Shown: in pieces, positions 1-64,000 of the stretch
Layout of the letters: each line of letters starts with the position of its first letter
Numbering within the stretch: the first letter of the stretch is position 1
Assembly (NCBI RefSeq): GCF_009177065.1
Contig: NZ_WEZF01000007.1
Coordinates: 1 to 64,000 of the forward strand
Source: Tautonia marina
GTDB taxonomy: Bacteria > Planctomycetota > Planctomycetia > Isosphaerales > Isosphaeraceae
Length of the DNA stretch: 64,000 nt
Direction: 5' to 3'
Program-made: the position numbers and the translations under genes
Notes under the pieces: model-generated
Told to the model about the DNA's origin: nothing
The model's database searches: none
Seen by the model: only the letters and a program-made list of their open reading frames with translations

Positions 1-76
1 ATCCGATCGGCTAGACCTCCAGCAACCTCCCGCGTCGGCCCGTTCCCCCTCCCTCGGGCCGACACCATTCCCTCCC

Positions 77-119
77 CGACGCCGCTCCGCGCCCTCTGGC
101 GGAGCGGCGTCGTTCGTTT
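77..119. terminator. Hairpin terminator, 14-bp perfect stem
   Basis: Bases 77-90 (CGACGCCGCTCCGC) pair perfectly with 99-112 around an 8-base loop, followed by TTCGTTTG. It probably ends a transcript entering from the left edge of the window, whose gene lies outside it. Confidence 0.65.
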
Positions 120-439
120 GCGCCGCGACCCGACGGGCAATCTGCCCCCGATCCCCTGGCAGTCCGGGTCAAGGGCGACCAACAGCCTCGGGCCTCGGGC
201 CGACGATCTCGACGCGTACGCTGTCCTCTCTCTCGTGCCCCGGCCCAATCCTCAAATTCCTCAAACCGTGTGACTGAACCTCCCCATTTTCCCGATCCTT
301 TCAGACGGGGATGCTCTGCGCCCCTCCCCCCGATCTTTGGCAATTCGCCCCCATCCCCTCGTCATTCAGCAAGTGTCTCTGTCTCTGTAATCGACACTCC
401 TGAACGCAATATCGCGTCTTGTGAGCAGCACACCCTGAT

Positions 440-925
440 CCCGAAACGAATTCCCGAAACCGCAACACAACTTCTTTCAGGGAAGTGCTTTACCCCAAAA
501 AATGCCCCGCGCACCGAGGCGCACCACACCCCGTTTTGGAGGCGCACCCGAGCCCACCACCGCGTCCGTCGCACCTTAGGAGTTCACCGTCACCGTCACC
601 CCATCTCATTCCGACGCCGATTTCCCGAAACGAACCAGCCACAATTTCCCAAAACCCGTTTCACACCAATGATTTTCGTCTCTTATTCGGGTGCGCACCG
701 GGGCGCACCACGCCCCGTTTTCGAGGCGCACCGGCGCGCACAACACGTCATCCCTCCCCCGGTGTGACCGGGGCCGAACGACCGGGACACCCCCTCGACC
801 GATTTCCCGAAACGAACCAGGCTATTTTGACGGAACTTCCATGTCCACAACAGGATTCCGTCATCGCAACCTCGCGCACCAGGGCGCACCGACGCCTGTC
901 TTCGCAGCGCACCGGGGCGCACCGG
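440..925 (+). repeat. Three-unit intergenic repeat array (TTCCCGAAAC / GCGCACC units)
   Basis: The core TTCCCGAAAC occurs at 451, 622 and 803 (spacings 171 and 181). The last two copies extend to TTCCCGAAACGAACCAG. A block rich in GCGCACC follows each core by 57-71 bases: 508-549, 691-734 and 874-925. Inside the block is a small hairpin; in copy 2 bases 699-705 (CGGGGCG) pair with 711-717 and are followed by TTTT. The same unit appears in the opposite orientation at the right end of the window. This is a structured dispersed repeat of unknown function, not a CRISPR array: the spacing is irregular and the repeat itself is composite. Confidence 0.75.
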
Positions 926-946
926 CTTCTCAACGAAGCGGCGCGA

Positions 947-1456
947 TCACCCCTCCGCGTCGAACTGTCGGACCGCCTCGAAGACGCCGACGGCAACCGA
1001 AACCGACAGGTTCAGGCTCCTTGCCTCGCCCCGGATCGGAATGCGGACGGCCCGATCGGGCCGATCCTCAACCAGTCGGGCGGGCAGGCCGCGGCTCTCG
1101 GGGCCATAGACCAGGGCGTCGCCGGGCTGGTAGCGGGCCTGCGTGTAGGGAGTCGAGGCCCTCGTGCTAAACGACCAGAAGCGGTCGTGCCCGATTGCCT
1201 CGGCCACCTCGTCGAGGCTGTCGACGACCCGATAGCGGAGGTGTTCCCAGTAGTCCAACCCGGCCCGCTTGATGCGGCGATCGTCGATCAGGAAGCCGAG
1301 CGGCCGGATCAGCCAGAGCATCGCCCCGGCCGCCACGCAGGTCCGGCCGACCGCCCCGACATTGGCTGCGATCTCCGGCTGATACAGCACCACATGAAGC
1401 CGGGCGGGAGGCGCGTCCCCTGCCTCTCCCCGATCGGCGGCGGACAGGTTCGTCAT
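947..1456 (-). CDS. trmL: tRNA (cytidine/uridine-2'-O-)-methyltransferase, TrmL-like SPOUT
   Basis: A 169-residue cytoplasmic SPOUT methyltransferase, the usual size for TrmL/CspR, which methylates the 2'-OH of the wobble base (position 34) of certain leucine tRNAs using S-adenosylmethionine. Visible signs are the N-terminal HVVLYQPEIAANVGAVGRTC block (motif 1, N-x-G-x-x-x-R), the middle VYGPESRGLP motif that binds SAM in the trefoil knot, and the C-terminal RIPIRGEARSLNLSVSVAV motif 3. The ATG at 1456 overlaps the stop of the upstream membrane-protein gene by four bases (ATGA), so the two are translationally coupled. The assignment to TrmL rather than another small SPOUT enzyme rests on length and motif spacing. 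Confidence 0.88.
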   Translation of the reverse strand: MTNLSAADRGEAGDAPPARLHVVLYQPEIAANVGAVGRTCVAAGAMLWLIRPLGFLIDDRRIKRAGLDYWEHLRYRVVDSLDEVAEAIGHDRFWSFSTRASTPYTQARYQPGDALVYGPESRGLPARLVEDRPDRAVRIPIRGEARSLNLSVSVAVGVFEAVRQFDAEG

Positions 1457-2067
1457 GATGCGCTCGGGTCCGCCTCGACCAGGTCCGGCCGTCGCTGGCG
1501 CTCGCGGCGGAGCGAGAGGGCGATCCCCTGAAGGATCGCCCACCAGGCCACGCCGATCATCAGGAAACTCCACTCCATCATCGGCACCATTGCCAGCCCC
1601 ACAAAGTACATCAAGACGGCCGGAATCAAAAACCGGATGCCACACAGCCAGGCGGTCGTGGCAAATCCGAACGTCGCCAGCCCGGCCCAGACAAGAAAGT
1701 ACCAGCGGAACCCCAGGCCGGTCATGCCGTTGAGTGTCACGGCATTGAAGCCAATGATCAGGGACGTGGCCCAGACCCGCGTCAGAATTCCAATCAACGG
1801 AGACGTCTTCGTCCACCCCTTGCCGAGCATCGCGTTGAACAACGCCAGCACCAGAAGCAGCTCCGCCGGCCAGAGGGTCAGGTGAGGCCACTTGGCGTTC
1901 AAGGCCATCGCCGCCCACTGATGGACCGCGAAGAAGACCAGGTGAATCCAACCCAGCGTCATCAGAACCCGATCCCAACCATCTCGGAGCGCCACCCGAA
2001 GCAGATCGGTCCGAAGCTCGGCCTGATAGTCCGACAGGTTCTCCAGCGGCAGCGGTGCGTGAGCCAT
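1453..2067 (-). CDS. Polytopic membrane protein of unknown function
   Basis: 204 residues with about five or six hydrophobic segments separated by short loops, a charged N-terminus (LENLSDYQAELRTDLLRVALRDGWDRV) and a basic C-terminus. I do not recognise the family. The ATG at 2067 is chosen over an upstream TTG at 2109 because it gives a normal membrane-protein N-terminus; neither has a clear Shine-Dalgarno. It is the first gene of a two-gene unit with the trmL-like gene (ATGA overlap) and is divergent from the mlaE-like gene, with a 283-bp gap between them that should hold both promoters. Confidence 0.65.
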   Translation of the reverse strand: MAHAPLPLENLSDYQAELRTDLLRVALRDGWDRVLMTLGWIHLVFFAVHQWAAMALNAKWPHLTLWPAELLLVLALFNAMLGKGWTKTSPLIGILTRVWATSLIIGFNAVTLNGMTGLGFRWYFLVWAGLATFGFATTAWLCGIRFLIPAVLMYFVGLAMVPMMEWSFLMIGVAWWAILQGIALSLRRERQRRPDLVEADPSAS

Positions 2068-2350
2068 CAGCGAATCATGGGATTGAACGAGGAAGACAGG
2101 TCGCCACAAACGCTTCCCCTCAGCCGTCGGCGGAGGACCACCTGGCCGAAGGGAGAACCGAATGAACCCTTTTGTTTATCCTATCATACGGGACCATCGA
2201 TGACCTCCCCATCTTTCCCAATCGTGCGCCTTGCGAGCAAGGTCGTAGGGGACCGGGCGATCCTCGGATCGGTCGGCGTCCGATTCGAAGCGAAGGGCCT
2301 CGGAAACCGCCTGAAGCCAAGTCCACCTGCCACGGGTGAAGGACACGACC

Positions 2351-3124
2351 ATGCCGATTGACGGGTTGATCCGGCTGGGTCGATTTGTCGACTTCGCCCT
2401 TCGGGTGATTCTGGCCGCGCCGGTTGCGATCGTCCGAAGACCCGGCGAGGTGCTCCGCCAGTTCGAGCGCGTGGCCTGGGGCAGTCTCTCCCTGGTTTCG
2501 GTGGCGGGCCTGAGTATTGGCCTGGTCTCGTGGCTCCAGACCCGCCGCCTGCTGGTCCGGTACGGGGTCGAGGCGACCTTACCAAGTGTCCTGGCCGCGG
2601 CCGTGCTGGTCGAGACCGGCCCGATGCTTGCGTCGATCCTCGTGGCCGCCCGGCTCGGGGCGGGTCTGGCGGCCGAGCTCAGTTCGAAGGTCTTGACCGA
2701 GGAAGTCGATGCGGCCGAGGTCCTCGGTGCCTCGGCCATCCCGAGCCTGGTGGCCCCTCGGGTCGTCGCCTGTGCCCTGGCGGTGCCGCTCTTGACGATC
2801 GTGCTCGACACGGCCGCCCTGCTCGGCGGCCTGGCGGCCGAGCTGACCGGCGGCTCCCTCTCGGCGCAGGCTTATGCCGAGCGCTGCCTCGATTATCTCA
2901 GGCTGGCCGACGTGGTTCCCGGCACGCTGAAAACGGTCATCTTCGGCCTGATCGTGGGCCTGGTCGGCTGCTGGGTCGGCCTGCGGTCGGAGCGCTCGAC
3001 CGAGGCGATCGGCAGCGCCGCCACCCGAGGAGTGGTCGCGTCGGTCCTGCTCATCTTCGGAGCCAATGTGCTGCTCGTTCCCTTGATCCAGTGGGGGACG
3101 GCGGCGGTCGGGTGGGTCGGGTAA
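2351..3124 (+). CDS. mlaE: MlaE-family ABC transporter permease
   Basis: A 257-residue inner-membrane permease of the MlaE/YrbE family, which moves phospholipids between the inner and outer membranes together with an MCE (MlaD) protein and an MlaF ATPase. The N-terminal amphipathic helix (GRFVDFALRVILAAPVAIV), the central VETGPMLASILVAARLGAGLAAEL block and the LTEEVDAAEVLGASA segment that contacts the ATPase are typical. The ATG at 2351 follows GAAGGA by about 9 bases and is preferred to the GTG at 2336. An MCE gene follows after 141 bp, but no MlaF ATPase gene lies beside the pair, so it must be supplied from elsewhere. Confidence 0.88.
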   Translation: MPIDGLIRLGRFVDFALRVILAAPVAIVRRPGEVLRQFERVAWGSLSLVSVAGLSIGLVSWLQTRRLLVRYGVEATLPSVLAAAVLVETGPMLASILVAARLGAGLAAELSSKVLTEEVDAAEVLGASAIPSLVAPRVVACALAVPLLTIVLDTAALLGGLAAELTGGSLSAQAYAERCLDYLRLADVVPGTLKTVIFGLIVGLVGCWVGLRSERSTEAIGSAATRGVVASVLLIFGANVLLVPLIQWGTAAVGWVG

Positions 3125-3147
3125 CCGACGGGAATTCAGGACTCCTC

Positions 3148-3179
3148 TTGACCGATCGGGGCGGTTTGGGTCGTACAAT
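3148..3179 (+). promoter_or_regulatory. Candidate promoter upstream of the MCE gene
   Basis: TTGACC (3148-3153) and TACAAT (3174-3179) lie in the 141-bp gap before the MCE gene. The boxes match sigma-70 consensus well, but the 20-bp spacer is longer than optimal, so this is only a candidate. Confidence 0.35.
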
Positions 3180-3265
3180 AGAATTCACACAGGCGAATCG
3201 ACGCGGGCGACGGGGACTCCGCACCACCCTTCCCCGATCGGATCGAGCACCAAGGAACGTCTGCC

Positions 3266-4390
3266 ATGCATCGAGAAATCGGCCCGCTGCGGGCCCTGGT
3301 CAACGGGGTGTTCTGCCTGGGCATTCTGGGGCTGGCCGGATTCGGCGCGGTCCAGGTGGCCGGGAAGAACTGGCAGGTGCAAGACACCTATCAGCTCTCC
3401 GCCGCGTTCGATTCGATCAGCGGGCTAGAGCCTGGAGGCCGGGTCTTCGTGCAGGGGGTCGATGCCGGGGTGGTCGAGGCGATCGTCCCACCCTCAACCC
3501 CAGGCGATCCGGTTCGGCTGACCCTGCGGATCGATGCCCGGCTTCGCCCCTTGATCCGGACCGATGCCGAGGCGAGGATCGTCACCCAGGGGGTCGTCGG
3601 CGCCCGGGTCGTCGAGATTCACCCCGGAAGCGCGGAGGCCAACGTCCTGCCCGACGGCGGTCTGATTGCCAGCGTTCGCCCCATGGAACTGGCCGACCTG
3701 ATGCAGAAGGCGTCGCAGGCGCTCGAACGGCTTGATCACGTGGCCGGTTCGGCCGAGGAAGGTCTGGCCGAGGTTAACGCCATCGCCTCGGCCATTCGAG
3801 GCGGTGAAGGCACCCTCGGCCGGCTCCTGACCGACGACGAACCCGTCAACCGGCTGGTCCGCCTGACTGACCGCGGCGAACAGACCCTTTCCGACATACA
3901 AGACAATCTAGATGCATTAAAGAATACCTGGCCCATCTCGCGCTATTTCTCCCGACGCGGTTACGACGACCGAGACCTGGCACTTTACCGACCCAACGCC
4001 AGCCGAAAATCGATGACGATTTCCGAATCCGACCTGTTCAATCCGGGTCGAGCCGTCTTAACCAAGGCCGGGCGGGATCAGCTGAACAGTGTGGCCGAGT
4101 GGACCAAGGAACATCTGACGAAGACGACCGAGGTGGTGATCGCTTCGTTTACCGATAACTCGCTGGACGACCTGATGGCCGAGCGTCTGACCCAGCAACA
4201 GGCCGAGGCGATCCGCGAGTATCTGGTCGAGAACCACGGGATCAACTCGGCCGGCTGGTTTCGATCGAGGACGGTGGCCGCGGTCGGGTTCGGCCGGCAC
4301 CGGCCTCGGATGGTGTCGGCCGAGCCTCAGGGAACGTCTCCCGATCGCCGGGTCGAGATTATCCTGTTCACCCCACAGGCATCATCGTGA
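3266..4390 (+). CDS. MCE (MlaD-type) protein fused to an OmpA-like domain
   Basis: 374 residues, ATG at 3266 behind AAGGA. After an N-terminal membrane anchor (about 12-30) comes one MCE domain (about 40-120, with FDSISGLEPGGRVFVQGVDAG and the RIVTQGVVGARVVEI strand), then a helical stretch (about 138-210) like those that form MCE tubes. From about 245 a different fold begins that resembles OmpA/MotB peptidoglycan-binding domains: ending QAEAIREYLVENHGI, VAAVGFGRHRP and SPDRRVEIILF, the usual C-terminal helix, strand and RRVEI signature. MCE proteins bridge membranes and carry lipids; the OmpA-like tail suggests anchoring to the cell wall. It probably works with the MlaE permease just upstream. 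The fusion is seen directly; the peptidoglycan role is inferred. Confidence 0.8.
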   Translation: MHREIGPLRALVNGVFCLGILGLAGFGAVQVAGKNWQVQDTYQLSAAFDSISGLEPGGRVFVQGVDAGVVEAIVPPSTPGDPVRLTLRIDARLRPLIRTDAEARIVTQGVVGARVVEIHPGSAEANVLPDGGLIASVRPMELADLMQKASQALERLDHVAGSAEEGLAEVNAIASAIRGGEGTLGRLLTDDEPVNRLVRLTDRGEQTLSDIQDNLDALKNTWPISRYFSRRGYDDRDLALYRPNASRKSMTISESDLFNPGRAVLTKAGRDQLNSVAEWTKEHLTKTTEVVIASFTDNSLDDLMAERLTQQQAEAIREYLVENHGINSAGWFRSRTVAAVGFGRHRPRMVSAEPQGTSPDRRVEIILFTPQASS

Positions 4391-4405
4391 TCGGTTGGCC
4401 GCTGG

Positions 4406-4828
4406 TCAGGGCTGAACAACGATCGGCGGGCCAAGGGCGGGAGCATAGTAGCCGACCGGCACCCCCGACGGAGGCGTGACCCCTCCCCGAGCGATGGGGA
4501 AGGTACTGTAGCGGCCCGGAGCGGCGTAATCGCCCGGATCGGCCGATCCGGGCCGCCAGAGCGAGGCCCCAAAGGATCCAGGAAGCAGCACATACGGATC
4601 ATACCCATATCCGTATCCGACCCCACCGAACGGCGTGGCGAAATTCGAGTGCGTGCGGGGAACCCCGTAGCTTGGCACCCCCCAGGCCATGCCGTAGTAG
4701 CCCGGAGGATCGTAGATCGGGGCGGCCATCGGAGCGCCGGTCAGATCCACGGATTGAGCCGGGCTGACCTGGACCGCTCCCAGTGCGATCACGGTTCCGA
4801 GCAAGGCCGAGACCATCAATTGCCTCAT
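4406..4828 (-). CDS. Small secreted Gly/Tyr/Pro-rich protein
   Basis: 140 residues. The start at 4828 (RBS GGAG about 12 bases upstream) gives a clean signal peptide, MRQLMVSALLGTVIALGAVQ, probably cleaved after SPAQS or close by. The mature part is low in charge and rich in Gly, Tyr and Pro (GGVGYGYGYDPYVLLPGS) and ends in hydrophobic PPIVVQP. No catalytic motif or known domain is recognised. It may be a cell-envelope or surface component. It is convergent with the MCE gene (15 bp between stops). Confidence 0.6.
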   Translation of the reverse strand: MRQLMVSALLGTVIALGAVQVSPAQSVDLTGAPMAAPIYDPPGYYGMAWGVPSYGVPRTHSNFATPFGGVGYGYGYDPYVLLPGSFGASLWRPGSADPGDYAAPGRYSTFPIARGGVTPPSGVPVGYYAPALGPPIVVQP

Positions 4829-4938
4829 CTCAATGGTGCTCCAGGTGAAAGTCGGGAGAGGCACGATCCTAAGTGACACGGACCTCGGAACGAATCAAGC
4901 CGCTCCGATCATCTGACCTCCCAGGAAGGGAAGACCGA

Positions 4939-4970
4939 CCGCCAGGCGCTCGGTGAGGAGTGCCTGGCGG
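4939..4970 (-). terminator. Hairpin between the two small secreted genes
   Basis: CCGCCAGGC (4939-4947) pairs with GCCTGGCGG (4962-4970), a 9-bp perfect stem with a 14-base loop, just after the stop of the gene at 4991-5419. There is no strong T-tract, so it may slow or partly terminate transcription. Confidence 0.45.
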
Positions 4971-4990
4971 CTGAACCACCTAACCATACC

Positions 4991-5419
4991 TCACTTCGGG
5001 CAGGTCGGGCAGTTTGCGCCGGGAATCGCCCCAGTGGTCGGCACGCCGAGGGGTGTCGAGGGCTGGATGATCCGGTATCCCGGGCCGCGGTTTCCGAAGA
5101 AGGGCCGCCGGACCTGAGTGGTCGGGACGCTGGGCGGCTGGCGATAGATCTGGGGAGCAAAGGCAACATTCCCGGCTCTTGAGGGGGCCGCGAACGGGTT
5201 GATCCGCCGCGCGGCCGTCTCAATGAGCCCCCCCGAAGCGACGCGACGCCCGTAGCGGGCCGCAGGAGTCGAGGCGACGGCATCGCCCGGCAGGACCTCG
5301 TAACCACCGACGTAGGATTGTGGGGTGGGATCGATCACCCTCCACCCCTGAGCCTCTGCCCTGCCCGCCATGACCAGCAGCACCGACAGACCGAGGGCCA
5401 TCCTGAACCTTCGGGACAT
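4991..5419 (-). CDS. Small secreted protein of unknown function
   Basis: 142 residues. ATG at 5419 is preceded by AAAGGAG at good spacing and begins a signal peptide (MSRRFRMALGLSVLLVMAGRAEAQG, predicted cleavage after AEA). The mature chain is basic and proline-rich and ends in GANCPTCPK, a CxxC pair next to the C-terminus that could bind a metal or form a disulfide. No family is recognised. It is separated from the other small secreted gene by a hairpin. Confidence 0.6.
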   Translation of the reverse strand: MSRRFRMALGLSVLLVMAGRAEAQGWRVIDPTPQSYVGGYEVLPGDAVASTPAARYGRRVASGGLIETAARRINPFAAPSRAGNVAFAPQIYRQPPSVPTTQVRRPFFGNRGPGYRIIQPSTPLGVPTTGAIPGANCPTCPK

Positions 5420-5540
5420 TACTCGCTCCTTTATGCTTCGGAACCGTGTTTGATCCAACCCGCCGCGATTCATCGTCCAGGCATTCGCAACCACGCCGAA
5501 ATCAACCGACCGAATGTTTTGGGGCTCCCAAAAAATTGAA

Positions 5541-5569
5541 TTGCGTCTCCCGTGAGGGTGGCGTAGACT
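5541..5569 (+). promoter_or_regulatory. Candidate promoter of the metal-importer operon
   Basis: TTGCGT (5541-5546) and TAGACT (5564-5569) are separated by 17 bp, about 40 bases ahead of the chosen start. No recognisable Fur, Zur or DtxR operator was found by eye around it. Confidence 0.45.
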
Positions 5570-5611
5570 TGAATTCGAGTGATTCGATCTGAGGAGAAAG
5601 GATTGATTGCC

Positions 5612-6631
5612 GTGGCTCGTGATCCGCGAAGGGCATTGACCAGTTTCACTGTTGCATGGAATGGGCGGCAGGGAAGGAGTCGGGGCGAAAATCGCTCTCC
5701 GGTCGTGCGGGCCGCACTGATTGCAATGGTTCTGGCGGTATCGGGATGCGGAGGACGGGCGGAATCCAGCAGCCGAGGCGCGGAACCTTTTACGGGATCA
5801 GGACCGATCCGGGTGGTTTGCTCGACCGGCATGGTGGGCGAAGTGGTCGAGCGGGTCGGGGGCGATCGGGTCGAGGTGACGGTCTTGATGGGGGCGGGGG
5901 TAGACCCTCATTTATACAAGCCGTCACCGGGAGACATCATTGCCCTGTCAGGTGCCGACATGATCGTGTTTTCCGGGTTGCACCTTGAAGGCAAGATGGG
6001 CGAGGTGTTCGCAAGGCTTGGGCGGAGCAAGCCCTCGGTCCCCCTGGCCGACGGGATCGCGTCGGGCGAGTTGCTCGAAACTAGCGGAGGGCAGGTGGAC
6101 CCGCATGTCTGGTTCGACGTGAGGTTGTGGGCCGACGTGGTCAGCGTGGCCCGAGACGCCCTGGCCGGCTTCGACCCATCCTTTGCCTCGGAGTATGCTC
6201 GGAACGCCGAACGCTATCGAGACGAGTTGATCCGGCTCGACGAGGAGGTCCGGGAGAAGATCGTGGCGATTCCCGAATCGCAACGGTTGCTGGTCACGGC
6301 CCACGATGCCTTCGGCTATTTCGGGCGGGCCTACGGAATCGAGGTCGAAGCGATTCAGGGGATCAGTACCGAGAGTGAGGCCGGTGTGCATGAGATCAAC
6401 GCGCTGGTGAATTTGCTGGTCGATCGAGGGGTGCCGGCGGTGTTCGTCGAGGCGAGCGTCAGCGATCGCAACGTTCGGGCACTGGTCGAGGGCTGTGCCG
6501 CGCGGGGCCATCGGGTCCGGATTGGGGGAGAGCTGTTTTCCGATTCGATGGGAGCGCCGGGTACTCCTGAAGGAACCTATGCGGGCATGGTCCGACACAA
6601 CGTGTCAACAATCACGGAGGCGTTGCGATGA
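5612..6631 (+). CDS. troA: TroA-like Zn/Mn-binding lipoprotein of an ABC importer
   Basis: The periplasmic metal-capturing subunit of a cluster A-I (TroA/ZnuA/PsaA) importer. Starting from GTG 5612 (AGGAGAAAGG 10 bases upstream) it has 339 residues, with a lipobox AVSGC ending at Cys46; the region before the lipobox is unusually long, so a later start at GTG 5705 is possible. The four expected ligands are His100 (VDPHLYKPS), His165 (DPHVWFD), His231 (TAHDAFGYF) and Asp311 (LFSDSMG). Their spacing of 65, 66 and 80 residues equals that of Treponema TroA (H68, H133, H199, D279). The His-rich loop of ZnuA is absent, which fits Mn/Zn TroA-type proteins better. The stop overlaps the ATPase start (ATGA). 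Confidence 0.9.
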
Positions 6632-7464
6632 ATTCCGCATCGTTCCTCGATCAGACCGACGCGGCCGAGGGTGCGACCACGACCTCGGACTCGGCCCCCC
6701 CTCCCCCGGTGCTGGACGTCCACGACGTGACGGTCGCCTATCAACGGAAGCCGGTCCTTTGGGATGTCGATCTGACGATCGAAGGGCCCTGTCTGGCCGG
6801 GATTGTCGGGCCGAATGGTGCAGGAAAGAGCACGCTGATCAAGGCGATTCTTGGTCTCGTGCCGATGGCGAGCGGTTCGGTGCAACTGCTTGGCAAGCGG
6901 GTGTCGGCCCAGCGGCGTCGGATCGGCTACGTGCCGCAGCGTGAAAGCGTGGACTGGGAGTTCCCGGTCACGGTGCTCGACGTGGTGTTGATGGGAACTT
7001 ATGGGCAGCTCGGCTGGTTCCACAGACCGGGCAAGGCCGAACAGACCTGGGCGCAGGAGTGCCTGGACCGGGTCGGCCTGCTGCATCTGGCCGATCGTCA
7101 GATTGGGCAGCTCTCCGGGGGGCAGCAACAGCGGACCTTCCTGGCCCGAGCGCTGGCCCAGCGGGCGGAGGTCTACTTCATGGATGAGCCGATGGCCGGA
7201 GTTGATGCCGCGACCGAGGCTGTTATCTTCGATTTGCTCAGGGACCTTCGCGCCGCGGGGAAGACGGTCTTCGTCGTGCATCACGACCTGAGGACCGTCC
7301 CCGAATATTTTGACTACACCATTCTCTTAAATATGCGGCTGATTGCTCATGGACCAACCGCCGCGACCTTCACGACCGAGAACCTGCGCAAGACCTACGG
7401 CGGTCGGCTGGCGATTCTCGAAGCGGCGGGGGCGGCGGTCCAGGCCAGGGAACGAAGTCAGTGA
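6628..7464 (+). CDS. troB: TroB-like metal ABC transporter ATPase
   Basis: 278 residues. It energises Zn/Mn uptake through the two permeases downstream. Walker [10 protein letters not shown] is at 61-69, the Q-loop at [16 protein letters not shown], the ABC signature LSGGQQQR at 162-169, Walker B VYFMDEP at 182-188 and the switch His in VVHHDLRTV. The [15 protein letters not shown] segment is characteristic of metal-importer ATPases. The N-terminal 28 residues are an extra acidic, proline-rich extension. It is coupled to troA by a 4-bp overlap. Downstream, an antisense gene separates it from the permeases, an unusual break in this operon type. Confidence 0.92.
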
Positions 7465-7481
7465 CGCAGCGCGAAGTGAGA

Positions 7482-8315
7482 TCACCCGGCCTCGCGGCCG
7501 ATCCAGTTGCGGGCGATCGCGGCAAGACGTGGGTGGCGCGCCGCCCGGTCGTGAAGCCAACGGGCCAGGTTCAGCGCTCGAGGGCCGATTTGCCGGTACG
7601 AGTCGAGGCGATGGGTCAGGTCGGCGATCTGCTGGGCGTAGCCGAAGATCTCGAAGTTGTCGGTCTGGTTGACGGGCACACTCAAGGGGGCGATCAGGTG
7701 GGCGTCTTCGTCTCGGACATAGACGCGATTGATTCCGTCAAAGAGCGTGAATTGGTAACGGGCGGCCGAGAGTGTCGGCTCCCAGCGCTCGGGGGCATAC
7801 GATTCAACGATCAGAACCCGAGGACGCCAACGTTCCCAGTCGTGCCCAATCACGACTTCGTATTCATGCGACTCGACATCGATCTTGAGAAAATCGATTG
7901 TCTGACCAGCGGGAACGTGAGCCTCGCAGACCGCGGCGAGGGTGGTGGCGGGCAGTTCGATCTCACGGAGATCCTCGGGTCGGGCGCCGAACCATCCGGT
8001 GATCAAGTTTCGATCGACCGACGGATGCGCCGCCCCTTCCGCCGTGTAGAGGCGAAGCGTTCCTGCGCGATCCGAGATGGCCAGGTTCAGATTGATGTCG
8101 TTTGGCCGATCCTCACACAGGCGAGCGAAGGGGGCGGGGTCGGGCTCAATGTTGATCCCTCGCCAGCCAAGGTTCGAGAAATGCTTGGTGACCGAACCGT
8201 CGACCGGATCGTACGCACCGACATCGATGAAAAAGCCGGTCGATTGATCGGCAAAGGCGCGACGGAGCAGGACATCTTCAAAATTTCCGGCGTAGGAGAT
8301 CATCCGCGACAGCAT
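7482..8315 (-). CDS. FkbM-family methyltransferase
   Basis: 277 residues, soluble. FkbM proteins are SAM-dependent O-methyltransferases often acting on sugars or secondary metabolites. The start of the domain (FFIDVGAYDPVDGSVTKHF, SAM motif I), GWRGINIEPDPAPFARL (acidic ribose-binding residue), LNLAISDRAGTLRLY and IDFLKIDVESHEYEVVIGHDW are diagnostic. The ATG at 8315 follows AGGAGG. A C-terminal basic helix (about 235-277, WLHDRAARHPRLAAIARNWIG) is additional. The gene lies antisense between troB and troC, 17 bp from the troB stop, and its product has no evident link to metal transport, so it may be a later insertion. Confidence 0.85.
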   Translation of the reverse strand: MLSRMISYAGNFEDVLLRRAFADQSTGFFIDVGAYDPVDGSVTKHFSNLGWRGINIEPDPAPFARLCEDRPNDINLNLAISDRAGTLRLYTAEGAAHPSVDRNLITGWFGARPEDLREIELPATTLAAVCEAHVPAGQTIDFLKIDVESHEYEVVIGHDWERWRPRVLIVESYAPERWEPTLSAARYQFTLFDGINRVYVRDEDAHLIAPLSVPVNQTDNFEIFGYAQQIADLTHRLDSYRQIGPRALNLARWLHDRAARHPRLAAIARNWIGREAG

Positions 8316-8452
8316 GCGGTACAACCCTCCTGGCAAGGATTGAGCGTGGGGAACGTCCTCTCAGCGCGCGGACGATCGCAAGGCTGTTGTCTAGCACGAG
8401 CCCCGGAAGGGGTCAATGCGAACCCCAGACGATGGGGGTGGGAGCGTTGCTC

Positions 8453-9742
8453 ATGACTCCCTCGTTTCTGACGTACAACACGCTGATTGTCTTGCTCGGC
8501 ACTGGCCTGCTGGGGGCGAATGCCGGGCTTGTGGGTAGCTTCGCCGTCTTGCGAAGGCGATCGTTGACGGGAGACGCCCTGGCGCATGCGGCCCTGCCGG
8601 GGTTGGCGCTGGCGTTTCTGGTGGTCGGGCAGCGGAACTTGCCGGCGATGCTGGCGGGGGCCCTGGTTTCGGGTCTGCTGGGCGTGGCGGTGATCTCGGG
8701 TTTGCGATCGAAAACGCGGGTGAAGGAAGACGCGGCGATCGGCATTGTCCTGAGCGTTTTCTTCGGCGCGGGGGTGGTGCTGAGCCGGATCGTCCAGAAT
8801 ACGCCGGGGGTCGGCAGCAAAGCGGGGCTCGATTCGTATATTCTGGGTAAGACGGCGGGGATCATCCGGCAAGACGTGTTCATTATTGGCGGTGTCTCGC
8901 TGGTCAGTCTGCTCCTGATTCTGCTGGCGTACAAGGAATTCAAGCTGACGGTGTTCGACCCCGACTTTGCTCGGGTGCAAGGCTGGCCGGTCTTGCGGCT
9001 TGATTTGCTCTTGATGGGTTTGATCGCCCTGGCGGTCGTCTTCGGCTTGCCGATGGTGGGTGTGGTCTTGATGGCGGCCTTGTTGATCTTGCCGGGGGCA
9101 GCGGCGCGGTTCTGGACCGACCGACTCGGCCCGTTGCTCGTGCTGGCCACGGTGTTCGGGCTGTCGATCGGGTTGATCGGCACGGCGCTGAGTGCTCGAT
9201 ATGCGGGGATGCCGGCCGGTCCGATCATCGTGCTGGTGGGGGCGGGGGTGTTTCTGCTCTCGGTGCTGGTCGCGCCCAAGCGAGGGGTACTCGGCCGGGC
9301 GGTGGCGGCCTGGAGGTTCCGGCGATCGCTCGATGATCGGGCGATGCTTCGCCGGCTGTACGATCTGGTCGAGCCCGACCTGCCGAGCGTTCGAGCAATC
9401 AACACCGCGGAAGAACTCAGTCGGAACGGCACGCACCGGCGACGACGCAGGGCGATTCTGGCTCGCCTGGTTCGCCAGGGGGCGCTTCGTGTGGAGCGTG
9501 ATTCGGGGGGGATCCTGATGACCCTGACCGATGAGGGATTGCGACGGGCCAGGGTCGTGGCCCGAGATCAACGGCTCTGGGAGCAGTTCTTGCTGCACGC
9601 TCCGGAACTGGCGGGGACGATGGCTGACCTGTCTCAGGAAACGGTGGAGGTGCTGCCGGCCGATCTCATCGCCGAGCTGGAGCAAGGGCTTCGAGACACC
9701 GGCCGATTGCCCGAGCTTGAGCGGAGGGAGCCGGCACGATGA
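8453..9742 (+). CDS. troC: TroC-like permease with a DtxR-like C-terminal domain
   Basis: 429 residues. Residues 1 to about 285 form an ABC-3 family metal permease with eight or nine hydrophobic segments; GDALAHAALPGLALAF and PMVGVVLMAALLILPGAAARFW are family signatures. From about 300 a soluble domain follows that resembles a whole DtxR/MntR repressor: a winged helix (RAILARLVRQGALRVERDSG, LTDEGLRRA) then a dimerisation helix (RLWEQFLL). Aligned with DtxR, the ligand positions are Q373, E377, D392, E396, E399 and V400, so three histidines are replaced. ATG 8453 is preceded by GGGAG. The stop overlaps troD (ATGA). Confidence 0.88.
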   Translation: MTPSFLTYNTLIVLLGTGLLGANAGLVGSFAVLRRRSLTGDALAHAALPGLALAFLVVGQRNLPAMLAGALVSGLLGVAVISGLRSKTRVKEDAAIGIVLSVFFGAGVVLSRIVQNTPGVGSKAGLDSYILGKTAGIIRQDVFIIGGVSLVSLLLILLAYKEFKLTVFDPDFARVQGWPVLRLDLLLMGLIALAVVFGLPMVGVVLMAALLILPGAAARFWTDRLGPLLVLATVFGLSIGLIGTALSARYAGMPAGPIIVLVGAGVFLLSVLVAPKRGVLGRAVAAWRFRRSLDDRAMLRRLYDLVEPDLPSVRAINTAEELSRNGTHRRRRRAILARLVRQGALRVERDSGGILMTLTDEGLRRARVVARDQRLWEQFLLHAPELAGTMADLSQETVEVLPADLIAELEQGLRDTGRLPELERREPAR

Positions 9743-11139
9743 ACGAGTCGTCTGAATCCTTGACACGTCCGGGGTGGATGTCGGGACGACGGGGGACCAT
9801 CCTCCCACTGCTGGCCGTTTTGGTGCCGAGCGGATGGGCCCTGGCGGTGAGCGACGAGATCGGCCGCTGGACGATCGTGCTGGGTGTGCTGGCGAGTGTG
9901 CCGTGTGCGATTCTGGGCTGTTACCTCGTGCTCCGGCAGTTGAGCCTGCTGGGAGACGCGATCAGCCACGCGGTCTTGCCGGGGATTGCGCTGGGATTCT
10001 TGCTGAGCGGCCAGTTGATCGGCCCGGCGATTGTGATCGGGGCGATGGTGGTCGGCATCCTGACGGCGGTGTTGACCCAGTTGCTCAGTAGACTTGGCAA
10101 GGTGCCGGAAGATGCGAGCCTGGGAGTGGTCTTCACCTCCTTGTTTGCGGCGGGGGTGTTGCTGATCACCCAAGCGGCGAGCGATGTGGACCTCGACGCT
10201 GGCTGCGTCTTGTACGGGCTGATTGAGCTGGCCCCGCTGGAAAGTACGCCGATCGGCGGGATTGAGGTGCCCCGGTCGTTCTGGGCGCTCGGAATGGTCG
10301 CCCTGGTGACACTTGGGTTCGTGACCTTGCTGTGGAAAGAGCTGTTGCTCGTTTCGTTCGACGCCCCGCTGGCGACGGCGGTGGGGATCAACGCAACGGT
10401 GATCCATTACGCCTTGATGGCGATGGTGGCCGGGGCGACGGTGGCGGCGTTTGAGGCAGTCGGCTCGATTCTGGTCGTGGCAATGCTGATCGTACCGGCG
10501 GCCACGGCCCATCTCCTCAGCAATCGGCTGCCGAAGATGATGCTGGCGGCCTCGGGGGTGGCAGTGCTGGCCTCGGCGCTCGGGTATCGCGGAGCAGTGG
10601 CCTTGAATTCGAGCGTGGCGGGCATGATGGCGGTTGTGGCGGGCAGCTTGTTCGCGGTGGCCGTGATTCTTGCACCCAACCAGGGGATGCTGGCCCGAGT
10701 CATCACGCGGCTTCGGCTGTCGCTGCGGATCGCCCGAGAGGACACCCTTGCCCGGCTTTATCGGGCCGAGGAGCACGCGCCGGAGTCTCCCTCGCCGGCC
10801 GGGCCTGAGGCCCCCGCGGCGACCTCAATCGCGGATCGATGGGTCGAGGTCCTTGCCGTCGGGCAATTGCGGCGAGGGGAATTCGTCCGCGCTTCGGAGA
10901 CGGGCGAGCTCACCCTGACCGATCGAGGACGGGCGGAGGCGAGCGAGCTGGTCCGCGCTCACCGGCTCTGGGAGTCGTATTTGAGCACGCACTTCGACCT
11001 GCCCCCCGACCATCTACACGACCCAGCCGAGCGCCTGGAGCACTTCATCGGCCCCGGCCTCCGCGCCGAGCTGGACGCCGCACTTGAGGCTCCCGCCGCC
11101 GATCCGCACGGCCGGATCATCCCCCCCGAGCAACCCTGA
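9739..11139 (+). CDS. troD: TroD-like permease with an intact DtxR-like C-terminal domain
   Basis: 466 residues. Residues 1 to about 310 are a second ABC-3 permease (GDAISHAVLPGIALGF, SILVVAMLIVPAATAHLL). Residues about 330-466 resemble DtxR: a winged-helix remnant (VGQLRRGEFVRASETGELTLTDRG) and the metal-binding dimerisation domain. H408, E412, H427, E431, E434 and H435 fall at the spacing of DtxR H79, E83, H98, C102, E105 and H106, and the tail DPHGRIIP matches the DPHG-x-IP end of that domain. The domain should face the cytoplasm, where it could sense metal and gate the transporter. No free DtxR/MntR regulator gene is visible nearby. Coupled to troC by ATGA. Confidence 0.9.
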   Translation: MNESSESLTRPGWMSGRRGTILPLLAVLVPSGWALAVSDEIGRWTIVLGVLASVPCAILGCYLVLRQLSLLGDAISHAVLPGIALGFLLSGQLIGPAIVIGAMVVGILTAVLTQLLSRLGKVPEDASLGVVFTSLFAAGVLLITQAASDVDLDAGCVLYGLIELAPLESTPIGGIEVPRSFWALGMVALVTLGFVTLLWKELLLVSFDAPLATAVGINATVIHYALMAMVAGATVAAFEAVGSILVVAMLIVPAATAHLLSNRLPKMMLAASGVAVLASALGYRGAVALNSSVAGMMAVVAGSLFAVAVILAPNQGMLARVITRLRLSLRIAREDTLARLYRAEEHAPESPSPAGPEAPAATSIADRWVEVLAVGQLRRGEFVRASETGELTLTDRGRAEASELVRAHRLWESYLSTHFDLPPDHLHDPAERLEHFIGPGLRAELDAALEAPAADPHGRIIPPEQP

Positions 11140-11289
11140 ATCGCCTGATCCGGTCGAGCCGAAGCCCGAACGGCATCCAGGGCTGGGGGCGAAACCGAGA
11201 GAGCATCGTCCGCTCGCCACAACCCTACTCTGCGACGCAAACCTCCGAAACCCCAGAGCTTGCGCCACTTAACAACTGAAGACGTTTGG

Positions 11290-11319
11290 TTGCCGATGTC
11301 GTGGTCGGGGTCGTAAAAT
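11290..11319 (+). promoter_or_regulatory. Candidate promoter of the HEAT-repeat gene
   Basis: TTGCCG (11290-11295), an 18-bp spacer and TAAAAT (11314-11319), 73 bases before the ATG. The surrounding 252-bp gap after troD holds no other feature that I can see. Confidence 0.45.
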
Positions 11320-11391
11320 CGACGAGTTGATCGGCAAGTCTTCGCAGACTCGCGCGATGGGCACCCAGCGAGACTCAACGGGGGGGTCGAG

Positions 11392-12810
11392 ATGCGACGC
11401 AACCGGACAGCGACGGGAGGAGCATGGGTCGCGGCCCTGGCAGCGGTCCTGGTCGGCTCGACCGGCGAGGCCCAGGCCGATCAGGTCAAGATCCGAGGGG
11501 GCGGAACGCTTCACGGTGCAGTCGTACCGATCGAGGATCGTCCAGGGTACGTCGAGATCTACACGGCGACCGCGTCTCGGCCGTATGTGTTTCGGCGCGA
11601 TCAGATTGAGCAGATTGTTCCTGAAGCGTCTCCGATGGACGACTACCTGAAGCGCCGCCAGACGATTGAGGACAGCGCCGACGCCCATTTCGAGCTGGGG
11701 CTCTGGTGCGAGGAGCAAGGGCTGTCGGGTCCGGCCCTGGTGCATCATGGTCGAGCCGTCGAGCTGGACGAGCATCACGCCCTGGCCCAGAAGAAGCTCG
11801 GGCGGGTCTTTTTCGACGGACGCTGGATCACCTACGACGAGCGTCGGCAACTGCAAGGCCTGGTCAAGCATGGCGGCCGATGGGTCACTCCGGAAGCGAA
11901 GGAAGACCTGAACGAACAGCAGCGGATGACGCAGTCTCAGGAGGCCTGGGCCCGTCGAATCGACCTGCTGGTGAAGACGTTTTTGGAAGGAGCCCCCGCC
12001 GATCGGGCCGAGGCCGAGCAGCAGCTCCGGCAGATCAATGATCCGGATGCCGTGGTCCCTCTGGTCAACCGGCTTGGTCGGCAAGGGGTGGAGCTGAGGC
12101 TGATTCTGGCGCAGCTCCTGGGAACCATTCAGGACCCGATGGCCGACTCGGGCCTGGTGCATCTGCTGGTTCGGGAAGAGGATCGACAGGTCCGGCTGAC
12201 GATGCTGAACGAGCTGGCCCGGCGCCAGGAGCCGACGGTCGTTCCGAAGTTGATTCGAGAACTGAGCAAGCCGGACCCCGACCGCGTGGGTCGAGCCGCC
12301 TGGGCCCTGGCGGGTCTGGGGGCCACCGAAGCGGTGCCGAAGCTAATTCCGGCCCTGGTGAGCGTGCAGAAACGGGTCGAGACTGTGCTGGTTCCGAGTG
12401 AGCCGGTCGGGGGAGGCATGGGGATGGGGGTGAACTTCGGCGCCTCGGGAGGTCCGGCCTTCGGCTTCGGCAGCGGCCCGAGCATCCCGGTGCTGACGGG
12501 GCCGGCCGTGGCTCCCGGGGCGATTGCCTTTGGCGCCCAGGCCGTCCCCATTTTCCAGTACCGCGGCCAGGGGACCGGCGTGGTTGTTGGGAATGTCGGT
12601 GGTGTGACCGCACCCGTGCCGGCCCCTCCGGTTCCTCGGCAAGTGGTTCGCCCGTACCAGCACCGCAACGTCGAGGTCCTGGCCGCCCTGGAGCGACTGA
12701 CCGGCGAAAATCTGGGATACGATGTCTCAGCCTGGAACCGCTGGCTGCGGACCGAGTTCCGCCCTCCGGCCGAGGAGGAGCGGCCCGCTCGGCTCGTTCC
12801 CCAGCCCTGA
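11392..12810 (+). CDS. Secreted protein with HEAT-like repeats
   Basis: 472 residues. A signal peptide (about 1-29, ending GEAQA) is followed by a short beta domain with EIYTATASRPYVFRRDQIEQI, then a helical region with TPR-like packing (AHFELGLWCEEQGLSGPALVHHGRAVELD) and HEAT-like repeats (about 200-325: DAVVPLVNRLG, MADSGLVHLLVREEDRQVRLTMLNEL, TVVPKLIREL, EAVPKLIPAL). A glycine-rich linker (about 340-400) leads to a C-terminal piece with ENLGYDVSAWNRWLRTEF, a motif often seen at the end of planctomycete HEAT proteins. Such proteins are probably periplasmic scaffolds; the partner is unknown. Confidence 0.75.
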   Translation: MRRNRTATGGAWVAALAAVLVGSTGEAQADQVKIRGGGTLHGAVVPIEDRPGYVEIYTATASRPYVFRRDQIEQIVPEASPMDDYLKRRQTIEDSADAHFELGLWCEEQGLSGPALVHHGRAVELDEHHALAQKKLGRVFFDGRWITYDERRQLQGLVKHGGRWVTPEAKEDLNEQQRMTQSQEAWARRIDLLVKTFLEGAPADRAEAEQQLRQINDPDAVVPLVNRLGRQGVELRLILAQLLGTIQDPMADSGLVHLLVREEDRQVRLTMLNELARRQEPTVVPKLIRELSKPDPDRVGRAAWALAGLGATEAVPKLIPALVSVQKRVETVLVPSEPVGGGMGMGVNFGASGGPAFGFGSGPSIPVLTGPAVAPGAIAFGAQAVPIFQYRGQGTGVVVGNVGGVTAPVPAPPVPRQVVRPYQHRNVEVLAALERLTGENLGYDVSAWNRWLRTEFRPPAEEERPARLVPQP

Positions 12811-12950
12811 TCGGATCGGGATGGGGGACGGCTCCCAATCATCGCTCCTTTGGATCGTAGCGTCTGGCTTCGGTGGCGTTGGTGGATGCTCGCCGGTGAT
12901 GAGCCGTCGCACGGACTTCCCACAAGGGACCGACTCATGCGCCGACCTGA

Positions 12951-14282
12951 ATGATGACTGATTCATCGATTTCGCACGGTGATCGCCCGGATCGTCCCCA
13001 TGTCGTAATCCTCGGGGCGGGGTTTGCCGGTCTGGCAGCCATGAAGGTGCTTGGCGGCAAGGCGGTGGACGTGACGGTCATCGACCGGACCAACCACCAC
13101 CTGTTTCAGCCGTTGCTCTATCAGGTGGCCACGGCGGCCTTGAATCCGGCGGACATCGCCATGCCGATCCGTCGGATTGTGAGACGATCGAAGAACATTC
13201 GCGTCCTTATGGGAGAGGTCCAGTCGATCGATCCGGAGCGTCGGGTCGTGCGGCTGGATCACGGCGAAATTCCCTACGATTTCCTGATCGTCGCAACCGG
13301 CGCAGGGCATTCGTACTTCGGTCACGACGAGTGGGAAAAGGATGCCCCTGGGCTCAAGAGCATCGAGGATGCGCTGGAAATCCGTCGCCGGGTGCTCTCG
13401 GCGTTTGAGGTGGCCGAGCGGGAATCGGACCCGAACCGTCGCCAAGCTGCGCTGACCTTTGCCATCATCGGGGCGGGGCCAACGGGGGTGGAGCTGGCGG
13501 GGACGCTCTCGGAGGTCGCCCGGAAAACGCTCGCCCGAGACTTTCGGCGGATCGATCCGACTCAGGCCCGCATCCTCTTGCTGGAGGGAGGGCCTCGGGT
13601 GCTGGCGGCCTACCCGGAAGAACTGTCTGAATCGGCCCGCAAGCAACTGGAACAGCTCGGGGTCGAGGTTCGACTCAACAGCAGGGTCACGCACATCGAT
13701 CCCGAAGGAGTGAACATTGGTGACGAGCGGATCGAGGCCCGCACGGTGATCTGGGCCGCAGGGGTGGCCGCCTCTCCCCTGGCAACGGGCCTCGGAGCGC
13801 CGTTGGATAAGGCGGGGCGGGTGAAGGTCGAACCAGACCTGACGATTCCCGGCCATGCCGAGGTGTTTGTGGTCGGCGACCTGATGGCCAAATTCCAGGA
13901 TGGCGAGATGGTTCCCGGAGTCGCCCCGGCCGCCATGCAAGCGGGGCGATATGCTGCAAAAAGTCTTCTTCAACAGATCGCGGGAAAACCCCGGAAACCG
14001 TTCCATTATGTCGATAAAGGGTTACTGGCAACGATCGGGCGCGCCTCGGCGGTGGCCGATCTGCGGGGCTTGACGTTTTCCGGATTACCGGCCTGGCTCC
14101 TCTGGCTTTTTGTGCATCTTTTCTTTCTGATCGGGTTCCGGAACCGCTTGCTCGTGATGATTCAGTGGGCCTATTCGTATCTGACCTACGACCGAGGAGC
14201 CCGGCTGATCACCACGACCTGGCATGGTCTGACCCAGATGCGACCCGAGACGAACGGCTCCGAGTCTCACCGGTCGTCCTGA
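12951..14282 (+). CDS. ndh: Type II NADH:quinone oxidoreductase (NDH-2)
   Basis: 443 residues. NDH-2 passes electrons from NADH through FAD to the quinone pool without pumping protons. The FAD-binding motif VVILGAGFAGLAAMKVL starts near residue 20, the NADH-binding Rossmann motif AIIGAGPTGVELAGTLSEV is near 170, and EVFVVGDLMA near 305 is the second FAD contact. NHHLFQPLLYQVATAALNPADIA is the classic NDH-2 quinone-site region. The C-terminus carries a hydrophobic patch (LPAWLLWLFVHLFFLIGFRN) for membrane attachment. Two ATG codons in tandem (12951, 12954) make the start uncertain by one residue. Confidence 0.92.
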   Translation: MMTDSSISHGDRPDRPHVVILGAGFAGLAAMKVLGGKAVDVTVIDRTNHHLFQPLLYQVATAALNPADIAMPIRRIVRRSKNIRVLMGEVQSIDPERRVVRLDHGEIPYDFLIVATGAGHSYFGHDEWEKDAPGLKSIEDALEIRRRVLSAFEVAERESDPNRRQAALTFAIIGAGPTGVELAGTLSEVARKTLARDFRRIDPTQARILLLEGGPRVLAAYPEELSESARKQLEQLGVEVRLNSRVTHIDPEGVNIGDERIEARTVIWAAGVAASPLATGLGAPLDKAGRVKVEPDLTIPGHAEVFVVGDLMAKFQDGEMVPGVAPAAMQAGRYAAKSLLQQIAGKPRKPFHYVDKGLLATIGRASAVADLRGLTFSGLPAWLLWLFVHLFFLIGFRNRLLVMIQWAYSYLTYDRGARLITTTWHGLTQMRPETNGSESHRSS

Positions 14283-14344
14283 GCGATCGCCTCGGATTCC
14301 GAAGCGCAATCAAGTGATGGTTCTCCATATCGGACGTGACACGC

Positions 14345-15262
14345 ATGGACGGTGACCACCAACGCCTGATCCGACAGATCCGCCAGCGGCTCGAATCGCT
14401 GGCCCGAGCGGGAATTGACCGGGCTGCGCTGGGACCGCTTCCCGAGATGCTGCCCGTAGCGGTCGCCCCGGCCGTGCCTCGGATCGCCCGAGCCGAGACG
14501 GCCCAAGCTCCGGTCGACAATCGTCCGGAGCCGAAGGAGTCCGAACCGGTACCGACCGCCACCCCCCTGCCTCGGCGTCGGCCGGCGGCCCCGACACCAC
14601 CCTCTCCCATTCCCGCAACGCTCGGTTCGCTCTTTGACGAACCAGGGATCACCGAGCCGGTTGTTCCGCCCGAGGAACGACCGGAGGCCCTTCGCGTGCT
14701 GGCCGCGGAGATCGCCGAGTGCTCTCGGTGCGAGGTCCTCTGCGCCAATCGGACCCACACGGTTCCCGGCGAGGGGAACGCCTCGGCTCGCCTGATGTTC
14801 GTGGGGGAAGGGCCAGGTCAGACCGAGGATGAAACCGGCCGTCCCTTTGTCGGGAAAGCGGGGAAGCTACTCGACGACATGATTACCAAGGGCATGGGTC
14901 TGAGGCGAGCGGATGTGTTCATCGCCAATATCGTGAAGTGCCGACCGCCCAACAATCGCGATCCCGAGCCGGAGGAAGTGCGCAACTGCATCGGTTACCT
15001 GGAACGGCAAATCGCCATTATTCGCCCCGAGTTTCTGTGTCTGCTCGGAAAGCCGGCCGCCCAGACCTTGCTGAACACGTCGATGCCCATGGGCCGTCTT
15101 CGGGGCAAATGGCAGCGCTACAAGGGGATTCCGACGATCGCCACCTGGCATCCGGCCTACTTGCTGCGCAACCCCTCGGCCAAGAAAGACACGTGGGAAG
15201 ACCTGCAAATGCTCATGAAAGCAATGGGAATCCCGATCCAGAAACGAGGGGGGGGAGGCTGA
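14345..15262 (+). CDS. Family 4 uracil-DNA glycosylase (iron-sulfur)
   Basis: 305 residues. It removes uracil from DNA and begins base-excision repair. The catalytic half (about 120-305) has the four cysteines that hold a [4Fe-4S] cluster (C126, C129, C199, C215), the GEGPGQTEDETGRPF active-site motif, NIVKCRPPNNRDP, and WHPAYLLR near the C-terminus. The first 110 residues are a proline- and alanine-rich extension, longer than in most family 4 enzymes, that may recruit partners. The ATG at 14345 was chosen over a GTG at 14336; neither has a strong RBS. Confidence 0.92.
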   Translation: MDGDHQRLIRQIRQRLESLARAGIDRAALGPLPEMLPVAVAPAVPRIARAETAQAPVDNRPEPKESEPVPTATPLPRRRPAAPTPPSPIPATLGSLFDEPGITEPVVPPEERPEALRVLAAEIAECSRCEVLCANRTHTVPGEGNASARLMFVGEGPGQTEDETGRPFVGKAGKLLDDMITKGMGLRRADVFIANIVKCRPPNNRDPEPEEVRNCIGYLERQIAIIRPEFLCLLGKPAAQTLLNTSMPMGRLRGKWQRYKGIPTIATWHPAYLLRNPSAKKDTWEDLQMLMKAMGIPIQKRGGGG

Positions 15263-15326
15263 TCATCCGTTCGTGATCACTCACGATCAAGGAAGGCAGC
15301 TCCCCTGCCCCGCCTCAACCAACGGG

Positions 15327-16934
15327 TCAACCCGCCTGGACGGGGGCGAGCTGACTCAAGGCGTCCTGAACCTGCTTCATCTTGATCGGTTTGACGAGCA
15401 CGATCAAACGGTCGTCCTTGGGAAGTCGGGAGGCAAGGTGTCCTTGCCGGGGGCCGAGCAAGACCAGGGCGTGGAGTTCGTGGCCGTCTTCGTGGGCCTT
15501 TTCGTGCATGTCGATGAAGGCATCGAGGGCGTTGGTCCCGAGGCCGTCGATGTCGAAGATCACCACATCAACCGGCGCCTCTCGGTAACGCTCGGCGGCG
15601 AGCTCGGCATCGCCGACGATCAGGACCCGGTAGCCCATGCGGGAGAGCGTCTTGCGGAAGGCGTCCTGGATCGAATCCTGCGCTTCGACGCAGAGGACGC
15701 GACGTTGTTTGATCGCAGGAACCTCGTAGGGGGCATCGTCGTGGGTCGGTTCCGCGGCCACGCCCAGCTCGAAGTCCTCGTCATCCGGCAGGGGTTCATC
15801 GGGGGTGGGTGTGGCTCCGGCTTCGAGGGCCGCCTCATCTTCCTTGCGACGACGCATAAAGAGACGTTCAATGTCGAAGTCTTCCTCGGCCTCGACGGCG
15901 GCCTTGGGCGGGGCCTGACCGGTCATTTCGAGGTAATAGGCTTCGAGATCGGAAACGACCTCCTTCATGTTCTGGTACCGCTTGGTGAGGTCCATCTTCA
16001 TCATCTTCTCGATGATGCGGCAGAGCTCCGGATCGGGAGCGTGGTCCATCTCGCTGATCGGTTTGATGGCACCGAAACTGCGCTTGAGCATCTTGGCGAG
16101 AAAGTCGTCGGCCTCGACCTCGGGCAAGGGAAGCCGACCCGTGATCATCTGATAATACACGCACCCAAGGAAGTAGATGTCGGAGCGCGGGTCCCCTTTC
16201 TGACTTCCGCAGGTGCGTTCGAGGGCCGAGTAATCGACGGTGCGCTGGCCGTGAGCCTGGGCCATTTTGCGCTCGTCCCCCTCAATGGTCGCCAGACCGA
16301 AGTCGACGAGCTTGGCCTGACCGCTGGAGCTGATGAGGATATTGGTCGGCTTGAGGTCGCGGTGGGTCACTCCCTTGCTCAACGAGTGCTGCAGCCCGTG
16401 GGCCAAGCCAAGCATCAGGGGCATGGCCTCGGCCGGCTCAAGGCGGTGACGAAAGCGGAGGAAATCGCGAAGGTTGGAACCTTCGACGAATTCCATGATC
16501 ATGTAATAGCGATTATCTTGTGCGCCGTAATCATAGATGCGAACAATATTCGGGTGGACCAGCTTCATGCCGGCCTCGGCTTCGTGGTTGAAGCGCTCGA
16601 CGGCTTCGGGGTCCTGAGTAAAGCGCTGGCGAAGGACCTTGATGGCGACCGGTTCGCCGGAGCCTTGTTTTCGCCCACGATAGACGCGGGCGAAGGTTCC
16701 TTCGGCCAGGTGAAAGAGGACCTCGTGGCCCCCGTAGTAGAAGCCGGTCGCCTCTCCCTTGAGCAGTTTATCGACCTGCCAACTGGTGAGAAACTGTTTC
16801 CGCATCAAGGCACGGCGGATCGACTCAACCGAACCGTCTTGCGCGTCGATCCGGGCCTCGTTGGCTTGATCCCGAGAGATCAGCCCGAGCAGGGTCGCCC
16901 GCTCGAGCAGCATTTCCGAGTCGAAATCGGACAT
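15327..16934 (-). CDS. Serine/threonine kinase with C-terminal receiver domain
   Basis: 535 residues, no membrane segment. An N-terminal helical segment (about 1-62, LTSWQVDKLLKG) typical of planctomycete kinases precedes a complete eukaryotic-type kinase domain (about 66-335): glycine loop LAEGTFARVYRG, Lys99 (AIKVL), HRDLKPTN at 191-198 and DFG at 211-213. After an acidic linker (about 345-405) a response-regulator receiver follows (about 411-530), with phosphoacceptor Asp461 (VVIFDID), Asp420 in the first acidic patch and Lys515 (LVKP). One chain thus joins Ser/Thr phosphorylation and two-component input. No histidine kinase gene lies nearby. Confidence 0.9.
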   Translation of the reverse strand: MSDFDSEMLLERATLLGLISRDQANEARIDAQDGSVESIRRALMRKQFLTSWQVDKLLKGEATGFYYGGHEVLFHLAEGTFARVYRGRKQGSGEPVAIKVLRQRFTQDPEAVERFNHEAEAGMKLVHPNIVRIYDYGAQDNRYYMIMEFVEGSNLRDFLRFRHRLEPAEAMPLMLGLAHGLQHSLSKGVTHRDLKPTNILISSSGQAKLVDFGLATIEGDERKMAQAHGQRTVDYSALERTCGSQKGDPRSDIYFLGCVYYQMITGRLPLPEVEADDFLAKMLKRSFGAIKPISEMDHAPDPELCRIIEKMMKMDLTKRYQNMKEVVSDLEAYYLEMTGQAPPKAAVEAEEDFDIERLFMRRRKEDEAALEAGATPTPDEPLPDDEDFELGVAAEPTHDDAPYEVPAIKQRRVLCVEAQDSIQDAFRKTLSRMGYRVLIVGDAELAAERYREAPVDVVIFDIDGLGTNALDAFIDMHEKAHEDGHELHALVLLGPRQGHLASRLPKDDRLIVLVKPIKMKQVQDALSQLAPVQAG

Positions 16935-17171
16935 CGCGCAACATCCTGAATGGACACAGGCTATCGGTGGCCCCGGACCGGCCCAACGGTCTCAGAGCGA
17001 AGGACTTGAGCGCCGATGCAATCGAGTCTGACCAATCCAGGTCGGCGACGCAACCGACTCCCCCGCCACCTCGGCGGCTCCGGGTGGGCGATCGAACCAT
17101 GCCCTGCGATCCACCGAAGCCCCCCAATCACTCCAACGCGGCATGCTGGCAAGGGCCAGATGGCCCAGAGA

Positions 17172-18437
17172 TTACGTCGCTGCGGGCCGCGTGTGACAGG
17201 GATGCCGGGACCGCTCGGAAGCAAGCGCCCCAGCCGCGACCAGGGCGATCGCGGGAACCACCGGAGCACGCATTCTGAGATCGGTCCAGTAAAGACTATG
17301 AACCAGGGCCAGCGAGAGCAACGCCATCGGGGCCGCGATGCGCGGCCATTGCCACGTCGATCGACGAACCAGGCCGAGGACGAGCACCCCCCAGAGCGGG
17401 ATCGTCCAGGCGGCCGTCAGCCACCGGAGCCCCCGGGAATAGACGGCCGAGGAGGGAGCCACCGCCCAGAATCGGCCAACCCGTTCGAGGGTCGCCCGCG
17501 CCGCCTCGGTCGGACGATCGATCATGACCCGCACCGCCTGGAGGCGAAACCAGCGATCGGCCTGCGGTTCCGGCATTCCTTCGGCCCGTTGGTTGACCTC
17601 GGCAAACCAACGAGCCTGATTCGGTCCCGTCCAGACGGGCATCGGCCCTTTGAGCACGTCATCGTAATAGGCAGAATTGTTCGCCAAAAAAAGCGTATAG
17701 CCACCGTGGGTGGTCGTCCAGACGGGGGAACCCAGGACAACGGCGTTGCGAATGGCCCAGGGAGCCATTGTCAGGGTTAGGGCCGCCAGCATGACCACGC
17801 CTCGGACCGCTCGACGCAGCCATCGGCCCGGCGAGAGGAAGACAACTGCCGTCACAATCAGGAGCGCGGCGGGGAGCAAGCTGGGACGGCAGAGGGCGGC
17901 GAGCCCGGCAAGCAGGCCGGTTCGCAAGGCCTCGCCGATCGTTGGCACGGGACCGACCGATGCCAGCACGGCCGCGACCAGGGCCGACGCCATCGGCTCG
18001 GTCATCACGCCGCGGGCCTGGGACACGAGGACCGGATCGCAGGCCACGACAATCATGGCCAGGGCCGTCGCTCGGTCGGGTAATCCCCAGCGGCGAGCCG
18101 CCAGGCCGGTCAAGCCAATGGCCACCGCACCGGAGGCCAGGTGCAGGGTGACCACCCAGGCCGTCGCCGGCAGGCCGAGGAGGGTGACTCCCGGAGCCAG
18201 AGCCAGGGGATAAAGCGGAGGTCGGTAGGCGGTCGGTCGGTCGGCAACGCGGAAACCCTGACCATCGGCCAGCGACCGAGCGAGCACCAGATAGTTGTCG
18301 GGATCGCTCGGGGGTTCGTGTCGGAACGGCAGCATCAACGCGGCTCGGAATGCCAGGCCGATGAGCAAGATCAGCAAGGCCACAACGCGAAAACCTCGCC
18401 GTCCATCAGAACCGAGCATCCAAGCCGACCGACTCAC
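17172..18437 (-). CDS. GT-C type membrane glycosyltransferase (PMT/ArnT-like)
   Basis: 421 residues with about ten membrane helices. Members use a lipid-linked sugar and glycosylate outside the cytoplasmic membrane. The first loop carries the family's acidic pair in PPSDPDNYLVLARSLADGQG and AYRPPLYPLALAP; VMTEPMASALV and LAALCRPSLLPAALL are also typical. The long final loop contains SPVWTTTHGGYTLFLANN, common in planctomycete and bacterial GT39-like proteins. The start at 18437 overlaps the rhomboid stop by four bases (ATGA). Donor and acceptor are unknown. Confidence 0.78.
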   Translation of the reverse strand: MSRSAWMLGSDGRRGFRVVALLILLIGLAFRAALMLPFRHEPPSDPDNYLVLARSLADGQGFRVADRPTAYRPPLYPLALAPGVTLLGLPATAWVVTLHLASGAVAIGLTGLAARRWGLPDRATALAMIVVACDPVLVSQARGVMTEPMASALVAAVLASVGPVPTIGEALRTGLLAGLAALCRPSLLPAALLIVTAVVFLSPGRWLRRAVRGVVMLAALTLTMAPWAIRNAVVLGSPVWTTTHGGYTLFLANNSAYYDDVLKGPMPVWTGPNQARWFAEVNQRAEGMPEPQADRWFRLQAVRVMIDRPTEAARATLERVGRFWAVAPSSAVYSRGLRWLTAAWTIPLWGVLVLGLVRRSTWQWPRIAAPMALLSLALVHSLYWTDLRMRAPVVPAIALVAAGALASERSRHPCHTRPAAT

Positions 18438-19375
18438 CGGAAGACCCCATCACGAGCCATCGACGCAAAGGCGAAGCCGATCCCCACGATCAGACCGGCC
18501 ACGTGCGCCGTGTTGGCGATCGGCCCAAGCAAATTGAAGGCACAGATCACCAGCCAGGCCAGCAAGAGGATGACGGTTTGCGGGTGCAGTTGGAGGCCTG
18601 AGTCCGGATCGTACTTCCCGCGCATCCAGGCGTAGCCGAACAGAGCGTACAGCACGCCCGACATTCCGACAAAGGGAGCATTCGGCCCCCGAGCCGAAGG
18701 GACCGTGAACAGGTCGGGCAGGAAGAACTGCGCCATGTCGGACAGCACCGCCGCGACGAGCAGGAGAGATACGTACTCTCCCATTCGCCTGCGGCGCTCG
18801 ACGGCCCCCCCAAGAAGCACGAGCATATACATGTTAAAGAACAGGTGGATCAGGTTGCCGTGCAACAACGTCGGGGTCACGAGACGCCAGATCTGACCTT
18901 CGGCGATGGGGGCGAGCCCTCGGTTGGCGAGCTGCCGGTCTTCGGTCACAGACCATTCGGAAAAGTAAAGTGCGTTCGACAAGGGAGAGAGAGAATTCCC
19001 CCGATACACGAGCCAGTTGAACAGAAAGAGGGCGACGCAGAGGGTGACCAGGCCCCGGGTCACGGGTCCCATCGAAGCGGGATTTTGAAGCCGGTTTCGG
19101 AGATCGACGGTCCTGCGTTGGTAGTCGCGTTCTTCTTTTTCCCGACGGCGGCGAACGGTTTCGGCCTCGCGGCGAGCGTCGAGATAACGGGGAGCGTTCG
19201 GATTTTCCTGGAACTGACGAAGCTCGTCGCGGGCCAGGTCAAGCTGGTCTTCGCGATGGATCCAGACCGCGCAGCCGTCGGCCCCTCCGATGATGCGAGA
19301 GGTGATGCCCAACGTCAGCAGGTAATCCGCGAAGCGAAGGGCCTGCTCTTCGGGCAGCGAACCGATCTGGCGCAT
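18434..19375 (-). CDS. Rhomboid intramembrane serine protease, GlpG-like
   Basis: 313 residues. It cleaves membrane proteins within the lipid bilayer. An N-terminal soluble domain of about 100 residues (LPEEQALRFADYLLTLGITSRI, QFQENPN) resembles the cytoplasmic domain of GlpG, then six or more membrane helices follow. Catalytic Ser lies in GMSGVLYALFG and catalytic His in ANTAHVAGLIVG; LLHGNLIHLFFNMYML is the oxyanion and L1 region. The ATG at 19375 is chosen because AGGA lies about 10 bases upstream; a GTG at 19396 is possible. It is translationally coupled to the glycosyltransferase gene. Confidence 0.9.
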   Translation of the reverse strand: MRQIGSLPEEQALRFADYLLTLGITSRIIGGADGCAVWIHREDQLDLARDELRQFQENPNAPRYLDARREAETVRRRREKEERDYQRRTVDLRNRLQNPASMGPVTRGLVTLCVALFLFNWLVYRGNSLSPLSNALYFSEWSVTEDRQLANRGLAPIAEGQIWRLVTPTLLHGNLIHLFFNMYMLVLLGGAVERRRRMGEYVSLLLVAAVLSDMAQFFLPDLFTVPSARGPNAPFVGMSGVLYALFGYAWMRGKYDPDSGLQLHPQTVILLLAWLVICAFNLLGPIANTAHVAGLIVGIGFAFASMARDGVFR

Positions 19376-19553
19376 GAGTAACCGTCCTAACGTCACCTCG
19401 GGCTTGAGACTGCACCTATGGTAACGAAAACCTCGGTCGGGGCCAAATCATCGCGCGGAAAGGGACCTCAAGATGGGTTCCCTCCGTGGCCTCGACGATC
19501 GGGCTTTGCTAAGGTAGGAACCTCGAAGACGAACCCATCCCGATTCCCCCACG

Positions 19554-20585
19554 ATGGCGAGCAATCGAAGACCAATGCCCGACCGGCCCCGCATCTTCAT
19601 GATGACCCACATGCACGAAGACGGCATGAACCTGCTGCACGAGGCCGGTGATGTCGTCATGACCTCGTCGCTCGAACCCGAAATCCTGCACCGCGAGGTC
19701 GCCGGTGCCGACGCGATCGTCACACGAACTTACGGTCGGATCGATGCGGCCTTGATGGACGCCGCCGGCCCGCAACTGAAGGTGGTCGGACGGCACGGCG
19801 TCGGCGTTGATCACGTGGACGTGCCCGCCGCGACCGAGCGGGGAATCCTCGTCGTTTCGACCCCGGGCGCGAACAAGGAGGCCGTTGCCGAACACGTTTT
19901 CGCGTTCATGATCGGCCTGTCGAAACATTTTCCTCAGCAGATGATCGCCCTTGAGGAAGGGCGGTTCATGGACCGCACAAAGCTGATGGGCCGCGACATC
20001 CAGGGAAAGACGCTCAGCATTGTCGGCTTCGGCAACGTGGGTCGAGTCGTGGGCCGGATCGCCCGAACGGCCTTCTCGATGCGAGTGCTTTACAACGACA
20101 TCGTGCCCGCACCGGCCGAGGTCGAGGCCGAGGCGGGTGCCACCCGCGTCGATTTCGAGACGGCGCTCCGCGAAGGGGATTATGTCACGATGCACGTTCC
20201 CCTCGACGACAGCACTCGCGGGATGATCGATCGCCGGGCGCTGACTCTGATGAAGCCCGATGCGATCTTGCTCAACACGTGTCGCGGTCCCGTCGTCGAT
20301 GAGGAGGCGGTGGCCGTAGCACTCGACGAGGGCCGACTCTGGGGCTACGGAGCCGATGTTTTCGCCGAGGAGCCCCCGCCGGATGACCATCCGCTGATCG
20401 GTCGGCCCGACGTGATGCTCACGCCTCACAGTGCGGCGCAAACGATCGAGAGCCTGAAAAACATGGCCACCTGGGTTGCCGAGGATGTGGTCCGGGTGCT
20501 CCGTGGCGATGCTCCGTTGCGACCTTACAATGACCCCACCACCGTCGCGGCCAACCGGGCGAAACGGACCGGCGCGTCGGCGTGA
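19554..20585 (+). CDS. D-isomer-specific 2-hydroxyacid dehydrogenase
   Basis: 343 residues. NAD-dependent oxidoreductase of the SerA/hydroxypyruvate reductase family. The Rossmann motif GFGNVG is at 158-163 and the catalytic residues are R244 (LNTCRGPVVDEEA), E273 (DVFAEEPP) and H292 (LTPHSAAQT). It lacks the ACT regulatory domain of biosynthetic phosphoglycerate dehydrogenase, so the substrate cannot be told from sequence. The segment VVGRHGVGVDHVD is the substrate-side signature. It stands alone, divergent from the rhomboid operon. A second in-frame ATG at 19575 could be the true start. Confidence 0.85.
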   Translation: MASNRRPMPDRPRIFMMTHMHEDGMNLLHEAGDVVMTSSLEPEILHREVAGADAIVTRTYGRIDAALMDAAGPQLKVVGRHGVGVDHVDVPAATERGILVVSTPGANKEAVAEHVFAFMIGLSKHFPQQMIALEEGRFMDRTKLMGRDIQGKTLSIVGFGNVGRVVGRIARTAFSMRVLYNDIVPAPAEVEAEAGATRVDFETALREGDYVTMHVPLDDSTRGMIDRRALTLMKPDAILLNTCRGPVVDEEAVAVALDEGRLWGYGADVFAEEPPPDDHPLIGRPDVMLTPHSAAQTIESLKNMATWVAEDVVRVLRGDAPLRPYNDPTTVAANRAKRTGASA

Positions 20586-20612
20586 GGTCATCCATCGGTC
20601 CAGGTGTTCCCG

Positions 20613-21071
20613 TTACTGGCCCCCCGCAAAGGGCACCGAGACCGGTTGCCCTTGCACGGTGGCATTGATCGTCCCGAAGAACGGGTCGAAGACATAATCG
20701 CCAGGAGAGGAGGCGAAGCGGGCCTCGCCACCTCCGGGAGTCAGGGTGATTGTGGTGGATTCGCCACCGGGAAGCGCCAGCTCGACGGAAACATCGCTCG
20801 GGGCCGGAGTGAGCGGGTCGTAGGTTTCCGTATTCTGATAGAAATAGGCCACAACGCGGGCCTGGGGGCCGACCTGTTCGGTCGTGACCTCCACGGCTCC
20901 GCCGTCAGGAAGTGAGACGAGCGGGCCGTCGTGTTGACCGAAGATCGGGTTGTCTTCCGGGGCAATCGAGACCTCGCCAGGTCCACCGCAACCGGCAAGG
21001 CAGCACGCGACCACGCCGAGGGTCAGCACGCGCGATCGAATCGAATTCTGAGCGGGCATGAGGGTGTTCAT
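20613..21071 (-). CDS. Lipoprotein companion of the DUF1559 pseudopilin
   Basis: 152 residues from ATG 21071. The N-terminus SRVLTLGVVACCLAGCGG is a lipoprotein signal with the lipobox LAGC. The mature part is all-beta in appearance (LVSLPDGGAVEV, SVELALPGGESTTITLTPGGGEARFASSPGDYVFDPFFG), like the small beta-sandwich lipoproteins that often follow DUF1559 genes in planctomycetes. It is on the same strand as the DUF1559 gene, 107 bp downstream of it and behind a strong hairpin, so its expression may be lower. Confidence 0.7.
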   Translation of the reverse strand: MNTLMPAQNSIRSRVLTLGVVACCLAGCGGPGEVSIAPEDNPIFGQHDGPLVSLPDGGAVEVTTEQVGPQARVVAYFYQNTETYDPLTPAPSDVSVELALPGGESTTITLTPGGGEARFASSPGDYVFDPFFGTINATVQGQPVSVPFAGGQ

Positions 21072-21101
21072 CTCAAGAGAGCGTCCTGGGGGCACCGGCA
21101 A

Positions 21102-21137
21102 CGACGCCCGGGCAGGCGGAACCCGCCCCGGGCGTCG
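21102..21137 (-). terminator. Intercistronic hairpin after the DUF1559 gene
   Basis: CGACGCCCGGG (21102-21112) pairs with 21127-21137, 11 perfect GC-rich pairs. It sits between the DUF1559 stop and the lipoprotein start. Without a T-tract it may act as a partial terminator or RNA-stabilising hairpin, giving more pseudopilin than lipoprotein. Confidence 0.5.
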
Positions 21138-21178
21138 AGAAGGTAGATCGGGTGGAAGTTCTGGGGCAACCGAGCGGC

Positions 21179-22324
21179 TCAATACTGGTCGGCGCTGATG
21201 ACCTCGCCACCGTTGCGCGTGCCCAATGCTCTCCAGGTGAAGACATTAACGGTGCTCTTGACGAACTTGACCGAGCCGTCGCCGAGCAGAACGTTCACCC
21301 CGCCCGGGTGATCGCTGCGGGCCGAGACGATGGCGTGTTCGCCGGGAACATCGGCAATGGCACTGGCCATGCCGCAGTCCTGCCCGTTCCAGTTCGGCGG
21401 GGCGACGTGGTTATAGAGCGATCCGGAGTAGGCAGCGGTCGGCCATCCGTTCACATAGTCGCTGCCATCGAGGAACCGCCCCATAGAATTGAAGTGGAAA
21501 CGGTCAGGCACGCGGACATAACCCCCGCAGGCCTGGAAATGGAGGTCGCGATCCGCCTCGGAAACCGGGGTGGTCTGCCGCTGAGGAGACGTGATGATGT
21601 CGGCGGGAGTGGGAGGGTTGGAGGAAAGATCGGTTCCGCTCCCCTTAATGCGTTCGGAGAAGACGGCGGTGTTGCTCAGGCCATCCGTGAAGTCGGCCAC
21701 GCGAAGTGAAGGGCCATAGGTGAAGGCCCCGTTGCCGGGGGCGGTTCGTACGGCATTGTTATCCCAGGTCGCCGCTCCTCCGTGGGTCAGTGAACCGCCG
21801 AAGTTGTAGCGATAGTTGTTCTCACCGACGACTCGACCGGTGTTTGCGTCGGAGGGGCAGATGTAGACATTGAAGGCAATCGAGTACGCGGTGAAATTGG
21901 CGTTTGAGACGACTCCGCCAGTCGTCAGGCGGTTCGAGGTCGCCACCGAGAAGTTCATGGCGCTGTAGGCGTTGACCTGCTCCATGAAGTTCAGGATGTG
22001 CGTGTGGACCGAGATGTTGCCGGTCCAGTTGCCCGGCACCGAGCCATAGCTGGTGTACCGACCCGTCACGGGGTTCCCGGCCGAGTCGGTCCGATCCGGC
22101 TGGAGCCGACCGGGAGGAAAGGCGTTATGACTACTTTCGTAGTTGGCCAGTCCGAGCCCGATTTGCTTCAGGTTGTTCGTGCATTGGGCGCGTCGGGCGG
22201 CCTCTCGGGCCGACTGCACGGCCGGGAGGAGCAATGCAATGAGGACGCCGATGATGGCGATGACCACGAGCAATTCGATGAGGGTGAATCCGCGACGATG
22301 GCCGGAACAATCGCTGGGGGACAT
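21179..22324 (-). CDS. DUF1559 pseudopilin-like protein
   Basis: 381 residues. The N-terminus is a type IV prepilin signal: a short basic leader, then [24 protein letters not shown] with the processing site after Gly and Glu at +5. A long beta-rich DUF1559 domain follows ([31 protein letters not shown]), ending with [16 protein letters not shown], the DG motif typical of the family. These proteins are hugely expanded in Planctomycetes and thought to be surface or pilus-like structures; the exact job is unknown. A short hairpin (22376-22394) lies in its upstream region. Confidence 0.93.
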
Positions 22325-22628
22325 CTATCCTGGAACCTCGAAGGGTTGAGCAGGGGCGAAAATTCGAAAGGGACTCCGGGCGCACAACGCCCGGGGCAAG
22401 GAAAGGAAGGAGGCTCGAGCGATCATCCTCGACCGTCTTGAGCCGCAAGCATTGTAAACGTCGAATCCAGGAGAGGTGATGAAAATTATGTGAATTCACA
22501 CCATCCTCGGTCAATGTCCCTTCTCGATCATCTTGGAGAAAGGGGTGCGCTTGCCCCGGTCCTACAATCGTTCGGTCAAAGGACACCGGTTCGGCAGACG
22601 GCGAATCTTCGTGCGAAGAGGTACGGCA
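22325..22628. other. Divergent intergenic region
   Basis: About 300 bases between the DUF1559 gene (minus) and the photolyase gene (plus). It contains a small inverted repeat CCGGGCG/CGCCCGG (22376-22394) and a TACAAT box at 22563-22568 that could be the -10 element of the photolyase gene, although no good -35 box lies at the right distance. Nothing else is recognised. Confidence 0.4.
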
Positions 22629-24044
22629 GTGGCTGGCATCGAGGAACTGTTGCAACCGAACCCGAGAGTCCGGATCGTTCGATCGGGAGAACCGGCGCCT
22701 TCCGGCTCGTGCGTACTCTACTGGATGCAGCGATCGCAACGAGCGGAGGACAACCCAGCCCTGGATCTGGCCATCGCGTTGGGAAACGCCCTGAATCTTC
22801 CCGTTCTGGCGGCCTTCGGCTTGACGGCCAACTATCCGGGAGCGCAGCGAAGGCAGTATCGGTTCTTGCTCGACGCCATGCCGGAGATTGAACGAGGACT
22901 GAGGGCTCGTGGCGTTCCGTTCGTCTTGAGGCTTGGCTCGCCCGATGAGGTGATCGCCTCGCTTTGCCGGGAGGTGGAACCGGCCTTCCTGGTCGGAGAC
23001 GAGAATCCGGTCCGGATCGGCCGCCAATGGCGGGACCGCGTGGCCGAACAGGTTGACCTGCCGTTTCGATGTGTCGATGGCGATGTGGTCGTTCCATCCT
23101 CGCTGTTTTCGAAACAGGAATACGCCGCGCGGACGATTCGACCGAAGATCCATCGGGTCTGGGACACGTACCTCCAGCCCTTCGGGCCATCAAGGGTCGC
23201 GGAAACCTCGTGGCGGGGCCGGAGATTACCCAAGGGTGAAACGATCGACGCCGACGCCTTGCTCAAGGCGATCAAGGTCAAGGGGGTCGGTGAGGTGCCG
23301 GGATATCGCGGTGGACCGAGCGAGGCCAGCAAGCGATTGGAACGCTTCGTCAGCGATCGCTTGCCGCACTATGCGACTGCTCGGAACGAGCCGACCCCCT
23401 ACATGACCAGCGAACTGTCGGCTCACCTGCACTTCGGCCACATTAGCCCCATCACCTGTGCCCTGGCGGCGAAGGAGAGCGACGCCGGGCAGGAGCACAT
23501 CGACGCCTACCTGGAAGAATTGATCGTCCGCCGCGAGCTGGCAATCAACTACGTCACGCACAATCCGAACTACGACCGGCTGGAGGGCTGCCCGGATTGG
23601 GCGCTCAAGACCCTGGCCAAGCACGCCGACGACCCTCGACCGCACCGCTACTCGGCCGAGGAGTTGGAAGCGGGAGAGACACACGACCCGCTCTGGAACG
23701 CCGCGCAACGCGAGATGGTGCTCACCGGACGCATGCACAACTACCTTCGGATGTACTGGGCCAAGAAAATTCTCGAATGGAGCCCCGACGCAGAAACCGC
23801 GTTCGACATCGCCCTTGACCTGAACGATCGCTACGAGATGGACGGCCGCGATCCGAACGGCTATGTCGGGGTTTCCTGGGCGATCGGCGGCTTGCACGAC
23901 CGCCCCTGGCCCGAGCGGCCGATCTTCGGCACCGTTCGCTTCATGAGTTATGAAAGCACGCGCAAGAAGTTTGATTCCAAAGGGTACATCCGGCGCGTGC
24001 AGTCGCTGGACGCTCGATCGGGCGAGTCGGTCGAATCCGGATGA
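22629..24044 (+). CDS. phrB: Class II CPD photolyase
   Basis: 471 residues from GTG 22629 (AAGAGG 7 bases upstream); an upstream in-frame extension has no RBS. The enzyme uses FAD and blue light to split cyclobutane pyrimidine dimers in DNA. The N-terminal Rossmann-like antenna domain starts with VLYWMQRSQRAEDNPAL, a hallmark of class II enzymes. The FAD-binding helical domain has ELSAHLHFGHISP, FLEELIVRRELAINY-like (YLEELIVRRELAINYV) and the C-terminal MYWAKKILEWSPDAETA, LNDRYEMDGRDPNGYVGVSWAIGGLHDRPW blocks. The last 15 or so residues are a variable tail. It is convergent with the ceramidase-like gene, with only 31 bp between stops. Confidence 0.95.
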   Translation: MAGIEELLQPNPRVRIVRSGEPAPSGSCVLYWMQRSQRAEDNPALDLAIALGNALNLPVLAAFGLTANYPGAQRRQYRFLLDAMPEIERGLRARGVPFVLRLGSPDEVIASLCREVEPAFLVGDENPVRIGRQWRDRVAEQVDLPFRCVDGDVVVPSSLFSKQEYAARTIRPKIHRVWDTYLQPFGPSRVAETSWRGRRLPKGETIDADALLKAIKVKGVGEVPGYRGGPSEASKRLERFVSDRLPHYATARNEPTPYMTSELSAHLHFGHISPITCALAAKESDAGQEHIDAYLEELIVRRELAINYVTHNPNYDRLEGCPDWALKTLAKHADDPRPHRYSAEELEAGETHDPLWNAAQREMVLTGRMHNYLRMYWAKKILEWSPDAETAFDIALDLNDRYEMDGRDPNGYVGVSWAIGGLHDRPWPERPIFGTVRFMSYESTRKKFDSKGYIRRVQSLDARSGESVESG

Positions 24045-24075
24045 CACGCCCCGCCCAGTGCCGATTCCACTCCGA

Positions 24076-25551
24076 TCAATCTTCGGGCCAGAGCGCCTTG
24101 ATCGCCTCGACCGTGCGCTCAACCAGTTCGTCGCCCCCCTTCGGGCCGACCTTGCTGCTCTGAACGATCGCACTATATCCGCCACCTTGGACAGCGAACG
24201 CGGTGGGCAGGTAGGATCCCGGCCCTGCGAGCTGAATGACGAAGGTCTGCAAGGACGGACTGCGGGCCTTCATTCGGATGCCGTACTCGGTGAACAGCTC
24301 GAACGGGTTTGTGGCGATCGCAACGTCGCCGACCCGAATGACGTGCAGCTCCATCTCGTAAGGCGGGACGGAACCGGACTGTTGTTGCTCGTAACGATCG
24401 AGCACCGCCTGGTGCCAGAGCATCCGGCGCTTCTGGGCTGGGTCGGCGGAGAGCGACTCGACCTCTCGGGTGGCCTCGGCAACTTCCTCGTCCGTCACCA
24501 GTCGAACCGGCAGCTCAATGGTTTTGACCGTGTGGACCAGCGGGAGATCGGTGACGATCTCTTGCCGGGCCCCTTCGTACGCCTCGTCCCAGGCGTGAAC
24601 GATGCGGCGGGCGATCTCGTCGAGGCGATCGAGACCGCGAAGCCTCCGCATCCGTTCCTCGGCGTCTTTACGTATCATCAGGTGAGGCGACTGATCGCCG
24701 GCCGCCCCAATCCACCCGAGAATGGCCAGGTTCTCTCCGTGACGCTCGCGAAGTTGTTGACGAACCGAATGCCAGAAGTCGGCGTTCACGGCCGATCGGC
24801 TCTCGACCTCCTGAGCAGGGCAGGCGACGTTGATGGCGGTTGCGATCAGCGATTCATCCTTGTCCCAGAAGAAAAGGACCTCGACGCCGTGGTCTTCGTA
24901 GCCTTCGATTCCAACAAAATCATCCTGATTCGTGCGACCATACATCACCGACCGACCATCGGCGTAAACCGAACGGCGATTCTGGGCAACGACGGCGTGA
25001 CCCAGTCCCCAACCAACCCCGGCAGGCTGACGGGACTCCCAGGCCTCGGTCGACGCCTCGACAATCCGATCGACGAGGAAGGCGACATACTCGGTCGGCG
25101 AGACGATCGTGTCGTCGTCGGGCAACTCGTAACGGTCTTCCGCCATCACCGGGGCCGTATGGGTATGGGTGGCGCTCAGGACAAGCTTCATCGGGTCGAA
25201 ATCCGGGAGCCGATCCGCCAGGTGTTCGCGGACCTGCTCGATGATTCCTTCCCGGATGGCGACCAACTCGCAGGAGACAAGGATTGCCTGGTCGATCACC
25301 TGGTCCCCGTCACGCGATTCCAAAGCCAGAGCAGTGGCGGTGACGGGGGTTTCCACGTTCCGAGCGATCCGGGTGGTCATCTGCCCCGAGAGGGGGACCG
25401 GGCGATCGGGCGTGATACTGATCGTGGTCGCGCCGACCCGAAGTTCCGCCGCGAACCCCTCGCGAGCAAGGCCGGTCATCAGCCCGGCCGCCAGCAGGGC
25501 CGGAATCACCACGATCCAGGTTCGAATAGTTCGACGAGTTGCGCGTCGCAT
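24076..25551 (-). CDS. Secreted neutral/alkaline ceramidase-like hydrolase
   Basis: 491 residues with an N-terminal signal or anchor (TWIVVIPALLAAGLMTGLAREGFAA). It resembles the N-terminal catalytic domain of neutral/alkaline non-lysosomal ceramidases, zinc amidases: VGATTISITPDRPVPLSGQ at the mature N-terminus, LVLSATHTHTAP (zinc-binding His), and NVACPAQEVESRSAVNADFWHSVRQ. The C-terminal immunoglobulin-like domain of true ceramidases is missing, as in many planctomycete homologues, so the real substrate may differ from ceramide. Confidence 0.82.
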   Translation of the reverse strand: MRRATRRTIRTWIVVIPALLAAGLMTGLAREGFAAELRVGATTISITPDRPVPLSGQMTTRIARNVETPVTATALALESRDGDQVIDQAILVSCELVAIREGIIEQVREHLADRLPDFDPMKLVLSATHTHTAPVMAEDRYELPDDDTIVSPTEYVAFLVDRIVEASTEAWESRQPAGVGWGLGHAVVAQNRRSVYADGRSVMYGRTNQDDFVGIEGYEDHGVEVLFFWDKDESLIATAINVACPAQEVESRSAVNADFWHSVRQQLRERHGENLAILGWIGAAGDQSPHLMIRKDAEERMRRLRGLDRLDEIARRIVHAWDEAYEGARQEIVTDLPLVHTVKTIELPVRLVTDEEVAEATREVESLSADPAQKRRMLWHQAVLDRYEQQQSGSVPPYEMELHVIRVGDVAIATNPFELFTEYGIRMKARSPSLQTFVIQLAGPGSYLPTAFAVQGGGYSAIVQSSKVGPKGGDELVERTVEAIKALWPED

Positions 25552-25701
25552 GAGAACGTTCCCCTGGGTGCCAGATGCGAACGGGCGGCCGAGGCAGACA
25601 CCTCGACTCGCCCGATAACCTCAGGAGCACCAGTATCAAGGAACGCACCAGGGAGTCGCAAGGATGAAGCCAACCCCGGTTTTTCCCAGCATGAGGCGGC
25701 C

Positions 25702-28002
25702 TCAGGGCAAGGTGGAATAGATCACGATGTTCGCCGCAATCCGCATGGCGCTTTCATGAGTGTAGCCCTTGCAGTCGAGCCCTTGCTGGCGTTCGAGGGC
25801 GCAGCCGATGTCGTAAGGGGAGTAAATGATCGCCCAGTGACCGTCGATCTTGACCCCTTCCAGACGAGGTCGGTCCTGACCACCCCCGGCGGCCTTCGTG
25901 TACTGCACGTCGGAGAGGTCGAAGCCAACCCGGGTGGTGTAGAGGTCGTCGTCCGGGGGAATGACCTCAAGCTCCTTGCCGGGAAGCAACGCTTCGACAA
26001 ATCGGCGGAAGGCGGTGTCGAAGGCTGGGCTGCCGCAGGCAGCGTCGGCGAAAAAGGTGCCGCCTCCAGGGTCGAGATGGGCACGCAGCGCCTCGATATC
26101 CGACTCCGACATGTTGAACGCGGCATTGCCATGGACATAAACCAGGGGGAAATTGATCAAATTCGGATCGGACGGTAGCAAATCGCGGTGATTGATCACC
26201 ACGTCATAGCCGACCCGCTCGCGCAGGATCGTCGTGAGATTCGGGATCGACAACGGAGCGACGTTCCAGCCACCGGCATGCCGAAGCTTGGCGATCTGCA
26301 ACGCTCCCCGCTGAGGGAGTTCCAGATCGAAGTCGATGACCTCTCGCGGAACGAGCTTATCGGGCGGTGGCTCGCGACCGGTAGCATAGTCAATCACATT
26401 CTCACCAATCCGGGTCGCCCGCAAGACGGCCGGATTGTCGGGCTGAGCCGCCATAAAGTTCCAGAAGCCGGACAGATCCTTGGGACTATAGACCAGGACC
26501 GTGCGGCACCCCAGGTCGATCCCCCACAGCGGGGCGACGTCGGGGCTCAGCTTGTGTCGCGACCGATAGATGGGGTGGTCCGCGGTCAACGGCTTGAGCT
26601 CATAGCCCTGTTCGGACGGGAAGATGTCCCGCACGAGGTCCTTGAAGCCTCGATCGTGCTCGGCAAGACCGCAACATGCCTCGGCGAACAGGAAGCCCCC
26701 CTGCTCGACGTACGACCGAAGATTCGCCTTGCCATCCTCTCCCAGACCGATGGGCTCATGATAATTCAAGAAACAGATGGGAGCCTGTAGGAGTGACTCG
26801 ACCGAGGAGAAGTCAGGATTGACCGACTGCCAGGTCAGCAGGGTGCCCCAGTCTTCGGCCACGGCCTCGACCAGGTTGCGAACCCCCTCGCGGTGAATAT
26901 TCCAGTTGTCTCCGACGCCGTGGCGGAGGTTATTGATGAGAACCGGGGCGCGGCCCTTGGCCAGGAACAGGAGGGAAAAACTGGTTGTGATCACCGGGTT
27001 GTCCTCGCCGGCGTTCCTCGGCCAGTTCCCGAGCAGCTTGTCCTGGAGGTTGACCAGTTCCTCGGCTCCTTCGACGTACCAGTCGTGGCTGCCGAAATAG
27101 CGCTGGCCACTCAATCGGCCGGCGCGTTCAAGACCATAGAGGTAATAGTATTTCCAGGTCATTCCGCGTCCGAGATTCGTGTCGACGCGGAAGTTGGCCC
27201 CCATCCAGTCAAGGGCGCGCTGGATGTTCGGGTTGATGCCTCCTTCGCCACAGTTGCGGATCTCTTCGCCGACGAGGAGTTCCCGGCTCTGGATGCGCCG
27301 CAGGCCGGTGATGACCAGGCTGGAGATGCCGGCGGTGGTCATGCTGGCGGTCACGGGGTTATTCGGGGTCATGGTGTACCCCCAGCCGCCGCTGAGCCGC
27401 TGCGATTGCTCCCAGTACTGCCGGGCCAGTTGCCAGACGCGATCATCGACCGGGATGCCGACCTCGGCCGCGGCGTTCAAGCCCAGCAAGGCATATTGTG
27501 CGTTGGAATTATCGGCCGACTGCCCTTTCTGGATCGTGTAGGACCAGGCCCCCACGCCATCCACGCGGTCATCCGGCTGAATCTGGGCGGCTTCGAGCCA
27601 CTTGACGTTCTCGTTCAGGCGCACGCGGTAGCGATCGGGGTCGGCCGCGGCGAAGGCCATCGTCTGCAAGGAAACGGTGTAAACCTGACCCAGGCGATTG
27701 GCGGAGTATTGCTCCAGGAACGCAAGGGCCCTGGTGATGGTCGGATCGTCGGGCGGAACCCCGGCCGTCATCAGGGAAAGGGCGGCCAACGAGGTCGTTC
27801 CGGTTTCGTATCGGGGGTTGAATTCCGGCCAGGACCCGTCGGGACGTTGCTCCCCTTTCAGGAAGCGAATCCCGTCTCGGATCGCCTGTTCCACCTGTGC
27901 CGACGTGACCTCGGCCCGCGCCGGAGCGATCGAGCCAAGGCTCAATACGCCCAGGAACGCCGCCAGGAGCAACCCAACCCCTCGAATCCCGGAACCTCGC
28001 AT
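25702..28002 (-). CDS. Secreted alpha-toroid protein with two DUF4159 domains
   Basis: 766 residues. The ATG at 28002 follows GGGAGG and starts a signal peptide cleaved near APARA. Residues about 30-330 look like a prenyltransferase/squalene-cyclase alpha-alpha toroid (AIRDGIRFLKGEQRPDGSWPE, GVGAWSYT, SGGWGYTM, ITGLRRIQ), here without the cyclase DxDD motif. After that, two DUF4159 domains follow in tandem, each with a glutamine-amidotransferase-like look: GGFLFAEACCGL with TVLVYSPKDLSGFW, then GGTFFADAACGSPAFD with WAIIYSPYDIGCALE. The function is unknown, but the architecture is frequent in Planctomycetes. Confidence 0.82.
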   Translation of the reverse strand: MRGSGIRGVGLLLAAFLGVLSLGSIAPARAEVTSAQVEQAIRDGIRFLKGEQRPDGSWPEFNPRYETGTTSLAALSLMTAGVPPDDPTITRALAFLEQYSANRLGQVYTVSLQTMAFAAADPDRYRVRLNENVKWLEAAQIQPDDRVDGVGAWSYTIQKGQSADNSNAQYALLGLNAAAEVGIPVDDRVWQLARQYWEQSQRLSGGWGYTMTPNNPVTASMTTAGISSLVITGLRRIQSRELLVGEEIRNCGEGGINPNIQRALDWMGANFRVDTNLGRGMTWKYYYLYGLERAGRLSGQRYFGSHDWYVEGAEELVNLQDKLLGNWPRNAGEDNPVITTSFSLLFLAKGRAPVLINNLRHGVGDNWNIHREGVRNLVEAVAEDWGTLLTWQSVNPDFSSVESLLQAPICFLNYHEPIGLGEDGKANLRSYVEQGGFLFAEACCGLAEHDRGFKDLVRDIFPSEQGYELKPLTADHPIYRSRHKLSPDVAPLWGIDLGCRTVLVYSPKDLSGFWNFMAAQPDNPAVLRATRIGENVIDYATGREPPPDKLVPREVIDFDLELPQRGALQIAKLRHAGGWNVAPLSIPNLTTILRERVGYDVVINHRDLLPSDPNLINFPLVYVHGNAAFNMSESDIEALRAHLDPGGGTFFADAACGSPAFDTAFRRFVEALLPGKELEVIPPDDDLYTTRVGFDLSDVQYTKAAGGGQDRPRLEGVKIDGHWAIIYSPYDIGCALERQQGLDCKGYTHESAMRIAANIVIYSTLP

Positions 28003-28081
28003 GACTGCTTGACCTCCCTGCAGGATCGATCGGGGAGCTTCACTGACAACTGTCAAAGTGTAGACGCTCCCCTCACGAGGG

Positions 28082-29188
28082 TCAACGGCCGGAGAGAGGA
28101 TCGCCGGCGATCACGGGTTCCACGGCTGCGAGGGTCGGATCATGAGAACCGTCGTCGAGGGGAACTCGCAGGGGCATGGGTTCTCGACCCTGAAGGGTTT
28201 GCACGAGGAGCGAGGAACCACCATCGACGAAGACGGGGGCGTGGTTCAGGCAGGAATCGGCCAGAACCCTGCCACGGGTCGCCTCGGCGATCGGCGTGCC
28301 GGTCTGCTCGTCGAGCCGAACCGGAAGGACCCGAAGGTAGAGTTCTTCGGGCGTCCCCTTCCAGCTCAGGTAAGCCAGGCAAAGCGATCCGTCGCTTCGA
28401 ACCCCGAGGGAGGGGCGGCGGCGGCTCACGTCGAGCCCTTCAGGGTCGGGGCGGGTGATCGGTCCGCAATCAATGATGGTCTGCTCGTCTTCGCTGAGTC
28501 GGAGCCACCAAATCTCGTCGTGGTCTGCCCGGTTCGGGCCTCCATTGGCACTCCGAGACATGACGGTGGCGATCAGGAGGTCGGGAGACAGCAGTCGCTC
28601 GGGGCGCATGACATCGACCAGGACTGGGTTCTCCACGTCGGGCGATTCCACATGCCAGCGCACCGGCTTGAGGCCCAGACCACTGGACCCGGAAATCGGC
28701 TCGAAATCGTAGCGGTAAAGATTGCCATCCCCGGCCACGAACAGGACACGGGCCGTCGTTCCGGCACCCCAGCAGGGAGGAGACACCGGGTAATGATCCA
28801 GGGAGACGCGATCAAGCACTTCTCCAGAAGGAATGGCCACCCGACTGAGTCCGCAATCCGTCAGACCGAGTTCCGGATCGATCACCAGCCAGCGCCCGGC
28901 CACGTGAACCTGATCCCAGGCATCGACCCAGGGAGAACCCGTCGCCAGGTCCACGCGTTCCTGAGAACTCAGGGGGAGGGAGCGAGGCGGTCCGCCGGCC
29001 AGGTCAAACAGTTGCAACCCCTCGCTGGCTGCTCCTCGATAGCACGTGGAGACACCAAGGAGATTCGTGGAACTCGGGGTCCTTCCCAGGCCGTTGGGCG
29101 ACAGCTTTCCGAGGCCAATCGCACCAATCGACAACAGCAACGCGACCATTGAGGCAAGCCGAATCATGGAATGAACAGTTCGAAGCAT
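28082..29188 (-). CDS. Secreted protein of unknown function, possibly beta-propeller
   Basis: 368 residues from ATG 29188. The N-terminus has a signal-like segment (MIRLASMVALLLSIGAIGLG). The mature part has many short beta-prone blocks separated by turns (GAASEGLQLFDLAGGPPRSLPL, GDGNLYRYDFEPISG, SGEVLDRVSL, RSDGSLCLAYLSWKG), as in TolB- or WD-like propellers, but I see no regular repeat. It shares strand with the DUF4159 gene downstream (79-bp gap) and may be co-transcribed. The longer open frame to 29503 lacks an RBS and signal peptide. Confidence 0.6.
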   Translation of the reverse strand: MLRTVHSMIRLASMVALLLSIGAIGLGKLSPNGLGRTPSSTNLLGVSTCYRGAASEGLQLFDLAGGPPRSLPLSSQERVDLATGSPWVDAWDQVHVAGRWLVIDPELGLTDCGLSRVAIPSGEVLDRVSLDHYPVSPPCWGAGTTARVLFVAGDGNLYRYDFEPISGSSGLGLKPVRWHVESPDVENPVLVDVMRPERLLSPDLLIATVMSRSANGGPNRADHDEIWWLRLSEDEQTIIDCGPITRPDPEGLDVSRRRPSLGVRSDGSLCLAYLSWKGTPEELYLRVLPVRLDEQTGTPIAEATRGRVLADSCLNHAPVFVDGGSSLLVQTLQGREPMPLRVPLDDGSHDPTLAAVEPVIAGDPLSGR

Positions 29189-29858
29189 GAAAGACACTCG
29201 TGGCTGGCGAGGCAGGGATGGGGCAGGGTCCGCCGCTGACAGTGCGCGCGGAGTGTGATGAGGGAAACGATCCGTTGCGACGGCCTGTCTCTCGTGGAGG
29301 AGCGCGAGGAACAGGCTTGGGCTCAGAACACCGCCCGGGGAGTGACGGGCTGGCGACCAAGCAGGGAGGAGGGTCCTCGACCAGAACGATTCCGTTGGCC
29401 CGGTCGAGACAAAGCGATTGCTGGCCAGGTCCATGTCGCGGGAACCTGGGAAACCGGTCGAGGTCCTGAGTGGCCTCGTGTTCGGTGCCTCCAATTCTCG
29501 CAATCAGCGGACCAAGCCCTGAGGAGGGCCGAGAGAAACCTGGAGGAACCGAACGATTCCGAAGCGGCCCCGCATCCGAACCTCAAGCCCCGCAATTATT
29601 AGGGTGCGAAGGTGTCGAGCGAGGGTGGTTGGCCCACTTCACGGCGGGAAGCCGACTCTTGCAGCTTGAAACGCCCGAGGTTCAGGCAACGCTGCCCGAT
29701 CCGAGGCAAACGCCTCGGATGTGATGCCATCCTTGAATCGGGTCTTGCGGCACCTCTACAATGGTCCGACCCGTCCTTTGGCAATCGTTGCTCGTGAGTG
29801 ATCGCGGGGTGACGCGCCTGTTGCTTCGATTCTTCCAAGCCCCCTGGGACACCGACGT
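29189..29858. other. 670-bp divergent intergenic region
   Basis: No convincing gene: overlapping frames on both strands are short and without motifs. The right part holds a perfect 9-bp inverted repeat (ATCCGAGGC, 29699-29707, with 29712-29720, 4-base loop) and a good sigma-70 type promoter just after it, both facing the MoxR cluster. Confidence 0.5.
29699..29762 (+). promoter_or_regulatory. Candidate promoter and upstream palindrome of the MoxR cluster
   Basis: TTGAAT (29733-29738), 18 bp, TACAAT (29757-29762), about 97 bases before the moxR start. The inverted repeat at 29699-29720 lies directly upstream of the -35 box, a position suited to an activator site, or it could be a terminator of an unseen transcript. 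Confidence 0.5.
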
Positions 29859-30893
29859 ATGGCCAGCTCCGGCGACCGGATTTCGCAATTGCTCGACGAG
29901 TTCCGTAACTCCCGAGACGTGATGATCACCGAGCTGAGCAAGTCGGTCATCGGCCAGCGAGACGTGCTGGAGCTGATCCTGGCTGCCATCTTCACGAGGG
30001 GCCACTGCTTGCTGGTCGGCGTGCCGGGGCTGGCCAAGACCTTGATCGTCAGCTCGATGGCCCGGATCCTCGACGTCGGCTTCAAGCGCATCCAGTTCAC
30101 GCCCGACCTGATGCCCTCGGACATCACCGGCACGAACGTGCTGGAGGAGCCCGAGACCGGGCGCCGGTCGTTCCGGTTCGTCCCCGGCCCGATCTTCTCG
30201 AACATCATCCTCGCCGACGAGATCAACCGAACCCCGCCGAAGACCCAGGCCGCCTTGCTCCAGGCCATGCAGGAGCGAGAGGTCACCGTCGGCCAGGAAA
30301 CGATGAAACTTCCTGAACCGTTCTTCGTGATCGCCACGCAGAACCCGATCGAGCAGGAAGGGACCTACCCCTTGCCCGAGGCCCAGCTTGACCGCTTCAT
30401 GTTCGACATCCGGGTCGGCTACCCGAGCCAGGAGGAAGAAGAGAAGATCCTCTCGGCCACGACCAAGGGAGAATTCCCGGAACTGCGCAAGGTGCTCTCG
30501 GCCAAGGCGATCGTGAACCTTCAGAAGCTGATCACCTCGGTGCCGATCTCCGACTACGCGGTGAAGTACGTGGCCAAGCTCGTCCGAGCCACCCGCCCGG
30601 GCGACCCGCAGGCGCCGGCGTTCGTCAAGGAGCTAATCGACTGGGGGGCCGGTCCCCGGGCCGGGCAAAACCTGATCCTCGGCGGCAAGGCGATGGCCGC
30701 CATGGACGGTCGCTTTAGTGTCTCACTCGACGATATCCGCAAGGTCGCCGTCCCGGTCCTTCGCCACCGGATCAGCACCAACTTCCAGGCCCAGGCCGAG
30801 GGGATGAGCCCCGACGACCTGATCAATCGCCTCGTCAAGGAAGTCCGCGAGCCCGACGTGCCCAAGTACGACCGCCGCGGCGGTGCCGCCTGA
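29859..30893 (+). CDS. MoxR-family AAA+ ATPase
   Basis: 344 residues. MoxR ATPases act as chaperones that activate partner proteins, commonly with VWA proteins encoded downstream. Walker A is present in a variant form (GVPGLAKT, lysine and threonine retained), Walker B as IILADEINRTPPKTQAALLQAMQE, sensor 1 as FFVIATQNPIEQEGTYPLPEAQLDRFMF. The C-terminal lid has WGAGPRAGQNLILGGKAMA. It is the first gene of a cluster with DUF58, BatA and VWA genes and has its own promoter. Confidence 0.93.
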   Translation: MASSGDRISQLLDEFRNSRDVMITELSKSVIGQRDVLELILAAIFTRGHCLLVGVPGLAKTLIVSSMARILDVGFKRIQFTPDLMPSDITGTNVLEEPETGRRSFRFVPGPIFSNIILADEINRTPPKTQAALLQAMQEREVTVGQETMKLPEPFFVIATQNPIEQEGTYPLPEAQLDRFMFDIRVGYPSQEEEEKILSATTKGEFPELRKVLSAKAIVNLQKLITSVPISDYAVKYVAKLVRATRPGDPQAPAFVKELIDWGAGPRAGQNLILGGKAMAAMDGRFSVSLDDIRKVAVPVLRHRISTNFQAQAEGMSPDDLINRLVKEVREPDVPKYDRRGGAA

Positions 30894-30946
30894 TTGCGTC
30901 CGGAAGGCGTTTGCCTCCATTCTCCCCTTGTCGGGAGCCCCATCCC

Positions 30947-31528
30947 ATGTCGACCCAACGCACCTCCCTGCTCCTCGGTCCCGACGACGCCGGCCGATTC
31001 GTTTCGGCCGAGGAGTTCGCCGAGGCCGATTTCATCGAGCCCTGGACTTACGAACGCGAGGCCGGGAGGCTGGTCGTCGTGTCACCCGACAGCAAGGAGC
31101 ACGACGACTGCTCCGAACCGATCCGCGATCACCTGGGCGCCTTTCGCCTCGCCCATCCGGGGGTGATCGAACTCGTCGTCTCCGAGGCCTGGATCCGGGT
31201 CGGAGGCGGGACTGACCGGATCGCCGATATCGCGGTCTACCTCGTCCGCCCCGAGGGTGGCCCGGAACGCCCGGATCGGATTCCGGAACTCGTCTTCGAG
31301 GTCGTCAGCCCGGACCGGGAATCCCGAGAACGCGATTATGTGCGCAAGCGTCGGGAATATCGCGCTCTTGGTGTCCGAGAATACGTGATCGTCGATCGAT
31401 TCCTTGGCCGATTCGTGGTTTTGACGCTTGGCCCCCGCGGTTACCGTCGCCGGACCTTGCGGCGCGGGCAGATCTACCAGTCGCCATTGATGCCGGGCCT
31501 GGCGATTCCGCTCGACGAGGTCATTTAA
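30947..31528 (+). CDS. Uma2-family (DUF820) putative endonuclease
   Basis: 193 residues. Uma2 proteins share the PD-(D/E)xK nuclease fold; their biological role is unclear and they are very abundant in cyanobacteria and planctomycetes. The core shows DRIADIAVYL (acidic ligand), ELVFEVVSPDRESRERDYVRKRREYRALGVREYVIVD (E-x-V-S-P motif and following helix), and ends in SPLMPGLAIPLDEV. The ATG at 30947 follows GGGAG. It sits between moxR and the DUF58 gene, where most related clusters have none, and the next gene has its own TACAAT box, which suggests insertion. Confidence 0.88.
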   Translation: MSTQRTSLLLGPDDAGRFVSAEEFAEADFIEPWTYEREAGRLVVVSPDSKEHDDCSEPIRDHLGAFRLAHPGVIELVVSEAWIRVGGGTDRIADIAVYLVRPEGGPERPDRIPELVFEVVSPDRESRERDYVRKRREYRALGVREYVIVDRFLGRFVVLTLGPRGYRRRTLRRGQIYQSPLMPGLAIPLDEVI

Positions 31529-31629
31529 CTCGACTTTCTGAGGCTCCGAACGAGCCGATTCGCGTCACGGCCGGTACAATACGAGAAGGATCACGATCTC
31601 AACCCCTAGCCCGATCGGGAGGACGAGCC

Positions 31630-32529
31630 TTGGCCGTCACGGCCGAACAGTACCTGAAGCCCGAGGTGATTCGCCAGGTGGCGCGGCTCGACCTGCGGGC
31701 GCGTTTCATCGTCGAGGGGTTTATCGCCGGCCTGCACGCCAGCCCCTTCCACGGCTTCTCTGTGGAATTTTCGGAGCACCGCAAGTACACCGCGGGCGAT
31801 AACATCTCCGACATCGACTGGAACGTCTTCGCCAAGACCGACCGCTTTTATATCAAAAAGTTCGAAGCCGAGACGAACTTGACCGGCTACCTGGCGATGG
31901 ACCTCTCCGCCTCGATGGGCTACACCTACCGGCAGGATCTCACGAAGTTCGAATACTGCATCAGCCTGGCCGCGGCCCTGGCGTACCTGATGGTTCACCA
32001 GCAAGACCCGGTCGGTCTGGTCGCCTTCGACACCAAGATCCGCCAGAGCCTGGCCCCGAAGAGCAAGCGGACGCAGTTGACGAACATCCTCTCCTTGCTA
32101 GCCCGGCTTCGTCCGTCCGACGTGACCGACGTGGCCAAGTGCATGCACCAGCTCGCGGGGATGATCCGTCACAAAGGTTTAATCATGCTCTTCAGCGATC
32201 TTCTTGATGATCCCGAGCCGATCCTCAAGGCGCTGTACCGGCTCCGCTATTCCGGGCACGATGTCATCCTCTTTCACGTACTCGACGAGGCAGAAGACTC
32301 GTTCCCATTCGACGGCATGGTCGAGCTGGAAGACAATGAAACGCACGAGAAACTGCTGGTCGACGCCAATGCCATGAAAGCCGACTACCTGGAAGAACTC
32401 GCGGCCTTCCGCCAGCGCTACCGGAAAGAGTGCCTCGCGGCCCGCATCGATTATGTGCCGCTGCATACCGGCATGCCGTTTGATAAGGCGTTGATGAGCT
32501 ATCTCCTCAGCCGGCAAGCCCGGGGCTGA
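31630..32529 (+). CDS. DUF58-domain protein
   Basis: 299 residues from a TTG start at 31630 preceded by GGAGG at 7 bases. DUF58 proteins have a VWA-like fold and usually act with a MoxR ATPase in envelope functions. Landmarks are EFSEHRKYTAGDNISDIDWNVFAKTDRFYIKKFEAET, the family signature (R-x-Y-x-x-G-D), and LAMDLSASMGY, a MIDAS-like DxSxS motif. There is no membrane helix, unlike many longer DUF58 proteins. A TACAAT box at 31575-31580 precedes it, without a clear -35. Confidence 0.9.
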   Translation: MAVTAEQYLKPEVIRQVARLDLRARFIVEGFIAGLHASPFHGFSVEFSEHRKYTAGDNISDIDWNVFAKTDRFYIKKFEAETNLTGYLAMDLSASMGYTYRQDLTKFEYCISLAAALAYLMVHQQDPVGLVAFDTKIRQSLAPKSKRTQLTNILSLLARLRPSDVTDVAKCMHQLAGMIRHKGLIMLFSDLLDDPEPILKALYRLRYSGHDVILFHVLDEAEDSFPFDGMVELEDNETHEKLLVDANAMKADYLEELAAFRQRYRKECLAARIDYVPLHTGMPFDKALMSYLLSRQARG

Positions 32530-32561
32530 TCCCTCGCGTTGCATCGGGACGACGATTTCTC

Positions 32562-34796
32562 ATGGACATTTCCTTGATCCACGCGGGCCTTGCGGCGGGA
32601 GCGGCCCTGGCGGTCGTCCCCTTGATCATTCATCTGGTCATGCGCCAGACGCCCAAGCGAATCGTCTTTCCCGCCCTCCGCCTGCTCCAGCAACGGCATC
32701 AGCGATCGACCAAACGGCTGAAGGTCAAGAACTGGCTCCTGCTACTCGCCCGGATGGCCCTGGTCGCCCTGATGGCCCTGGCCCTCGCCCGGCCGGCGCT
32801 CAATGCCCGCGTCCCGCTCGGCGATCGCGAGGTGCCGACCGCGCTGGCGATGGTCATCGATACGAGCCTCTCGATGGGCTACGTCGAACAGGGTAAGTCC
32901 CGACTCGATGAGGCAAAAGAGGTCGCCAACCAGGTTCTCCGCAAACTTCCCGAATCCAGCCAGGTCTACCTGATCGACTCCGGCGTGCCGGCCGTGCCGG
33001 CGGCGGTATCCCCCTCGGCGGCGCGGAAGCGGCTGGAGGGTCTGGAGCTGCGGGCCGCCAACCGCTCGCTCAACCTCTCGCTCGAACGGGCGTATGAGGC
33101 CCTGGCCGAGAGCCGACGCGACCTGCCCCGCCTCGAAGCCTATGTCCTGACCGACCTGGCCCGATCGTCGTGGGAGCCCGGCCAGACGATCCCCGGCCGG
33201 GATCGAATCAAGGAACGCTCCGGGCGCGAGGCGGCGACGTACCTCATCCGGCTCGCCCCCGACGAGTTCCGCAACGCCGCCATCGTCGGCCTGGAAGCCC
33301 GCCCCGCGTCAGAGCCGGAAGCCGACGGCCGTCGAGCCTTCGAGCTCGTCGCCACGATCCGGAACACCGGCCCGGCGACCACCCGGCTTGCCGAGTTCCT
33401 CCTCGATGGCTCGAAGCGCGGCCAGCAAGACGTGGAACTGCCGGCCGAGGGTCAGGTCGAGGTGATCTTCCGCACTCCAGCAAGCCTCGACGCCGGGTTG
33501 CATCAGGCCGAGGTGCGACTGGAAGGGGTCGACCCCCTGCCTTTCGATGATCGACGTTTCGTCACGTTCGAATCCAGCCCCGCCTTTGATGTCCTGGTCC
33601 TTTACGATCCCGACCCCGACGACGAGCCCCGGTTCATCGACGCCACCTTCGTCGCCGGGGCTCTTGACCCGCAGGCCACCGGCATTCCGAACCGGGTCGA
33701 GACGCTCAGCACCGACCAATTCGACGGCCGGATTCCCCGAGAGTTGGCGAACTACTCATGCCTTGTCATGAACAATGTCGCTCGGCTTTCGCCCCAGGCG
33801 TGGGAACAACTGGCGGCCTACGTCCGTAATGGCGGTGGGTTGGTGGTCGCCCTCGGCCGGAATACCGATCCGGCGGAATACACGTCTGAGGCCGCTCGAA
33901 CCGTGATTCCCGGCCAGCCGGGAGACCCCGTCTCCCCGTCCGGCGGCACGGCGTTCGGCGATCTGGTCGATCCGAGCCACCCATTGTTCTTCCCCTACAC
34001 GAGGGAGATCGCCGCCGACCTGGCCAACATCCCCGTCTTTACCTATCGGGAGTTTCGACCGATCGACGCTCCCTACGTCCGTCCGCTCCTGACCTATCAG
34101 GACGGCGCACCGGCCCTGATCGAGGCGACCTTTGACGGCCCGCAGGTCGGACGGGTCTTGCTCTGGACGACCCCCCTGTCCCGTCGGCCGACCCCCGACG
34201 ATCCTGACGCCTGGAACGAGTTTCCGAACCCTCTGGCCGGCTGGTCCTTCCTGGCCCTGATGCAGCGCACCGTGCCCTACCTGGCCGGTGCCTCGGGATC
34301 GCGATTGAACTACGAGGCCGGGGAAATCGTCATCCTTCCCCTCGAACCCTCGGTCCGCGCGGCCAGCTACCTCGTCCAGGGGCCGACCGATCAGCTCAAC
34401 GAACGAATCAACCCCGACCGCGACGTGTCCGAGCTGATCGTCGAGGGGCCCGAGGCGCTCGGCCAGTGGACTGTCTTGCCAACTCGCGGAAACGCAGCGG
34501 CAAGCGAGCAACCAAGGCTCGGCTTCAGCATCAACCCCCGGCCCGAGGAGGCGAACTACCGCCCCCTCCAGGCGGAAGAACTCGAGGCGTTGCTCGGCGA
34601 CCCCGAGACCTTCGCCCTGGCGGACTCGCCCGACGCCATCGACCGCGTGCAACGAACCGCCCGGGTCGGCCGCGAGATCTTCCCCTGGCTCATGATCCTG
34701 ATCCTCGTCCTGTTGACCGCGGAAAATTACCTGGCCAACCGCTTCCACCGCGAGCACGCCGCCGCGAGCCCAGCCCCCGCACGAGCCGCCGCATGA
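32562..34796 (+). CDS. BatA-type membrane protein with VWA domain
   Basis: 744 residues. N-terminal BatA domain with two membrane segments (HAGLAAGAALAVVPLIIHLVM; WLLLLARMALVALMALALARP), including the conserved RIVFPALRLLQ block, followed by a VWA-like domain with a MIDAS-like motif VIDTSLSMGY. The middle (about 230-600) is extracytoplasmic and includes a class-I-glutamine-amidotransferase-like segment (WEQLAAYVRNGGGLVVALG). A last membrane helix (PWLMILILVLLTAENYLAN) is near the C-terminus. It should sit in the membrane and be activated by the MoxR protein. 32 bp after the DUF58 gene. Confidence 0.88.
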   Translation: MDISLIHAGLAAGAALAVVPLIIHLVMRQTPKRIVFPALRLLQQRHQRSTKRLKVKNWLLLLARMALVALMALALARPALNARVPLGDREVPTALAMVIDTSLSMGYVEQGKSRLDEAKEVANQVLRKLPESSQVYLIDSGVPAVPAAVSPSAARKRLEGLELRAANRSLNLSLERAYEALAESRRDLPRLEAYVLTDLARSSWEPGQTIPGRDRIKERSGREAATYLIRLAPDEFRNAAIVGLEARPASEPEADGRRAFELVATIRNTGPATTRLAEFLLDGSKRGQQDVELPAEGQVEVIFRTPASLDAGLHQAEVRLEGVDPLPFDDRRFVTFESSPAFDVLVLYDPDPDDEPRFIDATFVAGALDPQATGIPNRVETLSTDQFDGRIPRELANYSCLVMNNVARLSPQAWEQLAAYVRNGGGLVVALGRNTDPAEYTSEAARTVIPGQPGDPVSPSGGTAFGDLVDPSHPLFFPYTREIAADLANIPVFTYREFRPIDAPYVRPLLTYQDGAPALIEATFDGPQVGRVLLWTTPLSRRPTPDDPDAWNEFPNPLAGWSFLALMQRTVPYLAGASGSRLNYEAGEIVILPLEPSVRAASYLVQGPTDQLNERINPDRDVSELIVEGPEALGQWTVLPTRGNAAASEQPRLGFSINPRPEEANYRPLQAEELEALLGDPETFALADSPDAIDRVQRTARVGREIFPWLMILILVLLTAENYLANRFHREHAAASPAPARAAA

Positions 34797-34870
34797 CGTG
34801 ACCGACGACCTGCTCGACCGCCGCGACCGATCGACTCGACTCCCCGACCCCTTTTGTGTAGACCGACGCG

Positions 34871-37099
34871 ATGAGCGAACGCATCAGCCTGAGTCTCAGC
34901 CCGATCGGACACTGGGCCGTGGTCGTTCTGGCCGCGGCCGCCGTCGTATCGCTGACGCTCTGGCCGTACCGAAAACGACTGAGAGACAGCACCGACCGGC
35001 GCAAATATCTGGTCGTGGGCCTGCGTATGGTTGCGGTGCTTCTGGCCCTCCTGGCGTGCGTCAGGCCCTCGGTCCTGATCATGCAACGGGTCAAGCAGCA
35101 AGTCTCGTTGATCTTCCTCGTCGACAGCTCGACCAGCATGAAGATCAATGATGAGGCCAATAATCGCAGCCGATGGGAGATGGCCCGCCGCGCCCTCGAC
35201 CGATCGCAGGAGGTTTTGGGGGACACCTCGACCGATCCCGACTCGGGCCTCGCCGTGAAATTCTATCGCTTTGACCGTGAGTTGCACCCCGGCCTGCCCT
35301 CGGACGACATGACCGAGCCGGACGGCTTGCAAACGACGCTCGGCGCCTCGTTGCTGGAAGCCGTGCGCCGGGAAAGCGGGGCGCCGATCGCCTCGGTCGT
35401 GGTCATGTCCGACGGAGCCTCGAATGGTGGGGTCGCCCCCTTGACGGCCGCGCAGAACCTCCGGGCTCAAGGGGTGCCGATCACGGCGGTCGGCTTCGGG
35501 TCGGCCGCGGCCGGGGCCGGCTCCCGAGACATCGCCGTGACCGGAGTGCAGGCTCCCGAAGCCATCTTCGTGAAGAACGAGATGGAGGTCCGCGGGGCGC
35601 TCCGGGTTCGGGGCTACGCCGGTCAGGAGGTGGAGGTCGAGCTGCGGGCCGAAGGCTTCGGGCAGCCCGTCGCCCGAACGACCGTCCAGGTGCCGGCCGA
35701 CTCGGAGGTGGTGACCACCCCTCCCATGCGGTTCGCCCCGCAGACCGCGGGAGAGCAGTTACTCACCGTCCAGGTCGCCTCGCGAGAGGGAGAGTTGATC
35801 GACTCGAACAACAGCTTCAGCACCTTCGTCAGCGTCTTGCCCGGCGGGCTTAACGTCTTGCACCTGCAGGGACCTGGAACGATCTGGGAAGGGAAGTTCG
35901 TGACTCGAGCGCTCGATGCCTCCCGGGAAATCCAGGCGAACCTCAACGTGATTCTCGGCCCCGGCCGCGGCGGTCAACCTGCCATCCCCGACGAAGCGTT
36001 TGCCCCCGGATCTCATGATGTGTACATTCTTGGTGACGTTCCGGCCGAGTTCCTCTCACCGAACCAGCAGCGGTTGCTCGCCCGAGCCGTCCAGGCCGGT
36101 GCCGGCCTGATCATGCTTGGTGGACGCGACAGTTTCGGTGACGGTGGCTGGGGAGCAAGCCCCCTGGCCGAAGTTCTCCCGACGATCATGCGAAGTGGCG
36201 ATGGTCAGATCGAGCCCGACGACGGACTTCAGGTCGTTCCCAACCCGCAGGCCCTCGACAACTACGTCTTGCAGCTCGGCCCGACCCAGGCCGAGACGGC
36301 CAGCACCTGGGAACAACTCCCGCCGATCCCCGGCGCCAGCCGACTCGGCCGCCCGAAGCAATCGGCCGTCGTCTGGGCACAGACCCCAGATCGTGAGCCA
36401 TTGATGGTCGCCCAGGACGGCCGAGGGCGGGTGATCGCCTTCGGCGGCGAAACCTGGCCCTGGTATCGCGCCTCGGAAGCCAGCCAGGAAGCCCACCGCA
36501 AATTCTGGCGGCAGACAATCCTCTGGCTCGCCCACCAGGAAGATCAGGGGCAATCCCGCGTCGAATTGCGGCTCGATCGCCGTCGCGTGGCCATCGGTGG
36601 GGCGGTCGAACTGTCGGCCCTCGCCCGGGACGATCAGGACCAACCGATCCCCGACGCCCGATACCAGGCCCTCGTTCGTCCTCCTGGAGGAGCGGCCGCC
36701 GTTCCGGTCGATCTGTTCGTTCAGGATGAGCGTGCCCGAGGCACCTACGCTGCTTCGGGTGATCCGGGAATATACGGCGTCGAGGTCATCGCCACCGACG
36801 CCAATGGCAACGAGATCGGCCGAGCCACCTCTCGATTCCTCGTCTTCCAGGATGACCTGGAACTGGAAAATCCCGCGGCCAACATCGCGCTCTTGCAGCA
36901 ACTTTCGGAGTTGACCGGTGGCCAGTTCCTCCGTCCCGAACAGCTTGACCGTTATCTCGACGACCTCGACCCCGAATCGTTCAGCCGGGTCGAAACGCAG
37001 GTTGAGTACCGCCTCTGGGACAACTGGCCGTTCCTGATCTGCTTCGTCGGCACCCTTGGCGTGGAATGGTTTGTCCGCAAGCGGATGGGATGGGTATGA
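34871..37099 (+). CDS. VWA-domain membrane protein with amidotransferase-like domain
   Basis: 742 residues. Two N-terminal membrane helices (IGHWAVVVLAAAAVVSL; LRMVAVLLALLACVRPSVL), then a VWA domain with MIDAS motif LVDSSTSMKI and VVMSDGASNGG. The later part has a GATase1-like fold (GAGLIMLGGRDSFGDGGWGASPLAEVLP is a strong signature) and an Ig-like region before a last helix at the C-terminus (WPFLICFVGTLGVEWFVRKRMGWV). It closes the MoxR/DUF58/BatA/VWA set typical of planctomycetes; the physiological target is unknown. 74 bp after the BatA gene. Confidence 0.88.
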   Translation: MSERISLSLSPIGHWAVVVLAAAAVVSLTLWPYRKRLRDSTDRRKYLVVGLRMVAVLLALLACVRPSVLIMQRVKQQVSLIFLVDSSTSMKINDEANNRSRWEMARRALDRSQEVLGDTSTDPDSGLAVKFYRFDRELHPGLPSDDMTEPDGLQTTLGASLLEAVRRESGAPIASVVVMSDGASNGGVAPLTAAQNLRAQGVPITAVGFGSAAAGAGSRDIAVTGVQAPEAIFVKNEMEVRGALRVRGYAGQEVEVELRAEGFGQPVARTTVQVPADSEVVTTPPMRFAPQTAGEQLLTVQVASREGELIDSNNSFSTFVSVLPGGLNVLHLQGPGTIWEGKFVTRALDASREIQANLNVILGPGRGGQPAIPDEAFAPGSHDVYILGDVPAEFLSPNQQRLLARAVQAGAGLIMLGGRDSFGDGGWGASPLAEVLPTIMRSGDGQIEPDDGLQVVPNPQALDNYVLQLGPTQAETASTWEQLPPIPGASRLGRPKQSAVVWAQTPDREPLMVAQDGRGRVIAFGGETWPWYRASEASQEAHRKFWRQTILWLAHQEDQGQSRVELRLDRRRVAIGGAVELSALARDDQDQPIPDARYQALVRPPGGAAAVPVDLFVQDERARGTYAASGDPGIYGVEVIATDANGNEIGRATSRFLVFQDDLELENPAANIALLQQLSELTGGQFLRPEQLDRYLDDLDPESFSRVETQVEYRLWDNWPFLICFVGTLGVEWFVRKRMGWV

Positions 37100-37199
37100 T
37101 CGTCGATCCCCCGATCCTCGACCCGGCTCGCATCGCCTAACCCCGCGGCTGGCCTCCAAAGGGCCTGGCCCAGAATCCCTTCCTTTCGGAGAAACCCTC

Positions 37200-38507
37200 G
37201 TGCCATGGTTCGAACTGGCGGGCTTGCTCGCCTTGATCCTGGCCAACGGCGCATTTTCAACCTCGGAACTGGCAATCGTGTCGGCGCGGAAGGGGCGGCT
37301 TGATGCGCTGGCCAAGACCGGGGACCGCCGCGCCCAGGCTGCCCTGGAACTGGCCGAGGACCCGAATCGGTTTCTCTCCACCGTGCAGATCGGGATCACC
37401 CTGATCGGCACGCTCGCCGGAGCCTTCGGCGGCGCCACGCTGGCGGAGCCACTGGCAAAGGCCCTTCGCCCGCTTCCGGCCATCGACGATTCTGCCGAGC
37501 CGATCGCGCTGGGAGTCGTGGTCGTCGGCATCACCTACGCCACGCTGATTCTGGGAGAGCTTGTGCCGAAGCGCATCGCGCTTGCGGCTCCCGAGCGGAT
37601 CGCCCGATTCACGGCTCCGACCCTCCGACGCCTTGCTCGAATCACGGTGCCCCTGATCCGGTTACTCAGTGGTTCGACGGATCTCGTGCTCTACGCGATC
37701 GGCATCCGTCAAAGCACCGAGCCCCCCGTGACCGACGAGGACGTCAAGCAGATGATCCTCCAGGGAATCGAGCACGGCGTCTTCGAGCCGGTCGAGCACG
37801 ACATGATTCGCGGCGTCCTCCGCCTCGGAGATCGTCGAGCCGGCGTGCTGATGACCCCTCGCAGTGAGGTCGTCTGGCTCGACATTGCCGACTCTCCCGA
37901 GGAGATCCGGCGCAAGGTCACCACGAGTCCTCACTCCAGCTTCCCGGTCTGCAACGGATCGATCGACGACGTGCTCGGAATCGTCCGCGTCAAGGACTTG
38001 CTTGCGCTTGGCCTCTCCGAACACGCCGTCTCGTTGAAAGGACACCTGGCGATCCCTCTGTTCCTCTACGAAGGAACCCGAGGACTCAAGATCCTCGACA
38101 CCTTCCAGAAAACCGGCCATCACTTTGCCGTGGTCCTCGACGAATACGGCTCGGTCGAAGGCGTGCTGACCCTGACCGACCTGCTCGAAGCCATCGTCGG
38201 CGATCTTCCCGGCCCCGGAGAATCTCCCGGCCCTCGGGCCGTGCCGCACCCCGACGGCTCCTGGATTGTCGACGGGATGCTCCCGGCCGACGCCTTACGC
38301 GACCACGTCATGCACCGCGACCTGCCGCCGGGCGATTACCATACGGTTGCCGGGTTCGTCATCACCCAGCTCGGCCATATCCCCGCCGTGGGCGCTTCGC
38401 TTGAGTGGGATAGCTACCGCTTCACCGTGGTTGATGGCTCGGCCAATCGCGTCCACAAGATCCGGGTCAGCCCCATCGGCGAAACACCCTCTGAACCAAC
38501 GTCCTGA
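37200..38507 (+). CDS. CNNM/CorC-family transporter with CBS pair
   Basis: 435 residues from GTG 37200 (GGAG at 8 bases). Family proteins are linked to Mg and Co efflux; older names are hemolysin C/TlyC. Domains in order: DUF21/CNNM membrane domain (1-190; FSTSELAIVSARKGRLDALA, VQIGITLIGTLAGAFGG, ILGELVPKRIAL), a CBS pair (about 210-335; VLMTPRSEVVWLDI, FAVVLDEYGSVEGVLTLTDLLEAIVGDL) and a CorC_HlyC domain (about 345-430; DGSWIVDGMLPADAL, YHTVAGFVI). Its 3' end overlaps the stop of the YfhO-like gene on the other strand by 41 bp. Confidence 0.92.
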   Translation: MPWFELAGLLALILANGAFSTSELAIVSARKGRLDALAKTGDRRAQAALELAEDPNRFLSTVQIGITLIGTLAGAFGGATLAEPLAKALRPLPAIDDSAEPIALGVVVVGITYATLILGELVPKRIALAAPERIARFTAPTLRRLARITVPLIRLLSGSTDLVLYAIGIRQSTEPPVTDEDVKQMILQGIEHGVFEPVEHDMIRGVLRLGDRRAGVLMTPRSEVVWLDIADSPEEIRRKVTTSPHSSFPVCNGSIDDVLGIVRVKDLLALGLSEHAVSLKGHLAIPLFLYEGTRGLKILDTFQKTGHHFAVVLDEYGSVEGVLTLTDLLEAIVGDLPGPGESPGPRAVPHPDGSWIVDGMLPADALRDHVMHRDLPPGDYHTVAGFVITQLGHIPAVGASLEWDSYRFTVVDGSANRVHKIRVSPIGETPSEPTS

Positions 38508-40911
38508 GGCCGATGACCATCAGCACCACCCCCGCCCCCGACGAAAGGATCCCACCAATCGCCAGCCCGGGAGCGTGATACCTCATCACCACTTCGATGT
38601 TTCCCGGGTCGGGCAAGGCCACAACCCGGAACGCATGATCGCCTCGGTCCAACGGCACGGCCCGGCCATTCAGCGTTGCTTGCCAGCCCGGCATCCAGGT
38701 GTCGGCCACCACCATCAGGCCCGGCGCCTCGGTCGTCACGCGAAGGATGATCCGATCAGGATGCTCTTGTCGGTACTCGACCGGGGTGAATGGTTGCCGG
38801 GCCCCCGCGATCCCCCGCATCGGATCAGTCGTCATCACCACGACCGATCGGGGATCGACCTCGGCCAGGCGTTCCAAAGTTCGAGACGGGTTGACGACGT
38901 CGACCTCTGGAACCACCCAGGCTCTCGGCAAGGCGCCCGGATTCTCAGTCAGCTCAAAGCGAGCCCCCCCTCTCCTCCCCGACTCAATCACCGGCCCGAC
39001 CTCCAGTCGAGGTGGTCGATCACTGACCAACAGGGCCACCCCCATGCAGTCCAGAATCGCGTTCGCAAGATCGGCATCGAGGTGGCGAGGAAACGGGGCC
39101 TCCGGCTCCTGAAACACCGGATAAAGCGGTCGAGTCACCTCCGCTGCATGGCGAATCTGAAATAAGTCACCGATGTTTGTTTTTTCAATTCCATCGCGCC
39201 AGGCATGCAGATCGGAGTAAAACGTGTCTCTGGCCCGAACGCGGAACGGCCCCTCCGGACGATGTCGGTCCAGTGCCTCCGACACCGCATCGCGTTCAAG
39301 AAACCGGTTGACCGAACAGATCGGCACCGCCATCACGGTCGAGAGCGACAATTCTAGAATGACGATCCCCGCCATCAACATCGCCGCCTTTGCCCCGCGC
39401 TCTGGGCGAAGGACACGCCAGCAGAACGCGGCCCCCACCCCCGCGATCGTCGTCAGGGTCAAACCGTCCTGCGCAAGGTGCCGGGTGGCCAGGAACCACA
39501 ACGAGCGACCAATCCCCCTTCCCTGTGCCCCACGCTCTTCCGGAACCAGGCTGGCCCACACTCCTCCCGCCACCACAAAACACACAAGCGCAAGAAATTT
39601 TCCATAATTTCTTGCCCATCGCACAATTTGGCGACGATCAACGACCGAACCAATCACCTCCATGCCCATTCCAGCCAGCACCGAGGCCGCCGTGACGACC
39701 ACAAAGAGCGAGCGAGCCGGAACCCGCGCAGCTTCCAATCCCGGAATTCCTGACACGACCGCGGCGAGCCCCAGCGACCGCCCTCCGGCGAACCAGAGAC
39801 TCATCCCCATCAGAGCAAACCAGCCCCAGACCGCTCGACGATCAGGATAAGCTGCCACGCCCAGCACGAGCAGAACCAGAGGTGCCCAGCCCACCGAGAG
39901 CATCGTTTCCCACAAATTCCCCCGACCCATGTACGAGGACGGCCCCCCGAGGATCCTTGGCGAAATCAGTTGCATCAGGTTCGATGGCCACAGATGATAC
40001 AGGCTCGCACCTCCCCCCCCTTCTCCCCCCATCGGCCCGGCCGCCCAGGCTCTTGCAGACAAGACCGGCACCCACTCCACGGCCGAAAGCCCCAGAGCGA
40101 GCAGAAACGCAAGACCCCATCGTCCCAGACGCCAGGCGTCCTCTCGGGCATCCCCCGCCGGTCGAACCTTCCGCAGAGGGTGACGCCTCAGCGTCGCCAA
40201 CGAGCGGAACGCATCCCACGCGGCCCAGGCCGCCAGCACCAGTCCGAGATAGATCCCCTCTTGCGGATGCCCCGTCATCACCGAGCAAGCCAATCCCAGT
40301 GGCAAGAGCAGCCCGGCAGTCCATTGGCCCTTTCTCAACCAGAGCGCACCAACCAAGGTCCAGGGGTACCAACTCACCGACCAGAGATGAGGAAGATGTC
40401 CTTCAATGATCTGCGCGATGATATAAGGGTTCAACATCACGACCACGCCCGAAACCGTTGCCGCCAGGGGGCCAAGGCCGACCCCTCGCCCCAGGACAAC
40501 CCCGCCGAGCCCCAGCCAGAGCAAATGCCCCACCGTCAGCCAACCCAGGGCCGACGGCTCCCCCCACGACCAGGCGAGCCAGATCGGCGGATACCAGTTC
40601 CCCGCTTGCGGGTTTCCCACATTGGGCCGACCGGCAAAGCCATGAGGATCCCACTGCGGAATCGTGCCGAACGATCGCCAGTGGTCGCTCTGCCAGAGGA
40701 ATCGGGGAAGGAACAGTCCGGTCAGGTCGTTCCCAATCGGTCGATCACCCGTTCGGTACCCCTCGTCGATCCAGGATCGTTCCCCATCGACGATCAGCGC
40801 AGTCGGGTTCGCCAGCAGGCCCGAGAACCCCACCATCAGGGCTCCCACCAGCGCGACGATCGACCCGCCCCATCGTCCCCATCGACGGAGATCCGGCACG
40901 ACCACTCTCAT
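38467..40911 (-). CDS. YfhO-like multipass membrane protein
   Basis: 814 residues with about twelve membrane segments and a C-terminal extracytoplasmic domain (VEYRQEHPDRIILRVTTEAPGLMVVADTWMPGWQATLNGRAVPL), the usual YfhO signature. YfhO-type proteins are GT-C-like and in some bacteria help glycosylate teichoic acids; here the acceptor is unknown. GHPQEGIYLGLVLAAWAAWD and SPRILGGPSSYMGRGNLWE are conserved loop motifs of the group. The ATG at 40911 overlaps the stop of the rRNA methyltransferase fusion (ATGA). Confidence 0.82.
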   Translation of the reverse strand: MRVVVPDLRRWGRWGGSIVALVGALMVGFSGLLANPTALIVDGERSWIDEGYRTGDRPIGNDLTGLFLPRFLWQSDHWRSFGTIPQWDPHGFAGRPNVGNPQAGNWYPPIWLAWSWGEPSALGWLTVGHLLWLGLGGVVLGRGVGLGPLAATVSGVVVMLNPYIIAQIIEGHLPHLWSVSWYPWTLVGALWLRKGQWTAGLLLPLGLACSVMTGHPQEGIYLGLVLAAWAAWDAFRSLATLRRHPLRKVRPAGDAREDAWRLGRWGLAFLLALGLSAVEWVPVLSARAWAAGPMGGEGGGGASLYHLWPSNLMQLISPRILGGPSSYMGRGNLWETMLSVGWAPLVLLVLGVAAYPDRRAVWGWFALMGMSLWFAGGRSLGLAAVVSGIPGLEAARVPARSLFVVVTAASVLAGMGMEVIGSVVDRRQIVRWARNYGKFLALVCFVVAGGVWASLVPEERGAQGRGIGRSLWFLATRHLAQDGLTLTTIAGVGAAFCWRVLRPERGAKAAMLMAGIVILELSLSTVMAVPICSVNRFLERDAVSEALDRHRPEGPFRVRARDTFYSDLHAWRDGIEKTNIGDLFQIRHAAEVTRPLYPVFQEPEAPFPRHLDADLANAILDCMGVALLVSDRPPRLEVGPVIESGRRGGARFELTENPGALPRAWVVPEVDVVNPSRTLERLAEVDPRSVVVMTTDPMRGIAGARQPFTPVEYRQEHPDRIILRVTTEAPGLMVVADTWMPGWQATLNGRAVPLDRGDHAFRVVALPDPGNIEVVMRYHAPGLAIGGILSSGAGVVLMVIGLRTLVQRVFRRWG

Positions 40912-42395
40912 TCGTCCGCCAGAGGCCAGCCCGCCTTGCTCCGCCAGGCAAACAGCGAGACAGCCGTTGCGGTTGCGGCGTTGAGCGACTCGACCCCCGG
41001 CGCGATCGGCACGCGACGGCGATCCGGATGACCGCGCCATCGTGCGGGCAATCCCGGCCCTTCCACCCCCGGAAGCAGACCAAAGCGATCGGGCCAGGGC
41101 TCGTCATCGAGTGACGGTCCATCGATGTCGAGCGGAAGAATCGGCACCGAATCACTCACCAGATCGTTGATCGACGGCCCGAACGCAAGCGGTACCTGAA
41201 ACACCGCCGGCCCCGCTGCCCGCACCGCTTTCGGATGAAACGGATGCGCCGCTTCCTTCAACAAGACCACCCGCGCCGCCCCAAACGCGGCCGCCGATCG
41301 CAAGACTGCCCCCACATTCTCGGGGTCCTGGAACGGCACGAACAGCGAACAGCCTTCGGGCCAATCGTCTTCCGCCGACCAGTTCGGAATCTCGGGAACC
41401 CGCGCCAGCAGCAACGGTGCCCCGGTTCCCGCCACGTCCAGTTCTCGGAGCAATGCCGGATCGAGCCGCAACCAGGTGACGTCGGAAGCAATTTCTTCTG
41501 GTGGCGGGTTCCCTTCCGGGCCGGTGAGCCAGGCTTCAATCCGATCAGGGAACCGATCGACAACCTCGGAAATGATCCGATGTCCCGCAATCAGCGCTCG
41601 GCTGTGCTTGCGAATGCCTCGGCCGGAAAGCACGTCACGAGCCAGCCGGAACGACGGGTTCGAGGCGCTCGACACCTCCTTGACCGGCCCGGAGAAGGCC
41701 CGATCCAGTGGAGTCTCAGCCGCCGGCAGTGTCGCGGAAACAACCGGAGCCTCAAGCCGCTCGTACACCACGAACCGCCGACGATGCTCGGTGCCCGGAA
41801 TGCGGTCGGCATGATCGCCGACGAGTCGATAGGCGTCTCCAAGGCTCCGGCGCGCCTCGGCGATCTCGTCGTCGCAATCCGGTCCCTTCAGGAAGATCAT
41901 GCGACCACCAGGGCGAAGGCAGTAGGCGACCCGTTCCAGCGTTTCCGGAATCGTCGCCACGGCCCGGGTGATGACTCCCTCGACCGGCCGGGTAAAGCGC
42001 GGGCCGACCTTGCCCGCGTGGACCTCCGCTCCCTCAAGGCCGAGCCGTTCGCAGACGTGACGGAGGAACGCCGCCCGCGCTCCCCGAGGTTCAGCCAGGA
42101 TCATGTGAACCTCCGGTCGAGCAATCTTCAAGGGAATGCCGGGTAGGCCCGCACCCGAACCCATATCGACGAGCGGGCTGGGCAGTTCGACATGCTTGAG
42201 AACCAGCAAGCTATCGACATAATGCTTGAGCACCATGTTTTCAAAGTTGCGAATTCGTGTCAGATTCAGTTCCGCGTCCGCCTCGCGCAGCAGGCGATGA
42301 TACGCCCAGAGGGCGTCATACTGCGACTCGGCCAGAGGCAGGCCACACTGTTCGAGAATTGCCTTCAGCGCGGCCCGGCTCGGAGTGCTTGGCAC
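40908..42395 (-). CDS. RsmG-SpoU fusion: two RNA methyltransferases in one chain
   Basis: 495 residues. Residues 1 to about 213 are RsmG (GidB), which makes m7G527 in 16S rRNA: NLTRI 44-48, HYVDSLLVL, DMGSGAGLPGIPL 77-89 for SAM, and ITRAVATIPE. Residues about 245-495 are a SpoU/TrmH-type SPOUT 2'-O-methyltransferase: an N-terminal substrate-binding domain, PENVGAVLRSAAAFG (358-372, motif 1), FGLLPGVEGPGLP (degenerate motif 2) and APGVESLNAATATAVSLFAW (motif 3). The GTG start at 42395 has GGGAG upstream. No internal stop or frameshift separates the halves. The rRNA or tRNA target of the second half is unknown. Confidence 0.88.
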   Translation of the reverse strand: MPSTPSRAALKAILEQCGLPLAESQYDALWAYHRLLREADAELNLTRIRNFENMVLKHYVDSLLVLKHVELPSPLVDMGSGAGLPGIPLKIARPEVHMILAEPRGARAAFLRHVCERLGLEGAEVHAGKVGPRFTRPVEGVITRAVATIPETLERVAYCLRPGGRMIFLKGPDCDDEIAEARRSLGDAYRLVGDHADRIPGTEHRRRFVVYERLEAPVVSATLPAAETPLDRAFSGPVKEVSSASNPSFRLARDVLSGRGIRKHSRALIAGHRIISEVVDRFPDRIEAWLTGPEGNPPPEEIASDVTWLRLDPALLRELDVAGTGAPLLLARVPEIPNWSAEDDWPEGCSLFVPFQDPENVGAVLRSAAAFGAARVVLLKEAAHPFHPKAVRAAGPAVFQVPLAFGPSINDLVSDSVPILPLDIDGPSLDDEPWPDRFGLLPGVEGPGLPARWRGHPDRRRVPIAPGVESLNAATATAVSLFAWRSKAGWPLADE

Positions 42396-42421
42396 GACCG
42401 TCTCTCTCCCCTTCCATCCGA

Positions 42422-43498
42422 TCAGGACGGAGTGCCGCCTTCGATCTCAACCACCTCGGCCTGACCTGTGCTGGGCGGGCCGAGCAGGATGGCCAACCAC
42501 CGTGTCTCGTCCGATCCTTCCAGCACGATCTTCAAGGCCATCGTCAGCGGGACCGACAGGAACATCCCCACTGGCCCCAGGACCCACCCCCAGAAGATCA
42601 GCGAGATCCAGACAACCAGGGTCGAGATTCCCAGGCCCTTGCCCATCGCCGGCGGCTCGACCAGATATCCGATCACGAAGTTCACCGCCAGAAACAGCAG
42701 CACCACACCGATCGCCACCGGTAATCCGTTCTGCACCAGGGCGAGCATCACGGGCGGAATTGCGGCAATCAACGAGCCGATGTTGGGAATGAAGTTCAGT
42801 AAAAACGCCAGGACCCCCCACAGAACCGCATAATCCACTCCCATCAACGCCAGGCCAATGGCCACGGGAACCCCGGTGGCCAGGCTGATCCAGGACTTGA
42901 TCACCATGTAGCGCCGCTGATCGGCCAGAATTTTTACGCTCCGATTCATCGCCGGGCTGTCGGTTCCGAAAATGGCCTGCATCTTCGCCGGAAAGCCTCC
43001 AGATTCCAGCAAGATGAACGCCACCGTAATCAGAATCAACAACCCGTTACTGAAAATATTACTCATCCCTGCCAGCAGGCCCCCAAGCATACGAACCCCG
43101 TAGGCGGGGTCGAAAATCGCCCCCTCGCTCCGCTCTGGAGGTACCGGCAGACCAAGGGAATCAAGCTTGTCGAAAACATCTTCACGTAATCCATACAACT
43201 GTCGCTGAATCTGTGGGAGCCTCCAGAGCAGCTCATTTAGCGAGACGCCGACATACGCCAACCCGAGTACAAGGATCACACTGACGATCAGTGTCACGAA
43301 CCCCACGGCGGCCCAACGGGGCATCCCCCACCGCGCAATCTGATCGATTTTCGGTGTGATGATCACCGCCAGAAAGAGGGCCAGCAGGAATGGCACGATC
43401 AGCTCGGCCGCAGCCCGAACTCCTGCAATAATCAGGATAAACGCTGCCAGATTGATCAGGAGGCCCGTCGACTTCGGCCAGGCCAGGCGATCACTCAT
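42422..43498 (-). CDS. AI-2E family transporter
   Basis: 358 residues, about eight membrane helices. The family contains TqsA, the autoinducer-2 exporter, but also Na/H antiporter-like members, so the substrate cannot be fixed. PFLLALFLAVIITPKID at the N-terminus, the conserved LWGVLAFLLNFIPNIGSLIAAIPP block and the C-terminal GPVGMFLSVPLTMALKIVLE are diagnostic. The ATG at 43498 is chosen over an upstream frame because it starts just before the first helix. The gene lies in a tightly spaced minus-strand run with the RsmG-SpoU fusion 26 bp downstream. Confidence 0.9.
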   Translation of the reverse strand: MSDRLAWPKSTGLLINLAAFILIIAGVRAAAELIVPFLLALFLAVIITPKIDQIARWGMPRWAAVGFVTLIVSVILVLGLAYVGVSLNELLWRLPQIQRQLYGLREDVFDKLDSLGLPVPPERSEGAIFDPAYGVRMLGGLLAGMSNIFSNGLLILITVAFILLESGGFPAKMQAIFGTDSPAMNRSVKILADQRRYMVIKSWISLATGVPVAIGLALMGVDYAVLWGVLAFLLNFIPNIGSLIAAIPPVMLALVQNGLPVAIGVVLLFLAVNFVIGYLVEPPAMGKGLGISTLVVWISLIFWGWVLGPVGMFLSVPLTMALKIVLEGSDETRWLAILLGPPSTGQAEVVEIEGGTPS

Positions 43499-43535
43499 CG
43501 GTTTCACCCCGGGGATGGCGGCGGATCGGATCCAC

Positions 43536-44348
43536 TTAACTACTCGCACTCCGATACGAACGCAGGGCACGACGGAAGAACCGCCGGCTCACCCACAAAC
43601 TCACCGCCGTGGCCAACAGCGTAAAGCCGACCAACCGCCAGTCAAGCACCTTGACCATCGACTCGGCCGGGACGTTAATCACCAGCAGGAACGGCACGAT
43701 GAACGTAAAGAACAGTCCGATCGGCTCGGCCCAGGTCACTCGCAGGTAAATTTCGCGTGGGTAGCGCGTCAAACTACTGAACAGCCACCAGAGCTCCATC
43801 ATGCTTTGATTTCGCACCAGCCAGACGCCCGTGGCCGTCAAGAGCACCATGAAACTGTACGCCAGCATCACCCCGCAGCCGAACATCAGGAGGAAGACCG
43901 CCACCCGAGCCGGATCGAAGGACCAACCCAGGTTCACGAGCGAGAGCCCCATCACCGCCACGCCCATCAGCACGTTGGGAGCGGTCGACCAGTCAACGCG
44001 GCGGCATGTAATCAAAAATTGCTCGTCAATCGGTCTGATCAAGAGGAAGTCCAGATCCCCCTTGCGCACCAGTTCCGCGAACTCGTTGCAGTTCTCCAGG
44101 AACAGCGTCTCCAAAAGGCCGTTCATGGCGAAGTAGCAGCCGACGAAAAACAGATACTGCGGCTCCGACCACTCCGCGATCACACTCGTCTTTGAAAACA
44201 CGACCCGATAAAAGGCCAGCAGAATGCCCAGCCAGAGCACCTCCACCGACACCTTCACCAGAAAATTTCCCCGGAACGACAGTTCACGGACCAGCGTGTA
44301 ACGGGCCAGCTGGGCGTACAGTCGAAGGTAACGCAGCGCTCCGCTCAT
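43536..44348 (-). CDS. ABC-2 family permease
   Basis: 270 residues, six membrane segments. It belongs to the ABC-2 type group that pairs a second permease and an ATPase for export (PF06182-like). Landmarks are LARYTLVRELSFRGNFLVKV at the N-terminus, ENCNEFAELVRKGDLDFLLIRPID, and the C-terminal FTFIVPFLLVINVPAESMV. The partner permease and ATPase are not in this window on either side, so this gene appears orphaned or works with genes elsewhere. Start at ATG 44348. Confidence 0.85.
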   Translation of the reverse strand: MSGALRYLRLYAQLARYTLVRELSFRGNFLVKVSVEVLWLGILLAFYRVVFSKTSVIAEWSEPQYLFFVGCYFAMNGLLETLFLENCNEFAELVRKGDLDFLLIRPIDEQFLITCRRVDWSTAPNVLMGVAVMGLSLVNLGWSFDPARVAVFLLMFGCGVMLAYSFMVLLTATGVWLVRNQSMMELWWLFSSLTRYPREIYLRVTWAEPIGLFFTFIVPFLLVINVPAESMVKVLDWRLVGFTLLATAVSLWVSRRFFRRALRSYRSASS

Positions 44349-44468
44349 CAAAGGTCTATCGGCCTCGAAAGAATCAAGATCATCGCAACACGCGAGACGA
44401 TTCTACCAGAACCTCCCGTCGAAAATCCGCGCGTCCCAACTCTCGATCTTCGGGCCTGCCCCCAACCC

Positions 44469-45461
44469 TCAACCGGCCTTCGATCCCTCCTCCGCTTCGC
44501 CTTGTCCCCGCGCTCGGCCCCTTGGGTGGCAACGCGCATGCACGTCAAGCAGGTGGCTGATCTCGACTCGCGTGTAAATCTGCGTTGTCCCGATCGACGA
44601 ATGCCCCAGAATTTCCTGCACCACGCGCAGATCGGCCCCGCCCGCCAGCAAATGCGTGGCAAAGCTATGCCGCAAGGTGTGAGGGCTGACCCGAGACGGC
44701 AATCCCGCCGCCAGGGCGTGCGACTTCACAATCCGCCAAAGACCGGTCCGAGACAACGGCCGGCCTGATCGGGCCACAAAAACCGTCTCCGTCTCCGGGC
44801 ATCGAGACACCAGACGCGGCCGGTCGCTCCGGAGGTACGTCTCCAGAACCTCAAGCGCTCGGGAGCCGATCGGCACGACCCGCTCTCGATCCCCCTTGCC
44901 GATGCAACGGACTGTCCCCGCGTGGAAATCGACATCCCTGGGCCGGAGCGAGGTCACTTCCGAGGCCCGGCATCCCGTCGCATACAGCGTTTCGAGGGCG
45001 GCCCGGTCCCGACGGCCCAGCAGCGACTCGGCATTCGGAGTCGTCAGCAGGGTTTCGACGGCTGCCGGCCCCAGCACCGTCGGCAATCGCTCCCAGAGCT
45101 TCGGGGCCACGAGCAGCTTGGCCACATTCTCCGATAGCCGCCCCTCATCGACCAGGAATCGGAAGAATGTCGACAAACTGGCCAGATGCCTGCAAATACT
45201 CGACGGCGCCAGATCGAGGAGTCCCAGGTAATCGACATAACCGGCCAACGTGCCGATGCCGATCGACTCCAGGGGGCCGGGAGCATTCTCTGCTCGCCAG
45301 CGCGAGAACTTCGAAATATCCGCCCGATACGCCGCCAGCGTGTTGGGAGAGACCCGGCACTCAGCCATCAAAAAGTGCAGGAACGGGCCGAGCGGGTCCG
45401 CGTCTCGGGACAACCGCACGTTGGGCGGACGTTTCCGCTTTGCCTGCGAATCAGCGTTCAT
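44469..45461 (-). CDS. xerD: Tyrosine recombinase XerC/XerD
   Basis: 330 residues from ATG 45461. It resolves chromosome dimers at dif sites or integrates mobile DNA. The N-terminal SAM-like core-binding domain has FLHFLMAECRVSPNTLAAYRADISKF; the catalytic domain shows R165 (TGCRASEV), K189 (GKGDRERVVPIG), H261 and R264 (HTLRHSFATHLL), H287 (LGHSSIGTTQIYTRV) and nucleophile Y296. The order and spacing fit Xer rather than phage integrases. No dif-like site was recognised here. A short basic tail (RGRARGQGEAEEG) is additional. Confidence 0.92.
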   Translation of the reverse strand: MNADSQAKRKRPPNVRLSRDADPLGPFLHFLMAECRVSPNTLAAYRADISKFSRWRAENAPGPLESIGIGTLAGYVDYLGLLDLAPSSICRHLASLSTFFRFLVDEGRLSENVAKLLVAPKLWERLPTVLGPAAVETLLTTPNAESLLGRRDRAALETLYATGCRASEVTSLRPRDVDFHAGTVRCIGKGDRERVVPIGSRALEVLETYLRSDRPRLVSRCPETETVFVARSGRPLSRTGLWRIVKSHALAAGLPSRVSPHTLRHSFATHLLAGGADLRVVQEILGHSSIGTTQIYTRVEISHLLDVHARCHPRGRARGQGEAEEGSKAG

Positions 45462-45634
45462 GGCCAACCGTTCGCCCCCGCCATTCCAGGCTGCGTCTCA
45501 AGCGCAGCCCCTTGAAGGAGTCGATCGGTTCCTTAACGCCCTTGCTTGAAACCATCACCGAAACGTCGAGAAAGGAGGTCGCAAGGCAGACCTCCCTTTC
45601 TCCGACATCCTCACAGGCACTCCCGCCGACTCGG

Positions 45635-46633
45635 TCAGCCGACCGGCAAGGCATCGGCCAGATTGTGGTCGGCGGCGACGACCCGAAGCTTTTCCAACGC
45701 ACGGTCCTGAATCTGACGGACCCGCTCCTTCGACACCTGAAGCACCTTGCCCACCTGGCTCAGCGAGAGTCGCTGCTTGCCTCCCAGGCCAAAGCGAAGG
45801 GCCAGCACCTGCTGCTCCCGCGGTCGAAGCGACTCCATCAAGAGCGTGATTGTCTCGTCCGTATCGACGTCGTCGGTCCGGTCCGAGTCGGGGTCGCTCA
45901 TCGTTTGTAGCAGGCTGAAGCTCCGATCGGTGTCGATCGTGGCGTCGAGCGAGATGGTCGGCCGGGTCGCGGCGTGGATCCGGCGGATCATCTCGGCCGA
46001 AGGACCATGACCTCCCGACGACTTGGCCGGAGCCTGGTCAAGTTCCCCGTCCTCGTCGCCCTCCGTGCGATTTCCGACCTCATCCTGATTCTGAGCCAGT
46101 TGACGGAGGTGCCTGGGGCTCAGCTTCACGGGATAGGCTCCCGAGGCCACGGCCCGCTGCATCGACTGGCGAATCCACCAGGTCGCATAGGTTGCCAGCT
46201 TCGTCTCGTGATTGAGGTCGAAGCGGTCGATGGCTTCGAGCAACCCGCAGAACCCCTCCTGCATCAGGTCGCCGTAGGAGACGCCCCGATCGCGGAACCG
46301 CTTCGCCACGTGCGCCACCAGCCTCAGGTTGGCCAGCGCGAGCTTCGAACGCAATTCCTTGTACCGCTGATAAATCGCACCAAGCCGACTTTCGAGCTGA
46401 GGGTCCTGCGTGCAGGTGGCCGCAATATAGAGGGCCATCGCCTGGGGATTGTCCGGAGTGCCCTCGGGAGGAGCAAACTCAGGGATCGCCGCCATCGATT
46501 TCGCAAGTTTCGATTTACAATCACCCAGCTCTCGGAGCAATTCACGTTCCTCGGCCGGAGCGAGGACTCGGGTGACGGCGCCATCGAGGCCCGCAAAACC
46601 ATCCGTCTCGCCAATCTGTCGTGCCGAACGCAT
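45635..46633 (-). CDS. Sigma-70 family RNA polymerase sigma factor
   Basis: 332 residues. Regions 2 to 4 of a group 2/3-like sigma: LRLVAHVAKRFRDRGVSYGDLMQEGFCGLLEAIDRFDLNHETKLATYATWWIRQSMQRAV (region 2), PVKLSPRHLRQLAQ (region 3), SLRPREQQVLALRFGLGG with LSQVGKVLQVSKERVRQIQDRALEKLR (region 4, -35 recognition). An acidic insertion (NRTEGDEDGELDQ) lies between regions 2 and 4, and region 1.1 is absent. It is 23 bp downstream of the B12-type regulator on the same strand, so the regulator probably controls it. Confidence 0.93.
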   Translation of the reverse strand: MRSARQIGETDGFAGLDGAVTRVLAPAEERELLRELGDCKSKLAKSMAAIPEFAPPEGTPDNPQAMALYIAATCTQDPQLESRLGAIYQRYKELRSKLALANLRLVAHVAKRFRDRGVSYGDLMQEGFCGLLEAIDRFDLNHETKLATYATWWIRQSMQRAVASGAYPVKLSPRHLRQLAQNQDEVGNRTEGDEDGELDQAPAKSSGGHGPSAEMIRRIHAATRPTISLDATIDTDRSFSLLQTMSDPDSDRTDDVDTDETITLLMESLRPREQQVLALRFGLGGKQRLSLSQVGKVLQVSKERVRQIQDRALEKLRVVAADHNLADALPVG

Positions 46634-46656
46634 GGCTGTACCCCTTTCGGGGCTCC

Positions 46657-47580
46657 TCAGGGCTGGGTCGAACTCGGGCGATCCATCGATCCAAAAGGGG
46701 TTGGTCCCGTCTCCGTCGAGTGCAGCCGCCTGGCAAACTCCCGCAAGTGGGCAATGCGGTCGCCGAAACTGGCGGCCACCACACGAGCCCTCAAGTCGGG
46801 AGTCAACGCCGACCCACCCAGGACCACCGCAGTCTCCGTCCTGGAAACCGAGGCATAAAAGGATTGATAATCGTGGAGGAACGTGCGTTCATCCTCCAGA
46901 TGGCTCACGGAGATCCAGACCAGCTTGGGTTGCTGGACTCGGATCGCCCGAGCCAGCGAGGCCAGGGGAAGGTTCGGGCCAAGGTTGACCACATCCCATC
47001 CCAGTTCTCGCAGCGTCAGCTCGGCAAGCAGGCCGGGCAGCGTGTAAAGGTCCCCTTCCGGAGCCGCTCCCAACGCCAGGGGAGAATCTTCCGAGGGGGC
47101 AGGAAGCGTTCGAAGCAGTTCCAGCAGCGCCGTTTCAACGATGCGAGACGCCCGGTGCTCCTGGTACACGTCCAGGGAACCTCGTTCCCACTCGTGACCG
47201 ATCGACTCCATGGCGGGCCGAATCAGGTCGTCCGCCAGGGCAACCGCACCACCAAGTGTCGAGTAAGCATTGATGAGCAAGTCGCGTGCCGCTGCCGATC
47301 GGCCGCGCTTCAGGGCCGTCACCAGATGCTCGGCGGTGCAAGGGTCTGTCTCCGACGGCGTGACGTCTCCTGATGACTCCGACGCCATCCGCACCAGCCG
47401 ATCGACCGGCAAACCCCGCTCGCGAGCAAACTGCAAGGCCCCGGAAAGCGGGACGAGGCGGTGCCCTCCCACGGTTCGCCTCGCCGGTAATTCTCCTAGA
47501 TCCACCCAACGCTTGATCGAGCTGACACTCACGTTCAGCAAATCAGCAAGCTGCTGGGTTCTGAGGAGGAGATCAACCAC
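46657..47580 (-). CDS. MerR-like regulator with CarH/LitR-type B12-binding fold
   Basis: 307 residues from GTG 47580. An excisionase/MerR-type helix-turn-helix (TQQLADLLNVSVSSIKRWVDLGELPARRTVGGHR, about 8-42) is followed by a four-helix and Rossmann domain like those of the light sensor CarH, which binds adenosylcobalamin. The photosensor motif W-x9-EH is intact: W131, E141, H142, the same numbers as in CarH. But the lower-axial histidine of G-D-x-H is Tyr179 (EGDLYTLPG). So cofactor binding may be base-off without His or lost. It heads an operon with the sigma factor, and its promoter is overlaid by operator repeats, implying autorepression. Confidence 0.85.
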   Translation of the reverse strand: MVDLLLRTQQLADLLNVSVSSIKRWVDLGELPARRTVGGHRLVPLSGALQFARERGLPVDRLVRMASESSGDVTPSETDPCTAEHLVTALKRGRSAAARDLLINAYSTLGGAVALADDLIRPAMESIGHEWERGSLDVYQEHRASRIVETALLELLRTLPAPSEDSPLALGAAPEGDLYTLPGLLAELTLRELGWDVVNLGPNLPLASLARAIRVQQPKLVWISVSHLEDERTFLHDYQSFYASVSRTETAVVLGGSALTPDLRARVVAASFGDRIAHLREFARRLHSTETGPTPFGSMDRPSSTQP

Positions 47581-47599
47581 GGCACCTACCGAAGAAAAA

Positions 47600-47782
47600 T
47601 GAACGATTTCGATTGAACGACTTGAACGATTTCATCCTAGACTGAAATCGTTCTTCGGACAAGACCCAAACCAACTTTTTTGGAAACTTGTCCGGAATCT
47701 CGCCCATAGCATTGCCGTCTCCTGGTCGATTTGAACGATTTTTCGCCGATCTGCTCATTTTGAACGGTTTGAAATCGTTCAA
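47600..47782 (-). promoter_or_regulatory. Promoter with repeated TTGAACGATTTC operators
   Basis: The 12-mer TTGAACGATTTC and its complement occur in two clusters. Cluster 1: 47600-47610, 47613-47620 (partial), 47622-47633, and inverted at 47644-47653. GAACGATTTC (47624-47633) and GAAATCGTTC (47644-47653) form a perfect 10-bp inverted repeat around a 10-bp centre. On the minus strand TTGTCC (47657-47662), 17 bp and TAGGAT (47634-47639) make a good sigma-70 promoter, whose -10 box lies in that centre. Cluster 2: 47731-47741, 47760-47770, inverted 47771-47782. The layout fits a MerR-type repressor controlling its own operon. Confidence 0.75.
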
Positions 47783-48083
47783 CCTGGTCTGAGATCGGCC
47801 ACCGCCCGAAACTTCTCCCCTGCCTCGAGTCTCGCCAGGCCGGTAAACCTCCTGGCCTGAAATCGGTGTCTGGCTCAGTCCCTCTCTTCTGTATCGTCCC
47901 AGACCCCAGAAACGTTCGGATTCAACAGAAATTTCAGATAATTCTGAAAATTGACCGACTGGTTCTTGATTCCTCCGGGCGTTATGCTTGCGGCAGACCG
48001 AGCGGTGCCTGCGAGGTCACCGAGCGGCTTGATCGATTCGAGGCACAAGCACGTCTGAAAAGGTCTACGGGAGAGCCGAAGCA
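47783..48083. other. Leader region upstream of pyrE
   Basis: About 300 bases between operator cluster 2 and pyrE with no gene seen. A TTGACC (47951-47956) and TATGCT (47983-47988) are too far apart to be a clear promoter. No attenuator hairpin with a T-tract was noted. Confidence 0.3.
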
Positions 48084-48659
48084 ATGGCGAGCGGTTGGGA
48101 TCGCGATCGGTTGATCGCCTTGTTGAAGCGCGATGCCCTGAAGCTGGGGCAATTCACCCTGGCCAGCGGCCGATCGTCGCACTATTACGTCGATGGCCGA
48201 CGGGTTTCGTTGTCTGCGGAAGGGGCGGCGATCGTCGGTGCCGGCATGCTGGCCTTGCTCGACGAGGTTCCAGAGGTCGAGGCCGTGGGAGGCTTGACGA
48301 TGGGAGCCGATCCCATTGTCGGCGCCACGCTGGCCGCGGCGGGGATGGGGCCGAAGCCTCAGCTCAAGGGCTTCCTGGTGCGGAAGGAGGCCAAGGGGCA
48401 CGGCACCGGCAATCTGGTCGAAGGCCCGCTCGAACCGGGATCGACCGTCGCCATCCTCGACGATGTGGCAACCACCGGAGGCTCCTCGCTGAAGGCCGTC
48501 GAGGCGGTTCGGGCGATGGGATGCTCCGTCGCTCGGGTCCTTGTCATGCTCGACCGGTTGGAAGGGGCCGCCGAGGCATTCGCCGAGGCCGGTGTCGAGT
48601 TCCGATCGTTGCTCACGATCCGCGATCTCGGCGTCGAGCCGCTCAAACCGGCTCAATGA
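48084..48659 (+). CDS. pyrE: Orotate phosphoribosyltransferase
   Basis: 191 residues. It joins orotate and PRPP to make OMP in pyrimidine synthesis. The PRPP-binding motif VAILDDVATTGGS near 130 is exact for the family; FTLASGRSSHYYVDGRRV near 25-40 and GGLTMGADPIVGA near 70-80 are also conserved, and FLVRKEAKGHGTG forms the flexible catalytic loop. The ATG at 48084 follows GGGAG. A nuclease-like gene follows after 13 bp and could be co-transcribed. It is divergent from the B12-regulator operon. Confidence 0.95.
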   Translation: MASGWDRDRLIALLKRDALKLGQFTLASGRSSHYYVDGRRVSLSAEGAAIVGAGMLALLDEVPEVEAVGGLTMGADPIVGATLAAAGMGPKPQLKGFLVRKEAKGHGTGNLVEGPLEPGSTVAILDDVATTGGSSLKAVEAVRAMGCSVARVLVMLDRLEGAAEAFAEAGVEFRSLLTIRDLGVEPLKPAQ

Positions 48660-48672
48660 CGGGCGATCTCGG

Positions 48673-49446
48673 ATGGAATCGAGCCTGCATCGCGCCTTGA
48701 AGCAGCACTATGCCGGGGGCCCCGGCGGCCGGGTCGAGGTTCCCGTTGGCGGCGATCGGGCCGATGCCATCACTGGTGACGGGGTCCTCGTCGAGGTCCA
48801 GTGCGGACCGACCGCGGCCTTGCGACCAAAGCTCGGGCGATGGCTCGACGGTTCCCGGGTCCGCGTCGTCCTTCCGGTAATCCTTGCCCGTCGAATCGTC
48901 CGCCGATCGTCTCCCCTCGGGCCGGATGTCTCGGCCCGCTTCAGCCCGAAGCGCGGCATCGTCTTCGATGCCTTCGAGCATCTCGTGGGCCTGGCCGGAT
49001 TGCTGCCGCATCCGAACCTGGAGGTCCTGATCGCGGCGGTCGAGATCGACGAGGTTCGCCGCCACGGTTCCCGAGGTCGGCCCGTCGAGGTCCTCGACCG
49101 TTGCTTGCGCCGGATGATTTCCGAGACGCTGGTCCAAACGCCCGACGACCTGCGGGCCTTGCTCCCAGCGGGTCTGCCCGATCCGTTTTCGAGCAAAGAA
49201 CTGGCCGCGCTAACGGGCCGACCCGACTGGATCGCCCGCCGCGCGGCCTATTGCCTGAGGGTCGCCGGAGCGGCCGTCGAGGTCGGCCGCATCGGTCGGT
49301 TTCGGGGCTACCGGTTTCTCTCGGCCGGTGTGCCCCGGTTCGAGACAGGCGATCCCGGATGGCGCCGAATCAGCTCATCAACCGATTCCAGATGCTCAGG
49401 GTCATCGACCCGAACCCCCGACTCCGACATCAGGACGCGAATCTGA
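48673..49446 (+). CDS. Putative PD-(D/E)xK-like protein with a C-terminal winged helix
   Basis: 257 residues; the family is not named with certainty. The first half has RVEVPVGGDRADAITGDGVLVEVQCG, an acidic residue followed by E-x-Q as in PD-(D/E)xK nuclease-like folds, then RVRVVLPVILARRIVRRSSPLG and PHPNLEVLIAAVEIDEVR. The second half (DPFSSKELAALTGRPDWIARRAAYCLRVAG) reads as a winged helix. The ATG at 48673 lies 13 bp after the pyrE stop. Its last 46 codons overlap the 3' end of the large surface-protein gene on the opposite strand (49308-49446), and the tail there is Ser/Arg-rich, so the real stop may lie earlier after a frameshift. Confidence 0.6.
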   Translation: MESSLHRALKQHYAGGPGGRVEVPVGGDRADAITGDGVLVEVQCGPTAALRPKLGRWLDGSRVRVVLPVILARRIVRRSSPLGPDVSARFSPKRGIVFDAFEHLVGLAGLLPHPNLEVLIAAVEIDEVRRHGSRGRPVEVLDRCLRRMISETLVQTPDDLRALLPAGLPDPFSSKELAALTGRPDWIARRAAYCLRVAGAAVEVGRIGRFRGYRFLSAGVPRFETGDPGWRRISSSTDSRCSGSSTRTPDSDIRTRI

Positions 49447-52214
49447 CCTGGCGGCTTCTCGTGCTGCCGACGCGAGACGACCCGGGCCGTCCAGCCAACC
49501 GCCAGCCCGATGCCGAGGGCTCGCATCAAGGAAACCTCGGTCCGATCCTCCTCGGAATCCTCGTCCTGGGGGTCGCTCGGGTTCCCCTGGCCCCCCGGAA
49601 TCACTTCGGGCGTGACGTTCAACGACTCAGGCAGCCAGGGAAGTGACGGAGCCAGCATGGCCAGGGCGTCGTCGATCGCCTCGGACGAAACGGGACGAAG
49701 CGGTTCGAGTTCCGGAGTCGCCGACGGGGAGGTTACTGCTGCTTGCTCCAAAGGGGTTTCGGCCTGGGATGTCGGCAGGACCATCGGACCACCAAGCCTC
49801 CTGGCCTCCCCATCACCTTGGTTGACCGCCTGGCCAACGCCGATCGGCACCAGTTGTCCCAGGTCTGCCCCTTCCGCCAGGGAAGCGGTCGCGGCCAGGG
49901 CACCGCCCCGATCCGGGTGAATCGCGACGATCCGGAGCGGTTCGGTCGTCGGGAAGCCGACCGGAGCGATCTCCGGAGTCAGCATGGGCCCGACGGGCAT
50001 TCCGGTGCCAACCCCCGCCATCTCGGAGGTGGAGGAAAAGAGAGCCGTCCCCTCGGACAAACCATTCGAGGGACTCTGGAAGATTGGAGAAACCGTCACC
50101 TCTCCCATCCCCAGATCAAGCTCCGCAGAGGGCGAATCGAATCCCACTTGTGGCAACCCGGCCGCCGGAGCCGCCAGCCGCATCCCCAACGCCGGCCCCT
50201 GTCCCACCCCGTTGAGCGGTACCGAGTCCAGCAAGGACCAGGTATAGCGCAGATTCAGACTGGCGTCGATCAATCGCCCCGTCGGATTGACGACCCGGAT
50301 GATGTACGATCCCGGCTTGAGCGCGAGCTGAACCCCATTCATCGTCCGAGGCGAGGCCCCGAGGTCCACCCGCCCGTTCGGGCCGATCAGCTCGACCGTC
50401 AAGCCACCGCCCGGGTCATTCAAGGTCAACGCGTAGTTCGCCTCGAACGCCACCACGAACCGGACGGTGGATGACGAGCCCGGCACGACAGACACCTGCT
50501 GCTCGACGGGATCGAGCGATCGCGCCGGCAACAGAACACCCAGATCATTCGGACGACGGCTTGTCGGTTCGGTCGTCACCTCGAACCGACCAAGAACGCC
50601 TGGGTCTTGCCCCTCGGCCACCGGGTCGCGGCCGACCAGGTCCACCAGCCCTCCCGACTCCGCCAGCCGAACCTCGTACCGTCCCCGGGGCAGTCGATCG
50701 TGGAAGACGACCGACACCGACGATCCCGTTGTGTTCGTCGAAACGATTCCCGTCTTCCAGACCTTGCCCGAGGCATCGACCAGGATGATGGGGCCGCCCG
50801 GCAGCGTCGAGCCGGAGATGCCCGATTCGCCGAGTCGCACGACTCCGTCAAAATGGATCGTCAGCCCCGTCGGCACCGGGTCGGCGGGGTCGGCCCGGTC
50901 GAGTTCGATGCCGACCACCTGGGTCGGGGCATCGGCCACGTCGGCCACCAGAGCGAGCGAATAATCCCCCCCCTGCTGGGCGGGCAGGTTCACCGGCAAG
51001 GCTCCCGTCACCGGATCATACCCACCCAGCGACGGGTCGTTCCCCGCTCCCGAAAGGCCGACATAATAAATGCCCGGCTCCAACCCTTCGAACAGGAAGG
51101 GATCGGACGGCGCATCGGCCATGCCGAGCGTCCCGGTTCGGAGCAACCGTCCCTCGGCATCGAACAGCGAGAGCCGGCTCAGCAATGGCGAACCCGCTCG
51201 ATCCGCCGAAACTTCCAGGCCAAGCCTCCAGAAGTGATCCGGCCCCAGCTCGATCCGATACAGCGCAACGGCCGTCGGATCGGCGTTCAAGTTCAGGGAT
51301 CCGGCGACCGTCACCAGTTCTGGCCCAACGGTCCCCAGCGAGATCGCATCCGAAAGCGTTGGCCCAAGCGGGGTGACGGGTGTCTCGACCGGGTCGGCCG
51401 GCTTCGTCACCTCGGACGCCACCACCCGGAACTCCGAGAGAACCACGTCGGTCCCGTCGCCGTCATAAATCCCCCCGTCCACCCCAACAAACCGGGCATT
51501 GCCCGAAAGCGTCAGCCGGTAGGTACCGGCCGCAAGCGGCTGATCCGGAATCAGCAACACGGTCGAGCCGTCTCCCGAAAGTCGGAGCGTCGGCGCCTGT
51601 CCTGGACCAAAGATCTGTTGCACCTGACCATCGGTTCCGATCAGGTCCAGCGTGAAGTCCGACGAAACGAGCGAGTCCATCGAAAGGGGCAGACTGAAAT
51701 GCACCGCCAGCTCGTTCAACTCGCCCGAGGTCCACTCGGCCCCATCACCCGGCTCGACCCCGTCGATCACGATCGACGTCGGGAGAGGTATGGGCAGGTC
51801 GACGGGAGGCGGCCCGAGCGGTGGTAACGGCCCGGAGCCGGGCAGCGTCGGATCCCAGAGAATCGGGTCTCCTTCGCTCGGGCTCGGGTCGGAATCATCA
51901 AACCAGAGGTCCCCCCCATCAAACGGCGAGGTCATCTCAATCGACCCGCCTGGTAACACCAGATCGGGCAGGTCGTCACCCGAGGGGGGAGGCAGTTGGG
52001 TCAGCGGGTCGTCCCAGGTCGTCTCCTCTCCACCAAACGCCCCTCCGAAATCCTCTCCGTCGGGATTCGGAGTCGTGGTGTTCATGTCGGGGAAGGGGGC
52101 CAGTTCGAAACTGGAGAAGGAATCGCCGGAAAGCGCCAGCCGGATCTCCAACCCCTCGACGCGAGGGCGGCCCGGTGGGCGTCTGGCTCGATGTTCATCA
52201 CGTGGGTGTGCCAT
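49308..52214 (-). CDS. Large exported surface protein with LEPR-xLL-like motif
   Basis: 968 residues from ATG 52214 (AAGG upstream). The start RRPPGRPRVEGLEIRLALSG matches the planctomycete N-terminal motif (L-E-x-R-x-L-L-S) that marks exported surface proteins. It contains acidic, Gly/Pro/Ser-rich linkers, a Big/Ig-like region (about 150-260, GVEPGDGAEWTSGELNELAVHFS, LRLSGDGSTVLLIPDQPL), and PPC-like beta blocks (LFEGLEPGIYYVGLSG, LKPGSYIIRVVNPTGRL). A hydrophobic stretch LMRALGIGLAVGWTARVVSRR near residue 920 could anchor it in a membrane. The function is unknown, probably adhesion or wall structure. Confidence 0.72.
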   Translation of the reverse strand: MAHPRDEHRARRPPGRPRVEGLEIRLALSGDSFSSFELAPFPDMNTTTPNPDGEDFGGAFGGEETTWDDPLTQLPPPSGDDLPDLVLPGGSIEMTSPFDGGDLWFDDSDPSPSEGDPILWDPTLPGSGPLPPLGPPPVDLPIPLPTSIVIDGVEPGDGAEWTSGELNELAVHFSLPLSMDSLVSSDFTLDLIGTDGQVQQIFGPGQAPTLRLSGDGSTVLLIPDQPLAAGTYRLTLSGNARFVGVDGGIYDGDGTDVVLSEFRVVASEVTKPADPVETPVTPLGPTLSDAISLGTVGPELVTVAGSLNLNADPTAVALYRIELGPDHFWRLGLEVSADRAGSPLLSRLSLFDAEGRLLRTGTLGMADAPSDPFLFEGLEPGIYYVGLSGAGNDPSLGGYDPVTGALPVNLPAQQGGDYSLALVADVADAPTQVVGIELDRADPADPVPTGLTIHFDGVVRLGESGISGSTLPGGPIILVDASGKVWKTGIVSTNTTGSSVSVVFHDRLPRGRYEVRLAESGGLVDLVGRDPVAEGQDPGVLGRFEVTTEPTSRRPNDLGVLLPARSLDPVEQQVSVVPGSSSTVRFVVAFEANYALTLNDPGGGLTVELIGPNGRVDLGASPRTMNGVQLALKPGSYIIRVVNPTGRLIDASLNLRYTWSLLDSVPLNGVGQGPALGMRLAAPAAGLPQVGFDSPSAELDLGMGEVTVSPIFQSPSNGLSEGTALFSSTSEMAGVGTGMPVGPMLTPEIAPVGFPTTEPLRIVAIHPDRGGALAATASLAEGADLGQLVPIGVGQAVNQGDGEARRLGGPMVLPTSQAETPLEQAAVTSPSATPELEPLRPVSSEAIDDALAMLAPSLPWLPESLNVTPEVIPGGQGNPSDPQDEDSEEDRTEVSLMRALGIGLAVGWTARVVSRRQHEKPPGQIRVLMSESGVRVDDPEHLESVDELIRRHPGSPVSNRGTPAERNR

Positions 52215-52519
52215 TCTCTGAGCCTTTCGTGACCCGACATCAGGTTCCCGGCACTCGGCGAGGACGTCGGACAACTCGTCAGCCGATCGTTCGGGGTTCA
52301 TTCACCCAACCTTAGATCGCAATTCGGAAGCACTGGCTCGTTTGCCAATCAAAGGAGCCAGAACCAACGACCTCAGACTTCCAGGGGCTCCCCGAGTATC
52401 GGGAGCACCTCCGCCAACCACGTCAGACCGAATCGAGGCTCACGGAGCCCCCCCTCGAAAGAGGAGCCGAGATCAAGAGAGGACTCCGCGAGACGCCCTC
52501 GGTTTCGAGAGCGATCCGG

Positions 52520-54025
52520 TCAGGAGAGGTCGTATGGTCCGACCTGCTCCATCTTCCACTGCCAGCGCCGAGCCGCCGTGCCCGGCATCAGTTGATCGTC
52601 GTTGTCCAGGTCCACAACCTGGTCGATGGCCTGGGTGAACCAGAGCGGGGCCGCTCCGGACAGGGCGGCTCGGGCAAAATGCCCCATCGCGGCCCGGGTC
52701 GGCTGGACGAACTCGACCACGCCGTACGACGCCTCCGGACCGGACTGAGCATCCCAGCGATGAACTAGGCCCTCGATCCCGATGGTCTGAGCCATCAGCG
52801 GAGGAGGAGCGGCGAACACCTGCGTCCAGGGCACCCGAGCCAGATCCGGCGAGGCAATCATCTGATTGATAAACCCGCCCCCCTGATCCGGCTGCTCCGG
52901 AACCGTCGTGTTCGGAGGCGAAACGATCGCCGAGGGAATCGGTCCCCCGCTGAAGTCGGCTCGCAAGGCGTAGGCACCGATGCCGTTGACCCCACTGCTG
53001 CCGCCATTCCAACCCATCGCCCTGATGTAAATGCCGGTACCAGCCGGAACCCCGGTAAATTTCAGGGAAACCGTCGCGCCGAACGTCGAACTGGCACTCG
53101 GCGCGACCGTCCAGGCCACCAGTTGCAAGGCAGAGTTGTAGACCATGAACCGAGGACTCAGCGAGCTGAGATCCTTCGATTGCATGGTGATGATCATCTC
53201 GCCGCTCGTATTGCTCGGCGCCTGCACATAGAACCAGTCTTCATCCTGATTCGAGGTGATATCCAGGTTCGGTAGCGTTACGCGCCGGTTCGAATCGATC
53301 AACCCGGAGATGTTCACCGCCGTCCAGGGTGACTGGTTGTTCTGGAACTGATCGACCCAGTCTTGCTGCCGAACGCCGTAGAGCGATCGAATTCCGGCGA
53401 TGTCGTCCGAGGTCAGCCCCTGCTTGACCCCGGTATAGGTGTCGTACATCACCGACGTGCTGAACTCGGAGTGCCCAAGCCCGAGCGAATGCCCAATCTC
53501 GTGGATCGCGACGGTCTGAAGGTCAAAATTTGCGTTGACGTTCCAGCTCGCCGAACTGTTGAACACAACATCACCGGCCAGCGTCCCCCCGTGAAACGGC
53601 GGAGGCAAAAAGGCCTGTCCTAACGCCTGAGGTGCCATCGGCTTGGCGAAAAAGCGAAGATCACCAAAGCGTGGGTCATTCTGCTGGTTCCCGGAAATCC
53701 CCATCGGGGCGCCGGTGTCGGAAACCTCGGCCATGTTGATGTTGGTGGCCGATTGCCAAAGCGCGGCCGCGCGGCGAAGCGCGAACTTCCATTGGGCCTC
53801 AGTGATGCCCCGATCCGCCATGGCCTGATGCATCTGGTTCGGCACACCGGCCACATCGGTCCCATCCGCGGGAATGCTGTAGGAGATCCGGCTGCCGTAA
53901 GCCCATTGACCCCCGAGCGTCGAATACAAAAGTAAGCGTTGCTCCAGCCCCTCAAGCTGCGGTTTCCGGCCAGCGGAACTGGGCCGACGCTCTCTGGAAT
54001 GGTGTTGCATCTTGCTTCCAAACAT
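52520..54025 (-). CDS. Matrixin-like zinc metalloprotease with PPC-like domain
   Basis: 501 residues from ATG 54025 (AAAGGA upstream). The N-terminus LEGLEQRLLLYS is the planctomycete LEPR-xLL-type export motif. The protease domain (about 45-225) resembles peptidase family M10A: ISYSIPADGT, ALWQSATNINMAEVSDTG, and the zinc motif HEIGHSLGLGH followed by a Met-turn SVMYDTYTG. A beta domain (about 245-350, DEDWFYVQAPSNTSGEMIITMQ) resembles PPC domains of secreted proteases. The C-terminal part ends with Asp-rich VVDLDNDDQLMPG. A propeptide with cysteine switch is not seen. Confidence 0.88.
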   Translation of the reverse strand: MFGSKMQHHSRERRPSSAGRKPQLEGLEQRLLLYSTLGGQWAYGSRISYSIPADGTDVAGVPNQMHQAMADRGITEAQWKFALRRAAALWQSATNINMAEVSDTGAPMGISGNQQNDPRFGDLRFFAKPMAPQALGQAFLPPPFHGGTLAGDVVFNSSASWNVNANFDLQTVAIHEIGHSLGLGHSEFSTSVMYDTYTGVKQGLTSDDIAGIRSLYGVRQQDWVDQFQNNQSPWTAVNISGLIDSNRRVTLPNLDITSNQDEDWFYVQAPSNTSGEMIITMQSKDLSSLSPRFMVYNSALQLVAWTVAPSASSTFGATVSLKFTGVPAGTGIYIRAMGWNGGSSGVNGIGAYALRADFSGGPIPSAIVSPPNTTVPEQPDQGGGFINQMIASPDLARVPWTQVFAAPPPLMAQTIGIEGLVHRWDAQSGPEASYGVVEFVQPTRAAMGHFARAALSGAAPLWFTQAIDQVVDLDNDDQLMPGTAARRWQWKMEQVGPYDLS

Positions 54026-54615
54026 CAGGGGTGATCCTTTCGTCTCGTGGGAACAAGACGCAGCGTTGAGGAACTGTCTCAACCAAGACCCCGCCGCGAC
54101 GGCACCTCTCCGAGACCAACTCGACAGCGTCTCTCTGATCTGATCTGTTCAACACGCCTCTGAAAGCAATCTAGTTCACGCGTTGCTTTGAAAAACTTGC
54201 GCACCAAGCCATGTTGCTCTGAAGCAACATTCCCCTCACCTATGAACAGGCCAAAGGCCACCCTCGTGTCCCGTTCTTCGAGAGAGGCCAAAGAGGACCC
54301 TCGTGTCCCGTTCTTCGTGCCCTTTGGTCGTCTCCGCCATGTGAGAACTGCCGATCCCCCTTCAATCCGCTTGATAAACTCGACCGACGCATCAACATTC
54401 CCCGCAACGACCTCTTCGAAAAACTGAAAATCCAGGCAGAGGCGTTCTTGAATTGATCCGCGATTTCCCGGATCATAACTTGTTGTGCAATCTCGCCCTG
54501 CAACATCCGGAAGGGGTGGTTGTGGGTGATTGAATCAACGATTGTGATGGTCAGGGACCGCGTGCCGTCGCACTGTCCTCCATCCAGAGCCCCTCTCAAC
54601 GGGAGGCGCAGACGA
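54026..54615. other. 590-bp divergent intergenic region with repeats
   Basis: No gene is recognised. It contains a perfect 8-bp inverted repeat, ATGTTGCT (54211-54218) with AGCAACAT (54223-54230), and a 32-bp direct repeat (see the separate entry). The stretch is richer in A and T than its surroundings. It must carry promoters for the matrixin gene (minus) and the second B12-type regulator (plus). Confidence 0.45.
54249..54317. repeat. 32-bp direct repeat, two copies 37 bp apart
   Basis: Copies at 54249-54280 and 54286-54317 share GGCCAAAG at the left and an exact 21-base block (CCCTCGTGTCCCGTTCTTCG with a preceding A) at the right. They lie 5' of the MerR/B12 regulator and could be binding sites or a recent duplication. 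Confidence 0.6.
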
Positions 54616-55680
54616 GTGAAGGCCAATCCTCTCTCCAAGGCCCATTACTCGATCGCGGCCGTTTCGAAACTGAGCGGCGTGAGTTGCCACACGCTCCGGG
54701 TCTGGGAACGGCGTTATGGCTTTCCCGTGCCCGAACGGCTGGCGTCAGGTCACCGTCGTTACCCTGCCCAGCAGGTTGACTTGATCTGCCAGGTTGCTCG
54801 ACGATGCCAGCTTGGCGGCTCCATCGCCCAGCACATCGCCGAGGCCCGCGCCGGCCATCCCCCGCCGCCGCCGGTCAACCAGGCCCCTGCAGTCACCAGC
54901 CACCTGATGACCGAGCTCGTCGACACGCTGCAGCAGGCCGACGCCCGCTCGGCCGAGGCCATCTATCACCGCCTGACCAGCGGCCTGTCTCCGGAGAAGA
55001 TCGCCAACGGCATTCTCACTCCCGCCCTCACCGAAGCGGGCGAGCGGTTGTTCCGCAAAGACTGTTCGCTTGTCGAGGAACGGCTGGCCACCATGTTCTT
55101 TCTTCGCAAGCTCGCCGCTCTGGTCGACGACGCTCAACGAGCCAACACCGCTCCCCTCGGACGTGTCATTGTGTTCGTCATGCAGGGAGACCGACACGAG
55201 GGCGGGGCCTTGATGCTCAGCCTGGCGCTCGAACTGGCGGGTTGGCGGTCCCTGTTCCTCGGCGCAGACCTTCCCATTCACGAGGTTCAGCGCGGGATCG
55301 ACCGTTGGAAGCCGGTCGCCGTTGGGGTCTCGCTCAGCCTTTCACGCAACATCCGCAAACGCTTTGATGAGCTGGAAAGCCTGCGAGGAGCGCCGATCTT
55401 TGTGGGCGGGCGCAGCCTGCTCAATTACCAGGGTCTTGCCCGGCGCTGCGGACTCGGTGTCGTGCGAGGACCGGCAATTCCCAACGTGGGCCAGTACCTC
55501 GAAGGACTCGTCGGCCGAGGGAGCCAGACGGCTCCCTGCCCGGACTGCACCGCTCCAGAACCCACCGGGCTCGCCTCGCGTCACATTCAGGGCGAGGAAT
55601 TCTCAGAATGGCACGACGATGCCTCGAAACCAAACTCACCCACCGGGCTCACCTCGACCAGTGAACTCCGTACCGGCTAA
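54616..55680 (+). CDS. MerR/CarH-like regulator with B12-binding domain (second copy)
   Basis: 354 residues from GTG 54616 (GGAGG at 9 bases). A MerR helix-turn-helix (YSIAAVSKLSGVSCHTLRVWERRYGFPVPERLASGHRRYP) is followed by the four-helix and Rossmann cobalamin fold. The lower-axial His motif G-D-x-H-x-x-G is present (QGDRHEGG, H194). But the CarH light-sensing motif W-x9-EH reads L145, E155, R156, so two of its three key residues are replaced. This is the reverse of the other B12-type regulator in the window. The C-terminal 45 residues are a polar tail with CPDC. It stands alone, convergent with the repeat-protein gene. Confidence 0.85.
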   Translation: MKANPLSKAHYSIAAVSKLSGVSCHTLRVWERRYGFPVPERLASGHRRYPAQQVDLICQVARRCQLGGSIAQHIAEARAGHPPPPPVNQAPAVTSHLMTELVDTLQQADARSAEAIYHRLTSGLSPEKIANGILTPALTEAGERLFRKDCSLVEERLATMFFLRKLAALVDDAQRANTAPLGRVIVFVMQGDRHEGGALMLSLALELAGWRSLFLGADLPIHEVQRGIDRWKPVAVGVSLSLSRNIRKRFDELESLRGAPIFVGGRSLLNYQGLARRCGLGVVRGPAIPNVGQYLEGLVGRGSQTAPCPDCTAPEPTGLASRHIQGEEFSEWHDDASKPNSPTGLTSTSELRTG

Positions 55681-55753
55681 GGCAGACCATCAACTTCGGC
55701 GGTGACGAGCGGTCCGTCCCTCACCCGTGATTCCCCAGCGGACCGCAAACGAA

Positions 55754-55783
55754 CGAAGCCATCCGCAAGAACGGATGGCTTCG
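55754..55783. terminator. Bidirectional hairpin terminator
   Basis: CGAAGCCATCCG (55754-55765) pairs perfectly with 55772-55783 around a 6-base loop. It lies between the converging stops of the second B12-type regulator (55680) and the repeat protein (55821) and probably ends both transcripts. Confidence 0.65.
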
Positions 55784-55820
55784 TCGAGTCGCATCAATCG
55801 TCCAGCAGAACCGAGTCGTC

Positions 55821-56561
55821 TCAGCCCTTGAACGGAGCCTGAGGAGCCGGGGCAATCTGCGGAGCCGGAGCAACCTTGGCCGGGGCCTGAGGAGCCGGAG
55901 CAACCTTGGCCGGGGCCTGAGGAGCCGGGGCAACCTTGGCCGGGGCCTGAGGAGCCGGAGCAACCTTGGCCGGGGCCTGAGGAGCCGGGGCAACCTTGGC
56001 CGGGGCCTGAGGAGCCGGGGCAACCTTGGCCGGGGCCTGAGGAGCCGGGGCAACCTTGGCCGGGGCCTGAGGAGCCGGGGCAACCTTGGCCGGAGCCTGC
56101 GGAGCCGGAGCAACCTTGGCCGGGGCCTGAGGAGCCGGAGCAACCTTGGCCGGGGCCTGAGGAGCCGGAGCAACCTTGGCCGGGGCCTGAGGAGCCGGAG
56201 CAACCTTGGCCGGGGCCTGAGGAGCAGGCATCACCTTCACAGGAGCCTGCGGAGCCGGGGCAACCTTGGCCGGAGCCTGAGGAGCCGGAGCAACCTTGGC
56301 CGGAGCCTGCGGAGCCGGAGCAACCTTGGCCGGGGCCTGCGGAGCCGGAGCAACCTTGGCCGGGGCCTGCGGAGCCGGAGCAACCTTGGCCGGGGCCTGA
56401 GGAGCCGGCGCAACCTTGGCCGGCGCCTGCGGGGCCGGCATCACCTTCGCGGGGGCCTGAGCCGCCGGGGCGACCTGGGCAGTGGCGTGAACCATTTCGT
56501 GGCCGCCATGCCCGGTCCCCACGTTGCTCAGAGCAAGTGCTAGGACCAAAGCCTTGGTCAT
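55821..56561 (-). CDS. Secreted Ala/Pro/Lys decapeptide-repeat protein
   Basis: 246 residues. A short signal-like start (MTKALVLALALSNVGTG) and a His-containing stretch precede 20 tandem copies of the decapeptide APAKVAPAPQ (variants with M, and one APVKV), then IAPAPQAPFKG. The DNA repeat is 30 bp, so all three reading frames of this strand are open, giving false long frames; the signal peptide and the regular Lys make this the coding one. One Lys per ten residues and constant Pro suggest an extended basic chain, comparable to proline-rich wall-spanning or nucleic-acid-binding repeats. The function is unknown. Confidence 0.65.
   Translation of the reverse strand: MTKALVLALALSNVGTGHGGHEMVHATAQVAPAAQAPAKVMPAPQAPAKVAPAPQAPAKVAPAPQAPAKVAPAPQAPAKVAPAPQAPAKVAPAPQAPAKVAPAPQAPVKVMPAPQAPAKVAPAPQAPAKVAPAPQAPAKVAPAPQAPAKVAPAPQAPAKVAPAPQAPAKVAPAPQAPAKVAPAPQAPAKVAPAPQAPAKVAPAPQAPAKVAPAPQAPAKVAPAPQAPAKVAPAPQIAPAPQAPFKG
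55838..56456 (-). repeat. 30-bp minisatellite within the decapeptide-repeat gene
   Basis: About 20 units of 30 bp, nearly identical except GGGG/GGAG and CTGA/CTGC variants at fixed positions, with two deviating units near 56226-56250 and 56425-56455. Copy number is likely to vary between strains and may be mis-assembled from short reads. Confidence 0.85.
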
Positions 56562-57168
56562 CGCGATAACCTCGAGGCAAAAGAAAATCGTGTCAGTACG
56601 TTCCGGTCGACGTCTCGATCGGTTACGGTGAGCAGTTCCCCCGCTCCTTTTTCGCTCCGACCGTCCCGTCGAGCGATCAAAAGGAGTTCAACCGTCACAA
56701 GCCTTCCCTGGCCCGTTCGGCCACCCAGCCTTCTACCTGTGACAGCGTTCAGGCCGGGTGGAGGAGTGATGAACGTCTCCCGCTCAAAACACCTCGATTT
56801 CGGGGACGACGGCAGGAATCGTATTACCAGGAAGAGTCGGCCCAACCCGCGTCCTTTCAGGGCCACTCTCGATCCTCCGTCTGGGTGGTAGTGTTGGGTA
56901 TCGGCCATGACTTCCCCTCGGATGAGGTAATTCGAGGAACAAGGCGAGATGACAAGCGGGGGGAATTTAGGGGGTATAACGAACGTATTCAACACCTGCT
57001 CAATCGGCCTGGGTATTGCGTCGATCGACTCTCTCCGACGAACCGAAACTCTCTAGGCAATCCATGCCGCGGAGCGTTCGCCGTTTCTCAACCATGGACT
57101 CGGTTGTGACTGGCGGGGGCGGAGTCGGGGGCGACCCAAGGACTATGACGGGAACGACGGGAGGCAAC
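56562..57168. other. 607-bp divergent intergenic region
   Basis: No secure gene. A minus-strand frame (56558 to about 56908) has no known motif or signal. A TATAAC box (56975-56980) with TGACAA 19 bp upstream could be a weak promoter for the plus-strand gene at 57169. Otherwise nothing is recognised. Confidence 0.4.
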
Positions 57169-58764
57169 ATGCGTATCGGCAACGGGCTCAGAGGGGCGGC
57201 GGTCTGGGCCGTGATCGCCCTGACGGTGATTCCATCCGTGAACGGGGCGACGGCGCCTCAGGAACGGGTGCAGCCAGTTCCCCTGGGCGGCGCTTTGTCG
57301 GACCAGCGCGGGGACCGTTTCTACGGAGTTTACATTCCCACTCGGTACGGCGGTCAGTTGACGATCACTGTCAACGACGGCAAGGTCGATCGAATTGTCG
57401 GCCCCGATGGTCGTCCGAGGACCAACGGCAGCGAAGTCGGGCGCGACCAGCACGGCTGGTACACCTTCCTTGTTTCGGGTGCCAAGGACGCCTACACCGT
57501 CACGACGAAATTCGTCCAGGTCGGTGAAGCGGCCCGAAGGCCCTGGAATTTCTACTACTGGCCAACCAAGGGCGACTCGATCCACGAACCTTGGGCCGGC
57601 GGTAACGGCCGAGTGGACACGACCTATGTCAATGGAGACGATATTCTCGTCGCCACCCCAGGCAGTTACATTGCTCCCGGAAAAGATATTGTCCTGCCCG
57701 GACCCAACGGCATTCTCGAAACGATGCCCGCGGCGGGAGATACCGCAACCTGGTTCCCCAACCTCTACGACGATCTGACCTGGAGAGGTCCTGACGGCAC
57801 GGTTTACGCCACGCCCTCTCCCCTCTTGAAGTACGACCAGTTGTTCAACACGCGGGCCCGCAGTTGGGAAGGGTCCTATGCGCAGAATCAGGACATCAAC
57901 CGCTGGCCAGGCCATTGTCTCGGGGGCGCGGTGTCGTCGATTCTGCTGAACGAACCCGTCCCGGCCCCCGGCTCGGGCCTGACGCGAGATGAGTTGAAGG
58001 CCCTCTGGGCGGAACTTGGCGAGAACCATCTGAACCACCGGATCGGCGACTACGCGACCGACATTCCCGCCGGTCCTCCCCGTCCCGGTTCGGATGAAAC
58101 CGACCGATTCGCACCTCAGGTCCACCGGATGCTGGAGCAGCATATCGTTGGGCGGCGTCAGGCGTTGCTCGGCAACCTGCGGGCCTTCCCCCCCACCGGC
58201 ACGGCTGGCGAAGTCTGGAACCACGGCATCGGCAAGGTCACGACCACCTATTACGCCATGCCGGGCAAGGGAGAGCGATCGGTCCGCCTGCTCGTCGAGG
58301 TCGAGGCCAACACCGGATCGAACCTGAACGAGAGCGATCCCAAGCCCCGCGTGGCCATTTACGAGTACACCATCGTGTATGGACTCGATGGCGAGATCGA
58401 CCAGTCGAAGGCCTATCAGTCCGACTGGATCGCCGTGCGGGGAGACACGATGTTCGCCCCGCTCAACGTGCTGGAACTGGCGGAAACCCGCTGGCAAGGC
58501 CACAACCCCTACGTCAACGAGGCGAACATCCGGTCCCTCGACCTGGCCAACGGCGGCAATCTGACCGGACGGCTGGCGGGAACTCCTCCGCAGTTCCAGC
58601 CGGTCGCATCGTACGAGGGGTTGGGAAGCGGTCGCCCCGCCGGAGGCGGCTTCCCCGGCTTCGGCAATCTTGCCGGTTCCGGACCGGGTGCGGGATCTCC
58701 GAACGATCTGCCCGGCGCTCCGGTTCCGCGACGAGGCGTCCTCTCTCGCCTCTTTGCTCGATAG
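57169..58764 (+). CDS. Secreted transglutaminase-elicitor-like protein
   Basis: 531 residues from ATG 57169 (GGGAGG). A signal peptide (NGLRGAAVWAVIALTVIPSVNG) precedes a domain that recalls the transglutaminase elicitor family (PF16683), first known from oomycetes: PWNFYYWPTKGDSIHEPW, then RWPGHCLGGAVSSILLNEP with Cys250 as the possible nucleophile, HGIGKVTTTYYAM, and a YEYTIVYGLDGEI strand. The C-terminal 60 residues are Gly/Pro-rich (GRPAGGGFPGFGNLAG). The match is by eye, so enzyme activity is uncertain. A strong terminator follows. Confidence 0.55.
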   Translation: MRIGNGLRGAAVWAVIALTVIPSVNGATAPQERVQPVPLGGALSDQRGDRFYGVYIPTRYGGQLTITVNDGKVDRIVGPDGRPRTNGSEVGRDQHGWYTFLVSGAKDAYTVTTKFVQVGEAARRPWNFYYWPTKGDSIHEPWAGGNGRVDTTYVNGDDILVATPGSYIAPGKDIVLPGPNGILETMPAAGDTATWFPNLYDDLTWRGPDGTVYATPSPLLKYDQLFNTRARSWEGSYAQNQDINRWPGHCLGGAVSSILLNEPVPAPGSGLTRDELKALWAELGENHLNHRIGDYATDIPAGPPRPGSDETDRFAPQVHRMLEQHIVGRRQALLGNLRAFPPTGTAGEVWNHGIGKVTTTYYAMPGKGERSVRLLVEVEANTGSNLNESDPKPRVAIYEYTIVYGLDGEIDQSKAYQSDWIAVRGDTMFAPLNVLELAETRWQGHNPYVNEANIRSLDLANGGNLTGRLAGTPPQFQPVASYEGLGSGRPAGGGFPGFGNLAGSGPGAGSPNDLPGAPVPRRGVLSRLFAR

Positions 58765-59127
58765 GCTCCCCTGCCCCGTTTCGCACCGTCTGACCAGCCA
58801 TCGCATGCTCACGGTCCTGTCGGCCTCTGTCCCATCGCTCAGGCAATGGGACAGAGGCCGTTTCACTTGGAGAACTCGCCAACGCATGATGAATTTCTCT
58901 CGGATGGAAACGAGCCGGCAAAACCCCGGCAGCCCCGACAATCCCCTTTATCCTCCAAGTCACGCCCAGAGGCCCCTACGCTCGGCATGGCCGTTCAAGT
59001 TTGCCCAGGGGGCCGGACGATCATCGAAACCAGGCGACGGAAACCGGACTGTCGCCCCAACCGCTCCGGCTCGCCTTCGAACCGGATCAGCGACCGACCT
59101 CGACGCCCCTCAACCGGAGCCTCGCCG
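58765..59127. other. Intergenic stretch between terminator and exopolysaccharide-type genes
   Basis: Holds the terminator of the preceding gene; the remaining 260 bases have no recognised gene, although a plus-strand frame is open from 58846 into the next gene. No promoter was identified. Confidence 0.4.
58821..58866 (+). terminator. Strong hairpin terminator, 15-bp perfect stem
   Basis: CGGCCTCTGTCCCAT (58821-58835) pairs with 58846-58860 with a 10-base loop, followed by TTTCACTT. It ends the transcript of the gene at 57169-58764. Confidence 0.8.
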
Positions 59128-59595
59128 ATGATCGGAAGCCCTTCTGTCTGCGAATCGACGGTGAGTCCGCGATCGGCGGCTTCCCGGGCGGTCGCTCCTC
59201 CGGTCTTGATCGAGGTCCCCGCGCTGCCCGGCTCGGGTCCACATCGCTCGCGAGCCAACCCGAGGAGGCCGGTGTCCACCGTCAGACCCCGTCGGAGGCT
59301 CCGCCGAGAGGTTCGGGTGGTTGGACTGGCGATGCTCATGGGATTGCTGGCCGTCTCGGCCGCGATTGCCGTCTGGTCGAGGGAACCGGCGACGGCCGAT
59401 GTCGAGCTAGCCGACGAGGTTCCCCCGGTTTCCGAACCGTTCGGGATCGAACTGGATGTTCCGATCCCCGATCCGGTCGATTCGGCCCATCAGGACGATC
59501 CGGCCGAAATGCTTCCGGTCGCCTTTCCCGGCTACCTGTTGCCGGGCGAGAGTGATGCTGATGGCGAGGAGGAACACGGCCATGCGAGACCTTGA
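59128..59595 (+). CDS. Single-pass membrane protein next to BY-kinase-like gene
   Basis: 155 residues. A basic Ser/Pro/Arg-rich cytoplasmic N-terminus (about 1-72) leads to one membrane helix (VVGLAMLMGLLAVSAAIAVW) and a short acidic extracytoplasmic tail (EPATADVELADEVPP, DPVDSAHQDDPAEM). No chain-length (Wzz) domain is visible. It overlaps the next gene by 14 bp, which suggests coupling and perhaps a role as its membrane partner, like the activator subunits of split BY-kinases. The start at 59128 is the first ATG that leaves a normal N-terminus; no strong RBS. Confidence 0.5.
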   Translation: MIGSPSVCESTVSPRSAASRAVAPPVLIEVPALPGSGPHRSRANPRRPVSTVRPRRRLRREVRVVGLAMLMGLLAVSAAIAVWSREPATADVELADEVPPVSEPFGIELDVPIPDPVDSAHQDDPAEMLPVAFPGYLLPGESDADGEEEHGHARP

Positions 59596-60382
59596 TCAGG
59601 CCCTGGCCGACGCTTACGACCGTGACACGTCCGGTCGAGCCCTGAGCCGAGCGCCGAGCGACTCGCGGCTTGGGGAGACCCGAGCGCTCGAACTGCCGAA
59701 CGAACCGGGGGCGGTCCCTCCCCCTCCTCACTTTCACGTCCCCGGACGACGCACCCAGCCCCTGACCTGGCCAGCCACCGTCCGGGCTCTGGAGCGTCAG
59801 CATGGCGCACGGTTCGAACACCTCGCCGATCACCTGATCACGGCCCGCGATCGCGACCAGATCCGCGTCTTGCTCGTCACCAGTTGCCACCGAGCCGAGG
59901 GGCGGACAACCCTGGTCCTGACCGTCGCCCGGGCCCTGGCGCGTCGCCCCCATCGCTTGCTCGTGGTCGATGGCGACCTTGGCGGGCCGATGCTCGCGCG
60001 ACTGCTTGGCCTGAAACCTCGCGTCGGTCTGGAAGATGTGGTCCTCGACAACGTCCCTCTGGAGGAAGCCATTGTCGAGGTTCCCGACGACAACCTCAGC
60101 ATCCTGCCCCTCCGAGGTCCCGTCGCGCGTCCCCGGGAGTTCCTCCACGAACCGGGATGGTCCTGCATGATGGCCCGATTGCGGCGATCGTACGACCTGA
60201 TCCTGATCGACGGCAGCCCGCTGTTTACCGGACTCTCGGCGGCGGTCCTCCACCGGCCGGTCGATGCGGCGGTACTCGTCACCCATCGGGCCCTGACCGG
60301 CGAACGGGCCTTGCTCCGCGCCCTTGAGGTTCTCGACGCCGGGAACATCCCCCTGCTCGGTCTGGCCGAGACGTTCGTCTGA
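59582..60382 (+). CDS. BY-kinase/CpsD-like P-loop protein with altered Walker A
   Basis: 266 residues from ATG 59582 behind AGGAGG. It resembles the cytoplasmic ATPases (CpsD, Wzc C-terminal half) that control exopolysaccharide export: VLLVTSCHRAEGRTT at 96-110, RLLVVDGDLGGPMLARLLG (Walker A'), GLEDVVLDNVPLEEAI and YDLILIDGSPL (Walker B). The P-loop lysine is replaced by Arg108 (usual form GEGKST), so nucleotide binding may be weak or altered. The tail lacks a tyrosine cluster, unlike active BY-kinases. The neighbours are a membrane stub and an ExeA-like ATPase, the usual exopolysaccharide gene set. Confidence 0.75.
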   Translation: MRDLDQALADAYDRDTSGRALSRAPSDSRLGETRALELPNEPGAVPPPPHFHVPGRRTQPLTWPATVRALERQHGARFEHLADHLITARDRDQIRVLLVTSCHRAEGRTTLVLTVARALARRPHRLLVVDGDLGGPMLARLLGLKPRVGLEDVVLDNVPLEEAIVEVPDDNLSILPLRGPVARPREFLHEPGWSCMMARLRRSYDLILIDGSPLFTGLSAAVLHRPVDAAVLVTHRALTGERALLRALEVLDAGNIPLLGLAETFV

Positions 60383-60463
60383 GCCCCCTGCCGGTTCGAT
60401 TCCGGCGTGCCCGACCCTGTCTCGCCCGTGTCTGGTGGATCGCGACCGATCCGGGAGTTCCCC

Positions 60464-61279
60464 GTGTACCTCGACCACTTCGGCCTGACCGCCCTGCCCT
60501 TCGCCGAATCGACCGCTCCCGAGGCCCTCGTTCCGCTCTCGACTCGTGACGCGGCCCGGAGGCGGTTGCGCTATGGTCTGGAACAGGGTCAAGGGCCGGT
60601 CCTGTTGTTCGGCCCTTCGGGATCGGGTAAGACGGTGGTGGCCGCGAGCCTCGCCCGGGAACTCGGCGGCCGGACGATCCACCTGTCCTACCCCGCCATG
60701 CCCGCTCCGCAGTTCCTCGCTTTCCTGGCCGACGAGCTGGATGGGTTGCATCGCGTGTCGAGCGTCGAGGCTCCAGGGCTTCATGCGACCCTTCGCCGCC
60801 TGAGAACCCAGCTGGCCGGCCCTGCCTCGCGGGGCAAGCCGGTGCTGCTGATCGTTGATGAGGCCCAGTTGATCGACGATCCGGGCACATTCGAGGCCCT
60901 TCGGCTGCTTCAGAACTTCTCCAGCGCCGGGCCTCCGGACCTGCGATTGATGATCGTCGGAGCGCCGGAGGTCTTGCTGACCTTGCCGCCGAGCCTGGCC
61001 GATCGGCTGACGGCACGCTACGCGCTTGGCCCGATGACTGAGGAGGAATCGGCGGCCTATGTCCTCGGCCGCTTGAACTGGGCCGGAGCCCGAACTGCTT
61101 TGTTCGACGACGAGCAACTTCGAATACTCCACCTCCATGCCGAGGGTCTGCCAAGACGCCTGAACCGCCTGGCAGATCTGGCCTTGCTGATGGCCTTTGC
61201 CGATGGCCTGGATCGTCCCGATGCCCATTGCATCGACACGGCTGTTCGAGACGCCTCCCCCGACCCCCTGCTGGCCTGA
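60464..61279 (+). CDS. ExeA/GspA-like AAA+ ATPase
   Basis: 271 residues from GTG 60464 behind GGGAG; this start gives the family's standard N-terminus (YLDHFGLTALPF). Walker A GPSGSGKT at 50-57, Walker B PVLLIVDEAQLID, and the sensor region RLMIVGAPEV are clear; GLPRRLNRLADLALLMAF is the C-terminal lid. ExeA ATPases help assemble secretion or exopolysaccharide machinery, and family members often sit beside BY-kinase-like genes, as here. 81 bp after the previous gene. It lacks the C-terminal peptidoglycan-binding domain of the type II secretion ExeA. Confidence 0.85.
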   Translation: MYLDHFGLTALPFAESTAPEALVPLSTRDAARRRLRYGLEQGQGPVLLFGPSGSGKTVVAASLARELGGRTIHLSYPAMPAPQFLAFLADELDGLHRVSSVEAPGLHATLRRLRTQLAGPASRGKPVLLIVDEAQLIDDPGTFEALRLLQNFSSAGPPDLRLMIVGAPEVLLTLPPSLADRLTARYALGPMTEEESAAYVLGRLNWAGARTALFDDEQLRILHLHAEGLPRRLNRLADLALLMAFADGLDRPDAHCIDTAVRDASPDPLLA

Positions 61280-61403
61280 ATCAGCCTGACTCCAGAAATC
61301 GGCATGAATTTTGCCCCTTTCCGTGCGTGCATGCGGATCCTAGAATCCCTTAGGCGATTCGGTTCTGGCAATCGCAACGAACACGACGGATCGGAGGTTG
61401 ACC

Positions 61404-61595
61404 ATGGTTTTCGGATGGCTGGTGGACCCTCGGACCCATTTAGTGGGCCTGGGGTTGATGATTGGAGCCGTGCTGTTCTTCCCGGAGATGGCCGACGTGA
61501 CCAATGAGGTCGAAGACCGGGCCGTCGAGACGATCGAGCGGGTGAGCGAAGACGCTCGGCTCGCGCTGGGGCTTGAGTACGAATCAATCGACTGA
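61404..61595 (+). CDS. 63-residue membrane protein
   Basis: ATG 61404 lies 6 bases after GGAGG. One hydrophobic segment ([16 protein letters not shown]) and an acidic amphipathic C-terminal helix ([27 protein letters not shown]). No family is recognised. The good RBS and the membrane-plus-helix layout support a real gene despite its size. Confidence 0.6.
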
Positions 61596-61701
61596 CGGTG
61601 AACGACCAGCACAGGCTTGCGAGGCCGAGCGTCGGGGCGTTAGCCTCGTGAGGCCGGTTCAGGTCGGCAAGCGGTCGACCCGCCGGCGGGAGGCTCCCGC
61701 C

Positions 61702-63108
61702 ATGATTGCCTTGCGGTCGCGTTCGGTGCTGGTCGTCAGTCTTGGTCTGTGGGGAGCCCTGCTCTGCTGCTCGGCGGCAGTTCGGGCCGGAGAGGAAACG
61801 GAATCGGCCTCGATTTCGTGGCAGCCTGATGCACCAAGAGACGAAATTCGCCCCGCCTTCCGTCGGGAATCGGGCGGCGGCCCCGGAGACGCTCCGCGCC
61901 TGGTGATCGAGGCCGATGCTCGGGAGGGGCTTGATGGTGCCTGGGTGGGCACGATCCCGGTCGAGGGGGGCAAATCGTATCATTTCCGGGCCGTCCGAAG
62001 GGTCTCGGGGGTGAAGGTTCCTCGGATCAGCGCCGTGGTGATGATCCGATGGCAGGACGAGGAAGGACGGCGGGTGGTCAACGATCGGGGAACGCTCGTC
62101 TCGGGATTCCTCCGAAAATGGAGCCAGCCGCCGGCCGAGGCCGAGCATCCGACCGACGGCCCGACCGACGAGGAGGGCTGGACCGAGGTTTCGGGGACCT
62201 ATCAGGCTCCTGGCGGCGCGACTCGCGCGGTGGTCGAGCTGCGTCTGCGCTGGCCAGCTCCGGGGGGGAAGGTTGAGTGGAGCGCCGTGTCGATGGAGGA
62301 GGTCGAGCCGCTCCCCCCGCGTCGGGTGACGCTGGCGACCGTCCACCACCGGCCGACCGAAGGGTCGACCCCCGAGGCGAAGCGAGAGCAGTTCGAGCCG
62401 TTGATCGCCGAGGCGGCCCGCCAAGGAGCCGATCTGGTCGTCTTGCCGGAAACCCTGACCTACTACGGCACGGGGCTGTCCTTCGCCGAGGTGGCCGAGC
62501 CGATTCCCGGCCCCTCGACCGAGGCGTTCGGCCGGATGGCCCGGGACCATGACCTGTACATCGTGGCTGGCCTGGTCGAACGCGATGGGCATCTGCTCTA
62601 CAACGTCGCCGCCTTGATCGGCCCCGATGGGGAGCTGGTGGGAACCTATCGCAAGGTGACGTTGCCTCCCGGAGAGTCGGACGCGGGGATCATGCCGGGC
62701 TCGGAGTATCCGGTCTTTGAGACGAGCTTCGGCAAGGTGGGCCTGATGATCTGCTACGACGGCTTCTTCCCCGAGGTCGCCCGGCAACTGACGATCAATG
62801 GGGCCGAGGTGATCGCCTGGCCGGTCTGGGGCTGCAACCCCCATCTGGCCGAGGCCCGAGCGGCCGAGAATCACGTTTACGTGGTCAGCAGCACCTACGA
62901 GGACGTTTCCTCGAACTGGATGATTTCGGCCATTTACGACCGATCGGGCAGCGTCCTGCAGCAGGCGACGGAATGGGGCACGGTGGCCATCGCCGAGGTG
63001 GACCTGAACCAACCGACCGAGTGGCCGAGCCTGGGCGACTTCCGCTCGAAGATCAACCGCCATCGGCCCGCCAGCGACGCCGAACGCCTGCCGGCCGAGA
63101 CACCTTGA
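61702..63108 (+). CDS. Secreted nitrilase-superfamily hydrolase
   Basis: 468 residues from ATG 61702 behind GGGAGG. A signal peptide ([21 protein letters not shown]) is followed by a beta-rich N-terminal domain of about 175 residues ([43 protein letters not shown]; carbohydrate-binding-like) and a carbon-nitrogen hydrolase domain (about 212-455). The catalytic triad is Glu250 ([10 protein letters not shown]), Lys318 ([11 protein letters not shown]) and Cys351 ([11 protein letters not shown]). Most nitrilases are cytoplasmic, so export is unusual. The substrate is unknown. Confidence 0.88.
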
Positions 63109-63131
63109 TTCGCTCGCGGGTCGGTTTCGCC

Positions 63132-63629
63132 CCCGGCGCGCCAAGCGTGAACTCCTGAACGCCTGAAATGAACGAGGTTTGCGGCAAAAACTCTCGTTCG
63201 TTTCGGGAACCGTGCGCGGAGAGGCACCCGGCCGACGATCCCGGCATCGAGCAACCTGGGACGGCACCTTCGATGCAGCATCCTTGAGGTCGCGGTGCGC
63301 GGGCTGCGCCCGTCTCGGTGCGCGGAAGATGTCGAACGGAATCGCAACCGCGCAAACGAGTTGAGGCGAACATCCGAGTTCGTTTCGGGAATTGAACCGG
63401 ATGTCCTGCCCTGGAGCAATCGGCTGATTCGGGGCGGGTCTGTCGATCGGGGATCGGCTGGTGGGCCGAGAGCGTTCGAGGTTTCGTGAGACGTCGAGGG
63501 CGAGGCGTCCGGGGACGGGCACGACGGGGCGGGTGCGCCCTAGGTGCGCGGCACGGTGCGCCGAGTCGAATCGACAGAACCGGTTTTCAGCAAGCGACTT
63601 GCGCCTGAAATCCTCGTTCGTTTCGGGAA
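63132..63629 (-). repeat. Three-unit intergenic repeat array, reverse orientation
   Basis: Read on the minus strand, TTCCCGAAAC cores lie at 63629-63620, 63391-63382 and 63209-63200 (spacings 238 and 182), all followed by GAAC. GCGCACC blocks come about 64 bases after the first (63565-63531) and about 68 bases after the second (63323-63293); a degenerate GGCGCGCC block follows the third. Hairpins within the blocks have the same layout but other sequences (GGGCG/CGCCC; CGGGC/GCCCG). Same family as the array at 440-925. Confidence 0.75.
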
Positions 63630-63909
63630 TTGAGGTGTGAGGAACCTGCGAATCGAAGCCCATGACCGGAGTTGCGAAACGGGAGTCGGCTCATCGGGGA
63701 TCGGATCGCGGCATGGCCTGGCCGTCTGGATTCGGGAAGAACGGCCGCCGAGATCGGGGGAAAGGAGAATCGGGGCTCAATCGGTCGTGTCAGAGGGAGG
63801 CAAGAGGCGGGGAGGTGTCGCAGTCTCGGACACTCCTGCCTCATTGAAATGATCGAGGAAATGGGCAGCGGCAGTCACTGAAAATGGCGAGAAGGGAGGG
63901 CGCATGGAA

Positions 63910-63941
63910 AACGGCCCTGGTTGAGGACAACCGGGGCCGTT
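63910..63941. terminator. Hairpin terminator near the right edge
   Basis: AACGGCCCTGGTT (63910-63922) pairs with 63929-63941 with one T-G pair around a 6-base loop. Runs of A on the left and T on the right allow use from either strand; it probably ends a transcript beyond the window edge. Confidence 0.5.
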
Positions 63942-64000
63942 GGGCAACCGCTCAGGTCAACGGTGCTCGGAGCGAATCCGAGCGGGCGTTGCGAGTGAGT

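Follow-up and report, generated by a model that had tools for sequence, protein, structure and literature searches.

Paired DtxR-like tails, one intact and one degenerate, as possible metal sensors on the permeases of a planctomycete Tro-type importer

We found that both permeases of a Tro-type metal importer in Tautonia marina end in a DtxR-like tail, and that TroD keeps a complete metal site and TroC a degenerate one. Judging from sequence comparisons and predicted structures, we think it moderately probable that these tails are cytoplasmic metal sensors built into the importer, with the metal-loaded TroD tail stalling transport and the TroC tail serving as a pseudo-sensor partner. Throughout, the window is the whole 64,000-nucleotide stretch of T. 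marina DNA that we analyzed (contig NZ_WEZF01000007.1, positions 1 to 64,000), and coordinates are positions within it.

Results

The tro operon begins with troA (5579–6631, + strand; start codon uncertain), which encodes a periplasmic metal-binding protein (PF01297, E 9e-77) whose best PDB match is TroA of Treponema pallidum (1toa, E 2e-80), and continues with troB (6628–7464, +), which encodes an ABC ATPase (PF00005, E 4e-29) with matches to NCBIfam Mn/Fe ABC ATPase families. The permeases are encoded by troC (8453–9742, +) and troD (9739–11139, +). Both match PF00950 across the membrane part (E 3e-65 for TroC and 2e-48 for TroD), and their AF2 models (pLDDT 92.8 and 89.9) have the fold of PsaC from Streptococcus pneumoniae (7kyp; Z 32.0 for TroC and 32.5 for TroD), as is characteristic of ABC-3 permeases (TroCD/PsaC/ZnuB). 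PsaBC and ZnuBC share this permease fold, and we know of no regulatory tails on them. A gene for an FkbM-family methyltransferase (7482–8336, –) splits troB from troC and probably forces troCD to use a promoter of its own; the insertion is shared with the congeneric loci L012 and L014 and was not found in L013. On the 3' side of troD lie genes for a HEAT-repeat protein and an NADH dehydrogenase-like protein (11392–14282), an order that L012 and L013 share.

In the AF2 models of both proteins, the C-terminal ~150 residues past the membrane part form a DtxR-family domain. The TroD tail (aa 317–466; 10687–11136, +) has the DtxR fold (Z 17.1, rmsd 2.3 Å over 133 aa to DtxR 2qq9) and is joined to the permease in the model by a short connector and one continuous helix. 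PF02742 matches aa 394–462 (E 2e-20, 72.9 bits; cut-off 27), and the tail matches DtxR/MntR-type regulators among PDB sequences at up to E 1.4e-13. The original prediction had placed six TroD ligands at the exact spacing of DtxR, and this held: H408, E412, H427, E431, E434 and H435 each equal the DtxR number plus 329. Their codons, together with that of the fusion-specific W411, span 10960–11043 (+), and a tail of this composition would contain such a six-residue motif by chance with a probability of about 2e-5. With PF02742 over its cut-off and all ligands present, TroD therefore has the defining features of a DtxR/MntR metal-binding and dimerization domain. A candidate ligand in helix 1, D335 (10741–10743, +), aligns with M10 of DtxR and D8 of MntR. 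Conservation across 103 TroD tails is close to complete at position 10 (Asp in 100) and at H79 (101), E83 (100), H98 (100), E105 (103) and H106 (103). In the AF2 model, aa 347–363 (10777–10827, +) form a disordered loop in place of HTH helix 2. At L026 and L030, the TroD tails are longer (about 226 residues) and extend beyond the DtxR part, perhaps as an SH3/FeoA-like domain.

The TroC tail (aa 279–429; 9287–9739, +) is modeled with a winged helix and aligns with DtxR at Z 9.6 and rmsd 4.4 Å over 134 aa; the stretch corresponding to the metal helix alpha5 is not helical in the AF2 model. With two ligands lost, PF02742 reaches only E 0.03 and 14.7 bits, under the cut-off of 27, and matches to DtxR/MntR-type regulators among PDB sequences reach only E 0.007. 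AF2 thus folds both tails as the DtxR-type winged helix and dimerization domain that had been proposed for them, although the winged helix of TroD is incomplete at helix 2. Q373, E377, D392, E396, E399 and V400 of TroC each equal the DtxR number plus 294, as the prediction had it, but its count of three lost histidines must be lowered to two: Asp is usual at the D392 position (80 of 89 TroC tails), so D392 is not a lost histidine. Q373 and V400 replace the two ligand histidines, and the real derived losses are H79 to Q and H106 to V. Most TroC tails end, in the alignment, in a conserved P-x-SPH, a possible extra metal ligand, which is missing from the window's TroC.

To place this asymmetry among relatives, we searched 393 planctomycete genomes, together with nearer relatives, fetched 120 loci, and classed the 104 with paired TroC and TroD by DtxR positions 79, 83, 105 and 106. 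Asymmetric ligand loss, as predicted, was found: TroC is degenerate and TroD intact at 15 of the 104 loci, and TroD degenerate with TroC intact at 0. These are not 15 events, as related loci are not independent; on a tree of the TroC permease domain, TroC degenerated at least 4 times on well-supported branches and 8 times by parsimony. The asymmetry of the original prediction is therefore recurrent, but both sites are intact at 59 of the 104 loci; this is the usual planctomycete state, and the one-sided arrangement arose from it in some lineages. Point degeneration hits TroC, whereas loss of the whole tail hits either subunit: an intact TroD accompanies a tail-less TroC at 11 loci and a short TroC tail at 1, and an intact TroC accompanies a TroD without a tail at 6 and with a winged helix only at 4. 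Ligand loss falling at random on either subunit had been named as a result that would speak against the sensor; it is absent for point changes and present for whole tails. Neither subunit has an intact sensor at 8 of the 104 loci (both tails degenerate at 3; neither an intact sensor nor a full tail at 5), where about 6 would be expected from independent losses, and across the 104 paired loci losses in TroC and TroD show no statistical tendency to avoid each other. We thus rejected a requirement for an intact sensor in one subunit or the other; some lineages can do without the function. At L085:61-2643 and L107:3471-5909, TroC, a DtxR-like tail and TroD lie in one open frame each.

As for the asymmetry itself, it is possible, if rather doubtful, that the degenerate TroC tail is a decaying relic without a role. 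Loss of the whole tail from TroC beside an intact TroD is common, as counted above, and the TroC HTH drifts nearly freely between congeners. The former metal and dimerization region, however, is still constrained. Between the window and three congeners, dN/dS in the metal region is 0.06–0.28 for the degenerate TroC and 0.01–0.24 for TroD, and in the HTH region it is 0.28–1.08 for TroC and 0.21–0.87 for TroD, above the metal region every time; all values come from the simple Nei-Gojobori method, applied to short regions whose synonymous divergence is high. Against two of the congeners, the TroC HTH reaches 0.67 and 1.08; for TroD aa 345–379, the values are 0.55 and 0.87 against two congeners and 0.21 against the closest. 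The constraint suggests that TroC's former metal region is still folded and offers a useful surface. Also at odds with a relic, W376 is kept, and the motif RLWExFL...DLSxESVxExLPP recurs among relatives of the window's TroC.

To separate drift of the DNA-reading HTH from overall divergence, we compared HTH identity among pairs of sequences binned by the identity of their metal regions. In the 0.7–0.8 bin, HTH identity is 0.62 for soluble DtxR and 0.65 for YtgCR of Chlamydiaceae, from only 20 soluble and 8 Chlamydiaceae sequences; Chlamydiaceae serve as the positive control because YtgR is a reported repressor there. In the same bin, it is 0.33 for planctomycete TroD, 0.34 for planctomycete TroC, 0.30 for Verrucomicrobiota, 0.27 for Bacteroidota, and 0.30 for both the single-permease Saprospirales and environmental Chlamydiota, which puts every fused group except Chlamydiaceae YtgCR at background (0.27–0.34). 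When all planctomycete pairs are realigned, the HTHs of the fused TroC and TroD tails score no better than shuffled sequence and those of the relatives' soluble DtxR do, although HTH alignments are inherently poor in a degenerated region. The TroC and TroD tails thus lack the conserved HTH of DtxR-family repressors, with identity at background and helix 2 missing from the TroD model. PF01325 has no match in TroC or TroD; the Pfam HTH model misses Chlamydiaceae YtgCR too, so its silence alone proves nothing, and we rejected it as a test of DNA binding. A complementary split, in which TroC reads DNA and TroD senses metal, was suggested by the two AF2 models and rejected because the TroC HTH drifts and is not conserved across relatives.

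The absence of a separate repressor gene nearby, which had been remarked on, holds for the window, but a single soluble DtxR with an HTH is encoded on another contig of the genome (L132; G000:C6:177.6-178.0 kb), whose closest NCBIfam model is MntR, under its cut-off. In relatives, a separate DtxR-family gene with a recognizable HTH lies in the fetched ~5 kb flanks of tro at 47 of 120 loci; some of these regulators are short MntR-like proteins with modest scores (39–65 bits). Upstream of the window's troA, 46 bp before the annotated start, the palindrome TTTTGGGGCTCCCAAAA (5517–5533, no strand), a perfect 7+7 inverted repeat, is a putative operator. About a third of planctomycete tro loci have a palindrome close to TTTTTGGnnnnCCAAAAA: of 102 relatives, 31 have a match to TTTTTGGn(2-6)CCAAAAA (3 mismatches or fewer) upstream of troA, whereas shuffling in two-base blocks predicts about 4.4. 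It offers a putative target for a separate DtxR-family regulator. We rejected autoregulation of soluble DtxR through the tro palindrome, as these genes have no good upstream site except for a 2-mismatch site in L136, and elsewhere in the genome the palindrome stands beside genes with no evident connection to metals.

PF01325 matches over its cut-off in 28 of 30 fusion-bearing planctomycete genomes, each time in other frames than the fusion. A soluble DtxR that shares the dimerization domain therefore coexists with the fusion in most of these genomes, and the membrane-bound tail could titrate it through mixed dimers, relaying the status of the transporter to transcription. We regard this as very improbable: the fusion occurs without a PF01325 match over cut-off in genomes G029 and G242.

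The closest precedent for the fusion is chlamydial YtgCR (CT069, of the YtgABCD iron importer), which, according to a review, is reported for Chlamydia trachomatis to be cleaved into the iron-dependent repressor YtgR, with orthologous permease-DtxR fusions noted in 11 phyla (PMC5599777). Functional work on such a fusion thus exists, contrary to what had been supposed. YtgCR and the window's proteins share a Tro-type permease, a C-terminal DtxR-like domain, the same ligand set and the same type of operon. They differ in that YtgABCD has a tail on YtgC only and the window's importer on both permeases, and in that the HTH of YtgCR is conserved within Chlamydiaceae whereas those of the planctomycete tails are not at matched divergence (0.33–0.34 vs 0.65), and separate repressors exist. 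A tail that is similarly cleaved off to repress the tro operon in a metal-dependent way seems unlikely to us for the planctomycete importers. The TroC winged helix is predicted to be intact with a basic helix, and in Chlamydiota, where PF01325 is over cut-off in 0 of 12 genomes, the YtgC tail is the sole PF02742 protein in 12 of 12; against repression stand the background HTH identity of planctomycetes and other fused groups, the missing helix 2 in the TroD model, the two high dN/dS values of the TroC HTH, and the separate regulators beside tro.

Keeping the metal residues and the fold without the DNA-reading residues fits any metal-binding role, and the tail might be a metal-accepting exit site, a chaperone or an assembly domain that aids import or stability and does not inhibit. 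This too we consider improbable. The conserved residues match those of an allosteric regulator, down to the helix-1 position, where bridging by metal moves the domains of DtxR/MntR; moreover, T. pallidum TroCD work without tails, and both tails are absent from 2 surveyed loci.

In a wider set chosen by similarity to TroC-type tails, which says little on tailed TroD outside Planctomycetota, the tail is on TroC only in Verrucomicrobiota, Bacteroidota, Chlamydiota and a few other groups and on a single permease in Saprospirales and kin; at two acidobacterial loci, TroC has a full tail and TroD a short one. We rejected the idea that tailed TroD is exclusive to Planctomycetota, as full-length TroD matches occur in 9 of 194 genomes from the phylum of a Verrucomicrobia MAG. 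Position 82 (IdeR numbering; W411 in TroD, W376 in TroC) is Trp in 209 of 212 fused tails (TroD 103/103, TroC 86/89, Chlamydiota 20/20) and in 0 of 19 true soluble DtxR; these counts use only sets gathered without a Trp criterion, a Trp-containing search pattern having biased another set of contigs. Several degenerate TroC tails retain this Trp, which may lie where the tail touches its partner tail, the permease or the ATPase. Among soluble proteins, Trp 82 occurs in a single permease-less one at L145:1301-2338, which has the HRLWE motif and an SH3/FeoA-like extension and resembles a detached TroD tail.

Discussion

Because the HTH is not conserved, a direct effect of the tails on transport fits better than gene repression. 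From the homology to PsaC and the arginine-rich exit, we infer that the tails would lie on the cytoplasmic side. When cytoplasmic metal is high, it would bind the DtxR-type site of the TroD tail; the sensed metal would most likely be Mn2+, possibly Fe2+ or Zn2+. The tails of TroC and TroD, which derive from a dimerizing domain, would then repack against each other or against the ATPases and hold the transporter in its resting state, a trans-inhibition by a repressor-type domain on the permease in which the TroC tail, its own site lost, would act as the pseudo-sensor partner. Metal binding by the tails, their pairing and the inhibition of transport are steps that we infer, and TroD H435, E434, D335 and W411 are the residues that single themselves out for the sensor idea. 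Mn2+ is probably the sensed metal because position 102 is Glu, as is usual in Mn-type regulators, where DtxR has Cys; the best relative of TroA, from T. pallidum, is also called a zinc-binding protein.

The T. pallidum TroABCD system has the closest solved relative of TroA and the same operon layout. There, TroR, the DtxR-type regulator, is a protein of its own and the permeases are tail-less, in contrast to the sensor domains fused to the window's permeases. The TroD tail shares the fold, dimerization domain and metal ligands of DtxR/MntR/IdeR; unlike these regulators, the TroD and TroC tails are membrane-tethered, have no C-terminal SH3 domain and carry Trp at position 82, and their HTH is incomplete (TroD) or drifting. 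In another kind of importer, the domain of ModC is akin to the repressor ModE. Trans-inhibition by C-terminal dimerizing domains has precedent in the ABC importers MetNI and ModABC, where it is exerted by the substrates methionine and molybdate/tungstate (PMC10710835). Like these, the window's importer is predicted to have a cytoplasmic, dimerizing, substrate-sensing C-terminal domain; the sensor of MetNI/ModABC is homodimeric and on the ATPase, whereas the one proposed here would be heteromeric, on the permeases and for a transition metal. This difference in placement counts against trans-inhibition, as do the paired loci without an intact sensor (8 of 104) and the only studied relative, YtgCR, which is reported to work by repressor release (PMC5599777).

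The permease-DtxR fusion is itself already known from YtgCR, and our searches of the open-licence literature found no paper on the planctomycete proteins. What seems new is the double-tailed importer with its recurrent sensor/pseudo-sensor asymmetry and, on the sequence comparisons, the evidence that DNA binding is not maintained in most fused tails.

So far, Chlamydia has led permease-DtxR fusions to be interpreted as repressors stored in the membrane. Our comparison suggests that, outside Chlamydiaceae, selection acts on the metal site and not on the DNA-reading part, as would fit a direct, fast feedback on uptake. With slightly less than even confidence, we propose that there is a widespread class of transition-metal ABC importers gated by a domain that was once a DNA-reading repressor; in Planctomycetota the sensor would span both permeases, as sensor and pseudo-sensor in some lineages, and DNA binding by YtgR would be a special case. 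If true, transition-metal trans-inhibition would be the work of a transcription factor domain turned transporter brake.
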